The position numbers and the translations under genes are program-made. Shown here piece after piece: positions 1 to 64,000 of a DNA stretch of 64,000 nt. Within the stretch, counting starts at the first letter, position 1; the number at the start of each line of letters is the position of its first letter. Origin of the DNA: Gammaproteobacteria bacterium. GTDB taxonomy: Bacteria; Pseudomonadota; Gammaproteobacteria; Natronospirales; REEB76. The stretch covers positions 64,007 through 128,006 of the forward strand of contig DASVOS010000011.1 in assembly GCA_036383255.1 (NCBI GenBank). The letters run 5' to 3'. Under the pieces are notes generated by a model. The model worked only from the letters and a program-made list of their open reading frames with translations, was not told the DNA's origin and ran no database searches.

Positions 1-357
1 TTGCTGCGCGGCGTTCTCGACGCCGCGTCCGCCGTAGGTGCATACGTAGGCCAGCGATTTCATCTCGCCGCGGTGGCGCGCGGCATAGCTCTGCATGGGC
101 GCCGCCAGGCGTTCCATCCAGACCGGCGCCGCCAGCACCACGGTGTCGTAGCCTTCCAGATGCCTCTCGTCTCCCACGATCGGCGGCCGGCGGTTGAACA
201 TCACGTCCAGCACGCAGCGCAGCGCGCCGAAGGCCCCGTCACGCGGATGACGGTCCCTGATGTCCTGCCGGTCCCAGCCGGTCATGCCCACGATCTCCTG
301 CACCAGGGATGCGGTGTAGCCGGAACGCGAATAGCAGACCACCAGCACCCGGCTCAT
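1..357 (-). CDS. Flavodoxin-like protein, 3' end outside window
   Basis: The minus-strand frame opens with ATG at 357 and stays open for 119 codons to the window edge, so the C-terminus is missing. The N-terminus reads MSRVLVVCYSRSGYTASLV. This is the beta-strand plus phosphate-binding loop of flavodoxins (usual pattern YSxTGNT), which cradles the FMN phosphate. A later stretch, TVVLAAPVWMERLAAPM, fits the second flavin-contacting loop. The start overlaps the stop of the upstream CBS gene by four bases (ATGA), so the two are translationally coupled. A redox or quinone-protection role is inferred only from the fold and the low-oxygen neighbourhood. Confidence 0.8.
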   Translation of the reverse strand, partial: MSRVLVVCYSRSGYTASLVQEIVGMTGWDRQDIRDRHPRDGAFGALRCVLDVMFNRRPPIVGDERHLEGYDTVVLAAPVWMERLAAPMQSYAARHRGEMKSLAYVCTYGGRGVENAAQQ

Positions 358-803
358 GCGCGCGACTCCGCTTCCTGGCGGCGCTGCTCACCGACGATCG
401 CGGCCACGGTGCCGAGGTTGGAGGCCATGAGTTGCAGCACGTCGTCGAGGGCGAAGATGCCGATCAGGTTGCGGCGCCTGTCCACCACCGGCACCCGCCG
501 CACGCCCAGGTCGCGCATCGCGTCCAGGGTGTCCTGGATCTCATCCTCCTCGGAGGCCACCAGGGGGTCCTGGCTCATGATGTCGGCGACGGTGAGCCCG
601 TCCGGGTCCACCCTCTTGGCCACCACCTCGACCACGATGTCACGGTCCGTGACGATGCCCACCGGCTCCCGGTCGGGATCGCCGGACGCGGTCACCACCA
701 GGTCGCCCACGTGGTACTTGCGCATCAGTTCCGCGGCGCGCTGCGCCGTCTCATCCGCGGTGATGTAGATCACCACCCGGTTGCATACGTCTCCGATGTT
801 CAT
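354..803 (-). CDS. Two-CBS-domain protein
   Basis: A 149-residue protein built almost entirely of two CBS repeats. The first covers roughly residues 5-65 (IVTDRDIVVEVVAK), the second roughly 70-130 (DLGVRRVPVVDRRRNLIGIF). Such stand-alone pairs bind adenine nucleotides and act as energy or redox sensors; the partner here is unknown. I chose ATG 803 over the upstream in-frame ATG at 839 because MNIGDV fits family starts and a GAGGG ribosome site lies about ten bases before it. It is first in an operon with the flavodoxin-like gene. An FNR-like box lies 71 bases upstream. Confidence 0.85.
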   Translation of the reverse strand: MNIGDVCNRVVIYITADETAQRAAELMRKYHVGDLVVTASGDPDREPVGIVTDRDIVVEVVAKRVDPDGLTVADIMSQDPLVASEEDEIQDTLDAMRDLGVRRVPVVDRRRNLIGIFALDDVLQLMASNLGTVAAIVGEQRRQEAESRA

Positions 804-873
804 GACTGCGCCCTCATGGAAGCCGCGATGCGGCTGCATGGGGCTAAGGTAGGCTCCCGCCGGCCCGGGTGCC

Positions 874-887
874 TTGATCTGGGTCAG
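874..887 (-). promoter_or_regulatory. FNR/Anr-like box upstream of CBS-flavodoxin pair
   Basis: Read on the minus strand the site is CTGACCCAGATCAA. It matches the FNR/Anr consensus TTGAT-N4-ATCAA at eight of ten positions. It abuts the stop codon of the Pat-like gene and lies 71 bases before the CBS start, which suits class II activation. It resembles the boxes at 3645 and 11317. Binding is inferred. Confidence 0.5.
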
Positions 888-3578
888 CTACGGGGCGCCC
901 CGGCGCAGGGGCAGGCTGACCCGCACCACCCCGGGCTGGTCCGGCAGCACGGCCTCCCGGAAACCCAGCTTCCGGCACAGGCCGCGCATGGCGGCGTTGT
1001 CCGCCAGCACCACCCCGAACAGCTCGCCGATGCCCTCGCCGCGCGCGTAGTCAGCGAGGCGCTGCAGCATCTGCGAGCCCAGTCCCCGGCGCGCATAGGC
1101 CTGGCGCACCAGCAGCGCGAACTCCGCGTGTTCCCGCCCGGGATCGGCCGCGAGCCGCGCCACGCCCTCGATCCCGGCGGTGCCCGGCGCGCCCGGCCCG
1201 GTCAGCACCAGCGCCATCTCCCGGTCGTAGTCGATCTGGGTGAGCCGCGCCGCCAGCGTGTGAGGGAAAGCCTTCATGGGCACATGGAAGCGCTGGCGCA
1301 CCTCCTCCGGTGTCAGCAGGTCGAAGGTGCGGGCCAGGGCCGGCTCATCCTCCGGCACGATCGGCCGCAGCCGGAAACGCTCCCCGTCGCGCGCGGTCAG
1401 CGTCTGCTCCAGTTGCCGCGGATAGGGGCGGATCGCGAGCCGCGCGCCGCCGGGCGCGGCCGCCGGCCCGAGCTTGACCCGCGCGTCCAGCGCCAGCACT
1501 CCGGCGGAATCCGCGAGCAGCGGGTTGATGTCCAGTTCCGCCACCTCCGGCAGGTCCGCCGCGAGCTGCGCGAGCTTCACCAGCGTCAGCGCCACCGCGT
1601 CCAGGTCCGCCGGCGGCCGGTTGCGGTAGCCCTCGAGCAGCTTGTGCACCCGCGTGCCGCGCATGAGTTCGCGCGCCAGGTGCAGGTTTAGGGGCGGCAG
1701 GCCCAGGGACTTGTCGTCGAGTACTTCCACTGCGGTGCCGCCCTGGCCGAACAGGATCACGGGGCCGAACTGCCGGTCGCTGACGATGCCGGCGATGAGC
1801 TCCTGTGCCTGCGGACGCTTCACCATCGCCTGTACCGAGAAGCCGGCAAGCCGCGCCTCGGGATGGCTGCGCTGCAATGCCCCGCGCATGCGGCGCGCGG
1901 CCTCGCGCACGGCGTCCGCGTCCGGCAGGTCCAGCATCACGCCGCCCACGTCGGACTTGTGCGTGATATCAGGCGACACGATCTTGAGCGCATAGGGTCC
2001 GGAGAACTTGCGCGCCGCCTCCGCGGCGGCGTCCGGATCCGGCGCGAGACGCGTCGGTACCGTCGGGATCGCGTAGGCCGCCAGCAGCTCCTTGGACTCC
2101 ACCTCCGAGAGCCAGGCGCGGCTCTCCGCGAGCGCCGCCTGCAGTATGCGTCTCGCGCCCGCCGTGTCCGGCTCGAACTCCGCCGGCAGCGACGGCGGCG
2201 TCTGCATCAGCATCTCCTGGTTGCGCCTGTAGTCCGCGAGGTGCATGAAGGCCCGCACCGCCTGCTCCGGCGTCTCGAAGTTCGGCACGCCGCGGCCGGA
2301 CAGCACGCGCCGTGCCTCCATCACCGATTCGCCGCCCACCCAGCTCGCCAGGATCGCCGGGCCTTGCCGCGCTGCGGCCATGTCCGCCACCGCCGCCGCG
2401 GCCTCGCCGGGATCGCTCACTCCGGTGGGGCAGTAGAGCGCCAGCACCGCGTCCACCTCCGGCGCCGCCGCCAGCGCCTGCAGCGCCGCGCGGTAGCGCG
2501 CACCGTCCGCGTCGCCGATGATGTCCACGGGATTGGCGCGCGACCAGGTGGCGGGCAGCGACGCATCCAGCGCCGCGAGCGTCGCGCCCGGCAGCGCGGC
2601 CAGCCGGCCGCCGCATTCCATGAGCGCGTCCGTCGCCATCACCCCCATGCCGCCGCCGTTGGTGAGGATCGCCAGGCGGTCCCCGCGCGGCGGCTCCTTC
2701 AGCGTCAGCACGTCCACAGCGTCGAACAGCGCCGCCAGGTCCGGCACCCGCAGCATACCGGCGCGGCGGAACGCCGCGTCGTACACCGCATCTGCGCCGG
2801 CCAGCGCGCCGGTATGGGTCGCGGCGGCCCGCGCCGCCGCCTCGTGCCGTCCGCTCTTCACCACGATCACCGGCTTGATGCGCGCGGCGGCACGCGCGGC
2901 GGACATGAACTTGCGCGTGTGCACCACGCCCTCGATGTACAGCAGGATCGCCCGGGTGCCGCCGTCGCCCGCCAGATAGTCCAAGAGGTCCGCGAAGTCC
3001 ACGTCCGCCATGTCGCCCAGCGAGATCATGTGCGAGAAACCGATGCCGCGCGGCTGTGCCCAATCCAGCACCGCGGTGAGCAGGGCCCCGGACTGGGTGA
3101 TGAACGCGGTGTGGCCCGGCCGCGCCGCGCTGCGGCTGAAGCTCGCGTTCAGGCCGCGCCCCGGGATCAGCATGCCGATGCAGTTCGGCCCGATGATGCG
3201 CAGCCCATGGGGACGCGCCGCGTCCAGCATCGCCTGCTGCAGGGCCTCGCCCGCACCGGCGCGCTCACCGAAACCGGCGCTTACCACGATCGCGGCGCGC
3301 GTGCCGCGCGCCCCGAGTTCATGCACCAGACCCGGCACGGTGCCGGCGGGCGTGCAGATCACCGCGAGCTCCGGCGCCTCCGGCAACGAGGCCACGTCCG
3401 GCCAGCAGGGCCGGCCTTCGATGGCCGTGTGCTTGGGATTGACGAGATAGACGGGCCCCTGGAACTGTCCGGCCAGGTTGCGGGCCAGCACGTAGCCCAC
3501 CTTCGCGGGATGGGTGCTGGCTCCCACCAGGGCCACGCTGCGGGGCTGCAGCAGGCAGGCCAGGTTGCGCGTGGTCAC
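888..3578 (-). CDS. Pat-type acyl-CoA synthetase (NDP-forming)/GNAT lysine acetyltransferase
   Basis: About 896 residues, close to the usual length of Pat/PatZ (YfiQ) proteins, which acetylate lysines of metabolic enzymes such as acetyl-CoA synthetase. The order is a CoA-binding domain (SVALVGASTHPAKVGYVLAR), a succinyl-CoA-synthetase-like middle part, an ATP-grasp domain (KIVSPDITHKSDVGGV), then a C-terminal GNAT domain with acetyl-CoA loop RRGLGSQM. GTG 3578 was chosen because VTTRNLACLLQ begins the conserved region and GGGAGA sits just upstream; the reading frame is open further but has no homology. THTGALAG keeps a histidine at the position used for phosphoryl transfer in ADP-forming synthetases. 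It is divergent from the UspE-like gene. Confidence 0.9.
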   Translation of the reverse strand: MTTRNLACLLQPRSVALVGASTHPAKVGYVLARNLAGQFQGPVYLVNPKHTAIEGRPCWPDVASLPEAPELAVICTPAGTVPGLVHELGARGTRAAIVVSAGFGERAGAGEALQQAMLDAARPHGLRIIGPNCIGMLIPGRGLNASFSRSAARPGHTAFITQSGALLTAVLDWAQPRGIGFSHMISLGDMADVDFADLLDYLAGDGGTRAILLYIEGVVHTRKFMSAARAAARIKPVIVVKSGRHEAAARAAATHTGALAGADAVYDAAFRRAGMLRVPDLAALFDAVDVLTLKEPPRGDRLAILTNGGGMGVMATDALMECGGRLAALPGATLAALDASLPATWSRANPVDIIGDADGARYRAALQALAAAPEVDAVLALYCPTGVSDPGEAAAAVADMAAARQGPAILASWVGGESVMEARRVLSGRGVPNFETPEQAVRAFMHLADYRRNQEMLMQTPPSLPAEFEPDTAGARRILQAALAESRAWLSEVESKELLAAYAIPTVPTRLAPDPDAAAEAARKFSGPYALKIVSPDITHKSDVGGVMLDLPDADAVREAARRMRGALQRSHPEARLAGFSVQAMVKRPQAQELIAGIVSDRQFGPVILFGQGGTAVEVLDDKSLGLPPLNLHLARELMRGTRVHKLLEGYRNRPPADLDAVALTLVKLAQLAADLPEVAELDINPLLADSAGVLALDARVKLGPAAAPGGARLAIRPYPRQLEQTLTARDGERFRLRPIVPEDEPALARTFDLLTPEEVRQRFHVPMKAFPHTLAARLTQIDYDREMALVLTGPGAPGTAGIEGVARLAADPGREHAEFALLVRQAYARRGLGSQMLQRLADYARGEGIGELFGVVLADNAAMRGLCRKLGFREAVLPDQPGVVRVSLPLRRGAP

Positions 3579-3644
3579 GTCCCAAGTCTCCCTTTTCCGA
3601 TGCTTAATCCTACGCCGCCGGCGGGCCGCGCCGGGGCCGCTCCC

Positions 3645-3658
3645 TTGACCTAGATCAT
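3645..3658 (+). promoter_or_regulatory. FNR/Anr-like box upstream of usp-cyc2-cyd operon
   Basis: TTGACCTAGATCAT, eight of ten matches to TTGAT-N4-ATCAA. It lies between the divergent Pat-like gene (start 3578) and the UspE-like gene (start 3717). From its position it could drive the whole eight-gene respiratory operon, and possibly Pat as well. E. coli uspE and cydAB are known to respond to oxygen regulators, which agrees with this reading. Confidence 0.6.
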
Positions 3659-3716
3659 CGCCCGCCGGGCCGCGCGGGCCCAAGCTGGCAACGTCGCAAT
3701 CTGGAATGGAGCGCCC

Positions 3717-4664
3717 ATGAGCAAGCAACCCCGGATCATGGTGATCATGGAGGGCAAGCCGCGCCACAGCCCGGCGCTGCTGCGCGCCCTGTCCTTGGCC
3801 ATCCGCATGGGCGCCAGCCTGCACCTGCGCTCTTTCGACTACCTGCGCAGCCTCGAGCACGCGGCGAGCCGCGGTTTCGACCTATCTGCCTACCTGCGGG
3901 GCCGCCGCGCGGAGCTCGAGGAGTTCGCCGGGACTCTCCCCGCCGAAGGCGCCCCGATCGATACCCAGGTCGTCTGGGGCCGGCCGCTGGCCGAGAAGAT
4001 CATCTACGAGGTGCTGGCCCTCGAGCCGGACCTCGTCATCAAGGACGCCCCCGGACACACCGACCCCCGCCACACGCTGCTGGACAGCATCGACTGGCAC
4101 CTCCTCAACGAGTGCCCGGCGCCGCTGATGCTGGTGCGTCCGCGTGCCGCGAGCCTGCCGCGCCGCATCGTCGCGGCGGTGGATCCGCTGGACGAGCATG
4201 GCAAGCCTCACGCGCTCAACGACCGCATCGTGGGCACCGCCGCGGCCCTCGCCGCCCAGTGCGGCGCCGAGCTCGACGTGGTGAATGCGTTCGAATACGT
4301 CCCGGCCGCCGGCGAGTGGGAATATGCCGGCCTGATGCCGGACCTCACCCTCTACGGCGAGCTGCGCAAGGTGCACGCCGAGGGGCTGTACCGGCTCGGC
4401 AAGGACCACGGCGTCCCGCCCGCGCACATGCACATCCTTGACGGCGAGGCCGCCTACTGCGTCACCGGGTTCGCCCGGCAGCACGGTGCCGACCTCGTGG
4501 TGATGGGCAGCATCTACCGCACCGGTCTCAAGCAGCTCTTCCTCGGCAGCACCGCAGAGGGCGTCTTCGACACGTTGCCCTGTGATGTGCTGCTCATCAA
4601 GCCGGACGGGTTCGCCGCCGAGCTGCAGTCCCTGCTCGAGCAGGGCAAGGCCCGGGCCGCCTGA
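3717..4664 (+). CDS. Tandem universal stress protein, UspE-like
   Basis: 315 residues with two UspA-type domains, about 1-145 and 150-310. Length and tandem build match UspE. The second domain ends in MGSIYRTGLKQLFLGSTAEGV, the position of the nucleotide-binding motif G-x2-G-x9-G-S/T. The second glycine is replaced by tyrosine, so ATP binding is uncertain. The first domain carries the KDAPGHTD-type linker seen in UspE relatives. It is the first gene of the operon, only 34 bases before the Cyc2-like gene, and lies 58 bases downstream of an FNR-like box. A role in low-oxygen or redox stress is inferred from family and position. Confidence 0.88.
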   Translation: MSKQPRIMVIMEGKPRHSPALLRALSLAIRMGASLHLRSFDYLRSLEHAASRGFDLSAYLRGRRAELEEFAGTLPAEGAPIDTQVVWGRPLAEKIIYEVLALEPDLVIKDAPGHTDPRHTLLDSIDWHLLNECPAPLMLVRPRAASLPRRIVAAVDPLDEHGKPHALNDRIVGTAAALAAQCGAELDVVNAFEYVPAAGEWEYAGLMPDLTLYGELRKVHAEGLYRLGKDHGVPPAHMHILDGEAAYCVTGFARQHGADLVVMGSIYRTGLKQLFLGSTAEGVFDTLPCDVLLIKPDGFAAELQSLLEQGKARAA

Positions 4665-4698
4665 CGGCATGACGCATGGCAAAAAAAGGGAACACACC

Positions 4699-6039
4699 AT
4701 GAACCACTTCGACTTCAGCCGCCTCGGCTTGCGCCTTGCGCTGCTGCTCGCGGCCCTGTCGCTGGCCCCCCAGGCCCTCGCGGTGCCAAGCTTCGCCCGC
4801 CAGACGGGGCTTGCCTGCAACATCTGCCACAGCACGCCCCCGGAGCTTACCTCCTTCGGCAGGCTGTTCAAGCTGAACGGTTACGTGCTCACCGGCATCA
4901 AGCAGATCCAGTCGGGTGAGTCCGGCCAGAACCTCAGTATCAACGAGCTGCCGCCGTTGTCCGCCATGGTGCAGATCGCGGACACGCTCACCAACAAATC
5001 GCAACCCGGCTCGCAGAACGGCAACCTGCAGTTCCCGGCGCAACTCAGCCTGTTCTATGCAGGCGCCATCTCCACCAACATGGGCGCCTTCGCGCAGCTC
5101 ACCTATACCCAGGCTGACGATCACTTCAGCATGGACCTGGCGGATGTGCGCTACGCGGACCATGCCGAGTGGTTCGGGTCCGACACCATCTACGGCATCA
5201 CCGTCAACAACGGTCCCACCATCGAGGACGTATGGAACTCCACCTCTGCCTGGGGGTTCCCCTGGTTCGGTTCCGAGGTGGCCCCGGCACCCTCCGCCGC
5301 GCCGCTTCTGGGCGGCGTGCTGAGCGGGCCGGGCAGCGTGGCCGGCGCCGGTGCCTATGCCTTCTGGGATGACCGCGTCTACGCGCTGTTCAGCCTCTAT
5401 CGCGCCTCACCCACTGGGGCGGCCCAGCCCATCTCGGATGCCGGCGCCATCTCAGGCGTCGCGCCCTACTGGCGGCTCGCCTACCAGTGGAACGGCGGCA
5501 ACCCCCTCGAAGTGGGCCTCTACGGCATGCACGCCTCGGTGGACCAGGGCTTCTCGGGTGCCGGCGCACCGGACCTGAACGACGGCTACACCGACTACGG
5601 TGTGGACGCGCAGTATGAGATTGCCATGGGCGGCAACATGTTGTCGCTGTACGGTACCTACATACACGAGAAGCAGGCGCTCGAGTCCAGCCATGCTGCC
5701 GGTGCCAGCAACCTCGACGATACCCTCAATAGCCTGAACCTGAACGGCCGCTACCATTTCGACTCGACACAGGCTGTGGGTCTCGGCTACTTCTCGACGA
5801 CCGGCACCACCGACTCGCTGCTGTACGCGCCGGCCGACATCTCCGGCTCCGCTACCGGCTCGCCTGACAGCAAAGGCTGGACACTGCAGTACGTCTACTT
5901 GCCGCGCCAGAACGTGCAGCTCGCCGTACAGTACACCCTGTACGACAAGTTCAACGGCGGCAGCAACAACTACGACGGCAGCGGCCGGAACGCCTCCGAC
6001 AACGACACCCTGTTCCTGCTGCTGTGGGTGCTGTGGTGA
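4699..6039 (+). CDS. Cyc2-like outer-membrane monohaem cytochrome-porin fusion
   Basis: 446 residues. A signal peptide (about 1-24, ending PQALA) is followed directly by AVPSFARQTGLACNICH. This matches the motif AxPxFARQTGxxCxxCH described for Cyc2, the outer-membrane Fe(II)-oxidising cytochrome, including one haem site. The next residues, FGRLFKLNGYVL, also fit. The remaining roughly 380 residues alternate polar and aromatic strands and end in tryptophan, as an outer-membrane beta-barrel should. ATG 4699 follows AAAGGGA; an earlier in-frame ATG at 4669 gives no signal peptide. It lies between uspE-like and cydP. Close Cyc2 relatives occur outside iron oxidisers, so extracellular electron uptake is plausible but not proven. 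Confidence 0.72.
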   Translation: MNHFDFSRLGLRLALLLAALSLAPQALAVPSFARQTGLACNICHSTPPELTSFGRLFKLNGYVLTGIKQIQSGESGQNLSINELPPLSAMVQIADTLTNKSQPGSQNGNLQFPAQLSLFYAGAISTNMGAFAQLTYTQADDHFSMDLADVRYADHAEWFGSDTIYGITVNNGPTIEDVWNSTSAWGFPWFGSEVAPAPSAAPLLGGVLSGPGSVAGAGAYAFWDDRVYALFSLYRASPTGAAQPISDAGAISGVAPYWRLAYQWNGGNPLEVGLYGMHASVDQGFSGAGAPDLNDGYTDYGVDAQYEIAMGGNMLSLYGTYIHEKQALESSHAAGASNLDDTLNSLNLNGRYHFDSTQAVGLGYFSTTGTTDSLLYAPADISGSATGSPDSKGWTLQYVYLPRQNVQLAVQYTLYDKFNGGSNNYDGSGRNASDNDTLFLLLWVLW

Positions 6040-6101
6040 TCGCGCACCGCGGCCCGGTTGTGGCGCCTGGTGAGCGACTCCTGCATAAGGAGCTCACCCC
6101 C

Positions 6102-6248
6102 GTGCTCCTCCTCAAACTCGCTGCTATGAGCCTGCTCTGGTACCTGTTCTTCGGCCCCTCCCACACCGTGCGGGTCACGCCGGACAAGGTGGGCACGGCC
6201 GTGTTCGGCGCGCCGGCCGCGCCACCCGCTTCCCCACCCCGGAGTTGA
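6102..6248 (+). CDS. cydP: CydP, small cytochrome bd-associated subunit
   Basis: A 48-residue protein with one N-terminal membrane helix (LLLKLAAMSLLWYLFF), then a short tail HTVRVTPDKVGTAVFG. This is the layout of CydP proteins encoded just before cydA. GTG 6102 was chosen because AAGGAG stands at the right distance; the frame is open back to 6024, inside the end of the Cyc2-like gene, without similarity. The stop is three bases before cydA. It likely binds and stabilises the oxidase in the inner membrane. Confidence 0.72.
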   Translation: MLLLKLAAMSLLWYLFFGPSHTVRVTPDKVGTAVFGAPAAPPASPPRS

Positions 6249-6251
6249 TGC

Positions 6252-7829
6252 ATGGATTCCCTCGATCCGGTCATGCTCTCGCGCCTGCAGTTCGCCCTGA
6301 CGGCGCTCTACCATTTCCTGTTCGTGCCGCTGACCCTCGGCCTCGCCTTCATCCTCGCCATCATGGAGTCGGTGTACGTCATGACCAGCCGGGAGATCTG
6401 GAAGGACATGACCCGCTTCTGGGGCAAGCTGTTCGGCATCAACTTCGCCATGGGCGTCGCCACCGGCATCACCATGGAGTTCCAGTTCGGCACCAACTGG
6501 GCCTACTACTCCCACTACGTGGGCGACATCTTCGGCGTGCCGCTGGCCATCGAGGGCCTGATGGCGTTCTTCCTCGAGTCCACCTTTGTCGGCCTGTTCT
6601 TCTTCGGCTGGGACCGGCTGTCGCGGGTGCAGCACCTCATGGTCACCTGGCTGGTGGCGCTGGGCTCCAACCTCTCGGCGCTGTGGATCCTGATTGCCAA
6701 CGGCTGGATGCAGAACCCCGTGGGCGCGGCCTTCAACTACCGGACCATGCGCATGGAAGTGACCAGCATGGCCGAGGTGATCTTCAACCCGGTGGCCCAG
6801 GCCAAGTTCGTGCACACCGTGAGCGCAGGGTACGTGGTGGGCGCCATGTTCGTGCTCTCCATCAGCGCCTTCTACCTGCTGCGGGGCCGCCACGTGGCGT
6901 TCGCCAAGCGCTCACTGGCGGTGGCCGCCAGCTTCGGCCTCGCGGCCTCCCTCTCGGTGGTGGTGCTGGGCGACGAGAGCGGTTACCTCACGACCCAGGA
7001 CCAGAAGATGAAGCTCGCGGCCATCGAGGCCGAGTGGCATACCGAGCCTGCACCGGCGAGCTTCACGCTGTTCGGCATCCCGGACCAGGCGGCCCACGAG
7101 ACGCGCTACGCGGTGAAGGTGCCCTGGGTGCTGGGCCTCATCGCGACCCGGTCCGCCGACGAGCCGGTGCTGGGCATCGACGACCTGACCAAGCGCTCCC
7201 GTGAGCGCGTGCACGACGGCGTGCTGGCCTACTACGCGCTGCAGGAGCTCAAGGTCCACCCCGAAGATACCGCCGCCAAGGCCACCTTCGACGCATACCA
7301 GAAGGACCTGGGCTATGCCCTGCTATTGACCATGGACGGCGTGGACCCGCTGCGGGCCACCGACGCCGATCTCGACCGGGCCGCCGCGCGCACCGTGCCC
7401 AAGGTCTCCGCCCTCTTCTGGTCGTTCCGCATCATGGTGGGCCTGGGCCTCCTGTTCATCTTCCTGTTCGCGTTCGCGTTCTGGGTCTCGGCCACCCAAC
7501 GCTTCGAGCGCTACCGCTGGTTCCTGCGCCTCGCGTTCTACGCGTTGCCGCTGCCCTGGATCTCCACCGAGCTCGGCTGGGTGGTGGCGGAAGTCGGGCG
7601 CCAGCCCTGGGTCATCGAGGGCGTGCTGCCCACCCAGCTAGCAGCTTCCAGTATTTCAGGTTTGCAGGTGCTGGGAAGCCTCTCGGGATTCGTGCTGTTC
7701 TACTCCGCTCTGGCGGTGGTGGACGCCTTCCTCATGCGCCGCTACATCCTGTTCGGACCGGATGATGTACTGGCCAAGACCATCGTCGCACCCGAAGAAC
7801 GCCGCGCGCTGCGCGCGCAGGAGGCCTGA
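6252..7829 (+). CDS. cydA: Cytochrome bd quinol oxidase subunit I
   Basis: 525 residues. The N-terminus SRLQFALTALYHFLFVPLTLG carries the histidine ligand of haem b595. FVHTVSAGYV carries the histidine of haem b558 and FRIMVGLG its methionine. GRQPW is present. The quinol (Q) loop after DESGY is long and matches the E. coli-type L-subfamily, not the short CIO type. The enzyme oxidises quinol and reduces oxygen to water with high affinity in the inner membrane. Two bases separate it from cydB, and cydX follows, so the oxidase set is complete. Confidence 0.97.
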   Translation: MDSLDPVMLSRLQFALTALYHFLFVPLTLGLAFILAIMESVYVMTSREIWKDMTRFWGKLFGINFAMGVATGITMEFQFGTNWAYYSHYVGDIFGVPLAIEGLMAFFLESTFVGLFFFGWDRLSRVQHLMVTWLVALGSNLSALWILIANGWMQNPVGAAFNYRTMRMEVTSMAEVIFNPVAQAKFVHTVSAGYVVGAMFVLSISAFYLLRGRHVAFAKRSLAVAASFGLAASLSVVVLGDESGYLTTQDQKMKLAAIEAEWHTEPAPASFTLFGIPDQAAHETRYAVKVPWVLGLIATRSADEPVLGIDDLTKRSRERVHDGVLAYYALQELKVHPEDTAAKATFDAYQKDLGYALLLTMDGVDPLRATDADLDRAAARTVPKVSALFWSFRIMVGLGLLFIFLFAFAFWVSATQRFERYRWFLRLAFYALPLPWISTELGWVVAEVGRQPWVIEGVLPTQLAASSISGLQVLGSLSGFVLFYSALAVVDAFLMRRYILFGPDDVLAKTIVAPEERRALRAQEA

Positions 7830-7831
7830 CC

Positions 7832-8965
7832 ATGGACTACGAGACTCTACGCCTCATCTGGTGGCTGTTCCTCACGGTGCTTCTCACCGGCTTCGCCGTC
7901 ATGGACGGCTTCGACCTCGGCGTCGCCGCGCAGCTCCTCTACGTGGCCCGCGACGACCAGGAGCGGCGCGTCACCCTCAACAGCATCGGTCCGGTCTGGG
8001 ACGGCAACCAGGTGTGGTTCATCCTGGGCGGCGGCGCGGCCTTCGCCGCCTTCCCCATGCTCTATGCGGTGGCGTTCTCCGGCTTCTACGCCGCCATGTT
8101 CCTGGTGCTGCTGACCTTCATCGTGCGGCCGGTGGGCTTCGACTTCCGCAGCAAGCTCAACGCCACCGCCTGGCGGCACACTTGGGACCGCCTGCTGAGC
8201 GGAGCCGCCATCGCCGCAGCGCTGCTGTTCGGCGTCGCAGTGGGCAACCTGTTCCTCGGCGTGCCGTTCAGCTTCGACTCCGAGCTGCGCATGAGCTATG
8301 CCGGCGGCCTACTGGACCTCATCAAGCCCTTCCCGCTCCTGTGCGGCGTGGCCTCGCTGGCCATGCTGCTCATGCACGGCGCCGCCTATCTCGGCATCAA
8401 GACCGAGGGCGAGGTGGCGGATCGCGCGCGGCGCGTGCTGCTGGCCGGCTCCGCGGTGCTGGTGGTGGCGCTCATCGTCGGGGGTTTCTGGGTCTCGCGC
8501 ATGGACGGCTACATGATCCAGGGCACGCTCGACCCGAACGGGCCCTCCAACCCGCTGCTCAAGAGCGTCGTCCAAGTACGCGGCGCGTGGCTCGCGAACT
8601 ACAACGCCCACGGCTGGATGATCCTGGCTCCGGTGCTGGCCTACCTCGGCGCCTTCATCGCCGCCGGCAGCGCCGTGGCGCGCAACGAGATCACGGCGTT
8701 CCTGGGCTCGGCCCTCGCCGTCGCCGGCACCATCTTCACCGCCGGCCTCGCGCTGTTCCCGTTCCTGCTGCCCTCGAGCCTCAACCCTTCCCACAGCCTC
8801 ACGATCTGGGACGCCTCCTCCAGCCAGCACACCCTGTTCATCATGGTGGTGGCGGTGGCGATGTTCCTGCCGGTAGTGATCCTCTACACGAGCTGGGTGT
8901 TCCGGGTGCTGCGCGGCAAGGTGACCACGGCCTACGTGGGCCACAACGACCACAACCTCTACTGA
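7832..8965 (+). CDS. cydB: Cytochrome bd quinol oxidase subunit II
   Basis: 377 residues with the start MDYETLRLIWWLFLTVLLTG and FAVMDGFDLG, the family signature. WDGNQVWFILGGG and the late SLTIWDASSSQHTL are also typical CydB blocks. About eight to nine membrane helices are apparent. It pairs with CydA as the second large subunit. It is followed after 17 bases by cydX. Confidence 0.97.
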   Translation: MDYETLRLIWWLFLTVLLTGFAVMDGFDLGVAAQLLYVARDDQERRVTLNSIGPVWDGNQVWFILGGGAAFAAFPMLYAVAFSGFYAAMFLVLLTFIVRPVGFDFRSKLNATAWRHTWDRLLSGAAIAAALLFGVAVGNLFLGVPFSFDSELRMSYAGGLLDLIKPFPLLCGVASLAMLLMHGAAYLGIKTEGEVADRARRVLLAGSAVLVVALIVGGFWVSRMDGYMIQGTLDPNGPSNPLLKSVVQVRGAWLANYNAHGWMILAPVLAYLGAFIAAGSAVARNEITAFLGSALAVAGTIFTAGLALFPFLLPSSLNPSHSLTIWDASSSQHTLFIMVVAVAMFLPVVILYTSWVFRVLRGKVTTAYVGHNDHNLY

Positions 8966-8982
8966 GAGCCAAGGAGACTCGC

Positions 8983-9138
8983 ATGTGGTACTTCAGCTGG
9001 ATCCTGGGCGTGCTGTTCGCCTGCTCCTGCGGCATCATCAATGCCATGTGGGTGGAGATGCGCCTCGCCGGAGACCACGGCGACGGCCAGCCTGTCCCCG
9101 CGCAGCCGCGCAAGCGCACGCCGGCCGGCACAGCCTGA
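8983..9138 (+). CDS. cydX: CydX/YbgT small oxidase subunit
   Basis: 51 residues starting MWYFSWILGVLFACSCGIIN, nearly identical in pattern to E. coli CydX (MWYFAWILG...). One membrane helix, then a basic proline-rich tail. It is needed for stable haem centres in cytochrome bd. A good AAGGAGA ribosome site precedes it. The stop overlaps the next start by one base (TGATG). Confidence 0.93.
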   Translation: MWYFSWILGVLFACSCGIINAMWVEMRLAGDHGDGQPVPAQPRKRTPAGTA

Positions 9139-9524
9139 TGCTGCTGGCGGCGGCGCTCTATTTCGCGCTGGTGTTCGCGGCAGGCTTCGTCTTGGGTGTA
9201 CTGCGTACCCTGTGGCTGGCTCCCCGTGTCGGCGGACGGCGTGCCGAGCTCCTGGAGATGCCGCTGATGCTCGGCGTGTCGGCGTTGGCCGCCGCCGCGC
9301 TCGCGCGCGGCCCTGCGGCGGAGCTGGTGATGTCCGGGCGCCTTCTCATGGGCGGCTTGGCTCTGCTCATGCTGCTCGGTGCCGAACTCCTGGTGGTCAA
9401 GCTCATGCGGGGCATGAGTCTCAGCCGCTACTTCGCCGGGCGCGACCCCGTCGCGCTGGCCGCCTATCTCGTCGCGCTGCTCGGATTCGCGCTCATGCCG
9501 GCCGTTGCCGGTGCCGCCACCTGA
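9138..9524 (+). CDS. Unknown four-helix membrane protein in cyd operon
   Basis: 128 residues, mostly hydrophobic, with about four predicted helices (for example YFALVFAAGFVLGVL and LLMGGLALLMLLGAELL). I do not recognise the family. It occupies the slot where E. coli has YbgE, but I see no clear similarity. Translational coupling to cydX by TGATG overlap makes a link to the oxidase likely. The frame upstream is open through cydX; ATG 9138 is the sensible start. Confidence 0.75.
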   Translation: MLLAAALYFALVFAAGFVLGVLRTLWLAPRVGGRRAELLEMPLMLGVSALAAAALARGPAAELVMSGRLLMGGLALLMLLGAELLVVKLMRGMSLSRYFAGRDPVALAAYLVALLGFALMPAVAGAAT

Positions 9525-9532
9525 GGCGCTCC

Positions 9533-10120
9533 ATGGACGCCGGCATACATACGCTCTCGGAACGTATCCGTCGCCTGGAAGAGGAGATCGAGACCGAGAT
9601 CAGGCAGCGGCGGGTGGCGCTGCAGGCGGATTTCGAGGGCCGCAAGATCCACTTCGAGGAAGAGGTGCTGGCGGCCCAGCGCCGGATGAAGCAAGGCCTG
9701 CTGCATTACCTGAGCGAGGCTCCGCCATCCTTCGTACTGACCGCGCCCCTCATCTATGCCGGCATCGTGCCGCTCGCGGCGCTGGACCTGTTCCTCAGCC
9801 TGTACCAGGCGGTGTGCTTCCCGGTCTACGGCATCCCCAAGGTGCGGCGCCGCGATTGCTTCGTCTTCGACCGCGCGCATCTCGCCTATCTCAACATCAT
9901 CGAGAAGTTCAACTGCGCCTACTGCTCCTACGGTAGCGGCGTGTCCGCCTACTTGCGCGAGATCATCGGCCGCACCGAGCAGTACTGGTGTCCCATCAAG
10001 CACGCGCGGCGCGCGCTGCACGCCCACCCCTACTACCGCGGGTTCACGGACTTCGGCGATGCCGAGGCGTTCCGCCGCGAACTCGCGCAGCTCCGCCGCG
10101 ACCTTGAGAAGCGGACGTGA
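9533..10120 (+). CDS. Unknown coiled-coil protein closing the cyd operon
   Basis: 195 residues. Residues about 5-50 are charged and heptad-like (LSERIRRLEEEIETEIRQR), followed by a hydrophobic stretch (APLIYAGIVPLAALDLFLSL) and a conserved-looking segment with NCAYCSYGSG. The two cysteines plus C in QYWCPIKHARR could bind metal. I do not recognise the family. It starts eight bases after the preceding membrane-protein gene and ends at a strong hairpin, so it is the last gene of the operon. A membrane-associated role alongside the oxidase is a guess from context. Confidence 0.75.
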   Translation: MDAGIHTLSERIRRLEEEIETEIRQRRVALQADFEGRKIHFEEEVLAAQRRMKQGLLHYLSEAPPSFVLTAPLIYAGIVPLAALDLFLSLYQAVCFPVYGIPKVRRRDCFVFDRAHLAYLNIIEKFNCAYCSYGSGVSAYLREIIGRTEQYWCPIKHARRALHAHPYYRGFTDFGDAEAFRRELAQLRRDLEKRT

Positions 10121-10146
10121 GGGATGCGGCCTCTCGGCCGCATCCC
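10121..10146. terminator. Hairpin between convergent cyd operon and porin
   Basis: A perfect 11-bp stem (GGGATGCGGCC / GGCCGCATCCC) with loop TCTC starts right after the stop codon at 10120, between two convergent genes. There is no strong T-run, so it is terminator-like rather than a textbook intrinsic terminator. Confidence 0.6.
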
Positions 10147-10156
10147 GTGCCGGTTG

Positions 10157-11227
10157 TCAGAACTTGATCTGTGCCCAGACGCCGAACTCCTGCGTCTTGA
10201 GCTCGGTCGCGTTGTCGGCGAGCTTGTCGGACTTGTAGGCCAGCGCCCAGGTCAGGTTCGGGCTGCTGCGCCAGGCGAAGCCGGCGTGGTAATAGGTATC
10301 CGTCAGGGAGGGATTCAGGTCCTTGCTGGTCTTGGCCCGGTCGTAGCGGGCGAACACTGAATGGTCGGAGGTGAGGTCATAGGACCCGAACAGTGACCAG
10401 CCATCCGCCTTGTCCGGGGCCGCGCTCAGCACCGTGGTGTAGTTGTCGGCGCTGAAGTATTCGCCGCCCACCGTCAGGCCCGAGGCCTTCCACGCCGCCA
10501 TGGCATCCACGCGGCTCGCGGTGTGCTGGGCCGGCACGGCGTCGGTGTCCTGCCCCAGCTTGCCGCTGTAGCCGCCCATTGCCAGCGTGAGGCCGTCCAC
10601 CGGCATGAAGCCGAGGCGCGCTTCCACGTCCATGCCCTTGCTGCGGCCGGGGTTCTTGAAGCCCCCGCCATTGACCAGCGAGGCGGCATAGTTCACGCCG
10701 CCGCTGCGGCCGAAGCCGTGCGCGCCCCAGTCCACGGTGTTGCCGAACTTGAGGCGGTCCAGCAGCGTCTTCTCCACGAAGCGGTAACCGTAGATGTTCT
10801 CCACGAACGGGATCCAGGGCATGTCTGCCGAGCCCACCCGCAGCGTGGCGGCATCGCTGAAATGCCCCTGCAGGTAGGCTTTCTTGATGAATACCTGGGT
10901 CTCGGACGCAGTGCCCGTCGAGCTGACGGTGGCGCCGGTGGAGTCCTTGCCGGATACCGAGAGCTTGGGCAGGTCGAAGTCCGTGATCAGGGTCGCGGAC
11001 CAGGTCTCGTCGAAGGCATGGTTCACGCCGAAGTAGAAGCGCTTCACGTCCAGCCCGAAACCGTCCGGGTCCACGTCCGCGCCGTTCTTCTGGGTCTGGA
11101 TGTCGGTCATGTCCACGAACATCAGGCCGCTCAGGGTGGTGTCACCGGTACCGTCGGCCCGGGCCGCGGAGGCTGCCAGCGCGGCACCGACACTTAGGGC
11201 AAGTAATGATCTCTTAAGGGAAAGCAT
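10157..11227 (-). CDS. Outer-membrane porin (phosphate-selective porin-like)
   Basis: 356 residues from ATG 11227, preceded by GAGGAGA. The signal peptide reads LLALSVGAALAASAARA. The mature protein has alternating strand pattern and ends in FGVWAQIKF, a C-terminal phenylalanine used for barrel insertion. Blocks such as FVDMTDIQTQ and RFYFGVNHAFDETW resemble 16-strand porins of the OprO/OprP type. It is divergent from nirK with an FNR-like box between them. The substrate cannot be told; anion entry would suit the neighbour's nitrite chemistry but that is inference. Confidence 0.8.
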   Translation of the reverse strand: MLSLKRSLLALSVGAALAASAARADGTGDTTLSGLMFVDMTDIQTQKNGADVDPDGFGLDVKRFYFGVNHAFDETWSATLITDFDLPKLSVSGKDSTGATVSSTGTASETQVFIKKAYLQGHFSDAATLRVGSADMPWIPFVENIYGYRFVEKTLLDRLKFGNTVDWGAHGFGRSGGVNYAASLVNGGGFKNPGRSKGMDVEARLGFMPVDGLTLAMGGYSGKLGQDTDAVPAQHTASRVDAMAAWKASGLTVGGEYFSADNYTTVLSAAPDKADGWSLFGSYDLTSDHSVFARYDRAKTSKDLNPSLTDTYYHAGFAWRSSPNLTWALAYKSDKLADNATELKTQEFGVWAQIKF

Positions 11228-11316
11228 GACGATCTCCTCGGGGAAAGGCTGAGATAAAGGGTTACGACGTGACATTCGCACGGCCGTCAGCCTACGGAGG
11301 GGTGCATCGCGGGACC

Positions 11317-11330
11317 ATGATCCAGGTCAA
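11317..11330 (-). promoter_or_regulatory. FNR/Anr-like box between porin and nirK
   Basis: Read on the minus strand it is TTGACCTGGATCAT, differing by one base from the box at 3645. It lies 89 bases from the porin start and 62 bases from the nirK start, so it could serve either direction. nirK genes are commonly under FNR/Dnr/NNR-type control. Confidence 0.6.
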
Positions 11331-11392
11331 GGCGCCCGCGGGCATGGGACGGCATCATGGCCCCACTCAAGAACACCGTTGGGAGCAATGCC

Positions 11393-12799
11393 ATGAGAAC
11401 CTTCCGTCCGGCCGCTGCCTGGGGCGCCGCCCTGCTGGGCCTGTCCCTGCTGGCCGCCGCGCCCCTGGTGCAGGCCGCCAGCAGCAACCTGCCCAAGCCG
11501 TCGGTCACCTACCATGCCGACGTCCGCTTCACCTTCCGCACCAACATCGGCCCCAAGGGCATGACCTTCGTCGGCGTCGGCAACGGCATCGACGGCGTGG
11601 ACAATCCCACGTTGCAGGTCCCCCAGGGCGCCGTGGTGCAGATCACGCTGATCGACGGCGATGGGGCCGAGCACAACATCGCGGTACCGGACTTCGGCGC
11701 CTCCTCCGACCACGTGGTGGCGAAGGACGCCAGCACCGTGATCGTGTTCCGTGCCGACAAGAGCGGCAGCTTCGAGTACTTCTGCGAACTGCCCGGCCAC
11801 CGCCAGGCCGGCATGGTGGGCAAGCTGGTGGTGGGCACGCCCGCCGCCGCTCCGCAGGCAGAGGCCGCGGACATCACCCTCGATCCCGCCACCGTGCCCG
11901 CGCCCATCGGCAAGCGCGATCCGCAGAAGGTGCGCGTGGATCTCACCACCGTCGAGGTCCGCGGCCGACTCGCGGACGGCACCACCTACAACTTCTGGAC
12001 CTTCAACGGCAAGGTGCCGGGCCCCATGCTGCGCGTCCGCGAAGGCGACACCGTGGAGCTGCACCTCAAGAACGAGGCCTCCAGCCGCATGATCCACTCG
12101 GTGGACCTGCACGCGGTGCTCGGCCCCGGCGGCGGCGCCGCGGTGCTGCAGGTGCCCCCCGGCCAGGAGAAGTCCATCACGTTCAAGGCCGCGCTGCCGG
12201 GTCTCTACGTGTACCACTGCGCCACCCCCATGGTCGCCAACCACATCGCCAACGGCATGTACGGCATGATCCTGGTGGAACCGGCCGCGGGCCTGCCCAA
12301 GGTGGACCGTGAGTTCTACGTTATGCAGGGCGAGATCTACACCACCGGCGCCTTCGGCAAGCACGGCGACCAGGAGTTCGACGTGCAGAAGCTGCTGGAC
12401 GAGAAGCCCGAGTACTTCGTGCTCAACGGCGCGGTCGGCGCGCTCACCAAGTACCACCCGCTGCACTCGAAGGTGGGTGACACCGTGCGCGTCTACTTCG
12501 GCGTGGGCGGCCCGAACTTCACGTCTTCCTTCCACGTGATCGGCGAGATCTTCGACCATGTGTACAATATGGCCTCGCTGGTGTCTCCGCCGACCGACGA
12601 CGTGCAGACCGTGAGCGTGCCGCCGGGCGGCGCCACCGTGGTGGACTTCCGCACCCAGGTGCCGGGCCGCTACATGCTGGTGGACCACGCCCTCTCGCGC
12701 ATGGAGCGCGGGCTCATGGGCTTCCTGATGGTGGACGGCCAGGACAACCCGGACCTCTACCACACCGACTACCAGCCGGATCCCCATTCCGGCCATTGA
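11393..12799 (+). CDS. nirK: Copper nitrite reductase with extra N-terminal cupredoxin
   Basis: 468 residues, about 100 longer than ordinary NirK. A signal peptide is followed by a cupredoxin (about 35-160) with a complete type 1 copper set ending CELPGHRQAGM. Then come the two NirK domains (about 170-455). HSVDLHAVLGPGGGAA holds the catalytic aspartate and a type 2 copper histidine. LYVYHCATPMVANHIANGMYG holds the type 1 cysteine and more ligands. SFHVIGEIFDHVY holds the last type 2 histidine. The loops match the AniA-like class. It reduces nitrite to NO in the periplasm. ATG 11393 follows GGGAG and gives a clean signal peptide. Confidence 0.93.
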   Translation: MRTFRPAAAWGAALLGLSLLAAAPLVQAASSNLPKPSVTYHADVRFTFRTNIGPKGMTFVGVGNGIDGVDNPTLQVPQGAVVQITLIDGDGAEHNIAVPDFGASSDHVVAKDASTVIVFRADKSGSFEYFCELPGHRQAGMVGKLVVGTPAAAPQAEAADITLDPATVPAPIGKRDPQKVRVDLTTVEVRGRLADGTTYNFWTFNGKVPGPMLRVREGDTVELHLKNEASSRMIHSVDLHAVLGPGGGAAVLQVPPGQEKSITFKAALPGLYVYHCATPMVANHIANGMYGMILVEPAAGLPKVDREFYVMQGEIYTTGAFGKHGDQEFDVQKLLDEKPEYFVLNGAVGALTKYHPLHSKVGDTVRVYFGVGGPNFTSSFHVIGEIFDHVYNMASLVSPPTDDVQTVSVPPGGATVVDFRTQVPGRYMLVDHALSRMERGLMGFLMVDGQDNPDLYHTDYQPDPHSGH

Positions 12800-12805
12800 G
12801 CGACG

Positions 12806-12833
12806 CCGCCGGGTGCCACGGGGCACCCGGCGG
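12806..12833. terminator. GC-rich hairpin after nirK
   Basis: Perfect 12-bp stem CCGCCGGGTGCC / GGCACCCGGCGG with loop ACGG, six bases after the nirK stop. There is no T-run, so it may stabilise the mRNA 3' end or separate expression of nirK from the following barrel gene. Confidence 0.5.
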
Positions 12834-12873
12834 ATCGGGAATACGACGTCCCCTAAACTGGTAACGGATCAAG

Positions 12874-13785
12874 ATGCGCATCTTCCTCAAGCTCTCCCTC
12901 GTCCTCCTCGCCCTCTTCCCTGGTCTCGCCCTCGCCTGCGCCTGCGGCTGCGGCGTGTTCACCGTCGGCACCAGCGCGCTCCTGCCCACTGGCACCGGCG
13001 GTACCGCCTACCTGGAGTACGGCTACCTGGACCAGGACCAGAACTGGAGCGGCACCTCCTCGGCGCCGGCGGCGGATAACGACGACAAGGAAGTGGACAC
13101 GCGCTTCTACACCCTGGGCGCGCAATACCAGTTCGACCGCAGCTGGGGCCTCTCCCTTGCCGTGCCCTACCTCGACCGCACCGTGGTGGCCGCAGATGGC
13201 GGCGCCCCCGAGACCTTCCAGCGCAGCGGCCTGGGCGACGTGCGCGTGCTCGGCAAGTACACCGGTTTCTCGGCGGACATGTCCACTGGCCTCATGGCGG
13301 GCCTCAAGCTGCCCACCGGCCACTACACCGACCCTGACCTGGAGCGGGACCTGGGTCTCGGCACCGGCACCACCGACCTGATCCTGGGCGCCTACCATCT
13401 GGGTGCGCTGGATGCCGCGGCGGAATGGACCTGGTTCGTGAACGGCCAGTGGGGGCATGCCCTCGCGGAGCGGGCCGGCTACCGCCCTGGCGACGAGCTG
13501 GCCGCCACGCTCGGCACCTACTACTCCGGCTGGGAGATCGGCCGCAGCGGCTCACTCGTGCCCGTGTTCCAGGCCCTCTGGACGGACCGGGACCACGACC
13601 GCGGCGTGCTGGGCGACTCCGCCAACACCGGCTACCAGAAAGTGCTGTTCGCGCCGGGCCTGGAGTACGACAATGGCCCCTTGCGCCTCTACGCCGAGGT
13701 CGAGTTCGCCGCCTGGCAGGACGTGACCGGCAACCAGCTCACCGCCCGCCGCCAGTACAAGCTCATCGCCTCCTACAGGTTCTGA
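12874..13785 (+). CDS. Secreted outer-membrane beta-barrel protein, cysteine-rich N-terminus
   Basis: 303 residues. A signal peptide is followed by ACACGCGVFTVG, an unusual cluster of cysteines at the mature N-terminus that could carry lipid or metal. The rest alternates as beta-strands (YLEYGYLDQDQNW, LYAEVEFAAWQDV) and ends in KLIASYRF, a barrel-type C-terminus. It resembles transporter-like barrels often found beside copper or metal genes, but I do not recognise the exact family. It lies 74 bases downstream of nirK on the same strand, so co-expression is possible. Substrate unknown. Confidence 0.75.
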   Translation: MRIFLKLSLVLLALFPGLALACACGCGVFTVGTSALLPTGTGGTAYLEYGYLDQDQNWSGTSSAPAADNDDKEVDTRFYTLGAQYQFDRSWGLSLAVPYLDRTVVAADGGAPETFQRSGLGDVRVLGKYTGFSADMSTGLMAGLKLPTGHYTDPDLERDLGLGTGTTDLILGAYHLGALDAAAEWTWFVNGQWGHALAERAGYRPGDELAATLGTYYSGWEIGRSGSLVPVFQALWTDRDHDRGVLGDSANTGYQKVLFAPGLEYDNGPLRLYAEVEFAAWQDVTGNQLTARRQYKLIASYRF

Positions 13786-13791
13786 GCCGTG

Positions 13792-13815
13792 GACCGGCCG
13801 CTAAAGCGGCTGGTC
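13792..13815. terminator. Hairpin between convergent barrel and repeat-protein genes
   Basis: GACCGGCCGC / GCGGCTGGTC, ten pairs with one G-U, loop TAAA. It lies between two convergent stop codons, with no long T-run. Confidence 0.45.
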
Positions 13816-13820
13816 GCGTG

Positions 13821-15737
13821 CTAGCGGCGCACCCGTGGCGTCCGGCGCCTGAGAAGCGGAAGCCCGAGAAACGCGAGACTCAGGATATCCAGTGCGCCCC
13901 CGCCACCAGAGGAGGCGCCGCCAGGATCATCGCCGCCAGAGGGAGCCCTGCCGCCGCCAGAGGACGCTCCACCGGTAGCGCCGCCCCCATTGCCAGCTGC
14001 TTGTACGTTGACCGAAGTACTGACGGCGTTGCCGGCATCCGGTTTCAGGGTGCTTGTCACCATCGCGCTGAAGCTGAGGTTCCCCGGTGTGGAGGGGGCG
14101 GTGAGCATGAGCGTGAGCGGGGGCGCCGCGCTGCCGGCGGCGAGCGGAGCATCGTAGGTGCAATCCAAGGTCGCGCTCACCAGGCCTGGGCAGATCCAGT
14201 GGCTGCCATGCGCTGACCGGTAGATGACTCCTTCCGGCAACGTGACGCTAGCCATGATGCCCAAGCCGAGATCCAAGGTCGCGTCTATGCTGCTCAAGCC
14301 TGTCTGCGTGACTGCGCTGATGTTGTTGACCGCGAGCGTCATACTGAAGCTCGAACCGGGGCTGGGCGTGGCAGGTGCGAACGTGGTACCCAGGTTAAGG
14401 TGCACTCGCTTCTCGCCCGCGAAGCGGCGGACATAGATGCTGCCATGAGGAGCCGTGCTCAGGTATGAGTTCCAGGCCACCACCAGATCACCGTCGGCAT
14501 CCATGGCGGCGATGGGCGCATATTGTGAACCCGCGGTCATGGTGTTGATCAGGGATTCGGCGCCGACCGGGGCGCCCTTGGCGCTGTAGCGCTGGGCGTA
14601 GACATCGTAGCTACTGTCCGCGGCGACCTGGCCGTCACTCTCCCATGCCACCGTGAAGTCACCCGATGCATCCATGGTGATGGAGGGCGTGGCCTGATTG
14701 CCGGCGGTGAAGGTGTTGACCGACAGCTCGCTGCCCTGGGGATCGCCGACGGCGTCGTAACGCTGGGCATGGATGTCATACTGGATTTGACCGGTTGGAC
14801 TCTGGGCGTCGATGTTGTTCCAAGCCACCACGAAGCGGCCGGCTGCGTCCATGGCCACGTTTGGAGCGTCCCGGCCGGTATTCGCGGCGGTACTGAGCGG
14901 AAATGCCCCGCCTTGGGCGACACCCGCGGCATCGTAGCGCTGGGCACGGATATCTTGAGCCAGGTAGATCAGGTTCTGGTCATCTCCTGTGTGCCAGGCC
15001 GCCACGAAGTCTCCTGCCGCGTCCATGGCCACGCTGGGCCAATTCTCGTTGGTGCTGGCACTGCTGACCCGGAATTGGTCGCCCAGGGCGGTGCCGGCGG
15101 CGCTGTAGCGCCGGGCGTAGATCCGATAGTCCTCCAGAGGCTCGGGTACACCACCCGGAGAGTGCTCACCCTGCCAGACGATGACGAAATCACCCCCTGC
15201 ATCCATGGCCACGCTGGGGTTGAGGTCGTCGAAGTCGGCGTACGTGCTGACCGGGAACTCGCCACCCTGCGCGATGCCGGCGGCGCTGTAGCGCTGGGCG
15301 TGGACGTCATAGGTGGCGGTCTGCTGGTACGGCGCGCCTATGCTCACCCACGCCACCACGAAATCGCCCGCCGCGTCCATCGCGACCGAAGGGGCTAAGG
15401 GCTCGATGTCCGAGGTCTGGACCTGGAACGGGCTGCCTTGGGGCTTCCCTGCTGCATTGAAGCGCTGGACATGGAGGGAGGTGGGATTCGGGAAGCTGTT
15501 TGCCGACTGTGCCCATACCACCACGAAGCCGCCGGCCGCATCGCGGGCCATGGAATGCGCGCCTACGGTCATGGTGCTTGAATCGGAGACCACCAGCATG
15601 TCACTGGAATCCAACTGTGATCCCGGAGCAGGACTCGCCGCCATGGCGAAGATTGGGCTCACGGCGAGCGCCAACAATACTGCGGCTGTCGCCTGGCGAA
15701 GCCGATTGCCTTCAACACATCTGGAGCGGTGGAGCAC
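13821..15737 (-). CDS. Secreted repeat protein with C-terminal sorting-type tail
   Basis: About 638 residues. After a signal peptide the protein carries seven repeats of roughly 50-60 residues, each with a core like SVAMDAAGDFVVAW. This is a beta-propeller or beta-sandwich style repeat of unknown function. Residues about 455-575 look like an Ig-like domain. The end is a Gly/Ser-rich linker, then a hydrophobic helix (ALDILSLAFLGLPLL) and an arginine cluster RRR. That is the layout of GlyGly-CTERM-type surface-sorting signals processed by rhombosortase. GTG 15737 is the longest start; GTG 15716 (VEGNRLRQ) is equally possible. Confidence 0.75.
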   Translation of the reverse strand: MLHRSRCVEGNRLRQATAAVLLALAVSPIFAMAASPAPGSQLDSSDMLVVSDSSTMTVGAHSMARDAAGGFVVVWAQSANSFPNPTSLHVQRFNAAGKPQGSPFQVQTSDIEPLAPSVAMDAAGDFVVAWVSIGAPYQQTATYDVHAQRYSAAGIAQGGEFPVSTYADFDDLNPSVAMDAGGDFVIVWQGEHSPGGVPEPLEDYRIYARRYSAAGTALGDQFRVSSASTNENWPSVAMDAAGDFVAAWHTGDDQNLIYLAQDIRAQRYDAAGVAQGGAFPLSTAANTGRDAPNVAMDAAGRFVVAWNNIDAQSPTGQIQYDIHAQRYDAVGDPQGSELSVNTFTAGNQATPSITMDASGDFTVAWESDGQVAADSSYDVYAQRYSAKGAPVGAESLINTMTAGSQYAPIAAMDADGDLVVAWNSYLSTAPHGSIYVRRFAGEKRVHLNLGTTFAPATPSPGSSFSMTLAVNNISAVTQTGLSSIDATLDLGLGIMASVTLPEGVIYRSAHGSHWICPGLVSATLDCTYDAPLAAGSAAPPLTLMLTAPSTPGNLSFSAMVTSTLKPDAGNAVSTSVNVQAAGNGGGATGGASSGGGRAPSGGDDPGGASSGGGGALDILSLAFLGLPLLRRRTPRVRR

Positions 15738-15919
15738 GTCGCCGAATCTATGCTCGATTGCGGGTCCCGTCTGTGAGCTGGCTCAGAAGAATTGGAGCGC
15801 ATGCCGGATAGGATCGGGATGGACTCAGTCGCCGCCGCCGGCCGGCTGCCGCCGTTTCACCTAAAATCACTCGTCACTGTGGCGTAGTTATGGCAAAATC
15901 CCGATTGATTTGCAGACAA

Positions 15920-16007
15920 GCCCGGATGGCGGAACTGGTAGACGCGCGGGACTCAAAATCCCGTTCCCTCTAAAGGAGTGTGGGTTCGATTCCCTCTCCG
16001 GGCACCA
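15920..16007 (+). tRNA. tRNA-Leu(CAA)
   Basis: 88 bases. The acceptor arms GCCCGGA and TCCGGGC pair, followed by ACCA with the CCA encoded. The anticodon stem-loop GGGA-CTCAAAA-TCCC gives anticodon CAA. A long variable arm (GTTCCCTCTAAAGGAGT) marks a class II tRNA. The T-loop GGGTTCGATTCCC is canonical. Confidence 0.97.
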
Positions 16008-16047
16008 GAAGATTAAGATTGAGTCTTCCCCACCGTCCCGACCCCCT

Positions 16048-16581
16048 ATGAAGTTCTGCAGCAACTGCGGCAAAGACCTGGTGGTGACCACGCCGCCCGG
16101 CGACCACCTGCCCCGTCACGTCTGCCAGGCCTGCGGCATCGTCCATTACCAGAACCCCAAGCTCGTCACCGGCTGCGTGCTGGAGTGGCAGGGCCGCATC
16201 CTCATCTGCAAGCGCGCCATCGAGCCGCGCGCCGGTTACTGGACCCTGCCGGCGGGCTTCATGGAGAACGGCGAGACCACCTTCCAGGCCGCCGCCCGCG
16301 AGACGGTGGAGGAAGCGCTGGCCCAGGCCCAGGGTCTCGTGCCCTTCGCGCTGGTGGACGTACCCCATGTGAGCCAGGTGCACCTCATGTTCCGCGGCAC
16401 CCTCGGTGACGGCCGGCATGCCGCGGGCCCCGAGAGCCTCGACACGATGCTGGTGGAGGAGCGCGATATCCCCTGGGGCGAGATCGCCTTCCCCAGCGTG
16501 CGCTTCACCCTGGAGCGCTACCTGGAGGACCGCCGCCGCGGCAGCTTCGGCTTCCACACCACCACCTGGGAAAAACGCTAG
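16048..16581 (+). CDS. NUDIX hydrolase with N-terminal zinc ribbon
   Basis: 177 residues from ATG 16048. The frame is open further upstream but would overlap the tRNA. The N-terminus has CSNCG and CQACG, a four-cysteine zinc ribbon as in NudC-like proteins. The NUDIX box is GFMENGETTFQAAARETVEE, matching G-x5-E-x7-R-E-x2-E-E; the final glycine of the full box is not kept. The likely substrate is a nucleoside diphosphate compound in the cytoplasm. fdxA follows after 30 bases. Confidence 0.9.
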   Translation: MKFCSNCGKDLVVTTPPGDHLPRHVCQACGIVHYQNPKLVTGCVLEWQGRILICKRAIEPRAGYWTLPAGFMENGETTFQAAARETVEEALAQAQGLVPFALVDVPHVSQVHLMFRGTLGDGRHAAGPESLDTMLVEERDIPWGEIAFPSVRFTLERYLEDRRRGSFGFHTTTWEKR

Positions 16582-16611
16582 AATCCCGTTCCAGAGAAGG
16601 AGGTCCCCGGC

Positions 16612-16935
16612 ATGGCATTCGTCGTCACCGAGAACTGCATCAAGTGCAAGTACACGGACTGCGTGGAAGTCTGCCCGGTGGACTGCTTCCACGAGGGCCC
16701 GAACTTCCTGGTGATCGACCCGGAGGAGTGCATCGACTGCACCCTGTGCGAGCCGGAGTGCCCCATCAACGCGATCTATTCGGAAGACGACCTGCCGGAA
16801 GACCAGCAGGCCTTCAAGAAGCTCAATGCCGAACTGGCCCAGGGATGGCCGGTGATCACCCGCCAGAAGCCCGCCCCCGCCGATGCCAAGGAATGGGAAG
16901 GCAAGCCCGAGAAGCTCAAGCTGCTCGAGCGCTAG
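16612..16935 (+). CDS. fdxA: Seven-iron ferredoxin FdxA
   Basis: 107 residues. [17 protein letters not shown] gives the 3Fe-4S site and [12 protein letters not shown] the 4Fe-4S site, in the order and length of FdxA. A strong AGAAGGAGG ribosome site precedes ATG 16612. It is a small cytoplasmic electron carrier; the partner is not indicated by the neighbours. It ends 51 bases before the hairpin cascade. Confidence 0.96.
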
Positions 16936-16986
16936 CCGCCCTGGCGGCAGCGCCGCCATGGACAGCATCGGATCTCCCGGATCAAA

Positions 16987-17109
16987 CGTGGTGCAGGATG
17001 CACCACGCGCGAAGCCGATGCCTGTGGCATCGGCTTCGGCGGAAATGAGCCCGAGCATGTATCGGGCTCGCCAAGAGAAACTCCAGGGGTTCGATGCGAA
17101 GCATCGAAC
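16987..17109. repeat. Cascade of four short perfect hairpins
   Basis: Four different inverted repeats follow one another: 16987-17007 (9-bp stem CGTGGTGCA, loop GGA), 17011-17037 (12-bp stem GAAGCCGATGCC, loop TGT), 17047-17069 (8-bp stem GAGCCCGA, loop of 7) and 17089-17109 (9-bp stem GTTCGATGC, loop GAA). The stems differ in sequence, so this is not a CRISPR. It lies between convergent fdxA and xerD. Similar cascades occur at 42434 and 61471. Confidence 0.8.
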
Positions 17110-17114
17110 GGGCA

Positions 17115-17146
17115 GCCCGACAATCGCTGCCCCGGGCGGGCTTTTT
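17115..17146 (+). terminator. Intrinsic terminator for the NUDIX-fdxA transcript
   Basis: Arms GCCCG (17115-17119) and CGGGC (17137-17141) are followed directly by CTTTTTC. A second pairing, GGGCAGC (17110-17116) with GCTGCCC (17126-17132), competes with it. Confidence 0.65.
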
Positions 17147-17150
17147 CGGA

Positions 17151-17182
17151 CAAAAAAGAAGGGCCGCGTTTGCACGCGGCCC
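17151..17182 (-). terminator. Intrinsic terminator for xerD
   Basis: On the minus strand the stem GGGCCGCG / CGCGGCCC (17161-17182) with a six-base loop is followed by TTCTTTTTTG. It lies 21 bases after the xerD stop. Confidence 0.75.
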
Positions 17183-17202
17183 CAGGGGGTTACACCAAGA
17201 AC

Positions 17203-18180
17203 TCAGCCCCTCGGATGGTGCTTCGAGTGCACATCCTTCAGGCGCTCGCGCGCCACATGGGTGTAGATCTGCGTGGTGGACACGTCGCTGTGGCCCAGCA
17301 GCATCTGCACCACGCGCAGGTCGGCGCCGTGGTTCAGGAGATGCGTGGCGAACGCGTGCCGCAGGGTGTGCGGCGACAGCGAGGCCGAGATGTTGGCCGC
17401 CTCGGCGTAGCGCTTGATGATGTGCCAGAACGCCTGGCGCGTCATGTAGTCGCTGCGGCGGGTCGGGAACAGGTAGTCCGACTGGCGGCCGCCCAGGATG
17501 TCCAGGCGCGCGTCGGTCAGGAACTTCTCGATCCACTTGGTGGCTTCTTCGCCCACCGGGACCAAGCGCTCGCGATTGCCCTTGCCGAGCACCCGCACCA
17601 CGCCCTGCTTGAGGTTGACCTGCGACATGCGCACCGAGACGAGCTCGGACACGCGCAGGCCTGTGGCGTACAGGAGCTCCAGCATGGCGCGGTCGCGGAT
17701 ACCGAGCGGTTCAGCCACGTCCGGGGCGCGGAGCAACGACTCCACTTCGCCCTCGCTGAGGGACTTGGGCAGCGGACGGCCGAGCTTCGGCATGTCGATA
17801 CGGGTGGTCGGGTCCTCCGCCAGCTTGCCCTCGCGGAGCATGTGGCGGTAGAAGCGGCGGATGCTCGAGAGCTGCCGCGCGGTGGAGCGCGGACGGGCGC
17901 CCTGCTGCACGCGCCAGGCGAGGAACGCGAGGAGATGCTCCCGCTGCGCCTCCATGAGTTCGACGCCCTGGCCTTCCAGCCAGCGGGAGAGTCCCGAAAG
18001 ATCGGCGCGGTACGCGGCCAGGGTGTTCTCCGAGAGACCACGCTCGCTCCACATGGAATCGAGGAAGCGTTCCACGTCCGGCTGCGGGTGACTGGGGTCG
18101 GTCACGTGCACGGACAGGGGCACCGGCACACTGCCGGGGATGGGGGTGTTGATCTCTCGCAGGTCTTTGTTCTCGCTCAT
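17203..18180 (-). CDS. xerD: Tyrosine recombinase XerD
   Basis: 325 residues. The N-terminal SAM-like core-binding domain covers about 30-125, the catalytic domain about 145-320. All catalytic residues are visible: Arg in ATGLRVSEL, Lys in GKGNRER, HTLRHAFATHLL (H-x2-R), LGHSDVS (H) and the tyrosine nucleophile in TQIYTHV. With XerC it resolves chromosome dimers at dif. It carries about 25 extra residues at the N-terminus (INTPIPGSVPVPLSV) compared with E. coli XerD. This is the host housekeeping gene, not a phage integrase. Confidence 0.93.
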   Translation of the reverse strand: MSENKDLREINTPIPGSVPVPLSVHVTDPSHPQPDVERFLDSMWSERGLSENTLAAYRADLSGLSRWLEGQGVELMEAQREHLLAFLAWRVQQGARPRSTARQLSSIRRFYRHMLREGKLAEDPTTRIDMPKLGRPLPKSLSEGEVESLLRAPDVAEPLGIRDRAMLELLYATGLRVSELVSVRMSQVNLKQGVVRVLGKGNRERLVPVGEEATKWIEKFLTDARLDILGGRQSDYLFPTRRSDYMTRQAFWHIIKRYAEAANISASLSPHTLRHAFATHLLNHGADLRVVQMLLGHSDVSTTQIYTHVARERLKDVHSKHHPRG

Positions 18181-18379
18181 GGGCGCATCCCTTTAATTTA
18201 GTGTGCTAACCAGTTCCCGACTTCCTGTCCGGGTGTGGCAAGTCTCGGTGCTTTTATCGGTTAACACCGTGATGAGGTTCACACTTATATGTCAAATATA
18301 TACCACTTTTGACAATATATGCCAGGTACCCCCTGCTCGGCTTGCCCTCGAAGGCCCCAACCGGGATACTGCCGGGCCC
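18181..18379. promoter_or_regulatory. AT-rich divergent promoter region xerD/acyltransferase
   Basis: The 199 bases between divergent genes are much richer in A+T than their surroundings. TGTCAA (18290-18295) and TTGACA (18309-18314) form an inverted pair of -35-like hexamers facing outward, one for each direction. I could not find good -10 hexamers at 16-18 bases from them. CGGTTAACACCG at 18258 is a second small inverted repeat. A promoter role is inferred. Confidence 0.4.
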
Positions 18380-19111
18380 ATGACGCCGCTCTCTAAGTCC
18401 TTGAATCTATTGTTTCCCTGGCGGGTCTGGCTGGTGATGCTGCTGTTCGTGCTGCCTTCCATGCTGGTGGTCATCGTGCTGCCGGGGCGGGACCGGCGGC
18501 GCCGGGCCGCCCACTGGAGTGCCCGCACCCTGTTCCGCCTGATCGGAGTCCACCTCCAGGTAAAGGGACTCCATAACCTGCCCCAAGTCTGCATCGTGGC
18601 CGCCAACCATGCGAGCTACCTGGACGGCGCCATTCTCGCTGCGGCGCTGCCGCCCCGCTTCGGTTTCGTCATCAAGCGCGAGATCACCCGCGTGCCGGTG
18701 GTGGGCTGGATGCTGCAGCGATTGGGTTCGGAGTTCGTTGAACGCTTCGACAAGCACGGAGCGCACCGCGACGCCAAGCGCCTGATGCGGCGCGCCGGCG
18801 AGGAGAGCTGCCTCGGCGTGTTTCCGGAGGGGACCTTCGTCGCGGCGCCGGGGCTGCGCGCCTTCCACCTCGGCGGTTTCCTGGCGGCCGCCCGCTCAGG
18901 GCTGCCGGTGACTCCCGTCGCGATCCGCGGCGCGCGCAGCATCCTGCCGGCACACTGCTGGTGGCCTCGTCCCGGCCATCTTGAAGTCGAAGTGATGGAA
19001 CCGGTGGCGCCGCGGGCCCGCAACGGCGACGCAGCGCGGCATCTGCGCGACGCGGTGCGCGCGCGCGTGCTCGCCCACTGCGGCGAGCCGGACACCCAGC
19101 ACCACCCGTGA
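18380..19111 (+). CDS. Lysophospholipid (1-acyl-glycerol-3-phosphate) acyltransferase family
   Basis: 243 residues from ATG 18380. NHASYLDG is the catalytic NHx4D motif and GVFPEGTF the FPEGT substrate motif of PlsC-type enzymes. An N-terminal membrane anchor (LVMLLFVLPSMLVVIVL) is present. It transfers an acyl chain to a lysophospholipid or similar acceptor at the inner membrane. The exact acceptor is unclear; the sequence is shorter and more divergent than housekeeping PlsC. It has no close partner on the same strand. Confidence 0.85.
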   Translation: MTPLSKSLNLLFPWRVWLVMLLFVLPSMLVVIVLPGRDRRRRAAHWSARTLFRLIGVHLQVKGLHNLPQVCIVAANHASYLDGAILAAALPPRFGFVIKREITRVPVVGWMLQRLGSEFVERFDKHGAHRDAKRLMRRAGEESCLGVFPEGTFVAAPGLRAFHLGGFLAAARSGLPVTPVAIRGARSILPAHCWWPRPGHLEVEVMEPVAPRARNGDAARHLRDAVRARVLAHCGEPDTQHHP

Positions 19112-19131
19112 CCTGCGGTGAGAACCTGTTT

Positions 19132-19153
19132 CGCGGCGCAGGCATGCGCCGCG
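19132..19153. terminator. Hairpin between convergent acyltransferase and TPR genes
   Basis: Perfect 9-bp stem CGCGGCGCA / TGCGCCGCG with loop GGCA. Its form (stem ending CA-loop-TG) resembles single units of the hairpin cascades. Confidence 0.5.
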
Positions 19154-19160
19154 GATCTGA

Positions 19161-20378
19161 TCAACTGCTGCGGCTGCTGAGATAGCGCAGCCAGGCCTCG
19201 GCCTGGGTGCGCGCATCGTCGTACTTCAGGGCCTCGCGCAGCGAGGCACTGCCCTCGTCGTACTGGCGGTTCTGCACCTGGGCGATGCCCTGCAGCAGCC
19301 AGGCGCGGCCCGGGCGCTTGAGCCCGCCGCGGGCGATGGCCTTCTTCGCGGTGTCGATGGCGGAGAACCACTCGTGTCGCTGGGTGTATATCTGCGCCTG
19401 GGCGAGGTAAGCCTCGCCGCTCTTCGACTGCTTCACCGCCTCGCCCAGCGCCGCCACCGTGCGCTCCATGTCGCCGGCATCCTGCCAGGTGCTGGCGAGC
19501 AGCATGTAGTTCGCCTCGCTCGCCGGCAGCGCGCCGGACTGCAACCCTTCCTGCAGCACCACGCCCGCCTGGTAGGGGACGTTGTTCTGCAGGTAGAGCG
19601 ACACGAGGTTCATGTAGTCCTGGCTCTGGCGGATCATGCCCTGGCGGTACATGAGCGCGTAGACCGCGAGCGCCTTGGAGGCATCGCCGGACTGGGCGTA
19701 GGCCTGGCCGAGCTGCTGCCAGTATTGAATCTGGTCCGGGAAGCGCGCCAGCGCGGACTGGAGCGTCTCCGCCGCGCCTGCGTAGTCGTGGTTCTGGTAC
19801 TGGCAGGAGACGAGGATCTGGTACCACTCCGAGGGCGGCTCGGTGGTGAGGTCGAGGGCGCGCTTGGCCTCCGGCGCGGCCTGGCGGCAGGCGCCGAGCT
19901 GGGCGTAGGCCTGGGCCAGGGTGATGAGCACGTCCGCAGGCGGGTTCTCCTGGCCCTGCAGGGAGTTGCGCAGCGTGTCGACGCCGGCCTGGTACTGGCC
20001 GTTCGCCACCAGCAGCTTGCCCAAGGTGAGCTGCGCCTCGCGCTGCTCGCTGCCTGAGAGGATGCCTTGCTGCACCACCGGCTGCAGCGAGGATTGCGCG
20101 CTGGCGTAATCGCCGCGCGCCGCGTAGAGGTCGGCGCTGAGCTCGCGCACCACCGCCGCCTCGTAGGCATTGGTGGTCACGCCCTGCAGATAGCCGAGCT
20201 GGGTGAGCGCGTCGGCGTACTGGCCGCCGCGGATCAGGTTCTGCACCGTGCGCATCTTGCGGAACAGGCTGGTGGAGATCACCCCCTGGTTGAGCACGGT
20301 CTCGGCATAGGCGGCGCCGGCGAGGCCCATGCCCAGGCAAGCCAGCACGGCGGCGGTCAATAGTCGGCACTTGCTCAT
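19161..20378 (-). CDS. Periplasmic TPR protein of the TonB operon
   Basis: 405 residues with a signal peptide (LACLGMGLAGAAYA) and about ten TPR-like helical repeats (for example AQAYAQLGACRQAAPEAKRA, PDQIQYWQQLGQAYAQSG). TPR proteins of this kind close TtpC-ExbB-ExbD-TonB operons and are thought to sit in the periplasm near the transducer. The start overlaps the TonB stop by ATGA. It is the last gene of a five-gene operon. Confidence 0.88.
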   Translation of the reverse strand: MSKCRLLTAAVLACLGMGLAGAAYAETVLNQGVISTSLFRKMRTVQNLIRGGQYADALTQLGYLQGVTTNAYEAAVVRELSADLYAARGDYASAQSSLQPVVQQGILSGSEQREAQLTLGKLLVANGQYQAGVDTLRNSLQGQENPPADVLITLAQAYAQLGACRQAAPEAKRALDLTTEPPSEWYQILVSCQYQNHDYAGAAETLQSALARFPDQIQYWQQLGQAYAQSGDASKALAVYALMYRQGMIRQSQDYMNLVSLYLQNNVPYQAGVVLQEGLQSGALPASEANYMLLASTWQDAGDMERTVAALGEAVKQSKSGEAYLAQAQIYTQRHEWFSAIDTAKKAIARGGLKRPGRAWLLQGIAQVQNRQYDEGSASLREALKYDDARTQAEAWLRYLSSRSS

Positions 20379-21037
20379 CCGCCGCCTCCCTGGCTAAACG
20401 CCACGATCACAGAGGTGTCGCGCGGCTGCGCGAGCGGCTTGAACTTCCACTTCACCACCGCGCGCAGGGCCGCGTCGTCGAACACGCCGCGGCGCGGCTT
20501 GGCATCGGTCACCACGGCGTTTGACACGCTGCCATCGGGCTCGACGGTGAACTTCACCGTCACCGAGCCGGATTCGATGCCGGCGCGGATCGCCTGCGGC
20601 GGGAACTTGGGCTCGACGCGCTCCATCAGCACGATGTCACCCACCGCCAGCACCGGCTGCCGGGCGGGCGCGGTGGAGGCCGCGGGCGCGGCCTGCTCCG
20701 GCGCAGCCTCGGCGATGGCCTGGGCCGGCAGGGTGGCGAAGGGCGGCTTGAACGCGGGCAGTGCCATGGAGGGCAACGGCAGGTCCGGCGGCTGCACCCG
20801 CGCGAGACTCGTGTCTTCCGGCAGCGGCGGCGTGCGGTTGGTGCCGGGCTTGTCCGGCAGCACGTTGAGCTGCAGGTTGCGGCTGGTCTGGGTATTGAGG
20901 TTCACCACGCTGGTGGTGTCGCCGCCGGCGCGGGCGCTGAGCTGGAACTGGCGGCCCACCACCAGGCTCTGCATGGCGACGAGCACGCCCATCACCATGA
21001 ACAGGCCGATGACGAAGGAGCCGGCGTAGCGCAGCAT
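20375..21037 (-). CDS. TonB-type energy transducer
   Basis: About 220 residues from ATG 21037, preceded by GAGG. It has an N-terminal membrane helix (FVIGLFMVMGVLVAM), a proline/alanine-rich periplasmic spacer (about 90-150) and a TonB C-terminal domain (PKFPPQAIRAGIESGSVTV to AVVKWKFKP). It should couple inner-membrane proton force to outer-membrane receptors. The gene begins ten bases after the ExbB-like stop. In other operons of this type an exbD gene lies in that gap; here there is none. Confidence 0.88.
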   Translation of the reverse strand: MLRYAGSFVIGLFMVMGVLVAMQSLVVGRQFQLSARAGGDTTSVVNLNTQTSRNLQLNVLPDKPGTNRTPPLPEDTSLARVQPPDLPLPSMALPAFKPPFATLPAQAIAEAAPEQAAPAASTAPARQPVLAVGDIVLMERVEPKFPPQAIRAGIESGSVTVKFTVEPDGSVSNAVVTDAKPRRGVFDDAALRAVVKWKFKPLAQPRDTSVIVAFSQGGGG

Positions 21038-21047
21038 GGGTCTGCCC

Positions 21048-21569
21048 TCAGCCGCGCCGCAGCTTGTCGGCCAGGAGACGCGTCTCCCGGTCGGCACGGT
21101 CGCGCAGCGCGCGGGTGAAGAACAGCGCCACCAGCACCAGGGCGCCCGCCGCCAGCACCGGCACCGCTGCGCCGATCAGGGCCGATGCCACGCGCTGCTG
21201 GCCGGCGGCGCCACCCAGCGTCTGGGCGTCCAGCACCCGCATGAGCCCGCCCACCGAGCCGAACAGGCCCAGCAGGAACATCACCGCCACCAGCGACTGG
21301 ATGAAGTTCACGGAACGGTGGGTCTCGCCGAACACGCTGGCGACGATCTGCTTGCGCGCGCGGCGCGCCGACTTGAGGTCGGCGCCGCTGTAGCGCTTCC
21401 AGCGGCGCAACGCGATCTCCTGGGCCTGGGGGTAGACGAAGAAGAAGTACCAGTAGCGCTCCACGATGAGCGTCCACAACGCGACCGCCAGCAGGAGCAG
21501 CAGCCACAGGATGCCGCCGGCTGCGAACAGCCCGGCGAAGCCGCTGAGGAAGTCGCGCAGCGCCTGCAT
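21048..21569 (-). CDS. MotA/TolQ/ExbB proton-channel family protein
   Basis: 173 residues with three membrane helices: WLLLLLAVALWTLIVERY, LVAVMFLLGLFGSVGG and VPVLAAGALVLVALFFTRAL. VERYWYFFF and GLFGSVGGL are ExbB2-like blocks. It would form the pentameric channel with an ExbD partner, which is not encoded nearby. It overlaps the upstream TtpC-like gene by one base and the next gene follows after ten. Confidence 0.87.
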   Translation of the reverse strand: MQALRDFLSGFAGLFAAGGILWLLLLLAVALWTLIVERYWYFFFVYPQAQEIALRRWKRYSGADLKSARRARKQIVASVFGETHRSVNFIQSLVAVMFLLGLFGSVGGLMRVLDAQTLGGAAGQQRVASALIGAAVPVLAAGALVLVALFFTRALRDRADRETRLLADKLRRG

Positions 21570-22942
21570 CAGCGCGCCGCCGCCGCCTTGGTCGCGGCCA
21601 GCTTCTCGGCCCGCGCCGCCAGGATCGCCGCGCTCTGCTCCTCGAGCATGTGCAGGAGCTGCTCGCTGCGTGCGCTCATCATGCCGTGGAAGAACAGCAG
21701 GATCACCGCCACCAGGAGGCCCAGCCAGGTGGTGACCAGGGCCGAGCCGATGCCGCCCGCCACCTGCGCGCCGGTGCTGCCGAACAGGTTCATGGCCTGG
21801 AACGTGCTCATCACGCCGGCGATGGTGCCGAGGATGCCGAGCAGCACCGCCACCAGCGCCAGGATGCGCAGCAGGCCGAGGCGCGCCTCGATCACCGGCC
21901 GCTCGCGCAGCAGGGTCTCGTCCAGGCGCAGCCCCAGGGTGTCCGCGTCATCCGCCTTGCTCTCGTTGAACACCGAGAGGATGCGGCCCAGCGGATTGCC
22001 GAGGTCGGGCTTGCTCGAGCCCATCTGCTTCTTGATCTTGCCGCCCACCAGCACGAGGTAGGTGCCGCGTTCGAGGATGATCAGCAGGCCGATGATGCCG
22101 AGCACGATGATGATCCAGCCGGTGGTGTGGCCCTGGGCCACGCGCTCCATCACGCTCGGCTGGTTCGCGAGGCTGCGCAGGAGGTCGCCGCCGCTCGGGT
22201 CAACCGCCATCGGCAGCACGCCACTCGAGGCGTTGCTCAGGTTGCCGGCGAGCGAGCGCCAGTGCCCGTCGGGCTGCCGGTCCGGCTGCACCAGGGCGCC
22301 GGTCTCGGGCACGAACCTCAGGAAGCTGTTGCCGTTCACCGCGGTGAACACGCCCACGCGCACCACCGGCACCTTCTCGGAGGTGCCGTCCTCGTGGCTC
22401 ACGGTGGCCTGGAACTTGCTCACCTGGCCCTCGGCCGTCATCTCCTGCTGCATCAGGAACCACAGCTTGTGCAGATCGTCCGGCGTCGGCAGGTCGTTGC
22501 TCTCGGCCAGCTTGGCCAGGAACACGCCGCGGCCCGGGTACTGGGTCGAGACCAGCGAGGCGTCCAGCGTGACCTTGAGGTCGCTGGCGGCCTGGCGCAC
22601 TTCGGTGAACACCTGGCTGTAGTCGCCCTCGCGGGTACGGATCTGGCTGTTGAGGTCGTCCAGCGTCTTCTTGTTGGCGTCGTAGCGCGCCTGCAGCTGG
22701 GCGTTGTTGGCCTGCTCGGTGGCGAGCGCCTGGCGCGCCGAGGCCAGGATCTGCTGCTGCTGGTCCGCGGCGTTGCGGAACTGCGCCTCGCGCTGCTGGT
22801 TCTGCGCGGTGTTCTGCTGCGCCGCGCTGCGCACCTGCTCCAGGAGCTGGTCCAGGCTGGCGGCAGGGGCGGCGTAGGCCGCAGAAGCCGCCGACAACGC
22901 GGCGGCGGCGATCAGGCCCTTGTTCAGGATGGAGATGCTCAT
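21569..22942 (-). CDS. TtpC-like fusion: periplasmic coiled coil plus ExbB domain
   Basis: 457 residues. A signal peptide is followed by a glutamine-rich coiled coil (about 25-110: QQNTAQNQQREAQFRNAADQ), a beta-rich periplasmic domain (about 110-255) and a C-terminal MotA/TolQ/ExbB domain (about 270-440). The last has WIIIVLGIIGLLIILERGTY and LLGILGTIAGVMSTFQAM. This is the build of TtpC, the extra ExbB-like component of TonB2 systems. It overlaps the DUF3450 stop by four bases. Confidence 0.88.
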   Translation of the reverse strand: MSISILNKGLIAAAALSAASAAYAAPAASLDQLLEQVRSAAQQNTAQNQQREAQFRNAADQQQQILASARQALATEQANNAQLQARYDANKKTLDDLNSQIRTREGDYSQVFTEVRQAASDLKVTLDASLVSTQYPGRGVFLAKLAESNDLPTPDDLHKLWFLMQQEMTAEGQVSKFQATVSHEDGTSEKVPVVRVGVFTAVNGNSFLRFVPETGALVQPDRQPDGHWRSLAGNLSNASSGVLPMAVDPSGGDLLRSLANQPSVMERVAQGHTTGWIIIVLGIIGLLIILERGTYLVLVGGKIKKQMGSSKPDLGNPLGRILSVFNESKADDADTLGLRLDETLLRERPVIEARLGLLRILALVAVLLGILGTIAGVMSTFQAMNLFGSTGAQVAGGIGSALVTTWLGLLVAVILLFFHGMMSARSEQLLHMLEEQSAAILAARAEKLAATKAAAAR

Positions 22943-23715
22943 TTGCCCACCTCCGGCGCCTGCACCGGCAGTTCCATGAGGTCCGGCGCCGCCTCCTTGT
23001 TCGCCACGGCGATCGCGTTGGAGACCGCGTTGCGGTAGTCGTTAGCCACCTGCCACTTGTGCGCGGCCTTGTCCCAGTAGCCCGTCTCGCTCTTGTCGAG
23101 CGTCTGGTAGGCCAGCAGGAGGTGGCCGACCCGCAGGAAGTTCACGGTGCGGGTCTTGCCCGCGTCGCTCACCTCGCCGCGGAACGCCTCCACCGTGCGG
23201 CCGGCGGCGATCTCGTCGTTGTAGGCACGCACCAGGTTCTGGAACTTGTCCGTCACCGGCACCGCCGCGTTGCCGATCTGCGCGCGCAGCTGCTGCACCC
23301 GTGCCTGACGCTCGTCCTGACGGTAGGGGATGTCGAGCTTCACGAACTGGCCGAGGCTGTCAGTCATCTGCAGCATCAGCGGCAGCAGGCTGTCGCGCAC
23401 GCCGCCCACCTGGGAGATCTGCTGGTTGAGCGAGTTGATCTGGTCGGACTGTGACTGGACGACCTGCTGCAGCTGGTCATCGTAGGCGCGCAGCTCGTCG
23501 GTCTGCTGGGTCACCTGCAGGTAGGTGTTCAGCATGTCCTGGGTCCCGCCCGTGACCGCATCCACTTTCTTCTGCGAGGCGGCGGCATTCTTGTCGATCT
23601 GCTCCTGGGCGGTGACGGCCGCCTGCACCTTGCTCGGCGCCGGTGCCGCAGCTGCCGCGAGGGAGATCGCAGCCAGCGCGAGCGCCAGGGGCGCGTGGGA
23701 GAGTGTCTTTTTCAT
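22939..23715 (-). CDS. DUF3450 periplasmic coiled-coil protein
   Basis: 258 residues with a signal peptide and a long coiled coil (about 70-110: QQVVQSQSDQINSLNQQISQ). DUF3450 proteins are the usual first gene of TtpC-type TonB operons. The end (YWDKAAHKWQVANDYR) is a conserved family block. It is the first gene of the five-gene minus-strand operon; the 212 bases upstream to the divergent hydrolase must hold its promoter, but I cannot assign hexamers. Confidence 0.88.
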   Translation of the reverse strand: MKKTLSHAPLALALAAISLAAAAAPAPSKVQAAVTAQEQIDKNAAASQKKVDAVTGGTQDMLNTYLQVTQQTDELRAYDDQLQQVVQSQSDQINSLNQQISQVGGVRDSLLPLMLQMTDSLGQFVKLDIPYRQDERQARVQQLRAQIGNAAVPVTDKFQNLVRAYNDEIAAGRTVEAFRGEVSDAGKTRTVNFLRVGHLLLAYQTLDKSETGYWDKAAHKWQVANDYRNAVSNAIAVANKEAAPDLMELPVQAPEVGK

Positions 23716-23927
23716 GACGGGACCACCCTAAGGTCGGATATTGGTATTGGATTCAATGGCTTCCGGAAAGATGGCCGTCAGGCACCCGGCGCCGGTATTT
23801 GAATTTAGCAGACCTGACATAAGGTTGGAACCGTCGCCTACTACCTTTTTAGTATCCGGTCCGACATGCCCGGCCGGCCTGCAGCGGCGCCCTATAATCG
23901 GCCCGTGGACCCGCACTCCCCGCCGCG

Positions 23928-24713
23928 ATGCTGAAGACCCTGACACGGCTGCGCCATGCCCGCCTGCGCGACCTCCTGAGCGGGCTCATGGTGAGCCTGG
24001 TGCTCTTCGGCTGCACCTACCTGCGCAAGCCGCCCGGCCCCATCCCCGTGAAGGAGATCCCGGCACCCCAGCAATCCCCGTTGCGGGCACTGGTCATCGT
24101 GCTGCCCGGCAAGAGCGACGACCTAGACGACCTGGCGGACTCCGGCATCGCCCAGGCGGTGCAGCGGGCCTGGCCCCAGGCGGACGTGCTGTTGGCCGGC
24201 GCCACGCTGCGCTACTACGGCGATGGCCGCCTCGCCCAGCGCCTGCACGATGAGATCATCACGCCGGCCCGCGCGCGCGGTTACCGGGAGATCTGGCTGA
24301 CCGGCGCCTCCATGGGCGGCATGGGCACGCTGCTCTACGAGCGCCAGTATCCCCATGAAGTCACGGGCCTGGTGCTGTACGCGCCGTTCATGGGCGCTCC
24401 CAGCCTCGTGAGGCGCATCGCCGGCGCCGGCGGCCCCGCTGCCTGGGATCCGGGTCCGGTGCCGGAACGGGTCGACGGCGACAACTACCAGACCGAGATG
24501 TGGCGGGTGGTGAAGAGCTGGCAGGACCCGAAAGAAGCGGCACGGATCTGGCTCAGCTGCGGCGACAGGGACCGTTTCATCGAGGCGGCACGGACCATCG
24601 CACCGCTCCTGCCGTCCGATCACTTCATCGTGGAGACGGGCGGCCATGACTGGGACGTGTGGGATGCGGGCGCCGAGAAGGCCTTCGCCCGGATCGCCGC
24701 CCTGCCCCGCTGA
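23928..24713 (+). CDS. Alpha/beta-hydrolase, probable lipoprotein
   Basis: 261 residues. An N-terminal hydrophobic segment ends in LVLFGC, a plausible lipobox. The nucleophile elbow is GASMGG (serine), and GGHDWDVW gives the catalytic histidine. The acid is probably in CGDRDRF. The family is generic, esterase or thioesterase-like. It is divergent from the TonB operon and 58 bases ahead of a small secreted protein on the same strand. Confidence 0.83.
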   Translation: MLKTLTRLRHARLRDLLSGLMVSLVLFGCTYLRKPPGPIPVKEIPAPQQSPLRALVIVLPGKSDDLDDLADSGIAQAVQRAWPQADVLLAGATLRYYGDGRLAQRLHDEIITPARARGYREIWLTGASMGGMGTLLYERQYPHEVTGLVLYAPFMGAPSLVRRIAGAGGPAAWDPGPVPERVDGDNYQTEMWRVVKSWQDPKEAARIWLSCGDRDRFIEAARTIAPLLPSDHFIVETGGHDWDVWDAGAEKAFARIAALPR

Positions 24714-24771
24714 GCGCATCCGGCCGGCGGGCCTGGGCGTATCCACGTACAACCGGCCAAGGGAAGTCCCC

Positions 24772-25236
24772 ATGAGACGCCTGTTCCTCGCTGTCCTGCT
24801 CATCGCCGCCTGCCGGGCCTCTGCCGCCGCCGCGCCGCCGCAGGACCCGCTGTCGGCCCAACTCATCGGCTACGAGACCCGCGCCTGGGAAGACGCGAAG
24901 CGCAAGGACTATGCCGACCTGGCGGCGCTCCTCGCCGACGACTACGTCGACCACTTCCCCAACGGCCGCATGCTGCACAAGGCCGATGTGCTCGCCTATC
25001 TGCGCGGCGTGGAACTGCTGGACTACTCGTTGCGCAGCTTCCAGGTCATCCGGCTCGGCGAAGGCTCGGCACTGCTGCTCTACGAGTCCCGCGCCCGGGG
25101 ACGGGAGAACGCCGCCACCTCCCGTGACGAGCAGAAAGGCAGCCTGACCGAGACCCATGCCAGCGTGATCTCCATCTGGGCGAAGCGCGGCGGCAGGTGG
25201 CAGAACGTCTTCTACCAGGAGACGGACATCAAGTAG
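24772..25236 (+). CDS. Secreted NTF2-like (DUF4440-type) protein
   Basis: 154 residues from ATG 24772. A signal peptide is followed by an NTF2-like fold (ETRAWEDAKRKDYADLAALL, then DDYVDHFPNGRML). The family includes small-molecule binders and a few enzymes; no catalytic residues can be assigned. It may be co-transcribed with the hydrolase upstream. Confidence 0.78.
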   Translation: MRRLFLAVLLIAACRASAAAAPPQDPLSAQLIGYETRAWEDAKRKDYADLAALLADDYVDHFPNGRMLHKADVLAYLRGVELLDYSLRSFQVIRLGEGSALLLYESRARGRENAATSRDEQKGSLTETHASVISIWAKRGGRWQNVFYQETDIK

Positions 25237-25299
25237 CCCTGCTATGGCGGCGGCTGGGCGCGGCCTTTAGACTAGCGCGTCGCAACGGCGAGCTTCTCC

Positions 25300-26523
25300 A
25301 TGCCATCCCCGCAGGCGCCGGCCTCCCCGCTGTTCCAGCACCCGGGCTTCCGGGAATATTGGTGCTCGCGCCTCGCCTCCATGTTCGCCTTCCAGATGCT
25401 CTCGGTGGCGGTGGGCTGGCAGATCTACGACCTCACCCACCGCGCGCTGGACCTGGGCGTCATCGGCCTGGTGCAGTTCATACCTTCTTTCGTACTGGCC
25501 CTGCCGGCGGGCCACGTGGCGGACCGCTTCGACCGGCGCCGCATCGTGTTCCTCTGCCAGGGGGTGGAAGGCGTCGCCACGGTGTTCCTCGCGGCGGGCA
25601 GCGTGCTCCACTGGTTCGACGAGACCGCCATCCTCGCGCTGGTGTTCCTGGTGGGCTGCGCCCGCGCCTTCGAGTTTCCCACCATGCAGGCGCTGCTGCC
25701 GGGCCTGGTGCCCGCCGCCATCCTCTCCCGCGCCATGGCCGCCGGCTCTTCCGCCAGCATGACAGCCATGATCGTGGGGCCGGCCCTCGGCGGCTTCCTC
25801 TACGTGGCCGGCGCCGGCACGGTCTACGGCGTCGCCGCGCTGCTGTTCCTGGGCGCGGCCCTGCTCATGTGGCGGGTGAAGCTGGAACGCGCGCCCGTGG
25901 CGCGCGAGCCCGCCACCCTCAAGACGGTGTTCGCCGGGATCTCCTTCATCCGCCACCGGCCGGTGGTGCTGGGCGCCATCTCCCTGGACCTCTTCGCGGT
26001 GCTCTTGGGCGGCGCCACCGCGCTCCTGCCGGTGTTCGCCCGCGACATCCTGCACACCGGCCCCTGGGGCCTGGGGCTGCTGCGCGCCGCGCCCGCGGTC
26101 GGCGCCCTCGGCATGGGCCTCTGGCTCGCGCGCAAGCCCATCACCCGCCGGGCAGGCCACATCATGTTCGGGTCCGTGGCGGGCTTCGGCCTCGCGACGC
26201 TAGTGTTCGCGGTCTCCACCTCGTTCACGCTCTCGCTCGCCGCCCTGCTCGCGCTGGGGGCACTCGACATGGTGAGCATGGTGATCCGCGCCGCGCTGGT
26301 GCAGCTCGAGACGCCCGACGGCATGCGCGGGCGGGTGAGCGCGGTGAACGCGATCTTCATCAACACCTCGAACCAGCTCGGCGAGTTCGAGTCCGGCATC
26401 ACGGCCGCATGGTGGGGCGCGGTGCCCGCCACCGTGGTCGGCGGCATTGGCACCCTGGTGGTGGTGGGCCTGTGGATGTGGTGGTTCCCGGCACTGCGGG
26501 AACGCGAGCGGCTCGAGTCCTGA
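25300..26523 (+). CDS. MFS transporter, EntS-like
   Basis: 407 residues with about twelve membrane helices. The loop after helix 2 reads AGHVADRFDRRRIV, the MFS signature (G-x3-D-R-x-G/R-R-R). HPGFREYWCSRLASMFAFQM is the typical start of EntS-like exporters. The substrate is unknown. No siderophore genes are near, so an enterobactin-type role should not be assumed. Confidence 0.88.
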   Translation: MPSPQAPASPLFQHPGFREYWCSRLASMFAFQMLSVAVGWQIYDLTHRALDLGVIGLVQFIPSFVLALPAGHVADRFDRRRIVFLCQGVEGVATVFLAAGSVLHWFDETAILALVFLVGCARAFEFPTMQALLPGLVPAAILSRAMAAGSSASMTAMIVGPALGGFLYVAGAGTVYGVAALLFLGAALLMWRVKLERAPVAREPATLKTVFAGISFIRHRPVVLGAISLDLFAVLLGGATALLPVFARDILHTGPWGLGLLRAAPAVGALGMGLWLARKPITRRAGHIMFGSVAGFGLATLVFAVSTSFTLSLAALLALGALDMVSMVIRAALVQLETPDGMRGRVSAVNAIFINTSNQLGEFESGITAAWWGAVPATVVGGIGTLVVVGLWMWWFPALRERERLES

Positions 26524-26529
26524 GGACCC

Positions 26530-26829
26530 TTAGCGGCGGTGCTTGAACTGCGGCGCGGTGGTGGTGCCGGCAGGCAGCAGCCACTCGCCGCTCACGTAGC
26601 TGTCACGGCGCAGGCGCGCCGCGCGCCGGCGCTTGGGGGCGCGCCAGAAGAACGCGCAACCCAGGCTCACGGCCAGGAGACCCGCGCCCGCGATCACGTT
26701 CCAGGCCTCCAGCGCCCCGTACTCCAGGAACGGGATGGGCAGGCCGAAGCCGCGCGAAAGCGACAGCACCCCGGCGGCGCCGAACACCAGCACCACGAGA
26801 CACTTGGCGAGGAACATGAGCGGATACAT
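26530..26829 (-). CDS. Small two-helix membrane protein, unknown
   Basis: 99 residues from ATG 26829, preceded by a perfect AAGGAGG. Two membrane helices (FLAKCLVVLVFGAAGVLSL; AWNVIAGAGLLAVSLGCAFF) are followed by a basic tail. A TATAAT (26925-26920 on the minus strand) with TTGATG 19 bases upstream is a candidate promoter, about 90 bases before the start. I do not recognise a family. Confidence 0.7.
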   Translation of the reverse strand: MYPLMFLAKCLVVLVFGAAGVLSLSRGFGLPIPFLEYGALEAWNVIAGAGLLAVSLGCAFFWRAPKRRRAARLRRDSYVSGEWLLPAGTTTAPQFKHRR

Positions 26830-26988
26830 GGATCCCTCCTTGGTGCGTATCCTTGAGGAGGACGCCGTCCTGGCATCCCGCCACCCGCCTCGGCCGAAGG
26901 CTAAGGGGGCAGCGACCACATTATAGACCTTCTGCCCGCGGCCCCATCAAGCCGACTTACCCCCTGGATCTTGTAGGGATTTCCTTAC

Positions 26989-28893
26989 TCAGGGTGCCTG
27001 GGCCAGCACCGGCGCGGGCCCGATCTGGCGGCCCAGGAAGGCCAGGAGCTTGGTGTAGAAATCCACTTCATCCACCGCCCCCGCGAAGCCGTGGCCCTCG
27101 CCCTGGTAGGTGTAGAACTCGTAGGGCTTGCGGTAGTGATCCAGCATCACTTTCATGCGGTAGGCATGCTCCGGATCCACCCGCGTGTCCTCCAGACCCT
27201 GGGCGATCAACACGGGGCGCGTGATCTTCTGGGCAAGGTAGGCCGGTGACAGGGCCCGCAGGGTCTCGGCATCCTTGGCCGGGTCGCCGATCACGTCCGC
27301 CAGGGCGTCCAGGGCGTTGCGGTCGAACTGCACCCGAGTGTTGGCGTACATGAGCGTGAGGTCGGTGACGCCCGCGTAGCTCGCGGCGCACTTGAACAGG
27401 GCCGGATCCCGGATCACGCTCATCAGCGCCGAGTAGCCGCCGTAGCTCGCGCCGACGATGCACACCCGCTCCGCATCCAGGCGCGGATCCTTCAATGCCG
27501 CATGCACCGTGGCCTCGATGTCGTCCTCGATCTTGCGGCCCCACTGGTGCTTGCCCGCTTCCCGCAGTCTGCCGCCGCTCCCGCCGCTGCCCCGGTAGTT
27601 GACCTTCAGCACCGCGTAGCCACGGCTCGCGAGCAGCTGCGTCTCGCTGTCGAAGCCGTGGGTGTCGAAGACGCCGATGGGCCCGCCATGGGGCACCACC
27701 ACCAGGGGAAACGGACCCGTGCCCTGGGCGGGCACCGCCAGGAAATAATCCAGCGCCAGCCCGTCGTCCGTGTGCAGCACGCTCGCTTGCACCGGCGTGA
27801 ACCGCGCGGCATCGAGCCAGGGCATGAGCTTGCCCAGGAGCCCGGCCTTGCCGGTGCTGAGATCGAACGCGTAGTAGCCGCCCGGATCCCGGTCGCTGTT
27901 CACGAACAGCAGCATGTGCTTGCGGTCCCGGCTCAGGTTCACCGGCGCCACGTTCATCCCTGGGAAAGTCGCGGCCAGCGCCGGCATCGCGTCCCGCGCC
28001 GCCGGATCCAGCACCTCGTAGTGCGGGCTGCCGCCCGCGTCCCAGCCCGCAGCGGTCACGCTGCGGGTGGACCAGTCGAAGCGGAAGTAGGTGACGTCCC
28101 GCTCCGGGTCCGCGAGCAGCGTGCGGGTGAAGCCGCCACCCGCCACGTCATACAGGAACAACGCGCGGGTGTCGCGATCGAGGTCGCTCACCACAGTGAG
28201 GGTGCGGCCGTCATCCGCCAGCGTCACCGGGTTGAACGTCTCATCCTTGCCCGCGCGCTTGAACTCGATCCAGTCGCTGACCGGCGCCTTCCACCAGTAG
28301 CTGTGGCCGCCATCCGCGTGCTGGGTCACGGCGATGCGGTAGCGCCCGTTGCCGCTCTGCAGGTACTTCACGGTGCCGCCCGGCAGCTTCACGCGCCGGT
28401 TCTCCTGCTGCTCGAGCTGGCGCGGATCGCCGTTGATGTCCACTTCGTAGAGGGAATCGCCGTAGCCCACCAGCATGCTGCGGTCATCCATCTGCTGCGG
28501 GTCCGCGAACGTCACGCCCTCGGGCCAGGGGGTGATCCGCGGCTTGCCGTCCTGCCCCCGCCATTGCACCGCCACCATGTGCGATCCCTTGCCCAGATGA
28601 TCGGTGAACACGGCGGTGTCATCAGAGACCCATTGCAGTTCGTCGAAGTGCTCCTCCGCGCCGGCGGCCCCCACCACCTCGCTGCGGGCGCCGGTGGCGA
28701 GATCGATGACCGAGACGTACTGGTGCGCGGCGTCAGTGCGGTTCACGGCGGCGGCAAGCCTGCCATCGGGGCTCTGGCGCGCATCGTTGAAGGCATAGGG
28801 CCGGAAGAAGTCCGATACCGGCACCAAGTCCCCGGCGAAGGCAGCCGCCGGCAGGGCCAGCAGCGCACAGGTGAGCGCGATGAGGCGCCTCAC
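26989..28893 (-). CDS. S9 prolyl-oligopeptidase family peptidase, secreted
   Basis: 634 residues. Signal peptide (LLALPAAAFA), an N-terminal beta-propeller (about 25-370), then an alpha/beta-hydrolase domain. The serine is in GASYGGYSALM, the aspartate probably in DTRVDPEH and the histidine in GEGHGFAG. HGGPIGVFD forms the oxyanion region. It cleaves short peptides, probably in the periplasm. Its start overlaps the upstream gene's stop by four bases, so the pair is coupled. Confidence 0.92.
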   Translation of the reverse strand: MRRLIALTCALLALPAAAFAGDLVPVSDFFRPYAFNDARQSPDGRLAAAVNRTDAAHQYVSVIDLATGARSEVVGAAGAEEHFDELQWVSDDTAVFTDHLGKGSHMVAVQWRGQDGKPRITPWPEGVTFADPQQMDDRSMLVGYGDSLYEVDINGDPRQLEQQENRRVKLPGGTVKYLQSGNGRYRIAVTQHADGGHSYWWKAPVSDWIEFKRAGKDETFNPVTLADDGRTLTVVSDLDRDTRALFLYDVAGGGFTRTLLADPERDVTYFRFDWSTRSVTAAGWDAGGSPHYEVLDPAARDAMPALAATFPGMNVAPVNLSRDRKHMLLFVNSDRDPGGYYAFDLSTGKAGLLGKLMPWLDAARFTPVQASVLHTDDGLALDYFLAVPAQGTGPFPLVVVPHGGPIGVFDTHGFDSETQLLASRGYAVLKVNYRGSGGSGGRLREAGKHQWGRKIEDDIEATVHAALKDPRLDAERVCIVGASYGGYSALMSVIRDPALFKCAASYAGVTDLTLMYANTRVQFDRNALDALADVIGDPAKDAETLRALSPAYLAQKITRPVLIAQGLEDTRVDPEHAYRMKVMLDHYRKPYEFYTYQGEGHGFAGAVDEVDFYTKLLAFLGRQIGPAPVLAQAP

Positions 28894-29519
28894 GGCGTGT
28901 GGCCGCGTGTCACCGCGTGCTCATAGAAAGGGAAGTCGTCGCCGCCCGGGCCCACGTAGACCAGGCCCAGCCGGCCGAGGGCGTCCCGCTGCGCGGGCGC
29001 CAATGCGTCCAGCAGCATGGCGTAGCGGTCCACCAGCGAGAGGGAATAGCCGACGTCCGCCAGGCTGGCGCCGTTGGTCACGCTGGCGGCGGCCTGGTCA
29101 GCACTCCTGCCGCCTTCCGCCCGTACCACGAAGTCGCCGGGGTAGCTCACCTTGCCCGCTTGCACCGTGAACTCATAGCGGGGCGAGGCGGACCGGTCCA
29201 ACGGGATGCTGTTGGCGCCGCCAAGGTCCACCTCGGTCCAGCGGTAATGCCCCGCCGGCAGCACCAGGAATTGCACTGAGCGTCCCGCCACTGCCTGCTC
29301 TGCCACCTGCTGCTCGTCCGCAGCCTGGTCCAGGCGCCTGAAGCGCAGGGACTTGAGCGGCATGTCCGTATCCACGGACACCACCAGCACGCCCTGCGCC
29401 GCTTGCAGTTGGAGATGGGAGAGATCCGCAGGCTGGGCCGCGCGGGCGGCCACGCCGAAGAGCATGCCGCATGCGAGCAATACGGCTCCTGCGAGCCGCC
29501 GAAGATGATCCTGATGCAA
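28890..29519 (-). CDS. Secreted protein of unknown function, coupled to S9 peptidase
   Basis: About 209 residues. I propose TTG 29519 as start: it follows AAGGGGACTTCAGGAC and leads at once into a signal peptide (LRRLAGAVLLACGMLFGVAARA). The frame stays open to 29576. The mature part is beta-rich (VLVVSVDTDMPLKSLRF; GHYRWTEVDLGG) and resembles no family I know. ATGA overlap with the peptidase suggests that the two act together. Confidence 0.65.
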   Translation of the reverse strand: MHQDHLRRLAGAVLLACGMLFGVAARAAQPADLSHLQLQAAQGVLVVSVDTDMPLKSLRFRRLDQAADEQQVAEQAVAGRSVQFLVLPAGHYRWTEVDLGGANSIPLDRSASPRYEFTVQAGKVSYPGDFVVRAEGGRSADQAAASVTNGASLADVGYSLSLVDRYAMLLDALAPAQRDALGRLGLVYVGPGGDDFPFYEHAVTRGHTP

Positions 29520-29693
29520 GTCCTGAAGTCCCCTTAGTGCGGGTATCCGTATTCCACCCGGAGTATAGGTCCGCACTTACCGGAGGTGTCCTACAGTATT
29601 GCAACATTAATGTCGCACGAGCCGGTGCATGCGCGGGCTTTTTGCGCCGGACGCGTACCGTAGTGGCGTTTAACAATGCGTCACGATTAACCA

Positions 29694-29716
29694 GGGTTTC
29701 CCCTAAGGGGAAATCC
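29694..29716. repeat. Hairpin in the 281-base gap before the PilZ gene
   Basis: GGGTTTCCCC / GGGGAAATCC, ten pairs with one G-U, loop TAA, 85 bases before the PilZ start. It is not followed by T's. The rest of the gap (29520-29800) shows nothing else I can name. Confidence 0.4.
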
Positions 29717-29800
29717 GGGGGAGCCCGATACAGGGTATTTCGCGTCCAAGGCAATCTAGTCGCCACTGAAAGCAGCCGACCCCGAGGAGTCCACGCAGAC

Positions 29801-30136
29801 ATGCCGAGAGCCCGCCGCACCATCCCCAGCCTGTACATGGAAGAGCGCGCGATCATCCGCACCCGGGAGTCGCAGGAAGCCGACCCCGTGGCCTCGAAGC
29901 ACTATGCGACCGCCCTGGACCTCACGTCCCAGGGCCTGCAGATCTTCTCCAGCAGCAAGCTGCCCATGGGCGAGATACTGGACATCGACATCAGCCTGCA
30001 GGGCCAGGACCGGGCCCACACACTGAAGGGCGTCGCCCGCTCCATCGCCCACTGCGACGATGCGCGCGGCTACATCATCAGCGTCGAACTCGTGGACGAC
30101 CAACACGCCGACCGCTGGCGCCGCCAGTTCCACTGA
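29801..30136 (+). CDS. PilZ-domain protein
   Basis: 111 residues from ATG 29801, preceded by GAGGAGT. The order of segments (ALDLTSQGLQIFSS, LPMGEILDIDISL, GYIISVELVD) fits a PilZ beta-barrel. The RxxxR arm may be RARRT near the start, and the D/NxSxxG-type motif is DLTSQG. Such proteins bind c-di-GMP, and two c-di-GMP enzymes are encoded at 33.6-37.5 kb. The motif is not perfect (DLTSQG for DxSxxG), so ligand binding is uncertain. Confidence 0.7.
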   Translation: MPRARRTIPSLYMEERAIIRTRESQEADPVASKHYATALDLTSQGLQIFSSSKLPMGEILDIDISLQGQDRAHTLKGVARSIAHCDDARGYIISVELVDDQHADRWRRQFH

Positions 30137-30149
30137 GCATCTGGCTTTA

Positions 30150-30185
30150 CCGCCGTCCGGGTCATCCGGCGGCGGGCTTTTTATT
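30150..30185 (+). terminator. Terminator after PilZ gene
   Basis: CCGCCG / CGGCGG with an inner CCGG / CCGG pairing, then GCTTTTTATT. It lies 14 bases after the stop. Confidence 0.7.
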
Positions 30186-30194
30186 CCCCCAGTG

Positions 30195-30225
30195 CCCCGC
30201 TTGGCTTCGAGCGGGGTCTTTTTTT
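30195..30225 (+). terminator. Second plus-strand terminator
   Basis: CCCCGCT / AGCGGGG with an eight-base loop, followed by TCTTTTTTTG. It lies in tandem with the one at 30150. Confidence 0.75.
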
Positions 30226-30231
30226 GCCCCA

Positions 30232-30266
30232 TAAAAAAATGAGGGGCCGGCTTGCGCCGGCCCCTC
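30232..30266 (-). terminator. Terminator after the M3 peptidase gene
   Basis: On the minus strand an 11-bp stem GAGGGGCCGGC / GCCGGCCCCTC with loop GCAA is followed by ATTTTTTTAT. Sixteen bases after the stop at 30282. Confidence 0.8.
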
Positions 30267-30281
30267 CTGCTTCACAGCAGA

Positions 30282-32441
30282 TTACTTGCTGTCTATGCCA
30301 TGGTCCTTGAGATACGGGCCGATGTCCGGATCATGGCCGTTGAAGGCCCGGAACATGGTGCCGTAGTCCTCGGTATTGCCGCGCGACAGGATCATCTCGC
30401 GGAAGCGGTCACCGTTCTTGCGGCTCAGGCCGCCGTTCTTCTCGAACCAGGCGAACGAATCGTCAGCCAGCATGCGGGTCCAGGTATAAGCGTAGTAGCC
30501 CGCCGCGTAGCCGTTGCTCCAGATATGCAGGAAGTAGCTCGAGCGGTAGCGGGTCGGCACTTCCTTCATGAGCAGGCCGTCCTTGCCGAGCTGGTCGTTC
30601 TCGAACTGGTCCACATCCTTCGGCACGCCGCCCGGGGCGAGCTCATGCCAGTTCATGTCCAGCTCGGAAGCGGCCAGCACCTCCGTCAGGTCGTAGCCCT
30701 GGTTGAAGGTGGCGGCCTTCTTGATCTTGGCCACGAGGTCGGCGGGCATGGGCTTGCCGGTCTGGTAGTGCACCGCGAAGTGCGCGAACACCTTCGGGTC
30801 CGAAGCCCAGTGCTCGTTGAACTGCGAGGGGAACTCGACCCAGTCGCGGGCGGTGTTGGCGCCGGACAGCGTCGGATACTCCTGGCTGGCGAACAGGCCG
30901 TGCAGGCCGTGGCCGAACTCGTGGAACATGGTGGTCACGTCGTCCCACGAGAGCAGCGCCGGCTGGCCTTCGGCGGGCTTGGTGAAGTTGGCGACGTTGA
31001 AGATCACCGGCTTCTGGCCGAGCACCTTGGATTGCACCACCAGGTTGCTCATCCAGGCGCCGCCGGACTTGTTGTCACGCTTGTAGTAGTCGCAATAGAA
31101 CAGGCCCATCTCCGAGCCGTCCTTGTCGTACACCGTAAACACGCGCACGTCCGGATGCCAGACCGGCAGGTCGTGGCGTTCCTTGAAGGTCAGGCCATAG
31201 AGCTGGTTGGCGGCATAGAACACGCCGTCCTGCAGCACCTTGTTCAGTTCGAAGTACGGACGCACCTGGGCATCATCCAGGTCGTACTTGGCCTTGCGCA
31301 CCTTCTCGGCATAGAAGTTCCAGTCCCAGGGCTGCAGCTTGAAGCCGCCCTTCTCCTGGTCGATCACGCCCTGGATCTCCTTGGCTTCGTCACGGGCCTT
31401 GGCGGTCACCGCCGGCACCAGCTTGCCGAACAGGTTGTCCACGGCGGCGGGGGTCTTGGCCATCTGGTCCTGCAGCTTCCAGGTGGCGTAGTTGGGGTAG
31501 CCCATCAGCTTGGCCTGCTCGGCGCGGATCGCGTCGATGCGCAGCAGGGTGGGACGGGTGTCGTTCGCGTCGTTGTGCTCGGTGCGCAGCCAGGAGGCCT
31601 CGAACAGCTTCTGGCGGGTGGCGCGGTCGGTGAGGAACTGCAGCGAGGGCTGCTGGGTGGTGTTCTGCAGCGGAATCACCCACTTGCCGGTGAGCTTGCG
31701 CGACTCGGCGGCCTTGGCGGCGGCGGCGATCTGCTGGTCGCTCAGGCCCGCGAGCTGGGCCTTGTCGTCCACCACCAGCGCGCCGGCCTTGGTGCCGGCC
31801 AGGAGCTGGTCCTGGAACTTGTTGGTGAGCCCGGCCAGTTCCGAGTTGAGCTTCTTCAGCTTTTCCTTGTCAGCGTCGTTCAACCTGGCGCCGGCCAGCA
31901 CGGCCTCCTGATAGTAGTACTCCAGCAGGTGGTTCTGTTCCGGGTCCAGCTTGAGCTTGGCGCGCTCTTTGTAGAGGGTCTCGATGCGGGAGAACAGCTT
32001 GGAGTTCAGGGTGATGTAGTCCTGGGCCGCCTGGAACTTGGGGGCCTCCTCTTCCTGGACCTTCTGCAGCTCATCGTTGGTGTTAGCGCCGGTGACGGCG
32101 CTGAACACGAGACCCACGCGGGTCAGCAGCTGGCCGCTCTTCTCCAGGGCGGCGATGGTGTTCTCGAAGGTGGGTGCCGCGGTGTTGTTGGCGATAGCGT
32201 CCACTTCGGCGCGCTGCTGCCTGATGCCTTCCTCGATGGCGGGCTGGTAGTCGCTGTCCTTGATCTTGTCGAACTGCGGTGCCTGCATCGGCAGCGGGCT
32301 CGGCTTCGCGAACGGGTTGTCCGCGGTGAAGGATGCGGGGGCCGGGGCAGCGGCGGGCTTGGCGCCGTCCGCCAGGGCCGTGGAGGTCGCCGCGGCGATC
32401 ATCGCCACGCCGACGAAGCTGAGGCTCAGGCTCTTGAACAT
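30282..32441 (-). CDS. M3 peptidyl-dipeptidase (Dcp-like), exported
   Basis: 719 residues with a signal peptide (VGVAMIAAATSTALA) and a proline/alanine-rich linker. The zinc motif is MFHEFGHGLHGL (HExGH), with a downstream glutamate in the DWVEFPSQFNEHW block, both standard for M3. Length fits Dcp/OpdA relatives. The export signal points to a periplasmic enzyme that trims peptides two residues at a time. No operon partner; a strong terminator closes it. Confidence 0.93.
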   Translation of the reverse strand: MFKSLSLSFVGVAMIAAATSTALADGAKPAAAPAPASFTADNPFAKPSPLPMQAPQFDKIKDSDYQPAIEEGIRQQRAEVDAIANNTAAPTFENTIAALEKSGQLLTRVGLVFSAVTGANTNDELQKVQEEEAPKFQAAQDYITLNSKLFSRIETLYKERAKLKLDPEQNHLLEYYYQEAVLAGARLNDADKEKLKKLNSELAGLTNKFQDQLLAGTKAGALVVDDKAQLAGLSDQQIAAAAKAAESRKLTGKWVIPLQNTTQQPSLQFLTDRATRQKLFEASWLRTEHNDANDTRPTLLRIDAIRAEQAKLMGYPNYATWKLQDQMAKTPAAVDNLFGKLVPAVTAKARDEAKEIQGVIDQEKGGFKLQPWDWNFYAEKVRKAKYDLDDAQVRPYFELNKVLQDGVFYAANQLYGLTFKERHDLPVWHPDVRVFTVYDKDGSEMGLFYCDYYKRDNKSGGAWMSNLVVQSKVLGQKPVIFNVANFTKPAEGQPALLSWDDVTTMFHEFGHGLHGLFASQEYPTLSGANTARDWVEFPSQFNEHWASDPKVFAHFAVHYQTGKPMPADLVAKIKKAATFNQGYDLTEVLAASELDMNWHELAPGGVPKDVDQFENDQLGKDGLLMKEVPTRYRSSYFLHIWSNGYAAGYYAYTWTRMLADDSFAWFEKNGGLSRKNGDRFREMILSRGNTEDYGTMFRAFNGHDPDIGPYLKDHGIDSK

Positions 32442-32559
32442 GTGGTGATCCTCATTCTGGCTTATATTATGAGTGGCATCCCCGGGTGCCGGGGCGCTGC
32501 AAGGAAGGCCGGACTTTACCCCGGCCGGGGGCCCGAGGCCAAGGCCTTAGACCCGGTAC

Positions 32560-33618
32560 CTAAGAGACCCGGCCCCGGGCCTTAGGTTCCGCCGGGGCCT
32601 TCAGGTTCCTGGGCTTCACCGCCGGCTTGGGATCGGCGAACCAGGCGAGATAGTCCCGGGCACCCTTGAGGCCGTTCGCCACGAGCGTGCGGACCTCAGC
32701 CTGGCTCAGGCCGAAGTCGGTGGCGCTCACCCCGGCCGCGTCGATGAACACCGTGCGGTGCCAGTCGTTCTCGTGCAGGTGCGCCTTGTTGGCGATGTCG
32801 GTCATGAATCCCACCAGCGCCTTGATGTAGTCCGCCACGTCGTTGATGTCCGCCGGCGGCAACTTCCAGCTCGCCTTCTCCGCCGCGATCTCGTCGGAGG
32901 TGTCCACCCGGAACCCCAGCGTCTCCTTGTTGTAGACCTGGTCCGCGTCGTAGACCGTGGGGTAGTCCGGCTTCACGCCGGCGCGCTTGTCGTCCAGGTA
33001 CTTCCTGTCGTCGAAGAGGTCCAACGGGTAATTCCAGCTCACGCCGCCGTCCACCCGCACGTCCTTGCCCACACGCACCGCCTGGAAGAACAGGGGGATG
33101 CTCATGGAGGTGCGCGTGGCGGACCAGATCGGCACGTCCGGCGTGTCCTCCGCCGAGAACACCAGCGGCTGCTGGGTGCAGAGGTCGGTGCCCACCATGT
33201 AGAGCTCGCGCAAGCTGTTGCCGCCCTGGGCCCGCAGCTTGCGCAGCCCCGCGAAGGTCAGTCCCTCGTCCTTCGCATAACGCTTGATGATGGCCTTGAT
33301 CCAATCGGCGAACGCGTCGCCCTTGTACCAGCCATAGTCCCTCACCAGGCGCAGCGGCGCACTCAGGGGGAAGCCTGCATCCATGAACTGATGGAAGTCC
33401 GTACCGCCCACGATGGCCGCCACGTCCTTGCTGCCGGCGCCCAACGCGAGCAACACGGCGGTGATGGCGCCTGCCGAGGTGCCGGCCACCCGCACGATGT
33501 TCGGCAGGATGCCTGCCTCCTCCAGCGCCTGGATCGCGCCGGCATAGGCGATGCCCTTGACGCCGCCGCCCTCGAACACGAGGTTACGGAACTGGCCGTA
33601 CTTGCTGTCGCTTGGCAT
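32560..33618 (-). CDS. Patatin-like phospholipase
   Basis: 352 residues. All patatin elements are present: oxyanion loop GGGVKG, nucleophile GTSAG, and the dyad aspartate in VDGGVSWNYPL. No signal peptide is seen, so it is cytoplasmic or delivered by other means. It cleaves acyl esters of lipids. The gene follows the V4R-GGDEF-EAL gene by 27 bases on the same strand, so co-transcription is likely. Confidence 0.9.
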   Translation of the reverse strand: MPSDSKYGQFRNLVFEGGGVKGIAYAGAIQALEEAGILPNIVRVAGTSAGAITAVLLALGAGSKDVAAIVGGTDFHQFMDAGFPLSAPLRLVRDYGWYKGDAFADWIKAIIKRYAKDEGLTFAGLRKLRAQGGNSLRELYMVGTDLCTQQPLVFSAEDTPDVPIWSATRTSMSIPLFFQAVRVGKDVRVDGGVSWNYPLDLFDDRKYLDDKRAGVKPDYPTVYDADQVYNKETLGFRVDTSDEIAAEKASWKLPPADINDVADYIKALVGFMTDIANKAHLHENDWHRTVFIDAAGVSATDFGLSQAEVRTLVANGLKGARDYLAWFADPKPAVKPRNLKAPAEPKARGRVS

Positions 33619-33645
33619 GTCTCATCCTCCCTGATGATGTGAGTC

Positions 33646-36279
33646 CTAAGACGGATGGCGCAGGGCGAAGGCCGGCGGGTCCAGCAGCCACTCCCGCAGC
33701 GCCGCCTTCTCCAACGGCGGGCTGATGAAGTAGCCCTGGGCGAAGTCGCAACGGTAGCTGCGCAGGCGCTCCAGCACCTCGCGGCTCTCCACCCCTTCCG
33801 CCACGATGGAGCGGCCGAGTTCGTGGCCGAGGTCGATGGTGGAGCGCACGATGGCCGAGTCATGCTCGTTCACCAGCATCTCGGTGGTGAACAGCCGGTC
33901 CACCTTGAGCTCGGTGAACGGCAGGTGCTTCAGGTGCACCAGCGAGGAATAGCCGGTGCCGAAGTCGTCGATGGAAAGCCCCACGCCGATGGCGCGCATC
34001 CGCTGGAACACCCCGGCCGCCAGCACCGCGTCACCCAGGATGCCCTTCTCGGTGATCTCGATGGTGAGTTGCGCCGGCGCCAGGCCGTTCTGCGCCAGCA
34101 TCTCGGCGATGAAGTCCGGCAGCTTCTGGTCCCTGAGGTTCCCCGGCGAGAGGTTCACCGACACGCCCACGTCCAGGCCCGCGTCGTGCCACTCGCGACA
34201 ATCGCGGATCGCCGCGGCCAGCACCCAGCGCGAGATCTTGTCCATGAGATCGCCGCTCTCGGCCAGCGGCAGGAATTCGTCCGGCAGCAGGAGCCGCCCG
34301 TCCTGGTGCTGCCAGCGCAGGAGCGCCTCCACCCGCACCGGCTTGCCGTCCGCCACCGCGATCTCCGGCTGATAGTGCAGCCGCATGTGGCGGTCGTCGA
34401 TGCTGGAGCGCAGCTCGTTGGCGAGCTGGATGCGCGCCGGCGAGTGGGAATCCTGCTGCGAGTCGTAGGTCATGATGCCGGCGCGGCTGGCCTTGGCCGC
34501 ATACATGGCCACGTCCGCGCGCCGCATCAGCGTGATGGCATCGCTGCCGTGGTCGGGGCACTGCACGATGCCGATGCTGGCACCCACCACCAGCTGCTGG
34601 CCTTCGATCAGGAACGGCAGTTCCAGTGCTTCCAGCAGTTGCGCCCCGAGACGCGGCGCATCCTCGGGCCCGCCGAGGCGTTCCAGCAGCACCGCGAACT
34701 CATCGCCGCCCAGGCGCGCGATGGTATCGGTGGAGCGCAGGTTGGCCCGCAGGCGCGCCCCCACTTTAGCCAGCAGCACGTCGCCGGTGTAGTGGCCGAA
34801 GGTATCGTTGATCTCCTTGAACCCGTCCAGGTCCAGGAACAGCAGCGCGAACGGCCGGCCCTGGCGCCGCATGGCGAGGATCCCCTGCTCGATGCGGTCG
34901 TGCAGCAGCACCCGGTTCGGCAGGCCGGTGAGGTCGTCGTGCAGCGCCTGGTGGCGCAGCGCGTCCAGGTGCGCCTTGCGGTCGCTCACGTCGCGCAGGA
35001 TCGCGATCCAGTACTTCCCGACCTCGCCGTGGTCCGCGGGCATCACGTGCGCCTCCAGCGCGAAGCGCGAGCCATCCTTGCGCAGCGCCGCGAACTCCGC
35101 CTCGTACGGCAGCCCGCGCCGCATGCAGTCGCAGAGGGCCTCCACCGTGGCCTCATCTTCCGCCACGCAGAGGCTGCGCATGGTCGCGCCGACCGCGTCC
35201 GCCTCCGTGTGCCCGGTGATCTGGGTGAAACCGCGGTTCACGAACGTGATGCGCGGCTCGCCTTCCTCGGCCTGCTGCATGATCACGAAACCCTCGGCCG
35301 CGTTCTCCACCGCCGAGCCCAGGAGCCTCAGTTGGCCGGTGGCCTGCTCCAGTTCGCGGGTACGCTCCTGCACGCGCCGCTCGAGGCGGTCGTTGGCCTG
35401 CCTGAGTTCCTCCTCCAGGCGCTTACGTTGGAAGAACTCCGGCACCGGGGCCGGCGCGCGCGCGACGCCGGTGGCAGCGGCATGCTGGCGCGCGTGGCGC
35501 TTGAGGTGCTCCTCGATGCGCGAGGGCGGCGCCATGATGAATCGGCACTGCTCGCCGCCTGCGGCCAGGCACTCGATCTCCACCGCCACCAGCGGCAGCC
35601 CGAAGCTCTCCTCGCACCAGCCGGAGGAGTAGCCGGCGTTCATCACGCACACCGGCGCGTCGCTGCGCCGGTTCTTGGCCAGCCAGGAGTGCGACTCGAA
35701 CGAAAACGGGTGGTCGTAGAGGAGGAAATAGTCCTCGTCCGGCGAGGGACGCGACTCGGGCGAGATATCCACGAACGCCCAGCCCGAGAACGCGAAGTGG
35801 ATGGGTCCCGCCGAGAGGTTGTCGATCGGGTCGCTCACCGCCATCTTCTGCTGGAAACTGCGGGCGTCGGCCTTGCCGAGCGCGTGCGCCAGGTCGAACA
35901 GCAGGTTGTTGGCGACGCTGCGCGCCTCCTCCTTCCCCTTGTCCTGATAGAGCTTGGTGACCATCTCCACGAACTCGACCGAGAGCGAGGCCGCGCGCAG
36001 CAGCACGTAGCGCTCGCCGGCGATGGAGATGGTGGCGGTGTCGGGCTGCTCGACGCGGTTGGAGAAGTAGCGCGTCACGTACTCCTGCGCGCGCAGGAAC
36101 GGCGTCTCGAACTGTTCGGGGACCTTGACGCTGGTGAGCCTGGCGCGCCCCTTCGCGCCCGCGCCGGCCCGGAGCTTCGCCAGCTCCGCCTCCAGCGCCG
36201 CGATGCGAGCCACTGTGTCCTTGACCGGGCGGCGGCGCTTGGCGCCACGCGCGGTCTGGGTCACGCGCTTCTTCTTCAT
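33646..36279 (-). CDS. V4R/XylR-N-PAS-GGDEF-EAL c-di-GMP enzyme
   Basis: 877 residues. Basic N-terminus with short coiled coil (about 20-40), then a XylR_N/V4R-type sensor (about 55-265, ending YSSGWCEESFGLPL and ECLAAGGEQCRF). A coiled coil follows (about 285-320), then PAS (about 325-440), GGDEF (about 445-610) and EAL (about 620-865). The cyclase motif GGDEF is intact, with an I-site RSTD five residues before it. The phosphodiesterase motifs EALLRW, EITE, DDFGTGYSSL and KVDRLF are all kept. Both activities are therefore possible. V4R domains bind small hydrophobic molecules or metals; the ligand here is unknown. Confidence 0.85.
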   Translation of the reverse strand: MKKKRVTQTARGAKRRRPVKDTVARIAALEAELAKLRAGAGAKGRARLTSVKVPEQFETPFLRAQEYVTRYFSNRVEQPDTATISIAGERYVLLRAASLSVEFVEMVTKLYQDKGKEEARSVANNLLFDLAHALGKADARSFQQKMAVSDPIDNLSAGPIHFAFSGWAFVDISPESRPSPDEDYFLLYDHPFSFESHSWLAKNRRSDAPVCVMNAGYSSGWCEESFGLPLVAVEIECLAAGGEQCRFIMAPPSRIEEHLKRHARQHAAATGVARAPAPVPEFFQRKRLEEELRQANDRLERRVQERTRELEQATGQLRLLGSAVENAAEGFVIMQQAEEGEPRITFVNRGFTQITGHTEADAVGATMRSLCVAEDEATVEALCDCMRRGLPYEAEFAALRKDGSRFALEAHVMPADHGEVGKYWIAILRDVSDRKAHLDALRHQALHDDLTGLPNRVLLHDRIEQGILAMRRQGRPFALLFLDLDGFKEINDTFGHYTGDVLLAKVGARLRANLRSTDTIARLGGDEFAVLLERLGGPEDAPRLGAQLLEALELPFLIEGQQLVVGASIGIVQCPDHGSDAITLMRRADVAMYAAKASRAGIMTYDSQQDSHSPARIQLANELRSSIDDRHMRLHYQPEIAVADGKPVRVEALLRWQHQDGRLLLPDEFLPLAESGDLMDKISRWVLAAAIRDCREWHDAGLDVGVSVNLSPGNLRDQKLPDFIAEMLAQNGLAPAQLTIEITEKGILGDAVLAAGVFQRMRAIGVGLSIDDFGTGYSSLVHLKHLPFTELKVDRLFTTEMLVNEHDSAIVRSTIDLGHELGRSIVAEGVESREVLERLRSYRCDFAQGYFISPPLEKAALREWLLDPPAFALRHPS

Positions 36280-36401
36280 ACTCGTGCAGCGGCCGCGCTT
36301 TCGCGCGTGCGCCTCCCCATATACCGCCGGCCCCCAGCGTGCCTTGTACGGCTGTCATCATGGTCCGGGAGCCGCTCTTGCGGACACTATAACCCTTCCC
36401 C

Positions 36402-37547
36402 TCAGGCGCTGGCGGCCTCCGCATCCGGCGCGGGGCTGCGGCCCACCACCTGGTTGCGGCCGCCGTGCTTGGCCTGCAGCAGCCGCTGGTCCGCGCGCGA
36501 CAGCAGCACGTGCGCCAGGGTACCGTCGTCCGGATATACCGCGACGCCGGCGCTCAGGGTGAACGAGATGGGGTGCTCAGGCGGTCCCACCACGAGCCGC
36601 GCCACCGCGAGGCGCATGGCCTCGGCCTTGGCGAACGCCGCCTCGGCGCCGGTGTCGTGCAGCAGCAGCACGAACTCCTCGCCGCCGAAGCGCACCACCA
36701 CGTCGCTCTCCCGCAGGCTGTCCTGCAGCGTGCGCGCCAGCACCTTCAGCACCGCGTCGCCGGCCGCGTGGCCGTGACTGTCGTTGATCTGCTTGAAGTG
36801 GTCCGCGTCCACCACCACCACCGCGAAGCGCTGCTGGTAGCGCCGCGCGCGTTCGATCTCGTAGCCGAACAGCGTGTCGAAGTAGCCGCGGTTGAGCAGG
36901 CCGGTCATGGGGTCGCGGATGGCGCGGTTCACCAGGCGCTGCGAGCGCACCACGTAGGCGTAGCTGATGAACACCGCCGAGGCCATCAGGATCACGCGCG
37001 TCCACTGGTCGGCGCCGCTGAAGGCGCCATTGTAGCTGCTCTGCCGGTACAGGGCCGCCACGTCGTAGTGGGTCGCGACGTACCCCACCAGTGCGCCGTA
37101 CTGCAGCACCACGAAGCCGCCCACCAGGATGCAGATGCGCCGGTCCTGGCGCAGGCTCATGGCCGCCAGCACCAGGAAGTACACTTCATAGGTGATCTTG
37201 TCGTTCACCCCGTCCAGAGGGTTGCCCACGATCACGAACAGCATGAGCGCCAGGGTCACCAGCGAGCCGTCGAAGATGGAGGTCAGGAAGCCCAGCCAGG
37301 GCTGGTAGGAGCGAAAGCGCAGGTAAGCCAGTACCGCGAGGCCGAAGATCATGGCCAGCACCGTGACCACGAAGCCCCAGATGTTCTCCGGGTTGGAAGG
37401 GTTCTCGATCAGGCGCCAGACCGGGGTGATGAGCAGCAGGGCCACCACCACCACGCGCACCAGCGCCACTTGGCGTTCGCCCTCGCCGCCGGCCAGCAGC
37501 ATGGCGGCGTCGGGACGCTTCCAGAAATCACGCCAGAACTTGCCCAT
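36402..37547 (-). CDS. Membrane diguanylate cyclase
   Basis: 381 residues with about five to six membrane helices (about 25-205), then a GGDEF domain. The active motif is FGGEEFVLLL, with an inhibitory I-site RESD five residues before it. It makes c-di-GMP from two GTP. The membrane part resembles a MASE-type sensor but I cannot name it. It is upstream of the V4R-GGDEF-EAL gene on the same strand with a 122-base gap. Confidence 0.88.
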   Translation of the reverse strand: MGKFWRDFWKRPDAAMLLAGGEGERQVALVRVVVVALLLITPVWRLIENPSNPENIWGFVVTVLAMIFGLAVLAYLRFRSYQPWLGFLTSIFDGSLVTLALMLFVIVGNPLDGVNDKITYEVYFLVLAAMSLRQDRRICILVGGFVVLQYGALVGYVATHYDVAALYRQSSYNGAFSGADQWTRVILMASAVFISYAYVVRSQRLVNRAIRDPMTGLLNRGYFDTLFGYEIERARRYQQRFAVVVVDADHFKQINDSHGHAAGDAVLKVLARTLQDSLRESDVVVRFGGEEFVLLLHDTGAEAAFAKAEAMRLAVARLVVGPPEHPISFTLSAGVAVYPDDGTLAHVLLSRADQRLLQAKHGGRNQVVGRSPAPDAEAASA

Positions 37548-37735
37548 GGACCCCTTCCGGAAACCTCACGGATGAGCCTATCCGTGGCTGGCGATAGTGT
37601 CGGACCGGTTCCCTATCCCTTCCGATACTATAGACAAGTGCCCAGGACGGCGCGATGGGGAATTTCCCCGGACCCCTGCGGTCCTAGTCCTACACCCGCG
37701 CCCCCGCGGGCACCATCAGAACCACAAGGGTTACC

Positions 37736-40336
37736 ATGGACGTCCGACCCCTCGTTACAGGCCTCCTTCTCATGTCCGTCTCCATCACCGCGGTCGCCGC
37801 CGCCCCCGAGCGCATCGTGCTGCCGGGCGGCGTGGTACCCCTGCACTATGCCCTCACCCTCACGCCGGACGCGGAGAAGCTCGCGTTCACGGGCGCGGTG
37901 CAGATCGACCTGGACGTGAAGCAGGCCACCCGCAGCATCCAGCTCAACGCCGCGGACCTCGCATTCACCAAGGTCAGCCTCTCGGGCACGGGCGAGACCC
38001 CCTCCGTCACCTTCGATGGTGAGCACGAGACCGCCACTTTGAGCTTCAAGTCGCCGGTGAGCGCCGGCCGCCACCGCCTGGACATCGAGTACACCGGCAA
38101 GATCAGCCAGCACCCGGCGGGGTTCTTCGCTCTCGACTATGACACCGCCAGCGGCAAGCGGCGTGCCCTCTTCACCCAGCTCGAGAACTCCGACGCGCGG
38201 CGCGTGCTCCCCTGCTGGGATGAGCCCGGCATCAAGGCGAGCTTTACCCTCACCGCCGTGGTGCCGGCGGCCGAGATGGCCCTCTCCAACACGCCGGTGG
38301 CCAAGACCACGCCGCTGGCCGGCGGCCTCGCCCGGGTCGAGTTCGCTCCCACCCCGAAGATGTCCTCGTATCTCCTCTTCTTCGGCCTAGGCGACTTCGA
38401 GCGCATCTCGAAGAAGGTGGATGGCGTGGACGTGGGCGTGGTGGTGAAGCGCGGCGACGCGGACAAGGCCAGGTTCGTGCTGGACGCGGCGGTACAGCTG
38501 CTGCCCTACTACGAAGATTATTTCGGCGTGAAGTACCCGCTCGCCAAGCTCGACCTCGTGGGCGGCCCGGGCCAGAGCCAGTTCTTCGGCGCCATGGAGA
38601 ACTGGGGCGCCATCTTCTCCTTCGAGCGCGCGCTCATCCTCGACCCCAAGATCTCCACCGAGGAGGACCTGCGCCGCGTCTACATCATCACCGCCCACGA
38701 GATGGCGCACCAGTGGTTCGGCGACCTCGTGACCATGGCATGGTGGGACGACCTGTGGCTCAACGAGGGCTTCGCCTCCTGGATGGAGTACAAGGCCACC
38801 GACCACTTCCACCCCGAGTGGAAGCCCTGGCTCCAGTCGGTGAGCGCCAAGGAGAACGCCATGCGCCTGGACGCGCGCGACGGCAGCCACCCCATCGTCA
38901 CCCCCATCTACGACGTGCTGCAGGCAAGCCAGGCCTTCGACAGCATCACCTACTCCAAGGGCCAGGCCATCGTGCGGATGCTGGAAGCCTACGTGGGCGA
39001 GGACGCGTTCCGCGCGGGCGTGCGCACGTACATGAAGGCCCACGCCTATGGCAACACCGTCACCGACGACCTGTGGCGCGAGCTGGACAAGGCCTCGAAG
39101 GAGAGCATCACGCGGGTGGCGCACGACTTCACGCTGCAGGCCGGCATCCCGCTGGTGCAGGCGGACTGCAACGAGACCGGCCTGCGCCTCACGCAGGCGC
39201 GCTTCACGGCGGACGGCGCCGGCCAGCCCGCCGGCAACTGGCACGTGCCGGTCAACATCGCGTCAGTGGACGGCACGCCGCTCTGGCACGGCTTCGTCTC
39301 GGCGGACAAGCCGGTGGACGTGCCGCTCGAGTCCGGCGTGGTGCCGCTGGTGAACGCGGGGCAAGGCGGCTACTACCGCGTGCTCTACGACGGCCCGAGC
39401 TTCGGCCGCCTCGCGGCGCGCTTCGAGGACCTCTCGCCCACGGACCAGCTTGGCCTGCTCAACGATAGCCAGGCGCTGGGCTATGCGGGCTACGAGTCGC
39501 TGACGGATTTCCTGCAGCTCACCCGCCACGCCTCCGCGAACCTGGACCCCATGGTCACCCGCACCCTGGTGGACCAGCTCGAGGAACTGGACTCCTTATA
39601 TGAGGGGCTGCCGGGCCAGGCCGCGTTCAAGGCTTACGGCCGCAAGACGCTGGCGCCCGTGTTCGCCAAGGTGGGCTGGGACGCGAAGCCGGGCGAGGAC
39701 CAGAACATCACGCTGCTGCGCAGCGACCTGCTCGGCGCCCTGGGCAAGTTCGACGACCCGGACGTGGTGAAGGAAGCCCGCGCCCGCTTCGCCAGGTACC
39801 TCAAGGACCCGGAGAGCCTGAACGCGGACCTGCGCCAGTCGGTGCTCGACATCGTGGCGGACCATGCGGACGCAGCCACCTGGGACCAGCTCCATGCGCT
39901 CGCCAAGGCCGCCACCTCCAACCTCGAGAAGCGCCAGCTCTACGTGTACCTGGGCTCGGCCCACGACCCGGCACTAGTGCAGAAGGCGCTCGCGCTCAGC
40001 CTCACGGAGGAAGTCCCGGCCACCACCCGCCCGGCGATCCTCGCCGCCACCTCGAACTATTACCCCGAGCTCGCGCTGGGTTTCCTCTCGGCCCACGAGA
40101 AGCTGTTCGAGAGCCTCATCGAGCCCGCGAGCCGCAACCGCTTCGGGCCGCGCCTCGCCGCCAACGGCCGCGATACCGCCATCATCGCGAAGCTCAGGGC
40201 CTATGCGGAACACAACATCCCCGAGTCCGCGCGGCGTGACGTGACCAAGGCCGAGGCGGCCATCACCGAGAACGCGCGCATCCGCGAGAAGCGCCTGCCG
40301 CAGGTGGACGCATGGCTCAAGACCCACACCGACTGA
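37736..40336 (+). CDS. M1 family aminopeptidase, exported
   Basis: 866 residues. Signal peptide (LLLMSVSITAVAAA), exopeptidase motif GAMENWGA, zinc motif HEMAHQWFGD and the second glutamate in NEGFASWMEY, all spaced as in M1. The C-terminal ERAP1-like helical domain is complete. It removes N-terminal residues from peptides, probably in the periplasm. The CPBP protease gene begins one base after its stop, so the pair is one operon. Confidence 0.94.
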   Translation: MDVRPLVTGLLLMSVSITAVAAAPERIVLPGGVVPLHYALTLTPDAEKLAFTGAVQIDLDVKQATRSIQLNAADLAFTKVSLSGTGETPSVTFDGEHETATLSFKSPVSAGRHRLDIEYTGKISQHPAGFFALDYDTASGKRRALFTQLENSDARRVLPCWDEPGIKASFTLTAVVPAAEMALSNTPVAKTTPLAGGLARVEFAPTPKMSSYLLFFGLGDFERISKKVDGVDVGVVVKRGDADKARFVLDAAVQLLPYYEDYFGVKYPLAKLDLVGGPGQSQFFGAMENWGAIFSFERALILDPKISTEEDLRRVYIITAHEMAHQWFGDLVTMAWWDDLWLNEGFASWMEYKATDHFHPEWKPWLQSVSAKENAMRLDARDGSHPIVTPIYDVLQASQAFDSITYSKGQAIVRMLEAYVGEDAFRAGVRTYMKAHAYGNTVTDDLWRELDKASKESITRVAHDFTLQAGIPLVQADCNETGLRLTQARFTADGAGQPAGNWHVPVNIASVDGTPLWHGFVSADKPVDVPLESGVVPLVNAGQGGYYRVLYDGPSFGRLAARFEDLSPTDQLGLLNDSQALGYAGYESLTDFLQLTRHASANLDPMVTRTLVDQLEELDSLYEGLPGQAAFKAYGRKTLAPVFAKVGWDAKPGEDQNITLLRSDLLGALGKFDDPDVVKEARARFARYLKDPESLNADLRQSVLDIVADHADAATWDQLHALAKAATSNLEKRQLYVYLGSAHDPALVQKALALSLTEEVPATTRPAILAATSNYYPELALGFLSAHEKLFESLIEPASRNRFGPRLAANGRDTAIIAKLRAYAEHNIPESARRDVTKAEAAITENARIREKRLPQVDAWLKTHTD

Positions 40337-40337
40337 G

Positions 40338-41201
40338 GTGGCCTTGAAGGAGACGCGGCTCACGCCGTACCTGCCGGCGGCGGTCTTCACGCTGCTGGCG
40401 GTGTGGTTCGCCTGCCTCTACTGGCTGCTCATCAGCCTCGCCCAGGAAGGCCGGCTGCCCTTCGCCATGGGGCCGTTCGACTTCTCGCTGGTGGGCAACT
40501 CCATCCCCGGCCTGCTGCTGGGCGCGGCACTGCGGATGTTCGGCCCGGCGCTGGCAGCGGCGCTCACGCTGGCCTACTTCCAGGGCAAGCCGGGCCTCGC
40601 GGGATGGGGGCGCAGCCTCGTCCGCTGGCGCGTCCCGGGGCGGCTCTATCTCCTGGCGTTCCTGGGGCCGCTCGCGGTGAGCGCGCTCATCGTGGCCGCG
40701 GGCTATCCCCAGGGGCTGCTGCAGTTCGAACCCGCGCAGGTTCACCCGCTCAAGTTCGTGCTGCTCTTCTTCCTGATCGCCGTGTTCGATGGCCCCCTGG
40801 GAGAGGAGCCGGGCTGGCGCGGCCTGCTGCTGCCGGAACTGCTCAAGCAGCTCTCGCCGCTCAAGGCCGGCCTCGCGGTGGGCGTGGTCTGGTACCTGTG
40901 GCATATCCCGCTCTATCTCGCGGACGGCAAGGCCCTGCATCCGATGGTCTTCCTCGTGAACGTATTGAGCCTCTCGGTGGTGTTCACCTGGTTCTACATA
41001 AAGTCCGGCCGCAGCACGCTCCTCGCCATCCTGCTGCACACCAGCACCAACTACGCCCTGTTCCTCATCATCAAGTGCTTCACGCTGCCCCACGGCATCG
41101 ATACACTGCAGCTCATCTATGACGCCATCCTGGTGCTGGCCGCCACCGCGGCCGCACTGGACATGCGCGGACCCAAGAGGCTCGCGCCGGCGGCGGTCTA
41201 G
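40338..41201 (+). CDS. CPBP/CAAX-like intramembrane protease
   Basis: 287 residues, about eight membrane helices. Motif 1 is EEPGWRG (EExxxR), motif 2 is WYLWHIPLYL with the histidine, motif 3 is HTSTNYA. The family contains the Rce1/ABI proteases; bacterial members often act in immunity to bacteriocins or protein processing. GTG 40338 follows the M1 stop directly; TTG 40344 is an alternative. The target is unknown. Confidence 0.88.
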   Translation: MALKETRLTPYLPAAVFTLLAVWFACLYWLLISLAQEGRLPFAMGPFDFSLVGNSIPGLLLGAALRMFGPALAAALTLAYFQGKPGLAGWGRSLVRWRVPGRLYLLAFLGPLAVSALIVAAGYPQGLLQFEPAQVHPLKFVLLFFLIAVFDGPLGEEPGWRGLLLPELLKQLSPLKAGLAVGVVWYLWHIPLYLADGKALHPMVFLVNVLSLSVVFTWFYIKSGRSTLLAILLHTSTNYALFLIIKCFTLPHGIDTLQLIYDAILVLAATAAALDMRGPKRLAPAAV

Positions 41202-41216
41202 CAAAGGATCAAGTCG

Positions 41217-42203
41217 ATGCGTCTACCGATGTTGCTGGCCGGGCTCCTGGCCGCATCCTCCGCCTCTGCGGGCGAGCAACTGCGCCTGAGCGGCGGCACC
41301 ACCTACGACCGGGATGACGCCAACAGCACGTACGGCTGGGAGCTGGACTACGGCCACGGGCTTGGCGAGCATGTCCGCGTGACCGTGGGCTGGCTCAACG
41401 AGGGCCATCAGGACAACGATCATCGCGACGGCTTCACCGCGCAGCTCTGGGCACGCGCCTACCCCTTCGAGCACCTGGCGGTGGCTCTCGGCGCCGGGCC
41501 TTACCTCTTCTTCGACACGGCGAGGGATGAGGCGCATCCCACGTTCTCGCGGTACGACAACAGCCACGGCCTGCGGCCCATCTACAGCGCCGAGATCACC
41601 TGGTTCGTGGGCCAATCCTGGCTCGTGTACCTGCGCACCAACCGCATCGAGGCGGGCGCGCATGACTCGACCATGCACATCATCGGCATCGGCTACCGGT
41701 TCGACGAGCGCCCCGTCGGCGCATCCTTTGCCGGGGGAACCGGCACCCATCAGGTCGAAGTCTTCCTGGGGCGAACCACCCTCAACAGCTTCGCGCCCGA
41801 GCGCTCCACCGCCTACTCGGTGGATTACCGGCATGCCCTGACGCCCTATGCCGAGTGGACGCTGGGCTGGCTGAACGAAGGCGGCAACGAGATCATCCGC
41901 CGCAACGGCATCACCAGCCAGCTCTGGCTCGTGCATCCGCTGCCGCTGGACGGGTTCACGCTCGGCATCGGCGCGGGGGCTTACGTGGTGGTGAACCAGG
42001 AGAACCAGGTCTTCGTGCTGAACGGCAACGGTAAGCCGGTGCGGGTGGGCGACGACGACGACCGCCTGGCGGGCATCGTCAGCCTCACCGCGAGCTACGA
42101 CTTCACCCCACGCTGGACGGCGCGCGCCTCCTTCAACCGGCTCCTGACGCGCTATGACCGGGACGCGGACGTGCTCCTGCTCGGCGCCGGCTACAGGTTC
42201 TGA
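41217..42203 (+). CDS. Outer-membrane barrel made of two repeated halves
   Basis: 328 residues with a signal peptide. The two halves are alike: the first (about 20-165) has YGWELDYGHGLGEHVRVTVG then WLNEGHQDNDHRDGFTAQLW; the second (about 175-328) has YSVDYRHALTPYAEWTLG then WLNEGGNEIIRRNGITSQLW. Each half ends in a strand with Y-R-F (GIGYRF; GAGYRF). Each could be an eight-strand barrel of the OmpA/PagL size, or both may join into a 16-strand barrel. Function unknown. It is 15 bases after the CPBP gene and probably in the same operon. Confidence 0.78.
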   Translation: MRLPMLLAGLLAASSASAGEQLRLSGGTTYDRDDANSTYGWELDYGHGLGEHVRVTVGWLNEGHQDNDHRDGFTAQLWARAYPFEHLAVALGAGPYLFFDTARDEAHPTFSRYDNSHGLRPIYSAEITWFVGQSWLVYLRTNRIEAGAHDSTMHIIGIGYRFDERPVGASFAGGTGTHQVEVFLGRTTLNSFAPERSTAYSVDYRHALTPYAEWTLGWLNEGGNEIIRRNGITSQLWLVHPLPLDGFTLGIGAGAYVVVNQENQVFVLNGNGKPVRVGDDDDRLAGIVSLTASYDFTPRWTARASFNRLLTRYDRDADVLLLGAGYRF

Positions 42204-42433
42204 CCTTGCCCCAAGCCGCCTGGCTACCCGCTGCGCGATATGGAAAATGTCCCTCGTCCGCCACGGCAGCATCGCGCGTCACATCATTGACCGCGAAGGT
42301 TTTTCCGCCACGGCCGCCCGTCCCCTTTTGGACTTGGTCTCCGGCAGGCTCGGGCGTAGCGGACATATCGTGCGCCCCTGTGACTTTGGCACGCAAAGTA
42401 TGTGACCGGGTTCGCAGTTAGCAGCGCGTTACA

Positions 42434-42508
42434 CGCGTAGGGTCCACACCCTGCGCGCAAAACGCAGCAGCACATCCAGGATGTGCGACGACTCCATGCA
42501 ACGTGGAG
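42434..42508. repeat. Second hairpin cascade, upstream of DUF2935 gene
   Basis: Three consecutive inverted repeats: 42434-42457 (CGCGTAGGGT / ACCCTGCGCG, one G-U, loop CCAC), 42470-42486 (GCACATCC / GGATGTGC) and 42492-42508 (CTCCA / TGGAG, loop of 7). It fills much of the 351-base gap before the next gene; the remainder (42204-42433) shows nothing I can name. It resembles the cascades at 16987 and 61471. Confidence 0.65.
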
Positions 42509-42554
42509 CCGGGGGCGGTTTATGCAATCTCTAATAAACCCCGGAGGAAGCACC

Positions 42555-43448
42555 ATGACCCCGAGCCTAGCACTACGTACCCAGCCGAAAGACTTCGTCA
42601 CCCATGTACGCAGCAAAGACGGTTCAAGGAGTGAATCCAAGTTCGAGAAGGAAGTGATCCTGCCGGCCCTGGACCAGCAGGACGTCTGCCTGCACGCCTG
42701 GGCCGATGCGCGCTTCGCCGTGGAGAACATGGCGGAACACGCCCAGTTCTTCGCCCTGCAGATGCCGCAGGAACTGGCGCCGCGCGAGCACGACCAGGCC
42801 GAGCAGTTCGAGGTGAAGTTCAAGGCCCTGCTCGCCAAGATCGCCGCCGAGGGGCCGCCGCAGGCCGATGCGGTCAAGGCGTTCTGCGAGACGGTGATCA
42901 AGGAGATCAAGCCCTTCATCGCGTTCAAGGAAGCCTGCCGCGAGGCCCAGGCCAGCGGCAAGCTGTACTGCCTGATCTGGCCTCTCGCCTTCGAGCACAC
43001 CCAGCGCGAGGCGCAGCGCTGGTGCCGACGCCTGCAGGGCTTAGGGCTCGGCGACGCGGAGTTTGACCGCGCAGAGGTCAGCACTTTCTGGACCGGCAGC
43101 ATGGATGAGGACTGCCGCTTCATCGCCCACCTGCTGGACCCGGAGGAGTACGCCCTGATCGACGCCTGCATGAAGACCAGCAGCGTGTTCCGCCACCTGA
43201 ACCGCGGCGGCACCGGCGGCGTGGTCGCGTCCCTGGTGGGCGAGCCGGGCTCGGTGGTCGTCTCCCTGGTCAAGAACCAGGCGACCTATGAGATCCTGAG
43301 CTGCGCCGAGGCCATCCTGGACCTCAAGACCAAGCTCTGCCGCGACATCGAGGGCGGACGGGTCAAGAGCATGATGATCCCGGCCATGGCGGACCACCTG
43401 CGCCGCGAGTCCATCAAGTTCGTGGACGAGCTGAAGAGAGCGGTGTAA
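42555..43448 (+). CDS. DUF2935-like helical protein
   Basis: 297 residues from ATG 42555, preceded by GGAGGAAG. It is largely helical. Two segments, RFAVENMAEHAQFFALQMPQ and FWTGSMDEDCRFIAHLLDPE, look like the paired E-x2-x-H-x-F helices of DUF2935, a ferritin-like fold of unknown role. The middle is rich in cysteine (CETVIKEIKPF, CREAQASGKLYC). No operon partner. The frame extends upstream into the hairpins but has no ribosome site there. Confidence 0.6.
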   Translation: MTPSLALRTQPKDFVTHVRSKDGSRSESKFEKEVILPALDQQDVCLHAWADARFAVENMAEHAQFFALQMPQELAPREHDQAEQFEVKFKALLAKIAAEGPPQADAVKAFCETVIKEIKPFIAFKEACREAQASGKLYCLIWPLAFEHTQREAQRWCRRLQGLGLGDAEFDRAEVSTFWTGSMDEDCRFIAHLLDPEEYALIDACMKTSSVFRHLNRGGTGGVVASLVGEPGSVVVSLVKNQATYEILSCAEAILDLKTKLCRDIEGGRVKSMMIPAMADHLRRESIKFVDELKRAV

Positions 43449-43461
43449 GCAAGCGGTTGGA

Positions 43462-43508
43462 TGGGTAGTTGCATCGGCGGCCTGAAAGGGCCACGGTGCA
43501 ACTACCTA
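43462..43508. terminator. Large hairpin after DUF2935 gene
   Basis: A perfect 10-bp outer stem GGTAGTTGCA / TGCAACTACC (43464-43473 and 43497-43506), extended by T-G and C-G pairs inside, and closed by an inner GGCC / GGCC. It starts 13 bases after the stop. There is no T-run on either strand. Confidence 0.5.
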
Positions 43509-43574
43509 GCCTTGCTCATGGGCTTCCCGCGCGGATAAGGCCTATACTGGCTCCTTCACCTGAAGGAACGCCAC

Positions 43575-43727
43575 GTGGCCAAAGCCAATTACAAGTTCGA
43601 CAAGCGCCAGCGGGACCTCGCCAAGCAGAAGAAGAAAGACGAGAAGCTGGCGAAGAAAGCCGCCAAGAAGGCCGCGGCGGCCGCGGGCGAGAGCGCCGGC
43701 GCCGCGCCCGAAGACGTGCCCCACTAG
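43575..43727 (+). CDS. Small lysine-rich protein, unknown
   Basis: 50 residues from GTG 43575: MAKANYKFDKRQRDLAKQKK and a long Lys/Ala tail ending EDVPH. This type of small basic helical protein is common in gamma- and betaproteobacteria with no known function. TGAAGGAACG upstream gives a ribosome site. It ends nine bases before the convergent CPXCG gene. Confidence 0.75.
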   Translation: MAKANYKFDKRQRDLAKQKKKDEKLAKKAAKKAAAAAGESAGAAPEDVPH

Positions 43728-43736
43728 CCTTTTCCT

Positions 43737-43934
43737 CTAAGCCTCGTCTTCCGAGGCCGCCGTCACCTGCGGCAGGCCATCCTCATCCACTGTCACCCTC
43801 AGGTTGATGGGCCGGCAGCAGACCTGGCAATCCTCGATATAGCTCTGTTCGTCCACCGACAGATCCACCAGGATCTCGATGGGTTCGCCGCAGTACGGGC
43901 ATGTGATGGAGGCGGGTTCCGTGGCGTTCAGCAT
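43737..43934 (-). CDS. CPXCG zinc-binding small protein, copy 1
   Basis: 65 residues from ATG 43934, preceded by AAGGAGCC. CPYCGEPIEIL and DCQVCCRPI give four cysteines in two CxxC knuckles plus one extra, the CPXCG family. It probably binds zinc in the cytoplasm; no role is known. A second, clearly related copy lies at 51883-52083. Confidence 0.9.
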   Translation of the reverse strand: MLNATEPASITCPYCGEPIEILVDLSVDEQSYIEDCQVCCRPINLRVTVDEDGLPQVTAASEDEA

Positions 43935-44167
43935 CGGACGGCTCCTTACATTGAAAGGCCCGTCCCAGGTCGTCGCGGGTCGCTACGTTGCCTGGCTGGC
44001 GGGCCGTTGGTGGTAAGTCACCAGTGCTGTAAGCGGACGTGGCATCTAGGCCATCTGGCGCGGGGAGCACCCGCCCATGCGGAGCTTGGGAGTCCGCCGT
44101 CCGTACTTTGAAGTATAGTCCGCGCCCGGAAAATTACCTGGCCCGGGAAATGCCCTTCACAGTGAGG

Positions 44168-44848
44168 CTAGTGAAGGGTGCCATCAGCACGCTGCTGTGC
44201 TTCCCGGCAAGCCACATGGGTGGTCCTGAAACAGAAACCGACCGTGAAGTGCATCCGCTGGCCTGCCAAGCTCGGGATGAGCGGTGCCCGCACGCGTGAG
44301 ACCTGCTTTACGACGGAATCACCCAACCTCTTGATGTCGTCGTTATAGAGGACTTCGACGTCGGAGATCATGCCATCCAGATAGGAGAATCCGACCATGA
44401 CATAGCCGTGGTCTCCCGACCATTCCTCTCTCAATGCCGGCATCGCCTGATTCGTGACAGCCTGCCTCATGACGCTGGCGATATCCTCCGTGCTCGGCAT
44501 CAGGGTGATCTCTACCTGGATATCGCGGGCCTCCATCTTCTCAGGGCCCTCTGCTTCCGGCAAAGGCAGATAGCGGATCTGGGACGTGATGTTGCGATCC
44601 ACCTCCGGGTTACCGGAAGACTCGACGATGCCGACGGACGTAAACTTGCCATCCACGTAACTGATCCCAACCGTCGCCTTGAAGGCTTTTCGGTCGCCGC
44701 CCTGGATCACCCAGGGATAAGCGAGATGCAGGGACTGCTTGAAGGTCTCAAGCCAGGCCGGGTCTTCCCAATAAGGTCCAGCCGGCGCACTCGCGCAGCC
44801 GATCATGGCCAGCAGAATAAGTCCCGTGAGAGACAACTTCGATGGCAT
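44168..44848 (-). CDS. Lipoprotein with TonB-C-like halves
   Basis: 226 residues. LILLAMIGC is a clear lipobox. Two segments have the pattern of energy-transducer C-terminal domains: KATVGISYVDGKFTSVGIVE then SSGNPEVDRNI, and VMVGFSYLDGMISDVEVLY then NDDIKRLGDSV. There is no membrane anchor or proline spacer, so it is not a working TonB. It heads a series of small genes on the minus strand. Function unknown. Confidence 0.7.
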   Translation of the reverse strand: MPSKLSLTGLILLAMIGCASAPAGPYWEDPAWLETFKQSLHLAYPWVIQGGDRKAFKATVGISYVDGKFTSVGIVESSGNPEVDRNITSQIRYLPLPEAEGPEKMEARDIQVEITLMPSTEDIASVMRQAVTNQAMPALREEWSGDHGYVMVGFSYLDGMISDVEVLYNDDIKRLGDSVVKQVSRVRAPLIPSLAGQRMHFTVGFCFRTTHVACREAQQRADGTLH

Positions 44849-44857
44849 TTCCTTCCC

Positions 44858-45148
44858 CTAACTCAGCTCACGGTTACGAGAGTATTTTGGCCGCTTGTAG
44901 ACGACTACTGTCTTCTCGAATCCCTCCCCTCCCAGGGCCCAGACCCAGGCCAGCACGCAGAGCACGGTGTCCGTGGCCCAGTAGTTGGTGGTGGCGAGGA
45001 TCGCCACCAGCAGGCGCGGCGCGAATATCCAGCCCAGCCACCACAGGATGCCCCCGAAGGGCACGCTGGAGAGGAGCAGCGTCAGGCGCGGGAAGAAGAA
45101 CATGAACAGGATGAACCATAACCCGTGATGGTTCCAGAAACTATCCAT
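44858..45148 (-). CDS. Small membrane protein, unknown
   Basis: 96 residues with two or three helices (LWFILFMFFFPRLTLLLSSV; LLVAILATTNYWATDTVLCVL). The central FGGILWWLGWIFAPRLLVAI is a block I have seen in unassigned small proteins of proteobacteria. A role is not known. Confidence 0.7.
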   Translation of the reverse strand: MDSFWNHHGLWFILFMFFFPRLTLLLSSVPFGGILWWLGWIFAPRLLVAILATTNYWATDTVLCVLAWVWALGGEGFEKTVVVYKRPKYSRNRELS

Positions 45149-45220
45149 GGCTGTCGTGCCCTCTTCTAGCGATGAGTTGGCTTCACCGCCCCCTCGGCGA
45201 GGCGGTGAAGCGCATGCCTG

Positions 45221-45655
45221 TCAGTGGTGGCGGCCCAGACCGGCGAGGCCAGCGGCGGCACCCACGAAGATGATCAGCACGTACAGGCAAAGCATCACGA
45301 TCATCAGGATGCCGGCGAACTTCCAGAAGGCCTTCTGGTTCTTGAGGGCGTCTTCCAGGGCGCCCTGGCCGACGCTGGGGATCAGCGAGATGGCCTTGGC
45401 GTAGCGGAGTAGATAGAGGCAGGGCATGAGGTAGATGACCGCCAGCACGATATAGAGGAGGCCGAACACCCGTCCGAAATTCGCCGGCATGCCGCTTTGC
45501 GCCGGCAGCGCGGAGAACGCCAGGGTGGCGATCAGCCCGAAGAAGATCATGAGGCCGGTGAACACGAATCCTACGATGGCGAGGAACTTCACCCACGGCC
45601 GGGTGGCGTTCAGGTAGCCCAGCGCACTCTCAGAGACGACGATCTGGTCAGCCAT
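45221..45655 (-). CDS. DUF5362-like membrane protein
   Basis: 144 residues. SALGYLNATRPWVKFLAIVG is a block typical of DUF5362, followed by three to four membrane helices and a conserved YAKAISLI. Function unknown. A small signal-free membrane protein between other orphans. Confidence 0.72.
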   Translation of the reverse strand: MADQIVVSESALGYLNATRPWVKFLAIVGFVFTGLMIFFGLIATLAFSALPAQSGMPANFGRVFGLLYIVLAVIYLMPCLYLLRYAKAISLIPSVGQGALEDALKNQKAFWKFAGILMIVMLCLYVLIIFVGAAAGLAGLGRHH

Positions 45656-45704
45656 TGCAGTTCTCCCCGTTTGTTTGTTTTAGAAAAATTTAGGCGTCAC
45701 CAGC

Positions 45705-46388
45705 TCACTCGACGGTCAGTTCGTATTCGATGTCCTGGATCATATGCCCGTAGTCCGGTGTAGAACTGTTGTATCTGCCGCCGAACTTGATCAGGTGGCG
45801 CCCCTTGCTCAAGGGTTTCAGCATGAGCCAGAACCCGTCGGTCGCCGAGGGGTATCCCGAATAAGGCTGCTGGTCTTCGGGAAGACGCGCGAAGATATCG
45901 AAGCAATCGTGCGTGGAGACCCGGAACCGCTTAAGGCCCTCGATGGACACGCCATCCACGGAGGCGAAGAGGTCCATGGCCGTGTCGTTGTCCAGCTCTG
46001 CATACTCCTGCGCGTCTGCACAGGTGAAATTCAAGGGGGTTGAACCCGGACCGGGAAAATAGACCATGTTGATGATGGGAAAGAACAGGGACTTGCCCGC
46101 GGGGATGGTGCAGGCCCGGTGGATCTTCGACGTGCCGTAACCTCCCGCCAGGAACCACACCGGACCCTGCTGATCCTGCGCGCAGTCCGCGCCCGTCTCA
46201 TCCTGGATGGGACTCTTCTCCAGCGGCACTGACTCCGCCCACTGCCACCAGTCCTCGACCAGCCTCAACGAAACCTTGGGAGACACGACTTCGACCATCG
46301 AAGGCGGCACGTCGGCGAATCCAGCCAGCGGGGCCATGCCCAGCAAAGCCAGCCCAAAGAACCCCATCATTCCTTTGACGTATCGCAT
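45705..46388 (-). CDS. Secreted protein, unknown
   Basis: 227 residues from ATG 46388, preceded by GGAAAGGGG. Signal peptide (GLALLGMAPLAGFA). The mature part has four cysteines (ADCAQDQQ, RACTIPAG, FTCADAQ, HDCFDIF) and motifs such as GPVWFLAGGYG and IPAGKSLFFPIIN. This looks like a known but unassigned periplasmic or extracellular beta-sandwich family. The upstream 199 bases show nothing clear. Confidence 0.7.
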   Translation of the reverse strand: MRYVKGMMGFFGLALLGMAPLAGFADVPPSMVEVVSPKVSLRLVEDWWQWAESVPLEKSPIQDETGADCAQDQQGPVWFLAGGYGTSKIHRACTIPAGKSLFFPIINMVYFPGPGSTPLNFTCADAQEYAELDNDTAMDLFASVDGVSIEGLKRFRVSTHDCFDIFARLPEDQQPYSGYPSATDGFWLMLKPLSKGRHLIKFGGRYNSSTPDYGHMIQDIEYELTVE

Positions 46389-46587
46389 GCGTGGACCCCT
46401 TTCCAAGATTCGACGATAACAGCTGCCGAAATCCATGACAATTTCGTGGCGAAGCCCCCTAGGAAATGCAGGTGGTAAGCCCGCGGCTGCCTTAGCCAGA
46501 CAGCATGCTGACCATGGAATGAAGGAATAGATAGTCCCTCCCCCTGAATCCGGGGAAGGGCACGTGGGATGGAAAACGCAGCCTGCC

Positions 46588-47055
46588 CTAAGTAAGCGTG
46601 GAGAGAAGCTTGTCCAGCTGCGCGAACTGCTCGTGCCAGGCCTCATCCATCTCCAAGGTGGCGTCGCAGGCTTCCTTGGAGGGATAGAGCTCGTGCAGGA
46701 CCACTCGCGTCTTGCCGCCCTTCTCTTCGAAGGTCAGCGTGGTGACGTTGCCGCCGCCCTCTTCCTCGTTGGTCCAGACCATGCGGGCGTCCGGTATCAC
46801 TTCGCTGTACTTGCCGAAGAACACCATGGGATTTGGGAACTGGGGATGACTGAACTCGAGACGGTAGCCGCCGCCGGTGCGGACATCCAACTCGCAGGAA
46901 AGCAAGGTCATGCCAGCGGACTTGGGCACCCACCAGCGCCTGAAGAGCTCGGGCTTGGTCCAGGCCTCGAACACGATGTGTGCGGGCGCGTCGAAGGTCC
47001 GGGTTACCACTAGTTCGCGGTCACCTTTTCGTTCGACCTTCGTATCGCCTTTCAT
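46588..47055 (-). CDS. SRPBCC (AHSA1-type) domain protein
   Basis: 155 residues. VVTRTFDAPAHIVFEAWTKP and LFRRWWVPKSAG are the start of AHSA1/CalC-like proteins; YPSKEACDATLEMDEAWHEQ is the C-terminal helix. The fold binds small hydrophobic ligands. It is coupled by ATGA to the ArsR regulator upstream, a common two-gene arrangement in which the regulator controls the pair. Confidence 0.92.
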   Translation of the reverse strand: MKGDTKVERKGDRELVVTRTFDAPAHIVFEAWTKPELFRRWWVPKSAGMTLLSCELDVRTGGGYRLEFSHPQFPNPMVFFGKYSEVIPDARMVWTNEEEGGGNVTTLTFEEKGGKTRVVLHELYPSKEACDATLEMDEAWHEQFAQLDKLLSTLT

Positions 47056-47399
47056 TTCCGCTTCTCCTTTCTCTTCAATTCTTCGATGACGTCATCCAGC
47101 TCGCTGAAGCGCGCTTCCCAAAGCTGCCGGTAGCGCTCGATCCAGGCGGCTTCTTCCTCAAGCCGCCGCCGGCCAAGCTTGCAGGTGCGAACTCGCCCGA
47201 CCTTCTCGGTGACCACGAGCCCCGCCTGCTCCAGGACGCTGACGTGCTTCTTCATGCCCGTGAGGGTCATGTGGAACTTCTCGGCCAGGTCCGTGATGGA
47301 AGCGTCCCCGCGTACCAGCTGTTCCAGGACCCCGCGCCGGGTGGCGTCCGAGAGGGCCGAGAACGATGCGTCGAAACGAGTACTGCTATACTGAACCAT
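47052..47399 (-). CDS. ArsR-family regulator
   Basis: 115 residues from ATG 47399. The winged helix-turn-helix reads SITDLAEKFHMTLTGMKKHV with wing VVTEKVGRVRTCKLG. No metal-binding CxC motif is in the recognition helix. The frame is open upstream, but this start lies inside a palindrome that I take as its operator. It should repress itself and the SRPBCC gene. Confidence 0.9.
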   Translation of the reverse strand: MVQYSSTRFDASFSALSDATRRGVLEQLVRGDASITDLAEKFHMTLTGMKKHVSVLEQAGLVVTEKVGRVRTCKLGRRRLEEEAAWIERYRQLWEARFSELDDVIEELKRKEKRK

Positions 47400-47418
47400 A
47401 TAGTTCAGTATATAGCAG
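47383..47418. promoter_or_regulatory. Palindromic operator covering the ArsR start codon
   Basis: Inner arms CTGAAC (47391-47396) and GTTCAG (47403-47408) are perfect around a six-base spacer that holds the start codon. Outer arms TGCTATA (47384-47390) and TATAGCA (47411-47417) are perfect too, with two extra bases (TA) on the right side. The site is AT-rich against its surroundings. Autoregulation is inferred. Confidence 0.7.
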
Positions 47419-47442
47419 GGGCCGCAGCCATGCAAACGGTAG

Positions 47443-48213
47443 CTAAGGCTTGGTGACCAGGTAGGCGATCCAGAGGCTGGATACCCCGAGACCGTAGACG
47501 GCAAAGGCACCGAGGGCCAAGGCCGGTGCGAGCCGCCGCTCCGCCGCGGGCGTGGCCTCCCGGGGGTAGCCGCGCAGGAACAGGTGGCTGACCGTGAACG
47601 CCAGGGCCATGCCGCCCACGACATCCGCCACGTAATGTTGCTTGGTATAGAGGGTCGAGAGGGACACCAGCGTCGCCCAGGCGAAGGCGACCATGCCGGT
47701 GCGCCGATGGACCTTATGGCAGCAGCTGGCGGCCAGATAGCACTGGGCCACGTGCAAGGAAGGGAAGCAGTTGTAGCTGACGTCGGAGTCGTAGAGCCCG
47801 CGCATCACCGCGTCGGTGAAGCCGCCGCCGAGCACATCCGCGTGCACCGGCGCCGCGGTGGGATAGAGCAGGAACACTGCGAAGGCGGTGAGCCAGGTGG
47901 TCAGGTACATCCAGACGACCCGCCGGACCAGCTCCTGCTGGTGCACGACGAAGACCGGCAGTAGCGCCGCGAGGAACAGGGACAGATAGACCAATGACCA
48001 GGCAGGAACCAGGGGGAACAGCGCATCCAGCCGAGTCTCGGGCCGGTATGTGTGGCCATGGGCTACGAACGCGCCTATCACCAAGTAGAAGGGGATGATC
48101 GCGAACAGCGCGACCATCGGGAGCGTAAGGCGTTGCGGACGCAGGAACAACGTACGGGCAGCCCGGACGTCGTCCAGGAACCCGGATATGAACGAAGATT
48201 CAGCTAGCTCCAC
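47443..48213 (-). CDS. PAP2-family membrane phosphatase
   Basis: 256 residues, about six helices, GTG start preceded by GGAGAG. NCFPSLHVAQCYLA and TLYTKQHYVADVVGG are motifs 2 and 3 of the PAP2 superfamily (SLH; TxxH-x3-D). The family acts on lipid phosphates or transfers phospho-head groups; the inositolphosphotransferase-like subgroup has this spacing. Substrate unknown. It lies 44 bases upstream of the ArsR gene on the same strand. Confidence 0.85.
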   Translation of the reverse strand: MELAESSFISGFLDDVRAARTLFLRPQRLTLPMVALFAIIPFYLVIGAFVAHGHTYRPETRLDALFPLVPAWSLVYLSLFLAALLPVFVVHQQELVRRVVWMYLTTWLTAFAVFLLYPTAAPVHADVLGGGFTDAVMRGLYDSDVSYNCFPSLHVAQCYLAASCCHKVHRRTGMVAFAWATLVSLSTLYTKQHYVADVVGGMALAFTVSHLFLRGYPREATPAAERRLAPALALGAFAVYGLGVSSLWIAYLVTKP

Positions 48214-48238
48214 CCACTCTCTCCGAATGTCTCATAAG

Positions 48239-48982
48239 CTACTGCGTCTTCCCGAAACCCAATTCAGCTTGAGCGTATTTATGCTCCCACGCATCAAATA
48301 CCTTGTCCTTCTCGGGATCGAAATCCCCGGTCAAATGTTCCCCATCGAAGGTGCCTGTCCATCTGCCATAGGCCTGGTAGAACAGTACCAACTCATGATC
48401 ACTATCCCGAAACAACAGACCAACCGTCTGATCCTTGGTTGAGGGATACATGAGGCTGTTTAGACCTCGCATCCAGATATCATCGTCTTTGAATATATCC
48501 GCCAACTCATCCCGCGCATCCTTGCCAAGCAGTCGCATATGCGCATCATCCCGGTGCGGTTCCAGTGGTGTCACTACAGGAAAAATATAGACCTCCTGCG
48601 CTGATTTGATGAAATGCAGGGGCTGCTTCAATTCAGGAAGACCCTGACCAAACGCATCCCAACAAGGGTGCTCTGTATGATCCGTCCACACGCACTTCGT
48701 GCGTTTGGCAGTAAACCAACCCAAATCCCTATTTGCTTCATAGCCGTGCATTTCGTCCCCGCTGACCACCACCAGTTCCGAACTCTTCACGCCGATATCT
48801 CTTAACGCGGTGATTGCTTGAAGGACATCGGCAACGGATACGGAATCCAGGCGACCAGATACCGGAACACCCTCGATATTGGCCGGTCCAGCGGGGATAT
48901 CTTGATGCCAACCGGGCGGTGGCTCGCTAGCGAGTGCCTGGGTCGTCAGAAAAGCAAATACGAGAATGAAATACTTGCGCAT
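48239..48982 (-). CDS. Secreted protein, unknown, lower GC
   Basis: 247 residues with a signal peptide (MRKYFILVFAFLTTQALA). No domain recognised. Base composition is near 48-50% GC, well below the window, and codon use is mixed, which suggests recent acquisition. It ends with an acidic-basic tail. Next to the PAP2 gene but 25 bases away, so operon membership is unclear. Confidence 0.65.
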   Translation of the reverse strand: MRKYFILVFAFLTTQALASEPPPGWHQDIPAGPANIEGVPVSGRLDSVSVADVLQAITALRDIGVKSSELVVVSGDEMHGYEANRDLGWFTAKRTKCVWTDHTEHPCWDAFGQGLPELKQPLHFIKSAQEVYIFPVVTPLEPHRDDAHMRLLGKDARDELADIFKDDDIWMRGLNSLMYPSTKDQTVGLLFRDSDHELVLFYQAYGRWTGTFDGEHLTGDFDPEKDKVFDAWEHKYAQAELGFGKTQ

Positions 48983-48989
48983 GAGTTAA

Positions 48990-49712
48990 TTAGAACACAT
49001 TGGTAATGAGCCAGCGGGTGCCATCCACCAGATCCCTGACCTGGAGCTTGGTTGGGGCCTCCCCTTCCGCGCGGGAGCGAGTATCTATCTCCGCGAGCCA
49101 GATGGCCTGCGCGTGGACCGGGACGTCGAAGATTTTCGCGGTGTGGAGCGCATCTATATATTCCCGGAGCAGAGGGGTCTGCTTACGGAACTTGAGCTTG
49201 TGCTTGGCGGCGAGCTTGCGGAGGTAGATCTCGAGCACCGTGCCGGCGAGGACGCCGGCGGCGCGCTCGTTGATGGCGATGAGGCCGCGGGCGGTCTCGA
49301 GGAGCGCGAGCTGCAGGCCGCGCTCGGCCTGGTCCTCGGATTCGATGGAAGACCATGCCAGGCGGTCCGTGATGGACTTCAGGATCGCGAGCTGGTTCCT
49401 GAAGCCTCGGAGGGTATCCGGGCGGGGATCGAAGTCCTCATCCACGGTCTCCCGGCCCCGGAAGTAATCCTGGATCACGTAAGCGCCCGTATTGAAATAC
49501 GCGTACTTCGGGTCCGTGAAGTAGTACGACTGGAATTCCCAGTACCGATCCAGCGCGAGCTGCTTCATAAGAGGTAGGGCGCGGGAATACCAAGATTGAT
49601 AGCCTTCCTCAAAGGACACCCCCTCCTCCTTGTCGGCGAATGCCTTTGCTAGGGCCTTCCCTTCCTTGTGCAACGTCTCCAGCTGCTTCCTGGCTTCCTC
49701 TTCTGTGATCAT
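48990..49712 (-). CDS. HEPN-like protein with lost catalytic motif
   Basis: 240 residues from ATG 49712 (GGGAG upstream). The last 100 residues read like a C-terminal HEPN-type helical domain: AGVLAGTVLEIYLRKLAAKH, then APTKLQVRDLVDGTRWLITN. In relatives an R-x4-6-H motif sits just before the final helix (IRNxxxH); here that place reads IDTRSRAEGE without histidine. HEPN domains are mostly RNases of defence and toxin systems; this one may be inactive or regulatory. Family assignment is from pattern only. Confidence 0.6.
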   Translation of the reverse strand: MITEEEARKQLETLHKEGKALAKAFADKEEGVSFEEGYQSWYSRALPLMKQLALDRYWEFQSYYFTDPKYAYFNTGAYVIQDYFRGRETVDEDFDPRPDTLRGFRNQLAILKSITDRLAWSSIESEDQAERGLQLALLETARGLIAINERAAGVLAGTVLEIYLRKLAAKHKLKFRKQTPLLREYIDALHTAKIFDVPVHAQAIWLAEIDTRSRAEGEAPTKLQVRDLVDGTRWLITNVF

Positions 49713-49766
49713 CGGCGGCTCCCATCTCTAAAAGACAGGATGCTGGCCGCGCTTCATTTGAATGGA

Positions 49767-49801
49767 TAGCCCCTCCTCCACTGCTCAGGGATGAGGGGCT
49801 A
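49767..49801 (-). terminator. Hairpin in the gap before the HEPN-like gene
   Basis: TAGCCCCTC / GAGGGGCTA, nine perfect pairs with a 17-base loop. It lies downstream of the 49905-50735 gene on the minus strand; no long T-run. Confidence 0.4.
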
Positions 49802-49904
49802 GTTATATGAATCTTTTATGACAGTGGGGAGGGGATTGCGCGGTCCAGGAAGTCGTGATCTGTCCCCGACCGTTTACCCTGGGAAGTGGCCGAACGAGCG
49901 ATCG

Positions 49905-50735
49905 TCAATTCTCTCCCGCGCGGAGCTCCCACTCGTAGATCTTCTTCTGCACCGCATCGGCGTTGTCAGCGTGGGGCACCAGCAGCAGATAGCGCTTCAT
50001 CTCATTGGATGCCCACCCATAGTCGCCGACTTCGGCCAGCACCAGCGCGACGTTGAAATGTCCCTGCGGCCACCAGGGCGAAGCGGCGAGCGCGCGGCAG
50101 TACAACTCCACGGCTTGAATGTTATTCTTCTGACGCACCGCGTCCTCGGCCTGGATGCTGTATTTCTCGGTCTCAGGACCGATCGCAGGCGGAGTGGCCT
50201 GAGCACGATAGTCCGCCGCAATCTTCTCGAAGGCCACGTCGTCTGGAATCGCCGGCGTGGCGGGCGCCGATTGCTTCAGATAGAACAGGGCATCAAGCAG
50301 GCTTCGGGCATTGTCGGACCCCGCATTGCGGTCCGGTATGATGGCCCACTTTGCATCCAGCCAAACAGCGTAAGAATCAGGCCCGCCGGTATAGAAGGTG
50401 TCCTGCATCTTGGGCTGCAGGGCGGCAAACTGGAAACGATAGGGCTTGTTGTCCGTCACCACATCCAGCATGTCCCGGGTGACAATCACCGCCGTGATAT
50501 GCCCGCCACCCTGGCCACTACTCCGGCCTGAAAGGCGCGACTCCTGGAAGTCCGGGACGATGCCATACCCGACGGACGCGCGCTTCACGGTGTCGCGGGC
50601 ATCCTCGAAGCTCATGGACCGAAGCGCCTCCTTGTCGGGCGAGTCAGATACGCTCGTCATACAGCTGCTTAACGCAAGCATGGCCAGCAGCATCGAGACC
50701 GATCGAACCTTTCTCACGTAATTCAGCTGCAACAT
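49905..50735 (-). CDS. Lipoprotein with short TPR
   Basis: 276 residues from ATG 50735, preceded by AGGAG. LLAMLALSSC is a lipobox. The C-terminal part is TPR-like (AVELYCRALAASPWWPQGHF, NVALVLAEVGDYGWA). The N-terminal half has a beta-rich domain with no known name. Probably in the periplasm on a membrane anchor. It follows the 51691 gene by 38 bases. Confidence 0.72.
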   Translation of the reverse strand: MLQLNYVRKVRSVSMLLAMLALSSCMTSVSDSPDKEALRSMSFEDARDTVKRASVGYGIVPDFQESRLSGRSSGQGGGHITAVIVTRDMLDVVTDNKPYRFQFAALQPKMQDTFYTGGPDSYAVWLDAKWAIIPDRNAGSDNARSLLDALFYLKQSAPATPAIPDDVAFEKIAADYRAQATPPAIGPETEKYSIQAEDAVRQKNNIQAVELYCRALAASPWWPQGHFNVALVLAEVGDYGWASNEMKRYLLLVPHADNADAVQKKIYEWELRAGEN

Positions 50736-50773
50736 TGAAGTCTCCTGAAATGGTGAAACCACGGCGGCTGAAC

Positions 50774-51691
50774 CTAGCGGTTCTGTGAATAACCGCTGTT
50801 GTAGGACTCGAGCCAGTCCACCCGGCAGCCGCCGCTGGCACGCGGATCGTTAAATCCGCTGTTCGGCTTGCCACTGTTGTGATCGAGCTGGCCTTGGCGT
50901 GCGGCTTCGTCGAGCCTCATCTTCTGTTGTTTACTGCCCGCGGCGTAGCCGCCGTGGTAGTCGCCCACACAGGCTTGCAGGCGGTCTCCCGGCAGAGTTG
51001 CGCAAAAGGTGCCGGCGTTCTGCGAGAAGCATTCGGAAGCATCGTGTAGACCCTTGATGTATGCATCAGAGCGCATAGGAGCCGCCGCCTGCTGCGCCGG
51101 GATCGTGGCCCCAGCGTTCCCGCCCATGGGCGCGAGACTGGGGTCGCCGGTGACGCCCATCATATGCAGATCGCCCGACGCGCCGCCGCTCTCGCCGAGC
51201 AAGCGCGCCTTGGTCTCATCGGCCTTGCGCGCGGCCTCTGCCGCCCGCTGCTGGTTCTCGGCTTCGGCTGCCGCCTGCTGTGCCGCCTCTTCGCGTTCCC
51301 GCTCGGCTTCGGCGGCTGGATCGGGCGTGAGGCCATTGATGAGGATCGCGGCACCCAGGCCCACCACCCCGACGCCGACCTCCTGAGCATCGCTGTTCAC
51401 GGCGCCTTTCACGAGGGCGCTGGAAGACTGCTGGATCAAGTTGCCGGGATCAGAAGGAGGCGCCGCGGCGGCGCCGGAGCACGTGCGGCTGCCAGAGCCC
51501 GTAGTTTCACCAGGACAGATGCAGCCGTCTTGAGCGACCCAGTCGTTATAGTTCGAAGCTGCCCGACCTCCGGAGGCGACGCACTCCTGGAACATCTGCT
51601 GCACTTCGGCCTCTTCGCCGTTGCCCCAGGCTGCCGGCGCGCAGAAGACGGCGCCGAGTAGAGCCACAAAAGCCAATTGCCATGGTTTCAT
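50774..51691 (-). CDS. Secreted Ala/Gln/Glu-rich protein, unknown
   Basis: 305 residues. Signal peptide (VALLGAVFCAPAAWG). A central alanine/glutamate coiled stretch (AEREREEAAQQAAAEAENQQ) follows a single membrane-like segment (VGVGVVGLGAAILINGL). Cysteines lie in pairs (DGCICPG; CFSQNAGTFC), and the C-terminal part CVGDYHGGYAAGSKQQKM is glycine-rich. No family recognised. It is first in a pair with the TPR lipoprotein. Confidence 0.68.
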   Translation of the reverse strand: MKPWQLAFVALLGAVFCAPAAWGNGEEAEVQQMFQECVASGGRAASNYNDWVAQDGCICPGETTGSGSRTCSGAAAAPPSDPGNLIQQSSSALVKGAVNSDAQEVGVGVVGLGAAILINGLTPDPAAEAEREREEAAQQAAAEAENQQRAAEAARKADETKARLLGESGGASGDLHMMGVTGDPSLAPMGGNAGATIPAQQAAAPMRSDAYIKGLHDASECFSQNAGTFCATLPGDRLQACVGDYHGGYAAGSKQQKMRLDEAARQGQLDHNSGKPNSGFNDPRASGGCRVDWLESYNSGYSQNR

Positions 51692-51882
51692 GTCTGTATC
51701 CCCTCTCAGACATTAATGCGAAGCGCGATGCCTATCGGATGCATCTAATGCCATAGGATAGGTTGAAGCAGACGCTCGACGATAAGCCCCTGATATTGGT
51801 CGAATTACGCCGCAGCCAACCAAGGGATGCGGTATTGGGGAGATAGTGCGGTTCAGAAAAACTGGTCTGCCACTTCGCTCCG

Positions 51883-52083
51883 CTAGGTCTCTTTTTCAGA
51901 TTGGGCATGCACGTGCGCCCTACCCTCGTCATCCACCGTGACCGTCATGTGCATGGGCCGGCAGCAGACCTGGCAATCTTCAATGTAGCTCTGCTGCTCC
52001 ACCGAAGGATCGACCAGGACTTCGATGGTCTCGCCACAGTAGGGGCAGGAGATCTCGAAAGATTGGGTCTCGATTAAAGGCAA
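51883..52083 (-). CDS. CPXCG zinc-binding small protein, copy 2
   Basis: 66 residues. I choose TTG 52083 because GAGG lies just before it and the length then equals copy 1. CPYCGETIEVLVDPS and YIEDCQVCCRPM match copy 1 (43737-43934) over most of the core. An ATG at 52116 would add eleven residues with no counterpart. It lies near the edge of the AT-rich defence block. Confidence 0.82.
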   Translation of the reverse strand: MPLIETQSFEISCPYCGETIEVLVDPSVEQQSYIEDCQVCCRPMHMTVTVDDEGRAHVHAQSEKET

Positions 52084-52137
52084 TGGCCTACCTCGCCAGA
52101 GGGAGTCGCGGCTCAAGGAACCGTGGTATGGGGCCTA

Positions 52138-52269
52138 TTATTCGCTACGGATTTGCGCTGATATATTTCCGTCCGCCGTCGGAGCGGCTTGCGCCGCGCA
52201 ACCCAGCAAAGTAGCCAGTGCTAACACTATCGATCTGAGCCTATCCACGAACCTCTCCCGATTCCTCAT
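52138..52269 (-). CDS. Short signal-peptide ORF, possible gene remnant
   Basis: 43 residues: a basic start, a hydrophobic segment (IVLALATLLGC) with a lipobox-like end, then stop after QAAPTADGNISAQ. It looks like the export signal of a lipoprotein whose body is gone. Upstream start unclear. It may be a fragment left at the border of the acquired block. Confidence 0.3.
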   Translation of the reverse strand: MRNRERFVDRLRSIVLALATLLGCAAQAAPTADGNISAQIRSE

Positions 52270-52399
52270 TGTTTTAGTCCATATCGCGCATACCGAACCG
52301 TGCCAGGTATCCAGCACATCAGCCACCTACAAAAGAGTTCTTTGGTGGACCATTTAGCCCTTATAGATACCCATCAGCCTCTAGCCCGCAAATAAATGT

Positions 52400-52409
52400 G
52401 TCTGTCCCC
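52400..52409. repeat. Left copy of a 10-bp direct repeat bracketing the defence pair
   Basis: GTCTGTCCCC, repeated exactly at 54618-54627 on the other side of the AT-rich rloA-rloB block. Nine of the ten bases also occur at 49859-49867. Too short to claim an attachment site. Confidence 0.4.
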
Positions 52410-52525
52410 TAGTGTTCCCTAGGTGTGCCAAGGCATCGGGGAGGGGCTATATGCCTATGATTGGAATGTTTATCATTAGCCATTAAGGCAAAAAACGGCT
52501 TAATTCGCATAATTTATGCTGTTTT

Positions 52526-52555
52526 TTTACATTTAATGAGTTATTTTTGTACAAT
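52526..52555 (+). promoter_or_regulatory. Candidate promoter for rloA-rloB
   Basis: TTTACA, 18-base spacer, TACAAT: each hexamer is one base off the sigma-70 consensus. It stands 49 bases before the rloA start, in a strongly AT-rich leader (52455-52600). The rest of the 330-base gap shows only the short repeat at 52400. Confidence 0.55.
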
Positions 52556-52603
52556 TTTGACTTTAACTGCTACATTTAAGCGGTCACAACTGAGATCACC
52601 ACA

Positions 52604-53902
52604 ATGCTACTCCGATTTGGCACCTCCAACGCTGGTTCTATTAAGGACTATCAAGAGCTTTCATTAGCAGCTTCATCCCTATCCGATGAAGGCGGCCAGG
52701 TATTCGAGACTTCGCATGCGAAACACGGAGTGCTCCCAGTAGTAGCGCTATACGGAGCAAATGCATCTGGCAAATCAACAATACTTAGAGCCATTCAATT
52801 TTTGCGCAGCGGCGTCGTCAAATCTCACAAGACTGGCGACTCCGAAACTGAAACGGGACGCGAGCCATTCCTGCTGGATAAGAAGTTTCGTCTCGAACCA
52901 TCTCAGTTCGATTGTGATTTCTTGCTGAACGATGTTCGTTATCACTATGGATTCATCGTGGACGACAAGAAAGTGCACGAAGAGTGGCTTTATGCTTATC
53001 CGCAGAAGCATCGACAGATTTGGTTTCATAGAAATAGAGAAAAGGGGTTCCTGTTCGGAAGAGAGTTGAAGGGGAAAAACAAAACTATTGAAGCTCTAAC
53101 TAGAGACAATAGTCTTTTCCTTTCAGCTGCTGCTCAAAATAACCATGAGCAGTTGACTCCAATTAGTGAGTATTTCCAGAAGAAATTCAGATTTCTCCTT
53201 GATCACGAACTGCCAAACGAAATTGTTCTTGCGGATAGATTGAAAGATGAAAAGGTGAGAAACGCCGTAGTAGGCATTTTGCGATTTTCAGATCTTGGCA
53301 TCACCGGCGCACGAGTTGATGATCAGGAAATCGATAAGCGAAAGCTAAAAATGTACAAAGATCTGTTCAAAGTCGTCGCCAAGAATACTGAAGCTGGAGA
53401 TGACGAGCTCAAGAAGAGCTTGGATATGATGTCGCATAAGTTCCAATTAAGCCATAAAGGCAAGAATGGAGAAGATATTTATCTAGATTTCAATTCCGAA
53501 AGTAGAGGCACTCAAACGCTAATCGCGGTACTACCCGCGGTCTTGAAGACGCTTGCCCTAGGTGACGTATTATTCATTGATGAATTTGATACCAGCATGC
53601 ATTCATTGGTATCAGCGTTTATTATTCGATTATTTACATCTAAACAATCCAATCCCAATTGCGCGCAACTCGTATTTACGACACACGATACTAATCTATT
53701 GTGTGAAAAGCATCTTCTACGCAGGGATGAAATTTGGTTTACCCAAAAAACGAAGGATGGCAGTACTCATCTTTACCCGCTAACCGATATAAAGACTAGG
53801 AAGACAGATAATATTGAAAAGGGTTACCTGCAAGGTCGCTTTGGAGCAGTACCTTTTATTGGCGATGTAGAAGCACTATTCGACATTGGTAAAGACGCCT
53901 AG
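52604..53902 (+). CDS. rloA: RloA-like AAA15 ATPase (AbiL-type defence)
   Basis: 432 residues. Walker A is YGANASGKST, the signature-type loop ESRGTQTL, Walker B VLFIDEFD, D-loop TSMHSL and the switch histidine FTTHDTNLL. These place it among SMC-like AAA15/ABC ATPases of OLD, AbiL and PARIS-type systems. The block between 100 and 300 is helical. GC is about 42%, far below the neighbours, so it was acquired by transfer. It is paired with rloB three bases downstream. It probably senses infection and controls the RloB effector. Confidence 0.87.
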   Translation: MLLRFGTSNAGSIKDYQELSLAASSLSDEGGQVFETSHAKHGVLPVVALYGANASGKSTILRAIQFLRSGVVKSHKTGDSETETGREPFLLDKKFRLEPSQFDCDFLLNDVRYHYGFIVDDKKVHEEWLYAYPQKHRQIWFHRNREKGFLFGRELKGKNKTIEALTRDNSLFLSAAAQNNHEQLTPISEYFQKKFRFLLDHELPNEIVLADRLKDEKVRNAVVGILRFSDLGITGARVDDQEIDKRKLKMYKDLFKVVAKNTEAGDDELKKSLDMMSHKFQLSHKGKNGEDIYLDFNSESRGTQTLIAVLPAVLKTLALGDVLFIDEFDTSMHSLVSAFIIRLFTSKQSNPNCAQLVFTTHDTNLLCEKHLLRRDEIWFTQKTKDGSTHLYPLTDIKTRKTDNIEKGYLQGRFGAVPFIGDVEALFDIGKDA

Positions 53903-53905
53903 CCC

Positions 53906-54559
53906 GTGAGTAGAAAATATCCTAAATCAGGAGATATTAGGCGACGTGGCGCTAAGTTCGCTCCGCGTGCTCTAGTAATAGCGGTATGCGAAGGCGAGAA
54001 TACTGAGCCCAGATACTTGAAGGCATTTTCCGCCGAGCACGGCAATCAACTTATCGAAGTAGTGGTTATTGGTGCGGCTGGCGTACCGGGCTCAGTAGTC
54101 GATAGAGCAATAGAAGAAAAGAAAAGAGCGGAAAAGGAAGCAAGACGTAGCAAAAATAGCTTCGACAAACTCTTCGAAGTGTGGGCGATATTTGATGTCG
54201 ATACGCATCCCAATATCGAGAATGCAAAAAATAAGGCTCGTACGCATGGCGTCAAACTTGCTATTTCAAACCCATGCATTGAACTATGGGGTATTTTTCA
54301 TCTTTCTGACCATGATCGTCCCGATGACGGCGCGGAATTGCAGCGGAAACTACACAAATTGATGCCAAATTACGATAAAGATCGTGGGAAAAGCTTTGAC
54401 TATGAACTCATGCGCCCGAACTATGAGACTGCAAAAAGACGTTCGGTAGCCAGTTGCAAGAAGAGACGAGAGGAAGCAAATTTGGGTGGCAATCCTTCAA
54501 CTGATATTCATGAACTTCTAGATACCATCATTAAGAATGGCGTAAAAGCATTCAGCTAG
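53906..54559 (+). CDS. rloB: RloB-family protein, TOPRIM-like effector
   Basis: 217 residues, GTG start. VCEGENTEPRYLKAF holds the glutamate of a TOPRIM-like fold and FDVDTHP the DxD pair. AISNPCIELWGIFH is the hallmark block of RloB (usual SNPCFELW). The family is linked to AbiL abortive infection and to restriction loci. Nuclease activity is inferred from the TOPRIM-like residues, not shown. Same AT-rich composition as rloA; together they form a two-gene unit. Confidence 0.85.
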   Translation: MSRKYPKSGDIRRRGAKFAPRALVIAVCEGENTEPRYLKAFSAEHGNQLIEVVVIGAAGVPGSVVDRAIEEKKRAEKEARRSKNSFDKLFEVWAIFDVDTHPNIENAKNKARTHGVKLAISNPCIELWGIFHLSDHDRPDDGAELQRKLHKLMPNYDKDRGKSFDYELMRPNYETAKRRSVASCKKRREEANLGGNPSTDIHELLDTIIKNGVKAFS

Positions 54560-54617
54560 CAATAGCAAAGCGTCGATGCGAAAATGTCATCATGGCTCTA
54601 ACACTTCGGTACTCTGA

Positions 54618-54627
54618 GTCTGTCCCC
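54618..54627. repeat. Right copy of the 10-bp direct repeat
   Basis: GTCTGTCCCC, identical to 52400-52409, 58 bases after the rloB stop and near the point where base composition returns to the local norm. Confidence 0.4.
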
Positions 54628-54668
54628 AGCTGCCTCCGAAAGATTGAGTGCGCTTCTTCTTCCCCATC

Positions 54669-55016
54669 TCACGCCTCAACCACTTGGGTCTCACCGGCAT
54701 ACTCGCCAGTCAGTGAATTGGCGAATTCCAGAGCTTCATCCAAGGATTCATCCGCATGGCTGGTGGTCAGCAATTCATAGACATCGTTGCCGAACCCAAC
54801 ACATATCTCATCGACGATGTCTTCGATCCGGGAGCAATCCTTCCCGACCACACCGACGTAGATGACTCCGGCGGCCCTGAACTCGGCCACGAGCTGTTCC
54901 AGATTCGCGGGACAGCCGTTGGGACAGTGAAGGACGATTTTCTTTAGATATTCCAATCCAGCTTCCCTTTCTGGTCGGAAGTAAAAATCAGAGATTTTGC
55001 TCCGATGGCTAGGCAA
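54669..55016 (-). CDS. Unknown small protein (DUF7684-like pattern)
   Basis: Up to 115 residues. LHCPNGCPANLEQLVAEFRA, VIYVGVVGKDCSRIEDIVD and VYELLTTSHADESLDEALEF look like a small unassigned family. No ATG exists: TTG 55016 is the longest start and lies inside the palindromic element; TTG 54959, after AAGGGAAGC, is an alternative (LEYLKKIVL). The true 5' end may have been changed by the element. Confidence 0.55.
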   Translation of the reverse strand: MPSHRSKISDFYFRPEREAGLEYLKKIVLHCPNGCPANLEQLVAEFRAAGVIYVGVVGKDCSRIEDIVDEICVGFGNDVYELLTTSHADESLDEALEFANSLTGEYAGETQVVEA

Positions 55017-55107
55017 AAATGCCGAGGCGCCCGGAGCGTACTCTTAAGGTACGTGAGGACTGCCGAGGTGTTTTTAACACCGCCAGCGGACAAAAGATCG
55101 ATTTTTA
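54981..55107 (-). repeat. Palindromic interspersed element, copy 1
   Basis: About 127 bp. On the minus strand the arm CTAAAAATCGATCTTTTGTC is mirrored at the other end by CAAAATCTCTGATTTTTAC. The core holds CTCACGTAC, then GTACGCTCCGG and CCTCGGC. The same blocks occur in the same order in copy 2 at 61258-61385. It touches the stop codon of the Asp-box gene and the 5' end of the small gene at 54669-55016. Confidence 0.75.
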
Positions 55108-57369
55108 GCTGGACGGCGCTATCGGCGTTTTGACCTCCATCACCGCCCCACTGACGATGCTGCCCACGGTGATGCTCTCCTTGGCCGCCACGGAGCTCAG
55201 GACTCCGTCGCTCACGCGGAAGGTGAAGGAGTCGCTGCCCTTGTATCCGGCATTCGGGGTATAGCTGAAGATGCCGTGCACCGGATCCACGATGGTGGCG
55301 ATGCCATGGCGCGGCCGGGAAGCGATGCTGAACGTGAGCACGGCGCCGGTGATGCCGGGGGCCGAGCCCGCCAGGGAGCCGGACACGGTGGTGCTGGTGC
55401 GGGTGCTGAACGAACCGCCGGCGGCCGTCGGCGCCTTCGATTCCGCCGCCAGCAACTGGCCTGAACTGCCGCCGGTGATCAGGCGGCCGCCCTGGGAGAG
55501 GATGGTCTGCATGTTGGGGACCAGGGGCACCGCGCCCAGGAAGCTCCAGTTCCTGGCGTCGCTGCTCACCATGACCTGGCCGTTGGTGGTATCGCCCATC
55601 ACGGCGTAGTAGAAGCTGCCGTCAAAGGCTATGTCCGAGAACAAGTACCCGACTTGGGGCACTAGCTTGCCCTTCCAGTTCAGTCCGTCCGTGCTGGTGG
55701 CGACGTAAGGCTGGGTGCCCGGCGCGAAGCCCGATGCCACGAAGCGGTCCTTGAACCAATGCACACGCGTGAGCTGGGTGCCGGCGGGCGGGGTGAAGGC
55801 GACGGCGCTCCAGGCGATGCCGTCGGTGCTGGTGAGTACGTAGACGCCATCGCCGGCGCTGTTGTCCGTGACCACCACGAAGCGGCTGCCGTTATAGGCG
55901 ACGCTGGTGTAATCGCTGAGGGACAGGGACGAGGTGCCCTGGAAGCTCCAGGTCTTGCCATCGGGGCTGGTATCCACCCGGCCGCTGCAGGAGGGGCCGG
56001 GCACGCAGAGCGCGCCCACCGCCACGAACTTGCCCTTGCCGAACGCGACCGAGGCGATGGTGTCCGTAGGCGGCGTGAGCATGGCGTTCCAGTACTGGGC
56101 GTTCGCGCTGGTGAAACCGGTGCCGGCATCGCCCAGCGCCACGTAGGTGCCGTGGCCGTAGGCGGTGCTGTCGATCTGCCCGCCGGTCCAGCTGTTCACC
56201 TCGTGCCAGTCCAATCCGTCGGCGCTCTCCAGGATGAGCTGCGGCCCGGATGCCGCGGGGCCCACCGCGAGGTAGCGCCCCTTCAGGAACGAGACGGAGG
56301 TGAACTTCGAGCTGGGGCCGGTGGTGCCTGAGAAGGCGCCGGACCAGGCCGCGAAATCGGGGCTTGAGTAGATGCTGAGTGGGTTGGTGCCGATGGCGAC
56401 GTAGCCGGTGCCGTTCCACACGACGGGGTGATGCGTGCCCCCGATACTCTGGCTGCCGCTCGCGCCCAGGTTCCAGGTGACCCCATCGGGACTGCTGTAC
56501 ACGCCCGCGCTGGTGCCGTCCGAGAAGGTGAGGTAGTCCGTGCCGTTCCAGATCACGGGACCATTGAACCCCCCTTCGGCGCCGGCGGGTGCCTGCAGGG
56601 TCCAGGTGATGCCGTCCGGGCTGGTGTAGACGATGCCGCAGGCGGTGCAGCCGGCATTCAGGTCCACGCCCGTGAGCACGAAGCCGCTGCCGTCGGTGGC
56701 CAGCGACTGGATGAAGTGGAGATCGGGGATGCTGGTGGCCGCCGGGGTCCAGGTGGCGCCGGCATCGGTGCTGTAGAAGAGCACGGTGGCGGCGCTGACG
56801 TCTGTGCCCATGACCACGAAGGTGCCGCCGGCGTAGGCCGGTGACTGGAACACACCGAAGTTGGCGGCGGCCTCGATCTTGTGCTTGACCCAGGTCTTGC
56901 CGTCGGTGCTGGCCAGCGCGACGGTGCCCACGGCGAGATAGGTGCCGCCGCCGTAGCCCAGATGAGTGGCGGCCTGGCCCGCAAGCAGGGCCGGCTTGCG
57001 GGTGGACCAGGTGATGCCATCGTGGCTGAAGCTGATGTGGCTGGCGCCGGCGGCATCGCTGCCGGCGGCCAGGAACAGCCCGTTGGCATAGAGGGCATCG
57101 AAGTAGATGAAGCTCGCCGGCAGGCCGCTGCGGCGCTGGGTCCAGTTGACGGAATCGGTACTGGAGTACAGCACGCCGCCGGTGCCGGCGGCCACGTAGG
57201 TGTTGCCGTCGAAGGCCACGGCTTCGAAGAAATCGCCGCTGGGTCGCGGATTGCCCCAACCCCAGCTGAAGTGGGGTGGTGTGGGCGGCGTGGCGGCTGC
57301 CGCGGCTGCAGAGATCAGCAGGCACGCGCCTGCGCATGCGCTTGTGACGAGAACCCGAAGATCCTGCAT
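55105..57369 (-). CDS. Large secreted Asp-box-type repeat protein
   Basis: 754 residues with a signal peptide. About thirteen segments carry an Asp-box-like core S-x-D-G-x-x-W (SSTDSVNW, SSPDGVTW, STDGIAW), the pattern of BNR/sialidase-type propeller blades. The number would fit two six- to seven-bladed propellers. Residues about 655-735 form a cadherin/Ig-like domain (GIFSYTPNAGYKGSDSFTFR). No catalytic residues of sialidases are seen. Likely a surface or secreted adhesin or binding protein; function unknown. Confidence 0.78.
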   Translation of the reverse strand: MQDLRVLVTSACAGACLLISAAAAAATPPTPPHFSWGWGNPRPSGDFFEAVAFDGNTYVAAGTGGVLYSSTDSVNWTQRRSGLPASFIYFDALYANGLFLAAGSDAAGASHISFSHDGITWSTRKPALLAGQAATHLGYGGGTYLAVGTVALASTDGKTWVKHKIEAAANFGVFQSPAYAGGTFVVMGTDVSAATVLFYSTDAGATWTPAATSIPDLHFIQSLATDGSGFVLTGVDLNAGCTACGIVYTSPDGITWTLQAPAGAEGGFNGPVIWNGTDYLTFSDGTSAGVYSSPDGVTWNLGASGSQSIGGTHHPVVWNGTGYVAIGTNPLSIYSSPDFAAWSGAFSGTTGPSSKFTSVSFLKGRYLAVGPAASGPQLILESADGLDWHEVNSWTGGQIDSTAYGHGTYVALGDAGTGFTSANAQYWNAMLTPPTDTIASVAFGKGKFVAVGALCVPGPSCSGRVDTSPDGKTWSFQGTSSLSLSDYTSVAYNGSRFVVVTDNSAGDGVYVLTSTDGIAWSAVAFTPPAGTQLTRVHWFKDRFVASGFAPGTQPYVATSTDGLNWKGKLVPQVGYLFSDIAFDGSFYYAVMGDTTNGQVMVSSDARNWSFLGAVPLVPNMQTILSQGGRLITGGSSGQLLAAESKAPTAAGGSFSTRTSTTVSGSLAGSAPGITGAVLTFSIASRPRHGIATIVDPVHGIFSYTPNAGYKGSDSFTFRVSDGVLSSVAAKESITVGSIVSGAVMEVKTPIAPSS

Positions 57370-57559
57370 GACCCCACTCCCCTGCTATCGCGCCCGAGAT
57401 ATATTGGTGCGCGGACGGATATTAGCAGCGGGGGCGCCAAAGGCACCCGTGGACGCGGGGGCATCCGTTACATCTGAATATGTCTTACCCGAGATGACAT
57501 CGCCGGGGCGAGTGCGTCTATCCCGACTTCACCGCCTCGCCGGGTAGTCTGCTATCGGC

Positions 57560-57712
57560 CTAAGCGGCATTCCTCGCGATAGCCCAGATCACGGCGGCGC
57601 CCACTCCCAGGCACAAGGCCAAGGCCGATAGCGCGACCATGATCTTCGTGACCGGCGACCGGCGCACGGTGTTGCCATCATTCACGTATGAGAACCTGCT
57701 CCTTGGAATCAT
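57560..57712 (-). CDS. 50-residue single-helix membrane protein downstream of icmF
   Basis: ATG 57712 is preceded by AGGAGG at a good distance. The product starts MIPRSRFSYVNDGNTVRRSP, then one membrane helix (IMVALSALALCLGVGAAVIW) and ends AIARNAA. It begins 34 bases after the icmF stop on the same strand, so it is probably in the same transcript. I know no family. The remaining gap up to 57369 shows nothing else. Confidence 0.6.
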   Translation of the reverse strand: MIPRSRFSYVNDGNTVRRSPVTKIMVALSALALCLGVGAAVIWAIARNAA

Positions 57713-57746
57713 CTTGCGTCCTCCTGGTTATGCCTATCCATCCGGA

Positions 57747-60700
57747 TCACATGTTCCTTCTGTACTCTCCGCCGACCTCATATAAGGAATGGGAGATCTG
57801 GCCGAGCGAGCTGAACTTCACCGCTTCCATCAAGGAAGCGAAGATGTTCTTCCTATCCCTCGCCGTCTGCTGCAGGGACTTCAGGCTCTCCGGACCCCGG
57901 TCGTTCCGCGCCTTCTGGTAGGTCGCCACGTTGGCGATCTGGGCCTGCTTCTCGCTCTCATTCGACCTGATGAGCTCGATGGCCGTGGTGATGTCCCCCG
58001 CGTGCTCCCGCGGCAGGAAGGTGTTCACGCCGATGAGCGGCAGGGAGCCATCGTGCTTCTTGTGCTCGTAGTAGAGGCTCTCTTCCTGGATCTTGGAGCG
58101 CTGGTACATGGTGTCCATGGCTCCCAGCACGCCGCCGCGCTCGGAGATGGCCTCGAACTCCTTGTACACCGCCTCTTCCACGATGTCCGTCAGCTGCTCC
58201 ACCACGAAGCTGCCCTGCCAGGGGTTCTCGTTGAAGTTGAGCCCCAGCTCGCGGTTGATGATGAGCTGGATCGCCACCGCCCGGCGCACGCTCTCCTCCG
58301 TGGGGGTGGTGATCGCCTCGTCGTAGGCGTTGGTGTGCAGGCTGTTGCAGTTGTCGAACAGCGCGTACAGGGCCTGCAGGGTGGTGCGGATGTCGTTGAA
58401 CTGGATCTCCTGGGCGTGCAGGGAGCGGCCCGAGGTCTGGATGTGGTACTTGAGCATCTGGCTGCGGGCGCTGGCGCCGTAGCGCTCGCGCATGGCCCGC
58501 GCCCAGATGCGGCGCGCCACCCGGCCGATGACGGTGTATTCCGGGTCCATGCCGTTGGAGAAGAAGAAGCTCAGGTTCGGCGCGAAGTCATCCACCTTCA
58601 TGCCGCGGGCGAGGTAATACTCCACCAGGGTGAAGCCGTTGGAGAGGGTGAACGCGAGCTGGGAGATCGGGTTCGCCCCGGCTTCGGCGATGTGGTAGCC
58701 GGAGATGGACACGGAGTAGAAGTTCCGGACCTTGTTCTCCACGAAGTACTGCTGGATATCGCCCATCATGCGCAGGGCGAACTCCGTGGAGAAGATGCAG
58801 GTGTTCTGGGCCTGGTCTTCCTTGAGGATGTCCGCCTGCACGGTGCCGCGCACGGTGGAGATGGTGTGGGCCTTGATCCTGGCGTAGGTCTCCGCGTCCA
58901 CCAGCTCGTCGCCGGTGACCCCCAGGAGCGCCAAGCCGAGCCCGTCGCTGTCCGGTGGCAGCTCGCCGTGGTACTTGGGCCGCTGCTTACCTTTATATAT
59001 GTCCGCGATCTTCTTCTCGGCTTCCGCCCAGCGCTTGGGGTCTTCCTTGAGGTGCTTCTCCACCTGCTGGTCTATGGCGGTGTTCATGAACATGGCCAGG
59101 ATCATGGGCGCCGGGCCGTTGATGGTCATGGATACGCTGGTGGTGGACGCGCAGAGGTCGAAGCCGGAGTACAGCTTCTTCATGTCGTCCAGCGTCGCGA
59201 TGCTGACGCCGGAGTTGCCCACCTTGCCGTAGATGTCCGGCCGCTTGGCCGGGTCTTCGCCATAGAGCGTCACGGAGTCGAAGGCGGTGGAGAGCCGCGC
59301 GCCCTTCTGGCCGTGGCTCAGGTAATGGAAGCGCCGGTTGGTGCGCTCCGGGGTGCCCTCGCCCGCGAACATGCGGGTCGGGTCCTCGCCGGTCCTTCTA
59401 TAGGGGTACACGCCGCCGGTGTAGGGGTAATGGCCCGGCAGGTTCTCCTTCATGAGGAAGCGCAGCAGCTCGGACCAGCCCATGTGCCTGGGGGCGGCGA
59501 TCTTGGGGATCTTCTGGTGCGACAAGGACTCGACGTAGTTGTTGCCCTCGATCACCTTGCCGCGCACTTCATAGGTGTAGTGCTCGTCCGTGACGGACTT
59601 GAGCCTATGCGGCCACTCGCGCAGGAGGTCGAGCGCCTCGCTGGAGAGGGACTTCACCGCCTCCTGGTAGCGCTGGCGCAGGAGGATGAGAGTGGGGTCA
59701 GCTGAGGTCTGGGAAGCTGAGTTGGACTGGATTCCAGCTTTCGCTGGAATGACGGAGTCGAGGTCTTCGGCCTTATATAAGGAGAGGGCCTCGGGGAGCT
59801 TGGGGTCTGCAAGTTCCTTGAGGGATTCGTAATAGTGCTGGGCGCGGCCGGCGGCCTCTGCCTGGCGCATGATGCCGCCGTTGATGCCCCGACCCTGTTC
59901 GGCGATCTCGGCCAGGTAACGCACCCGGCTGCCGGGGATGAGCACCGTGGCGCGGGGTTCCTTGAGGCTGGTGTCGGCCTTGGGGGACCACTTGGCCTCG
60001 TCCAGCTTGAGCTTGTCCCGCAGCAGGCGGCAGAGGTTCACGAACATCCAGGTGACGCCCGGGTCGTTGAACTGGCTGGCGATGGTAGGGTACACCGGCA
60101 CCTGCTCGTCCGGCATCTTGAAGGCGGTGCGGTTGCGCTTCCACTGCTTGCGCACGTCGCGCAGCGCGTCTTCCGCGCCGCGGCGGTCGAACTTGTTCAG
60201 CACCACCAGGTCCGCGTAGTCCAGCATGTCGATCTTCTCGAGCTGGCTGGCGGCGCCGTAGTCGCTGGTCATGACGTAGACCGGGAAATCCACGAGATCC
60301 ACGATCTGGGAATCGGACTGGCCGATGCCGGCGGTCTCGACGATGACGAGGTCATAGCCCTGGCCGCGCAGGAAGGCCACGCAGTCGTGCAGCATCTCGT
60401 TCACGGAGGCGTTCTGGCGGCGGGTGGCCATGGAGCGCATGAACACCCGCTTGGAACGCAGCGCGTTCATGCGGATGCGGTCGCCCAGGAGCGCGCCGCC
60501 GCTGCGCCGGCGCGTGGGGTCCACCGCCAGCACGGCGATGCGCATCTCCGGGAACGCGCCCAGGAAGCGTAGGAGCAGCTCGTCCACCACGGAGGACTTG
60601 CCGGCGCCGCCGGTGCCGGTGAGGCCGATCACCGGCGTCTTCTTGCCGGCCATCTCCCATTCCTTGCGCAGCTTGGCGAGCTCCGCCTCGGACAGGGCGC

Positions 60701-61238
60701 CTTCTTCTATGGAAGAGAGCATCTTGCCGATGGAGATCTCGTCGTCCAGCGCCACCTTGGCGGGCTTCTCGGTGCCGCGGCGGTGCTCGGTGGTGCGCTT
60801 GACCACGTCCTGGATCATCTCCACCAGGCCCATGTGCATGCCGTCGTTCGGGTGGTAGATGCGCTCCACGCCGTAGGCGTGCAGCTCGCTGATCTCCTCC
60901 GGCGTGATGGTGCCGCCGCCGCCGCCGAACACGCGGATGTGGCCCGCGCCCCGCTCCTTGAGCATGTCCACCATGTACTTGAAGTACTCCATGTGGCCGC
61001 CCTGGTAGGAGCTGACGGCGATGGCGTCCGCGTCCTCCTGCAGGGCCGCCCGCACCACGTCTTCCACCGCGCGGTTGTGGCCGAGGTGGATCACCTCCGC
61101 CCCCTGGCTCTGGATCAGGCGGCGCATGATGTTGATGGCGGCGTCGTGGCCGTCGAACAGGCTGGCCGCGGTGACGAACCGCAGGGGGGTGGTCTCGGCC
61201 GCCAAACCAGCCTCGACTTTCTTGGGGTTACTGCTCAT
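57747..61238 (-). CDS. icmF: Fused isobutyryl-CoA mutase IcmF
   Basis: 1163 residues. Order: B12-binding domain (about 15-150, with [11 protein letters not shown]), MeaB-like G-protein chaperone (about 200-440; [13 protein letters not shown]), then the mutase barrel (from about 520; [31 protein letters not shown]). This is IcmF, which interconverts isobutyryl-CoA and n-butyryl-CoA (some act on pivalyl-CoA) with adenosylcobalamin. Residues about 492-512 are an insertion reading [15 protein letters not shown], the translation of a palindromic repeat (see 59731). It is divergent from the amino-acid dehydrogenase, which supplies branched-chain keto acids. Confidence 0.93.
59731..59750. repeat. 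Palindromic repeat inserted in frame in icmF
   Basis: ATTCCAGC-TTTC-GCTGGAAT, a perfect 8-bp stem with a four-base loop, followed by GACGGA. The minus-strand frame reads [11 protein letters not shown]. This form is widespread as a dispersed intergenic repeat in proteobacteria (dRS3-like). Here it lies between the G-protein and mutase domains. Confidence 0.8.
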
Positions 61239-61257
61239 CAGGGGCCCTCTGGCACCT

Positions 61258-61385
61258 CCGAAAACGCGTCTTTTGTTCCCTGGCGGCGTTGCAGCCGGAC
61301 CTCGGAATCCTCACGTACACCAAAAGTACGCTCCGGTTCCTCGGCCGTCCGCGCCTAGCCAGGAAACAAAATCCATCATTTTCGG
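61258..61385 (+). repeat. Palindromic interspersed element, copy 2
   Basis: About 128 bp just upstream of icmF. Its ends are mirror images: CCTCCGAAAACGCG and TTTTGTTCCCTGGC pair imperfectly with GCCAGGAAACAAAA and CATTTTCGGGGG. The core has CTCACGTAC, a seven-base loop region, AGTACGCTCCGG and CCTCGGCC, matching copy 1 at 54981-55107 block by block. Confidence 0.75.
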
Positions 61386-61470
61386 GGGCGCCAAAAACAT
61401 GGTCTTAGAGATACATATCTATATAAGACGGCCATTATACCGGGCAGACCTGAGACACGGTCTAAGAACA

Positions 61471-61573
61471 GCAGGGCACATGGATGTGCCCTGCGTCCGG
61501 CGAAGGCCGGACGGAGCCTGGTCCGGGCCTGCACCGGACCGGGCGAGTTGGAAAAGGCAGGAGGCCTTTTCCA
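61471..61573. repeat. Third hairpin cascade
   Basis: Four consecutive inverted repeats: 61471-61494 (GCAGGGCACA, loop TGGA, 10 bp), 61495-61512 (GTCCGGC, loop GAAG, 7 bp), 61516-61544 (11 pairs with one G-T, loop of 7) and 61549-61573 (TGGAAAAGGC, loop AGGAG, 10 bp). Each stem has its own sequence. It fills the centre of the 521-base gap between icmF and the dehydrogenase gene. Confidence 0.8.
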
Positions 61574-61631
61574 GATCGGGATAGGTACCCCGAGCGGCAA
61601 ATCTTCGCTGCCCCCTCCATAGCCGCGAGGG

Positions 61632-61730
61632 TATAATGCCGCCGCCCCTGGGTACCCCCGGGGGCAGTTTTTTATGGAAGCCAGGATTTTCGGGCCGCAT
61701 CGGACGGTCTATATAAACGGTCCTGGCTTC
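61632..61730 (+). promoter_or_regulatory. Structured leader before the amino-acid dehydrogenase
   Basis: TATAAT (61632-61637) is followed by a terminator-like hairpin GCCCCTGGG / CCCGGGGGC type (61644-61665, nine pairs with one T-G) and AGTTTTTT. Then comes a perfect 10-bp inverted repeat GAAGCCAGGA (61677-61686) / TCCTGGCTTC (61721-61730) enclosing CTATATAAA. No good -35 is seen for the TATAAT. Attenuation or a terminator of the upstream short transcript are both possible. Confidence 0.5.
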
Positions 61731-61759
61731 GCCCGCAGCAATACGTTCAGGAGGAGTCC

Positions 61760-62866
61760 ATGGAGATTTTCGCCACCCTCGAGAAGATGGGGCATGAGCA
61801 GGTCGTGTTCTTCCAGCATAAGGAATCCGGCCTCAAGGCCATCGTGGCCGTGCACAACACCGTGCTCGGGCCCGCCCTGGGCGGCTGCCGCATGTGGCCC
61901 TACAAGAGCGAGGACGAGGCGATCACCGACGTGTTGCGCCTCTCGCGCGGCATGACCTACAAGGCCGCGGTCTCCGGCCTGAACCTGGGCGGCGGCAAGG
62001 CCGTGATCATCGGCGACCCCTCCCAGAAATCCGAGGCGCTGTTCCGCGCCTTCGGCCGCTTCGTGCAGTCGCTCGGCGGCCGCTACATCACCGCCGAGGA
62101 CGTGAACACGGCCATCGCGGACATGGACTACATCTTCATGGAGACGGACTACGTGGCCGGCGTGCACCCGGTGCACGGCGGCAGCGGCGACCCCTCGCCC
62201 TTCACCGCGTTCGGCACCATCCAGGGCATCAAGGCCTGCCTGATGAAGAAGTACGGCCACACCGACCTCGCCAAGGCGAGCTACGCGGTGCAGGGCTTGG
62301 GCCACGTGGGCTTCCACGTGGTGAAGCACCTGCGAGACGCGGGCGCGAAGGTGTTCGTGACGGACATGCACAAGGACCGCATCGAGGAGTGCGTGAAGCT
62401 CGGCGCCGAGGCGGTGAGCATGGACGACATCTACAAGGTGGATGCCAAGGTCTACGTGCCCTGCGCGCTCGGCGCCACGGTGAACGAGAAGACCATCCCG
62501 CAGTTCAAGTTCGAGATCATCGCCGGCGCGGCCAACAACCAGCTCGCCACCAACGAGTGCGGCGACATCATCCACAAGAAGGGCATCCTGTACGCGCCGG
62601 ACTACGCGATCAACGCCGGCGGCCTGATGAACGTGTCCATCGAGCTGCAGGGCTACGACCGGGAGCGGGCCAACCGCATGGTCACCGGCATCTACGACAT
62701 CATGGGCAACATCTTCAAGCTGGCGGACAAGGACGGCATCCCCACCTACGTGGCCGCCGACCGCACCGCGGAAGCCCGCATCGCGGCCATGGGCCAGGTG
62801 AAGCTGCCCACGGTGAACCAGCCCTACGAGCGGCACTTCTCCGGCCGCCGCAGCGCCAAGCACTGA
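61760..62866 (+). CDS. Leu/Val/Phe-type amino-acid dehydrogenase
   Basis: 368 residues, start preceded by AGGAGGAG. GPALGGCRMWPYKSEDEAI and GLNLGGGKAVIIGDP hold the substrate glycines and catalytic lysine region of the Glu/Leu/Phe/Val dehydrogenase family; VQGLGHVGFHVVKHL is the NAD-binding loop GxGxxG; GAANNQLA is conserved. It deaminates a branched-chain or aromatic amino acid to the keto acid with NAD. Length fits leucine dehydrogenase. Neighbours icmF and an acyl-CoA dehydrogenase fit valine/leucine breakdown. Confidence 0.92.
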   Translation: MEIFATLEKMGHEQVVFFQHKESGLKAIVAVHNTVLGPALGGCRMWPYKSEDEAITDVLRLSRGMTYKAAVSGLNLGGGKAVIIGDPSQKSEALFRAFGRFVQSLGGRYITAEDVNTAIADMDYIFMETDYVAGVHPVHGGSGDPSPFTAFGTIQGIKACLMKKYGHTDLAKASYAVQGLGHVGFHVVKHLRDAGAKVFVTDMHKDRIEECVKLGAEAVSMDDIYKVDAKVYVPCALGATVNEKTIPQFKFEIIAGAANNQLATNECGDIIHKKGILYAPDYAINAGGLMNVSIELQGYDRERANRMVTGIYDIMGNIFKLADKDGIPTYVAADRTAEARIAAMGQVKLPTVNQPYERHFSGRRSAKH

Positions 62867-62877
62867 CGCCTGAAGCC

Positions 62878-62905
62878 CTGCCCGCGCCGTCCCTGGCGCG
62901 GGCAG
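62878..62905. terminator. Hairpin after the dehydrogenase gene
   Basis: CTGCCCGCGCC / GGCGCGGGCAG, eleven perfect pairs, loop GTCCCT, eleven bases after the stop. No T-run. Confidence 0.55.
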
Positions 62906-62957
62906 GCGACGGTCAGCTCGCCGTGGCCGGTTGTACACTATCTATCTATATATAGAG

Positions 62958-64000
62958 ATGCCCATGGATAGGATCGTGACCAACGACATCGGCGTCCGCA
63001 TCAACGAGGAACTCGACCTCCTGCGCGATACCGTGCGGCGCTTCGCCGAGGCCGAGATCGCCCCGCGCGCCGCCGAGATGGACGAGACGGGCGAGTTCCC
63101 CATGGACCTGTGGCGCAAGCTCGGGGAGCTGGGGCTGCTGGGCGTGACGGTGCCCACGGAGTACGGCGGCTCAGGGCTTAGCTACCTGGCCCACGTGGTG
63201 GCGATGGAGGAGATCTCCCGCGCCTCCGCCTCCGTCGGCCTCTCCTACGCGGCCCATTCCAACCTCTGCGTGAACAACCTCTACCTCAACGCCACCGAGG
63301 AGCAGAGGAAGAAGTACCTGCCCAAGCTCTGCTCCGGCGAATGGGTCGGCGCGCTGGCCATGTCCGAGCCGGGCGCCGGTTCCGACGTGGTGGGCTCCAT
63401 GAGCTGCCGCGCCGAGAAGAAGGGCGGCCACTGGGTCGCCAACGGCAGCAAGATGTGGATCACCAACGGGCCGGACGCGGACGTGGCCCTGGTGTACATG
63501 CGCACCGCCGGCAAGGACGCGGGCTCCAAGTGCATGAGCGCGTTCATCGTGGAGAAGGGCTTCAAGGGCTTCAGCAGCGCGCAGAAGCTGGACAAGCTGG
63601 GCATGCGCGGCTCCCACACCTCCGAGCTCGTGTTCCAGGACTGCGCCCTCCCCGAGGCGAACCTGCTGGGCAAGGCCAACGAGGCGGTCTATATATTGAT
63701 GCGGGGCCTGGACTCCGAGCGCCTGGTGCTCTCCGGCGGGCCCATCGGCATCATGCAGGCGGCACTGGACGTGGTGCTGCCCTACGTGCGCGAGCGCAAG
63801 CAGTTCGGCCGGCCCATCGGCGAGTTCGAGATCATGCAGGCCAAGGTCGCGGACATGTTCGTGGCCCTGCAGACGGCCCGGGCGTTCACCTACCGGGTCT
63901 GCGAGCGCTTCGACAAGGGCGAGCCCTCCCGTACCGAGGCGGCCGCTTCGCTGCTGTTCAGCTCCGAGAACGCGGTGAAGGTGGCGCTGGAGGCGATCCA
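62958..64000 (+). CDS. Acyl-CoA dehydrogenase (isovaleryl-CoA type), 3' end outside window
   Basis: The first 347 codons are present; the frame runs off the window end. MSEPGAGSDVVGSM and WITNGPDADVALVYMRT are FAD- and substrate-contact blocks; SERLVLSGGPIG is typical of isovaleryl-CoA dehydrogenases, where the catalytic glutamate sits in this segment. RERKQFGRPIGEF is conserved. It oxidises a branched acyl-CoA and passes electrons to ETF. ATG 62958 or 62964 may be the start; no clear ribosome site is visible, and CTATATATAG lies just before it. It continues the branched-chain breakdown block. Confidence 0.92.
   Translation, partial: MPMDRIVTNDIGVRINEELDLLRDTVRRFAEAEIAPRAAEMDETGEFPMDLWRKLGELGLLGVTVPTEYGGSGLSYLAHVVAMEEISRASASVGLSYAAHSNLCVNNLYLNATEEQRKKYLPKLCSGEWVGALAMSEPGAGSDVVGSMSCRAEKKGGHWVANGSKMWITNGPDADVALVYMRTAGKDAGSKCMSAFIVEKGFKGFSSAQKLDKLGMRGSHTSELVFQDCALPEANLLGKANEAVYILMRGLDSERLVLSGGPIGIMQAALDVVLPYVRERKQFGRPIGEFEIMQAKVADMFVALQTARAFTYRVCERFDKGEPSRTEAAASLLFSSENAVKVALEAI

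Follow-up and report, generated by a model that had tools for sequence, protein, structure and literature searches.

The gene at positions 4699-6039 (+) of the analysed 64-kb stretch of DNA (the window) encodes a Cyc2-type fused monohaem cytochrome-porin, an assignment well supported by the published sequence definition of this family, and follows an FNR-type box in what is likely a single operon with the genes of a universal stress protein and a cytochrome bd oxidase. We give about even odds (ca. 0.5) to the overall reading that this operon provides a Cyc2 conduit, induced by oxygen shortage, which feeds electrons to periplasmic carriers and from there to a copper nitrite reductase or an oxidase. 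What is novel is that cyc2 stands in a low-oxygen regulatory setting within a clade devoid of RuBisCO; a non-exhaustive search of the literature revealed no description of an FNR-controlled cyc2 or of a cyc2-cyd operon.

The open reading frame is a real gene, starting with ATG behind an RBS-like AAAAAGGGA and displaying GC fractions of 0.59/0.48/0.88 at the three codon positions. Its product of 446 amino acids is composed of a signal peptide read from the sequence (MNHFDFSRLGLRLALLLAALSLAPQALA, 4699-4782, +), which precedes the conserved A28-V-P30, the segment AVPSFARQTGLACNICH continuing to PEL, a porin-like body and an outer-membrane C-terminal signature. The core of the cytochrome domain (AVPSFARQTGLACNICHSTPPEL, 4780-4848, +) extends from A28 to L50, and the only two cysteines of the protein, C40 and C43, both belong to its single CxxCH (residues 40-44). 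No Pfam or NCBIfam family matched the protein. Cyc2 proteins have been defined by Keffer et al. on the basis of AXPXFAR[Q/K][T/Y] preceding CXXCH, PXL four residues downstream, the haem motif and a minimum length of 365 residues (PMC8406198). The window protein contains AVPSFARQT-GLA-CNICH, as originally predicted for its mature N-terminus, one CxxCH and P48-E-L50, whose proline is the fourth residue after H44; a six-frame search of the window finds the pattern P.FAR[QK][TY] at this place only. The spacing between the motif and CXXCH was worded as five residues by the same authors (PMC8406198), while three residues separate T36 from C40 in the window protein and in nearly all homologues listed. 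Invariant in 32 homologues are A28, P30, R34, Q35, C40, C43, H44, P48 and L50, as well as acidic residues of the body including D177, D299, D303 and E324.

A full-length homologue in a rus-type setting is provided by a genome of the same class (G263), which emerged when a rusticyanin anchor search was carried out in a sample of the phylum, without a match above cut-off, and then in the class. Its cyc2 (locus L075) is accompanied by coxB, coxA, ctaA, ctaB and the gene of a rusticyanin-like protein, i.e. by a rus-type iron-oxidation operon, and the encoded protein aligns with the window protein over the full length at ca. 38-40% identity. In a tree containing no named reference Cyc2, both proteins fall into one large group apart from five distant homologues. 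The original prediction of a Cyc2-like cytochrome-porin is supported by the sequence criteria, the full-length homology to a rus-operon Cyc2 and the conserved outer-membrane C-terminus. The nearest known relatives are the Cyc2 family proteins of clusters 1-3, among them Acidithiobacillus ferrooxidans Cyc2, Mariprofundus PV-1 Cyc2 and Leptospirillum Cyt572 (McAllister 2020, Keffer 2021), which share with the window protein AXPXFAR[Q/K][T/Y], CXXCH and PXL, one haem motif, a signal peptide, more than 400 residues, the porin-like body and the outer-membrane C-terminus. In contrast to these, the window gene belongs to an operon of usp and cydPABX headed by an FNR-type box, and its host lacks RuBisCO, cbb3 oxidase and rusticyanin. 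Characterized Cyc2 proteins are Fe(II) oxidases (PMC8406198, PMC7029218); the role of the many cyc2 genes in organisms not known to oxidize iron is a stated open question (PMC8406198), and expression of cyc2 need not follow iron oxidation even in known iron oxidizers (PMC12442390). Horizontal transfer of Cyc2 genes is on record (PMC12442345). A homologue on a plasmid annotated as Acidithiobacillus ferrooxidans (CP084173.1, 49695-50942) has the same score and span as the copy on Acidiphilium cryptum pACRY03 and is possibly a shared mobile gene or part of a mis-assigned plasmid. No relatives of the window Cyc2 were found to be encoded on viral contigs.

The N-terminal cytochrome would plug a porin-like β-barrel, as suggested by family membership and the C-terminus, upon which we rely because the AlphaFold models were poor. 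Among 35 homologues, 33 have F, W or Y as the last residue, and positions −3, −7 and −9 are mostly hydrophobic. A terminal aromatic residue combined with hydrophobic residues at −3/−7/−9 is the usual signature of outer-membrane barrels. The AlphaFold models reached pLDDT values of 38.7 (3-sequence alignment) and 30.7 (1 sequence), owing to the shallow alignment of few sequences, and placed strands in the C-terminal half. Foldseek matched the model best to porins including OprO at a TM-score of ca. 0.35, a result untrustworthy at such low model confidence. A strand-alternation scan was marginal (14 strands at one threshold, where shuffled sequences gave 9.4 with an sd of 2.2, and less at others), and a profile search of solved structures with Cyc2 gave no match up to E 10, the best single-sequence match having an E value of 0.1. 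The predicted outer-membrane barrel is favoured by the conserved C-terminus and the family homology, but was not confirmed by AlphaFold (pLDDT 39).

All genes of the putative operon are on the forward strand. The first one encodes a universal stress protein (3717-4664, +; PF00582 109 bits), for which the label UspE-like is fair at an NF008380 score of 152 bits, below the 227-bit cut-off. Cyc2 is followed by cydP for a small bd subunit (6036-6248, +; NF045611 40.7 bits, cut-off 29.6), cydA for subunit I of cytochrome bd in a long form of 525 residues (6252-7829, +; PF01654 579 bits), cydB for subunit II (7832-8965, +; TIGR00203 418 bits) and cydX (8983-9138, +; TIGR02106 55.6 bits). Two genes without a Pfam family complete the series: orfG for a small hydrophobic protein (9138-9524, +), overlapping cydX by 1 bp, and orfH for a conserved Cys-containing protein (9533-10120, +). 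This order of cydP-cydA-cydB-cydX and two unknown genes had been predicted and is borne out by the Pfam and NCBIfam matches, and the predicted 34-base gap between usp and cyc2 is exact. If cydP begins with the GTG at 6036, its start codon shares bases with the cyc2 stop codon (GTGA); with this start assumed, the intergenic gaps from usp to orfH amount to 34, −4, 3, 2, 17, −1 and 8 bases. Because of these short gaps and overlaps, usp-cyc2-cydP-cydA-cydB-cydX-orfG-orfH likely form one operon. The orfH product bears CAYC and YWCPIKH motifs, and its homologues, annotated as hypothetical (45-53% identity), are located on plasmids of Polymorphobacter, Paraburkholderia and Sphingomonas.

The operon is headed by an FNR/ANR-type box (TTGACCTAGATCAT, 3645-3658) 58 bp ahead of the usp start, to which FNR would bind. 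With a matrix built from the boxes upstream of cyc2 in other genomes, the window being left out, this box ranks first in the 64 kb, and none as good was found in 20 shuffles. Compared to the plain consensus it has mismatches at 2 of 10 positions, a quality for which the window holds 21 sites vs 6.6 expected. The second rank is occupied by a box (ATGATCCAGGTCAA, 11317-11330) upstream of nirK, and the third by a box (874-887) upstream of a CBS-domain-like gene (354-839, −), which comes after an acyl-CoA synthetase/acetyltransferase-like gene divergent from usp. In the relatives, where a box was defined as TTGAT-N4-ATCAA with at most 1 mismatch, 8/13 upstream regions of cyc2 from the same family contain one (0.10 expected in shuffles), and so do 7/23 elsewhere in the class (0.27 expected). 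The excess before cyc2 over other genes of the same loci corresponds to a Fisher p value of 1.5e-8, computed from related and therefore not independent sequences. Boxes of this quality are absent before the rus-type copy of L075 and before the distant homologues; the lack of an FNR box sets L075 apart from the window operon. The host itself encodes an FNR (244 bits, cut-off 228) with hemN adjoining, 22 kb upstream along the same contig; a good box also precedes this hemN (the hemN-fnr pair of L132/L133), and three more are situated near L133 936-3031. The type of the box alone cannot separate FNR, DNR and other family members. Genes such as usp, cyd, hemN and nir are typical members of the low-oxygen FNR/ANR regulon of Proteobacteria, with which the window operon shares both the type of box and such member genes; unlike the regulons known to us, none of which includes a cyc2, it contains this gene. 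The low-oxygen context originally proposed for the gene is supported and strengthened by the boxes and the fnr/hemN neighbours.

Matches to cyc2 were detected in 44/274 genomes of the class sample and in 10 of 11 further genomes from the family of the host. Apart from the window genome, only G278 and G283 have the long CydA among the members of the family (the remaining family CydA matches are distant, with ca. 40% identity over the first 310 residues), and in all three genomes cyc2 belongs to the same cluster as this CydA, in two gene orders and with two cyc2 subtypes. In G278 and G283 the order is usp, cydP (G283), cydA-cydB-cydX, hemN, fnr, cyc2, pseudoazurin, cbpA and cbpM. The cyd linkage of cyc2 is thus conserved, on a limited scale, in the family genomes with this type of CydA (3/3); the inspected loci from beyond the family did not show it. 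In the tree, the window cyc2 is placed with L002, away from the family copies of the G278/G283 group (99/97), and the AU test rejects its grouping with the family copies including G278 and G283 (p = 0.0135). The window gene is of a different subtype from these copies, and the two subtypes therefore probably arrived beside the cyd genes independently. Of the 10 family genomes that have a homologue besides the window genome, 8 carry fnr and/or hemN near cyc2, as does L066; fnr is likewise found near cyc2 in L067, L074 and L082. Pseudoazurin is encoded directly downstream of cyc2 in four family genomes (G277, G278, G280 and G283). A ccm cluster adjoins cyc2 in L066, as confirmed, and in L056, as judged by shared families. 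Genes for c-type cytochromes flank cyc2 in L056, L058, L061 and L065 and on plasmids of Caballeronia, Acidiphilium, Methylocystis and Ideonella, the Caballeronia copy also having a HiPIP neighbour. L056 (G274) and L061 (G040) each contain two different cyc2 copies ca. 5 kb apart, one of which has genes for c-type cytochromes and a CtaG-like protein next to it; in G274 FNR-type boxes occur at both copies. L002, the closest tree neighbour of the window cyc2, has neither an FNR box nor redox neighbours.

A candidate electron sink is encoded in the window by nirK (11357-12799, +; TIGR02376 352 bits, cut-off 296), a copper nitrite reductase with an extra N-terminal cupredoxin domain (Cupredoxin_1 at 85-159) and the only NirK above cut-off in the host genome. 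The same genome yielded no match for pseudoazurin, none for rusticyanin up to E 1e-6, no CcoN of a cbb3 oxidase and, beyond its two haem-copper oxidases (534 and 485 bits), no COX1-family matches comparable to the weaker NorB-like ones of the relatives. The two oxidases are presumably of the aa3 type according to score and length. RuBisCO (PF00016) is absent from the host and from every family genome searched, and with RuBisCO as the yardstick of carbon fixation the host does not qualify as a chemolithoautotrophic iron oxidizer. The rest of the window, as sampled, reflects ordinary heterotrophic metabolism, e.g. methylmalonyl-CoA mutase and peptidases.

Known systems offer partial parallels. 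In the rus operon (cyc2-cyc1-cup-coxBACD-...-rus; PMC10654088) cyc2 is likewise co-operonic with a terminal oxidase, which there is a cytochrome c oxidase capable of accepting Cyc2 electrons, whereas that of the window is a quinol oxidase; moreover, the window locus lacks cyc1, cup and rus and has usp and cydPABX as neighbours instead. Ca. Siderophilus nitratireducens, a nitrate-reducing iron oxidizer with a cluster 3 Cyc2 (PMC10993476), also has a gammaproteobacterial Cyc2 and a nitrogen-oxide reductase that could serve as the sink. It possesses cbb3 and RuBisCO but neither cydAB nor nirK, and the host of the window shows the opposite in all four cases.

On this basis we propose the following scenario. 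At low oxygen, FNR or an FNR-like regulator would act on the 3645-3658 box and activate usp-cyc2-cydPABX-orfGH as one transcript, so that Cyc2 would be produced under these conditions. A small external reductant, probably Fe(II), would enter the pore and reduce the haem. A cupredoxin or c-type cytochrome of the periplasm might then take over the electron and hand it on either to an aa3-type oxidase or to the copper nitrite reductase, whose gene lies 5 kb downstream. Cytochrome bd would be a co-regulated partner, present on the same transcript because both serve oxygen shortage, which removes oxygen and oxidizes quinol derived from organic substrates; the electrons of Cyc2 would not end there. 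The sequence data establish the identity of the gene by the family criteria, the layout of the operon, the pattern of boxes, the neighbours and the gene content, whereas the barrel fold, FNR binding, Fe(II) as donor, the carrier, the sink and the direction of flow are inferred. The scenario is favoured by the relatives' cyc2 genes beside pseudoazurin, ccm, c-type cytochromes and hemN/fnr; against it count the lack of pseudoazurin and of a recognized Cyc2-to-NirK carrier in the host, the absence of RuBisCO and rusticyanin, the low-confidence structure, the two mismatches of the box and the boxless L002.

The original prediction had instead envisaged electron uptake across the outer membrane with cytochrome bd as the terminal acceptor, for which speak the common operon, the possible translational coupling and the clustering of cyc2 with the long CydA in 3/3 family genomes having it. 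Cytochrome bd, however, is fed by quinol rather than by c-type cytochromes, and a redox potential of +208 mV sits above the quinone pool. This value was reported for PV-1 Cyc2 (PMC8406198). A haem at ca. +0.2 V would require reverse electron transport through bc1 for the reduction of ubiquinone; spending quinol gained in this way at bd would be a waste. Since downhill quinone reduction is precluded at such a potential, direct electron flow from Cyc2 to bd was judged unlikely on redox grounds. Relatives devoid of this bd, moreover, keep cyc2 with fnr/hemN/pseudoazurin. We thus consider the bd-sink proposal unsupported and highly improbable, and the link between cyc2 and the cyd genes more likely to be one of regulation. 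Because bd needs quinol and the potential of Cyc2 is too high, the electron would probably be delivered to a periplasmic carrier and then to NirK or a cytochrome c oxidase.

A different purpose is conceivable for the same protein: Cyc2 might be an auxiliary of an organotroph that removes external Fe(II) or another reductant at low oxygen for detoxification or redox balance and not for energy. The lack of RuBisCO in any family genome searched, the otherwise heterotrophic genes of the sampled window (methylmalonyl-CoA mutase, peptidases) and the operon shared with a stress protein and an oxygen-scavenging oxidase agree with it, but nothing points directly to a toxic substrate and the pseudoazurin and ccm linkage in relatives fits a respiratory role at least equally, which leaves it a somewhat unlikely alternative. 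Still more doubtful, in our view, is the reading that a roaming cyc2 landed in a low-oxygen operon by accident and shares no function with it. It would account for a gene order unlike that of the relatives and for the AU rejection (p = 0.0135), and horizontal transfer of Cyc2 has been described (PMC12442345), yet two cyc2 subtypes have come to neighbour the same usp-cyd cluster, and cyc2 is preceded by FNR boxes even where cyd is absent. The direction of electron flow cannot be given by sequence, and FNR-type induction is typical of the use of alternative acceptors, so that, during oxygen shortage, the conduit might also carry electrons from cytochromes of the periplasm out to external acceptors. 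We regard this outward route as very unlikely, as the characterized Cyc2 proteins are Fe(II) oxidases (PMC8406198, PMC7029218) and a pore with only one haem behind it is better matched to a small donor in solution than to a solid acceptor, as argued previously (PMC8406198).

Returning to the proposed conduit to periplasmic carriers, we tentatively suggest, with the odds rather against it, that a non-autotrophic clade of Gammaproteobacteria uses Cyc2 as an FNR-switched accessory port, in which Fe(II) oxidized at the outer membrane would deliver electrons via cupredoxins or c-type cytochromes to nitrite or oxygen and thereby support an organotroph at low oxygen. If true, heterotrophs would oxidize Fe(II) biologically as part of their ordinary low-oxygen regulon. 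The recurrent FNR box together with the fnr, hemN, pseudoazurin, ccm and cydAB neighbours offers a testable answer, namely oxygen limitation, to the question of when cyc2 is used. Whether heterotrophic denitrifiers oxidize Fe(II) enzymatically or only through the abiotic reaction with nitrite is disputed, and an inducible Cyc2 near nirK would be a concrete candidate for the enzyme responsible.
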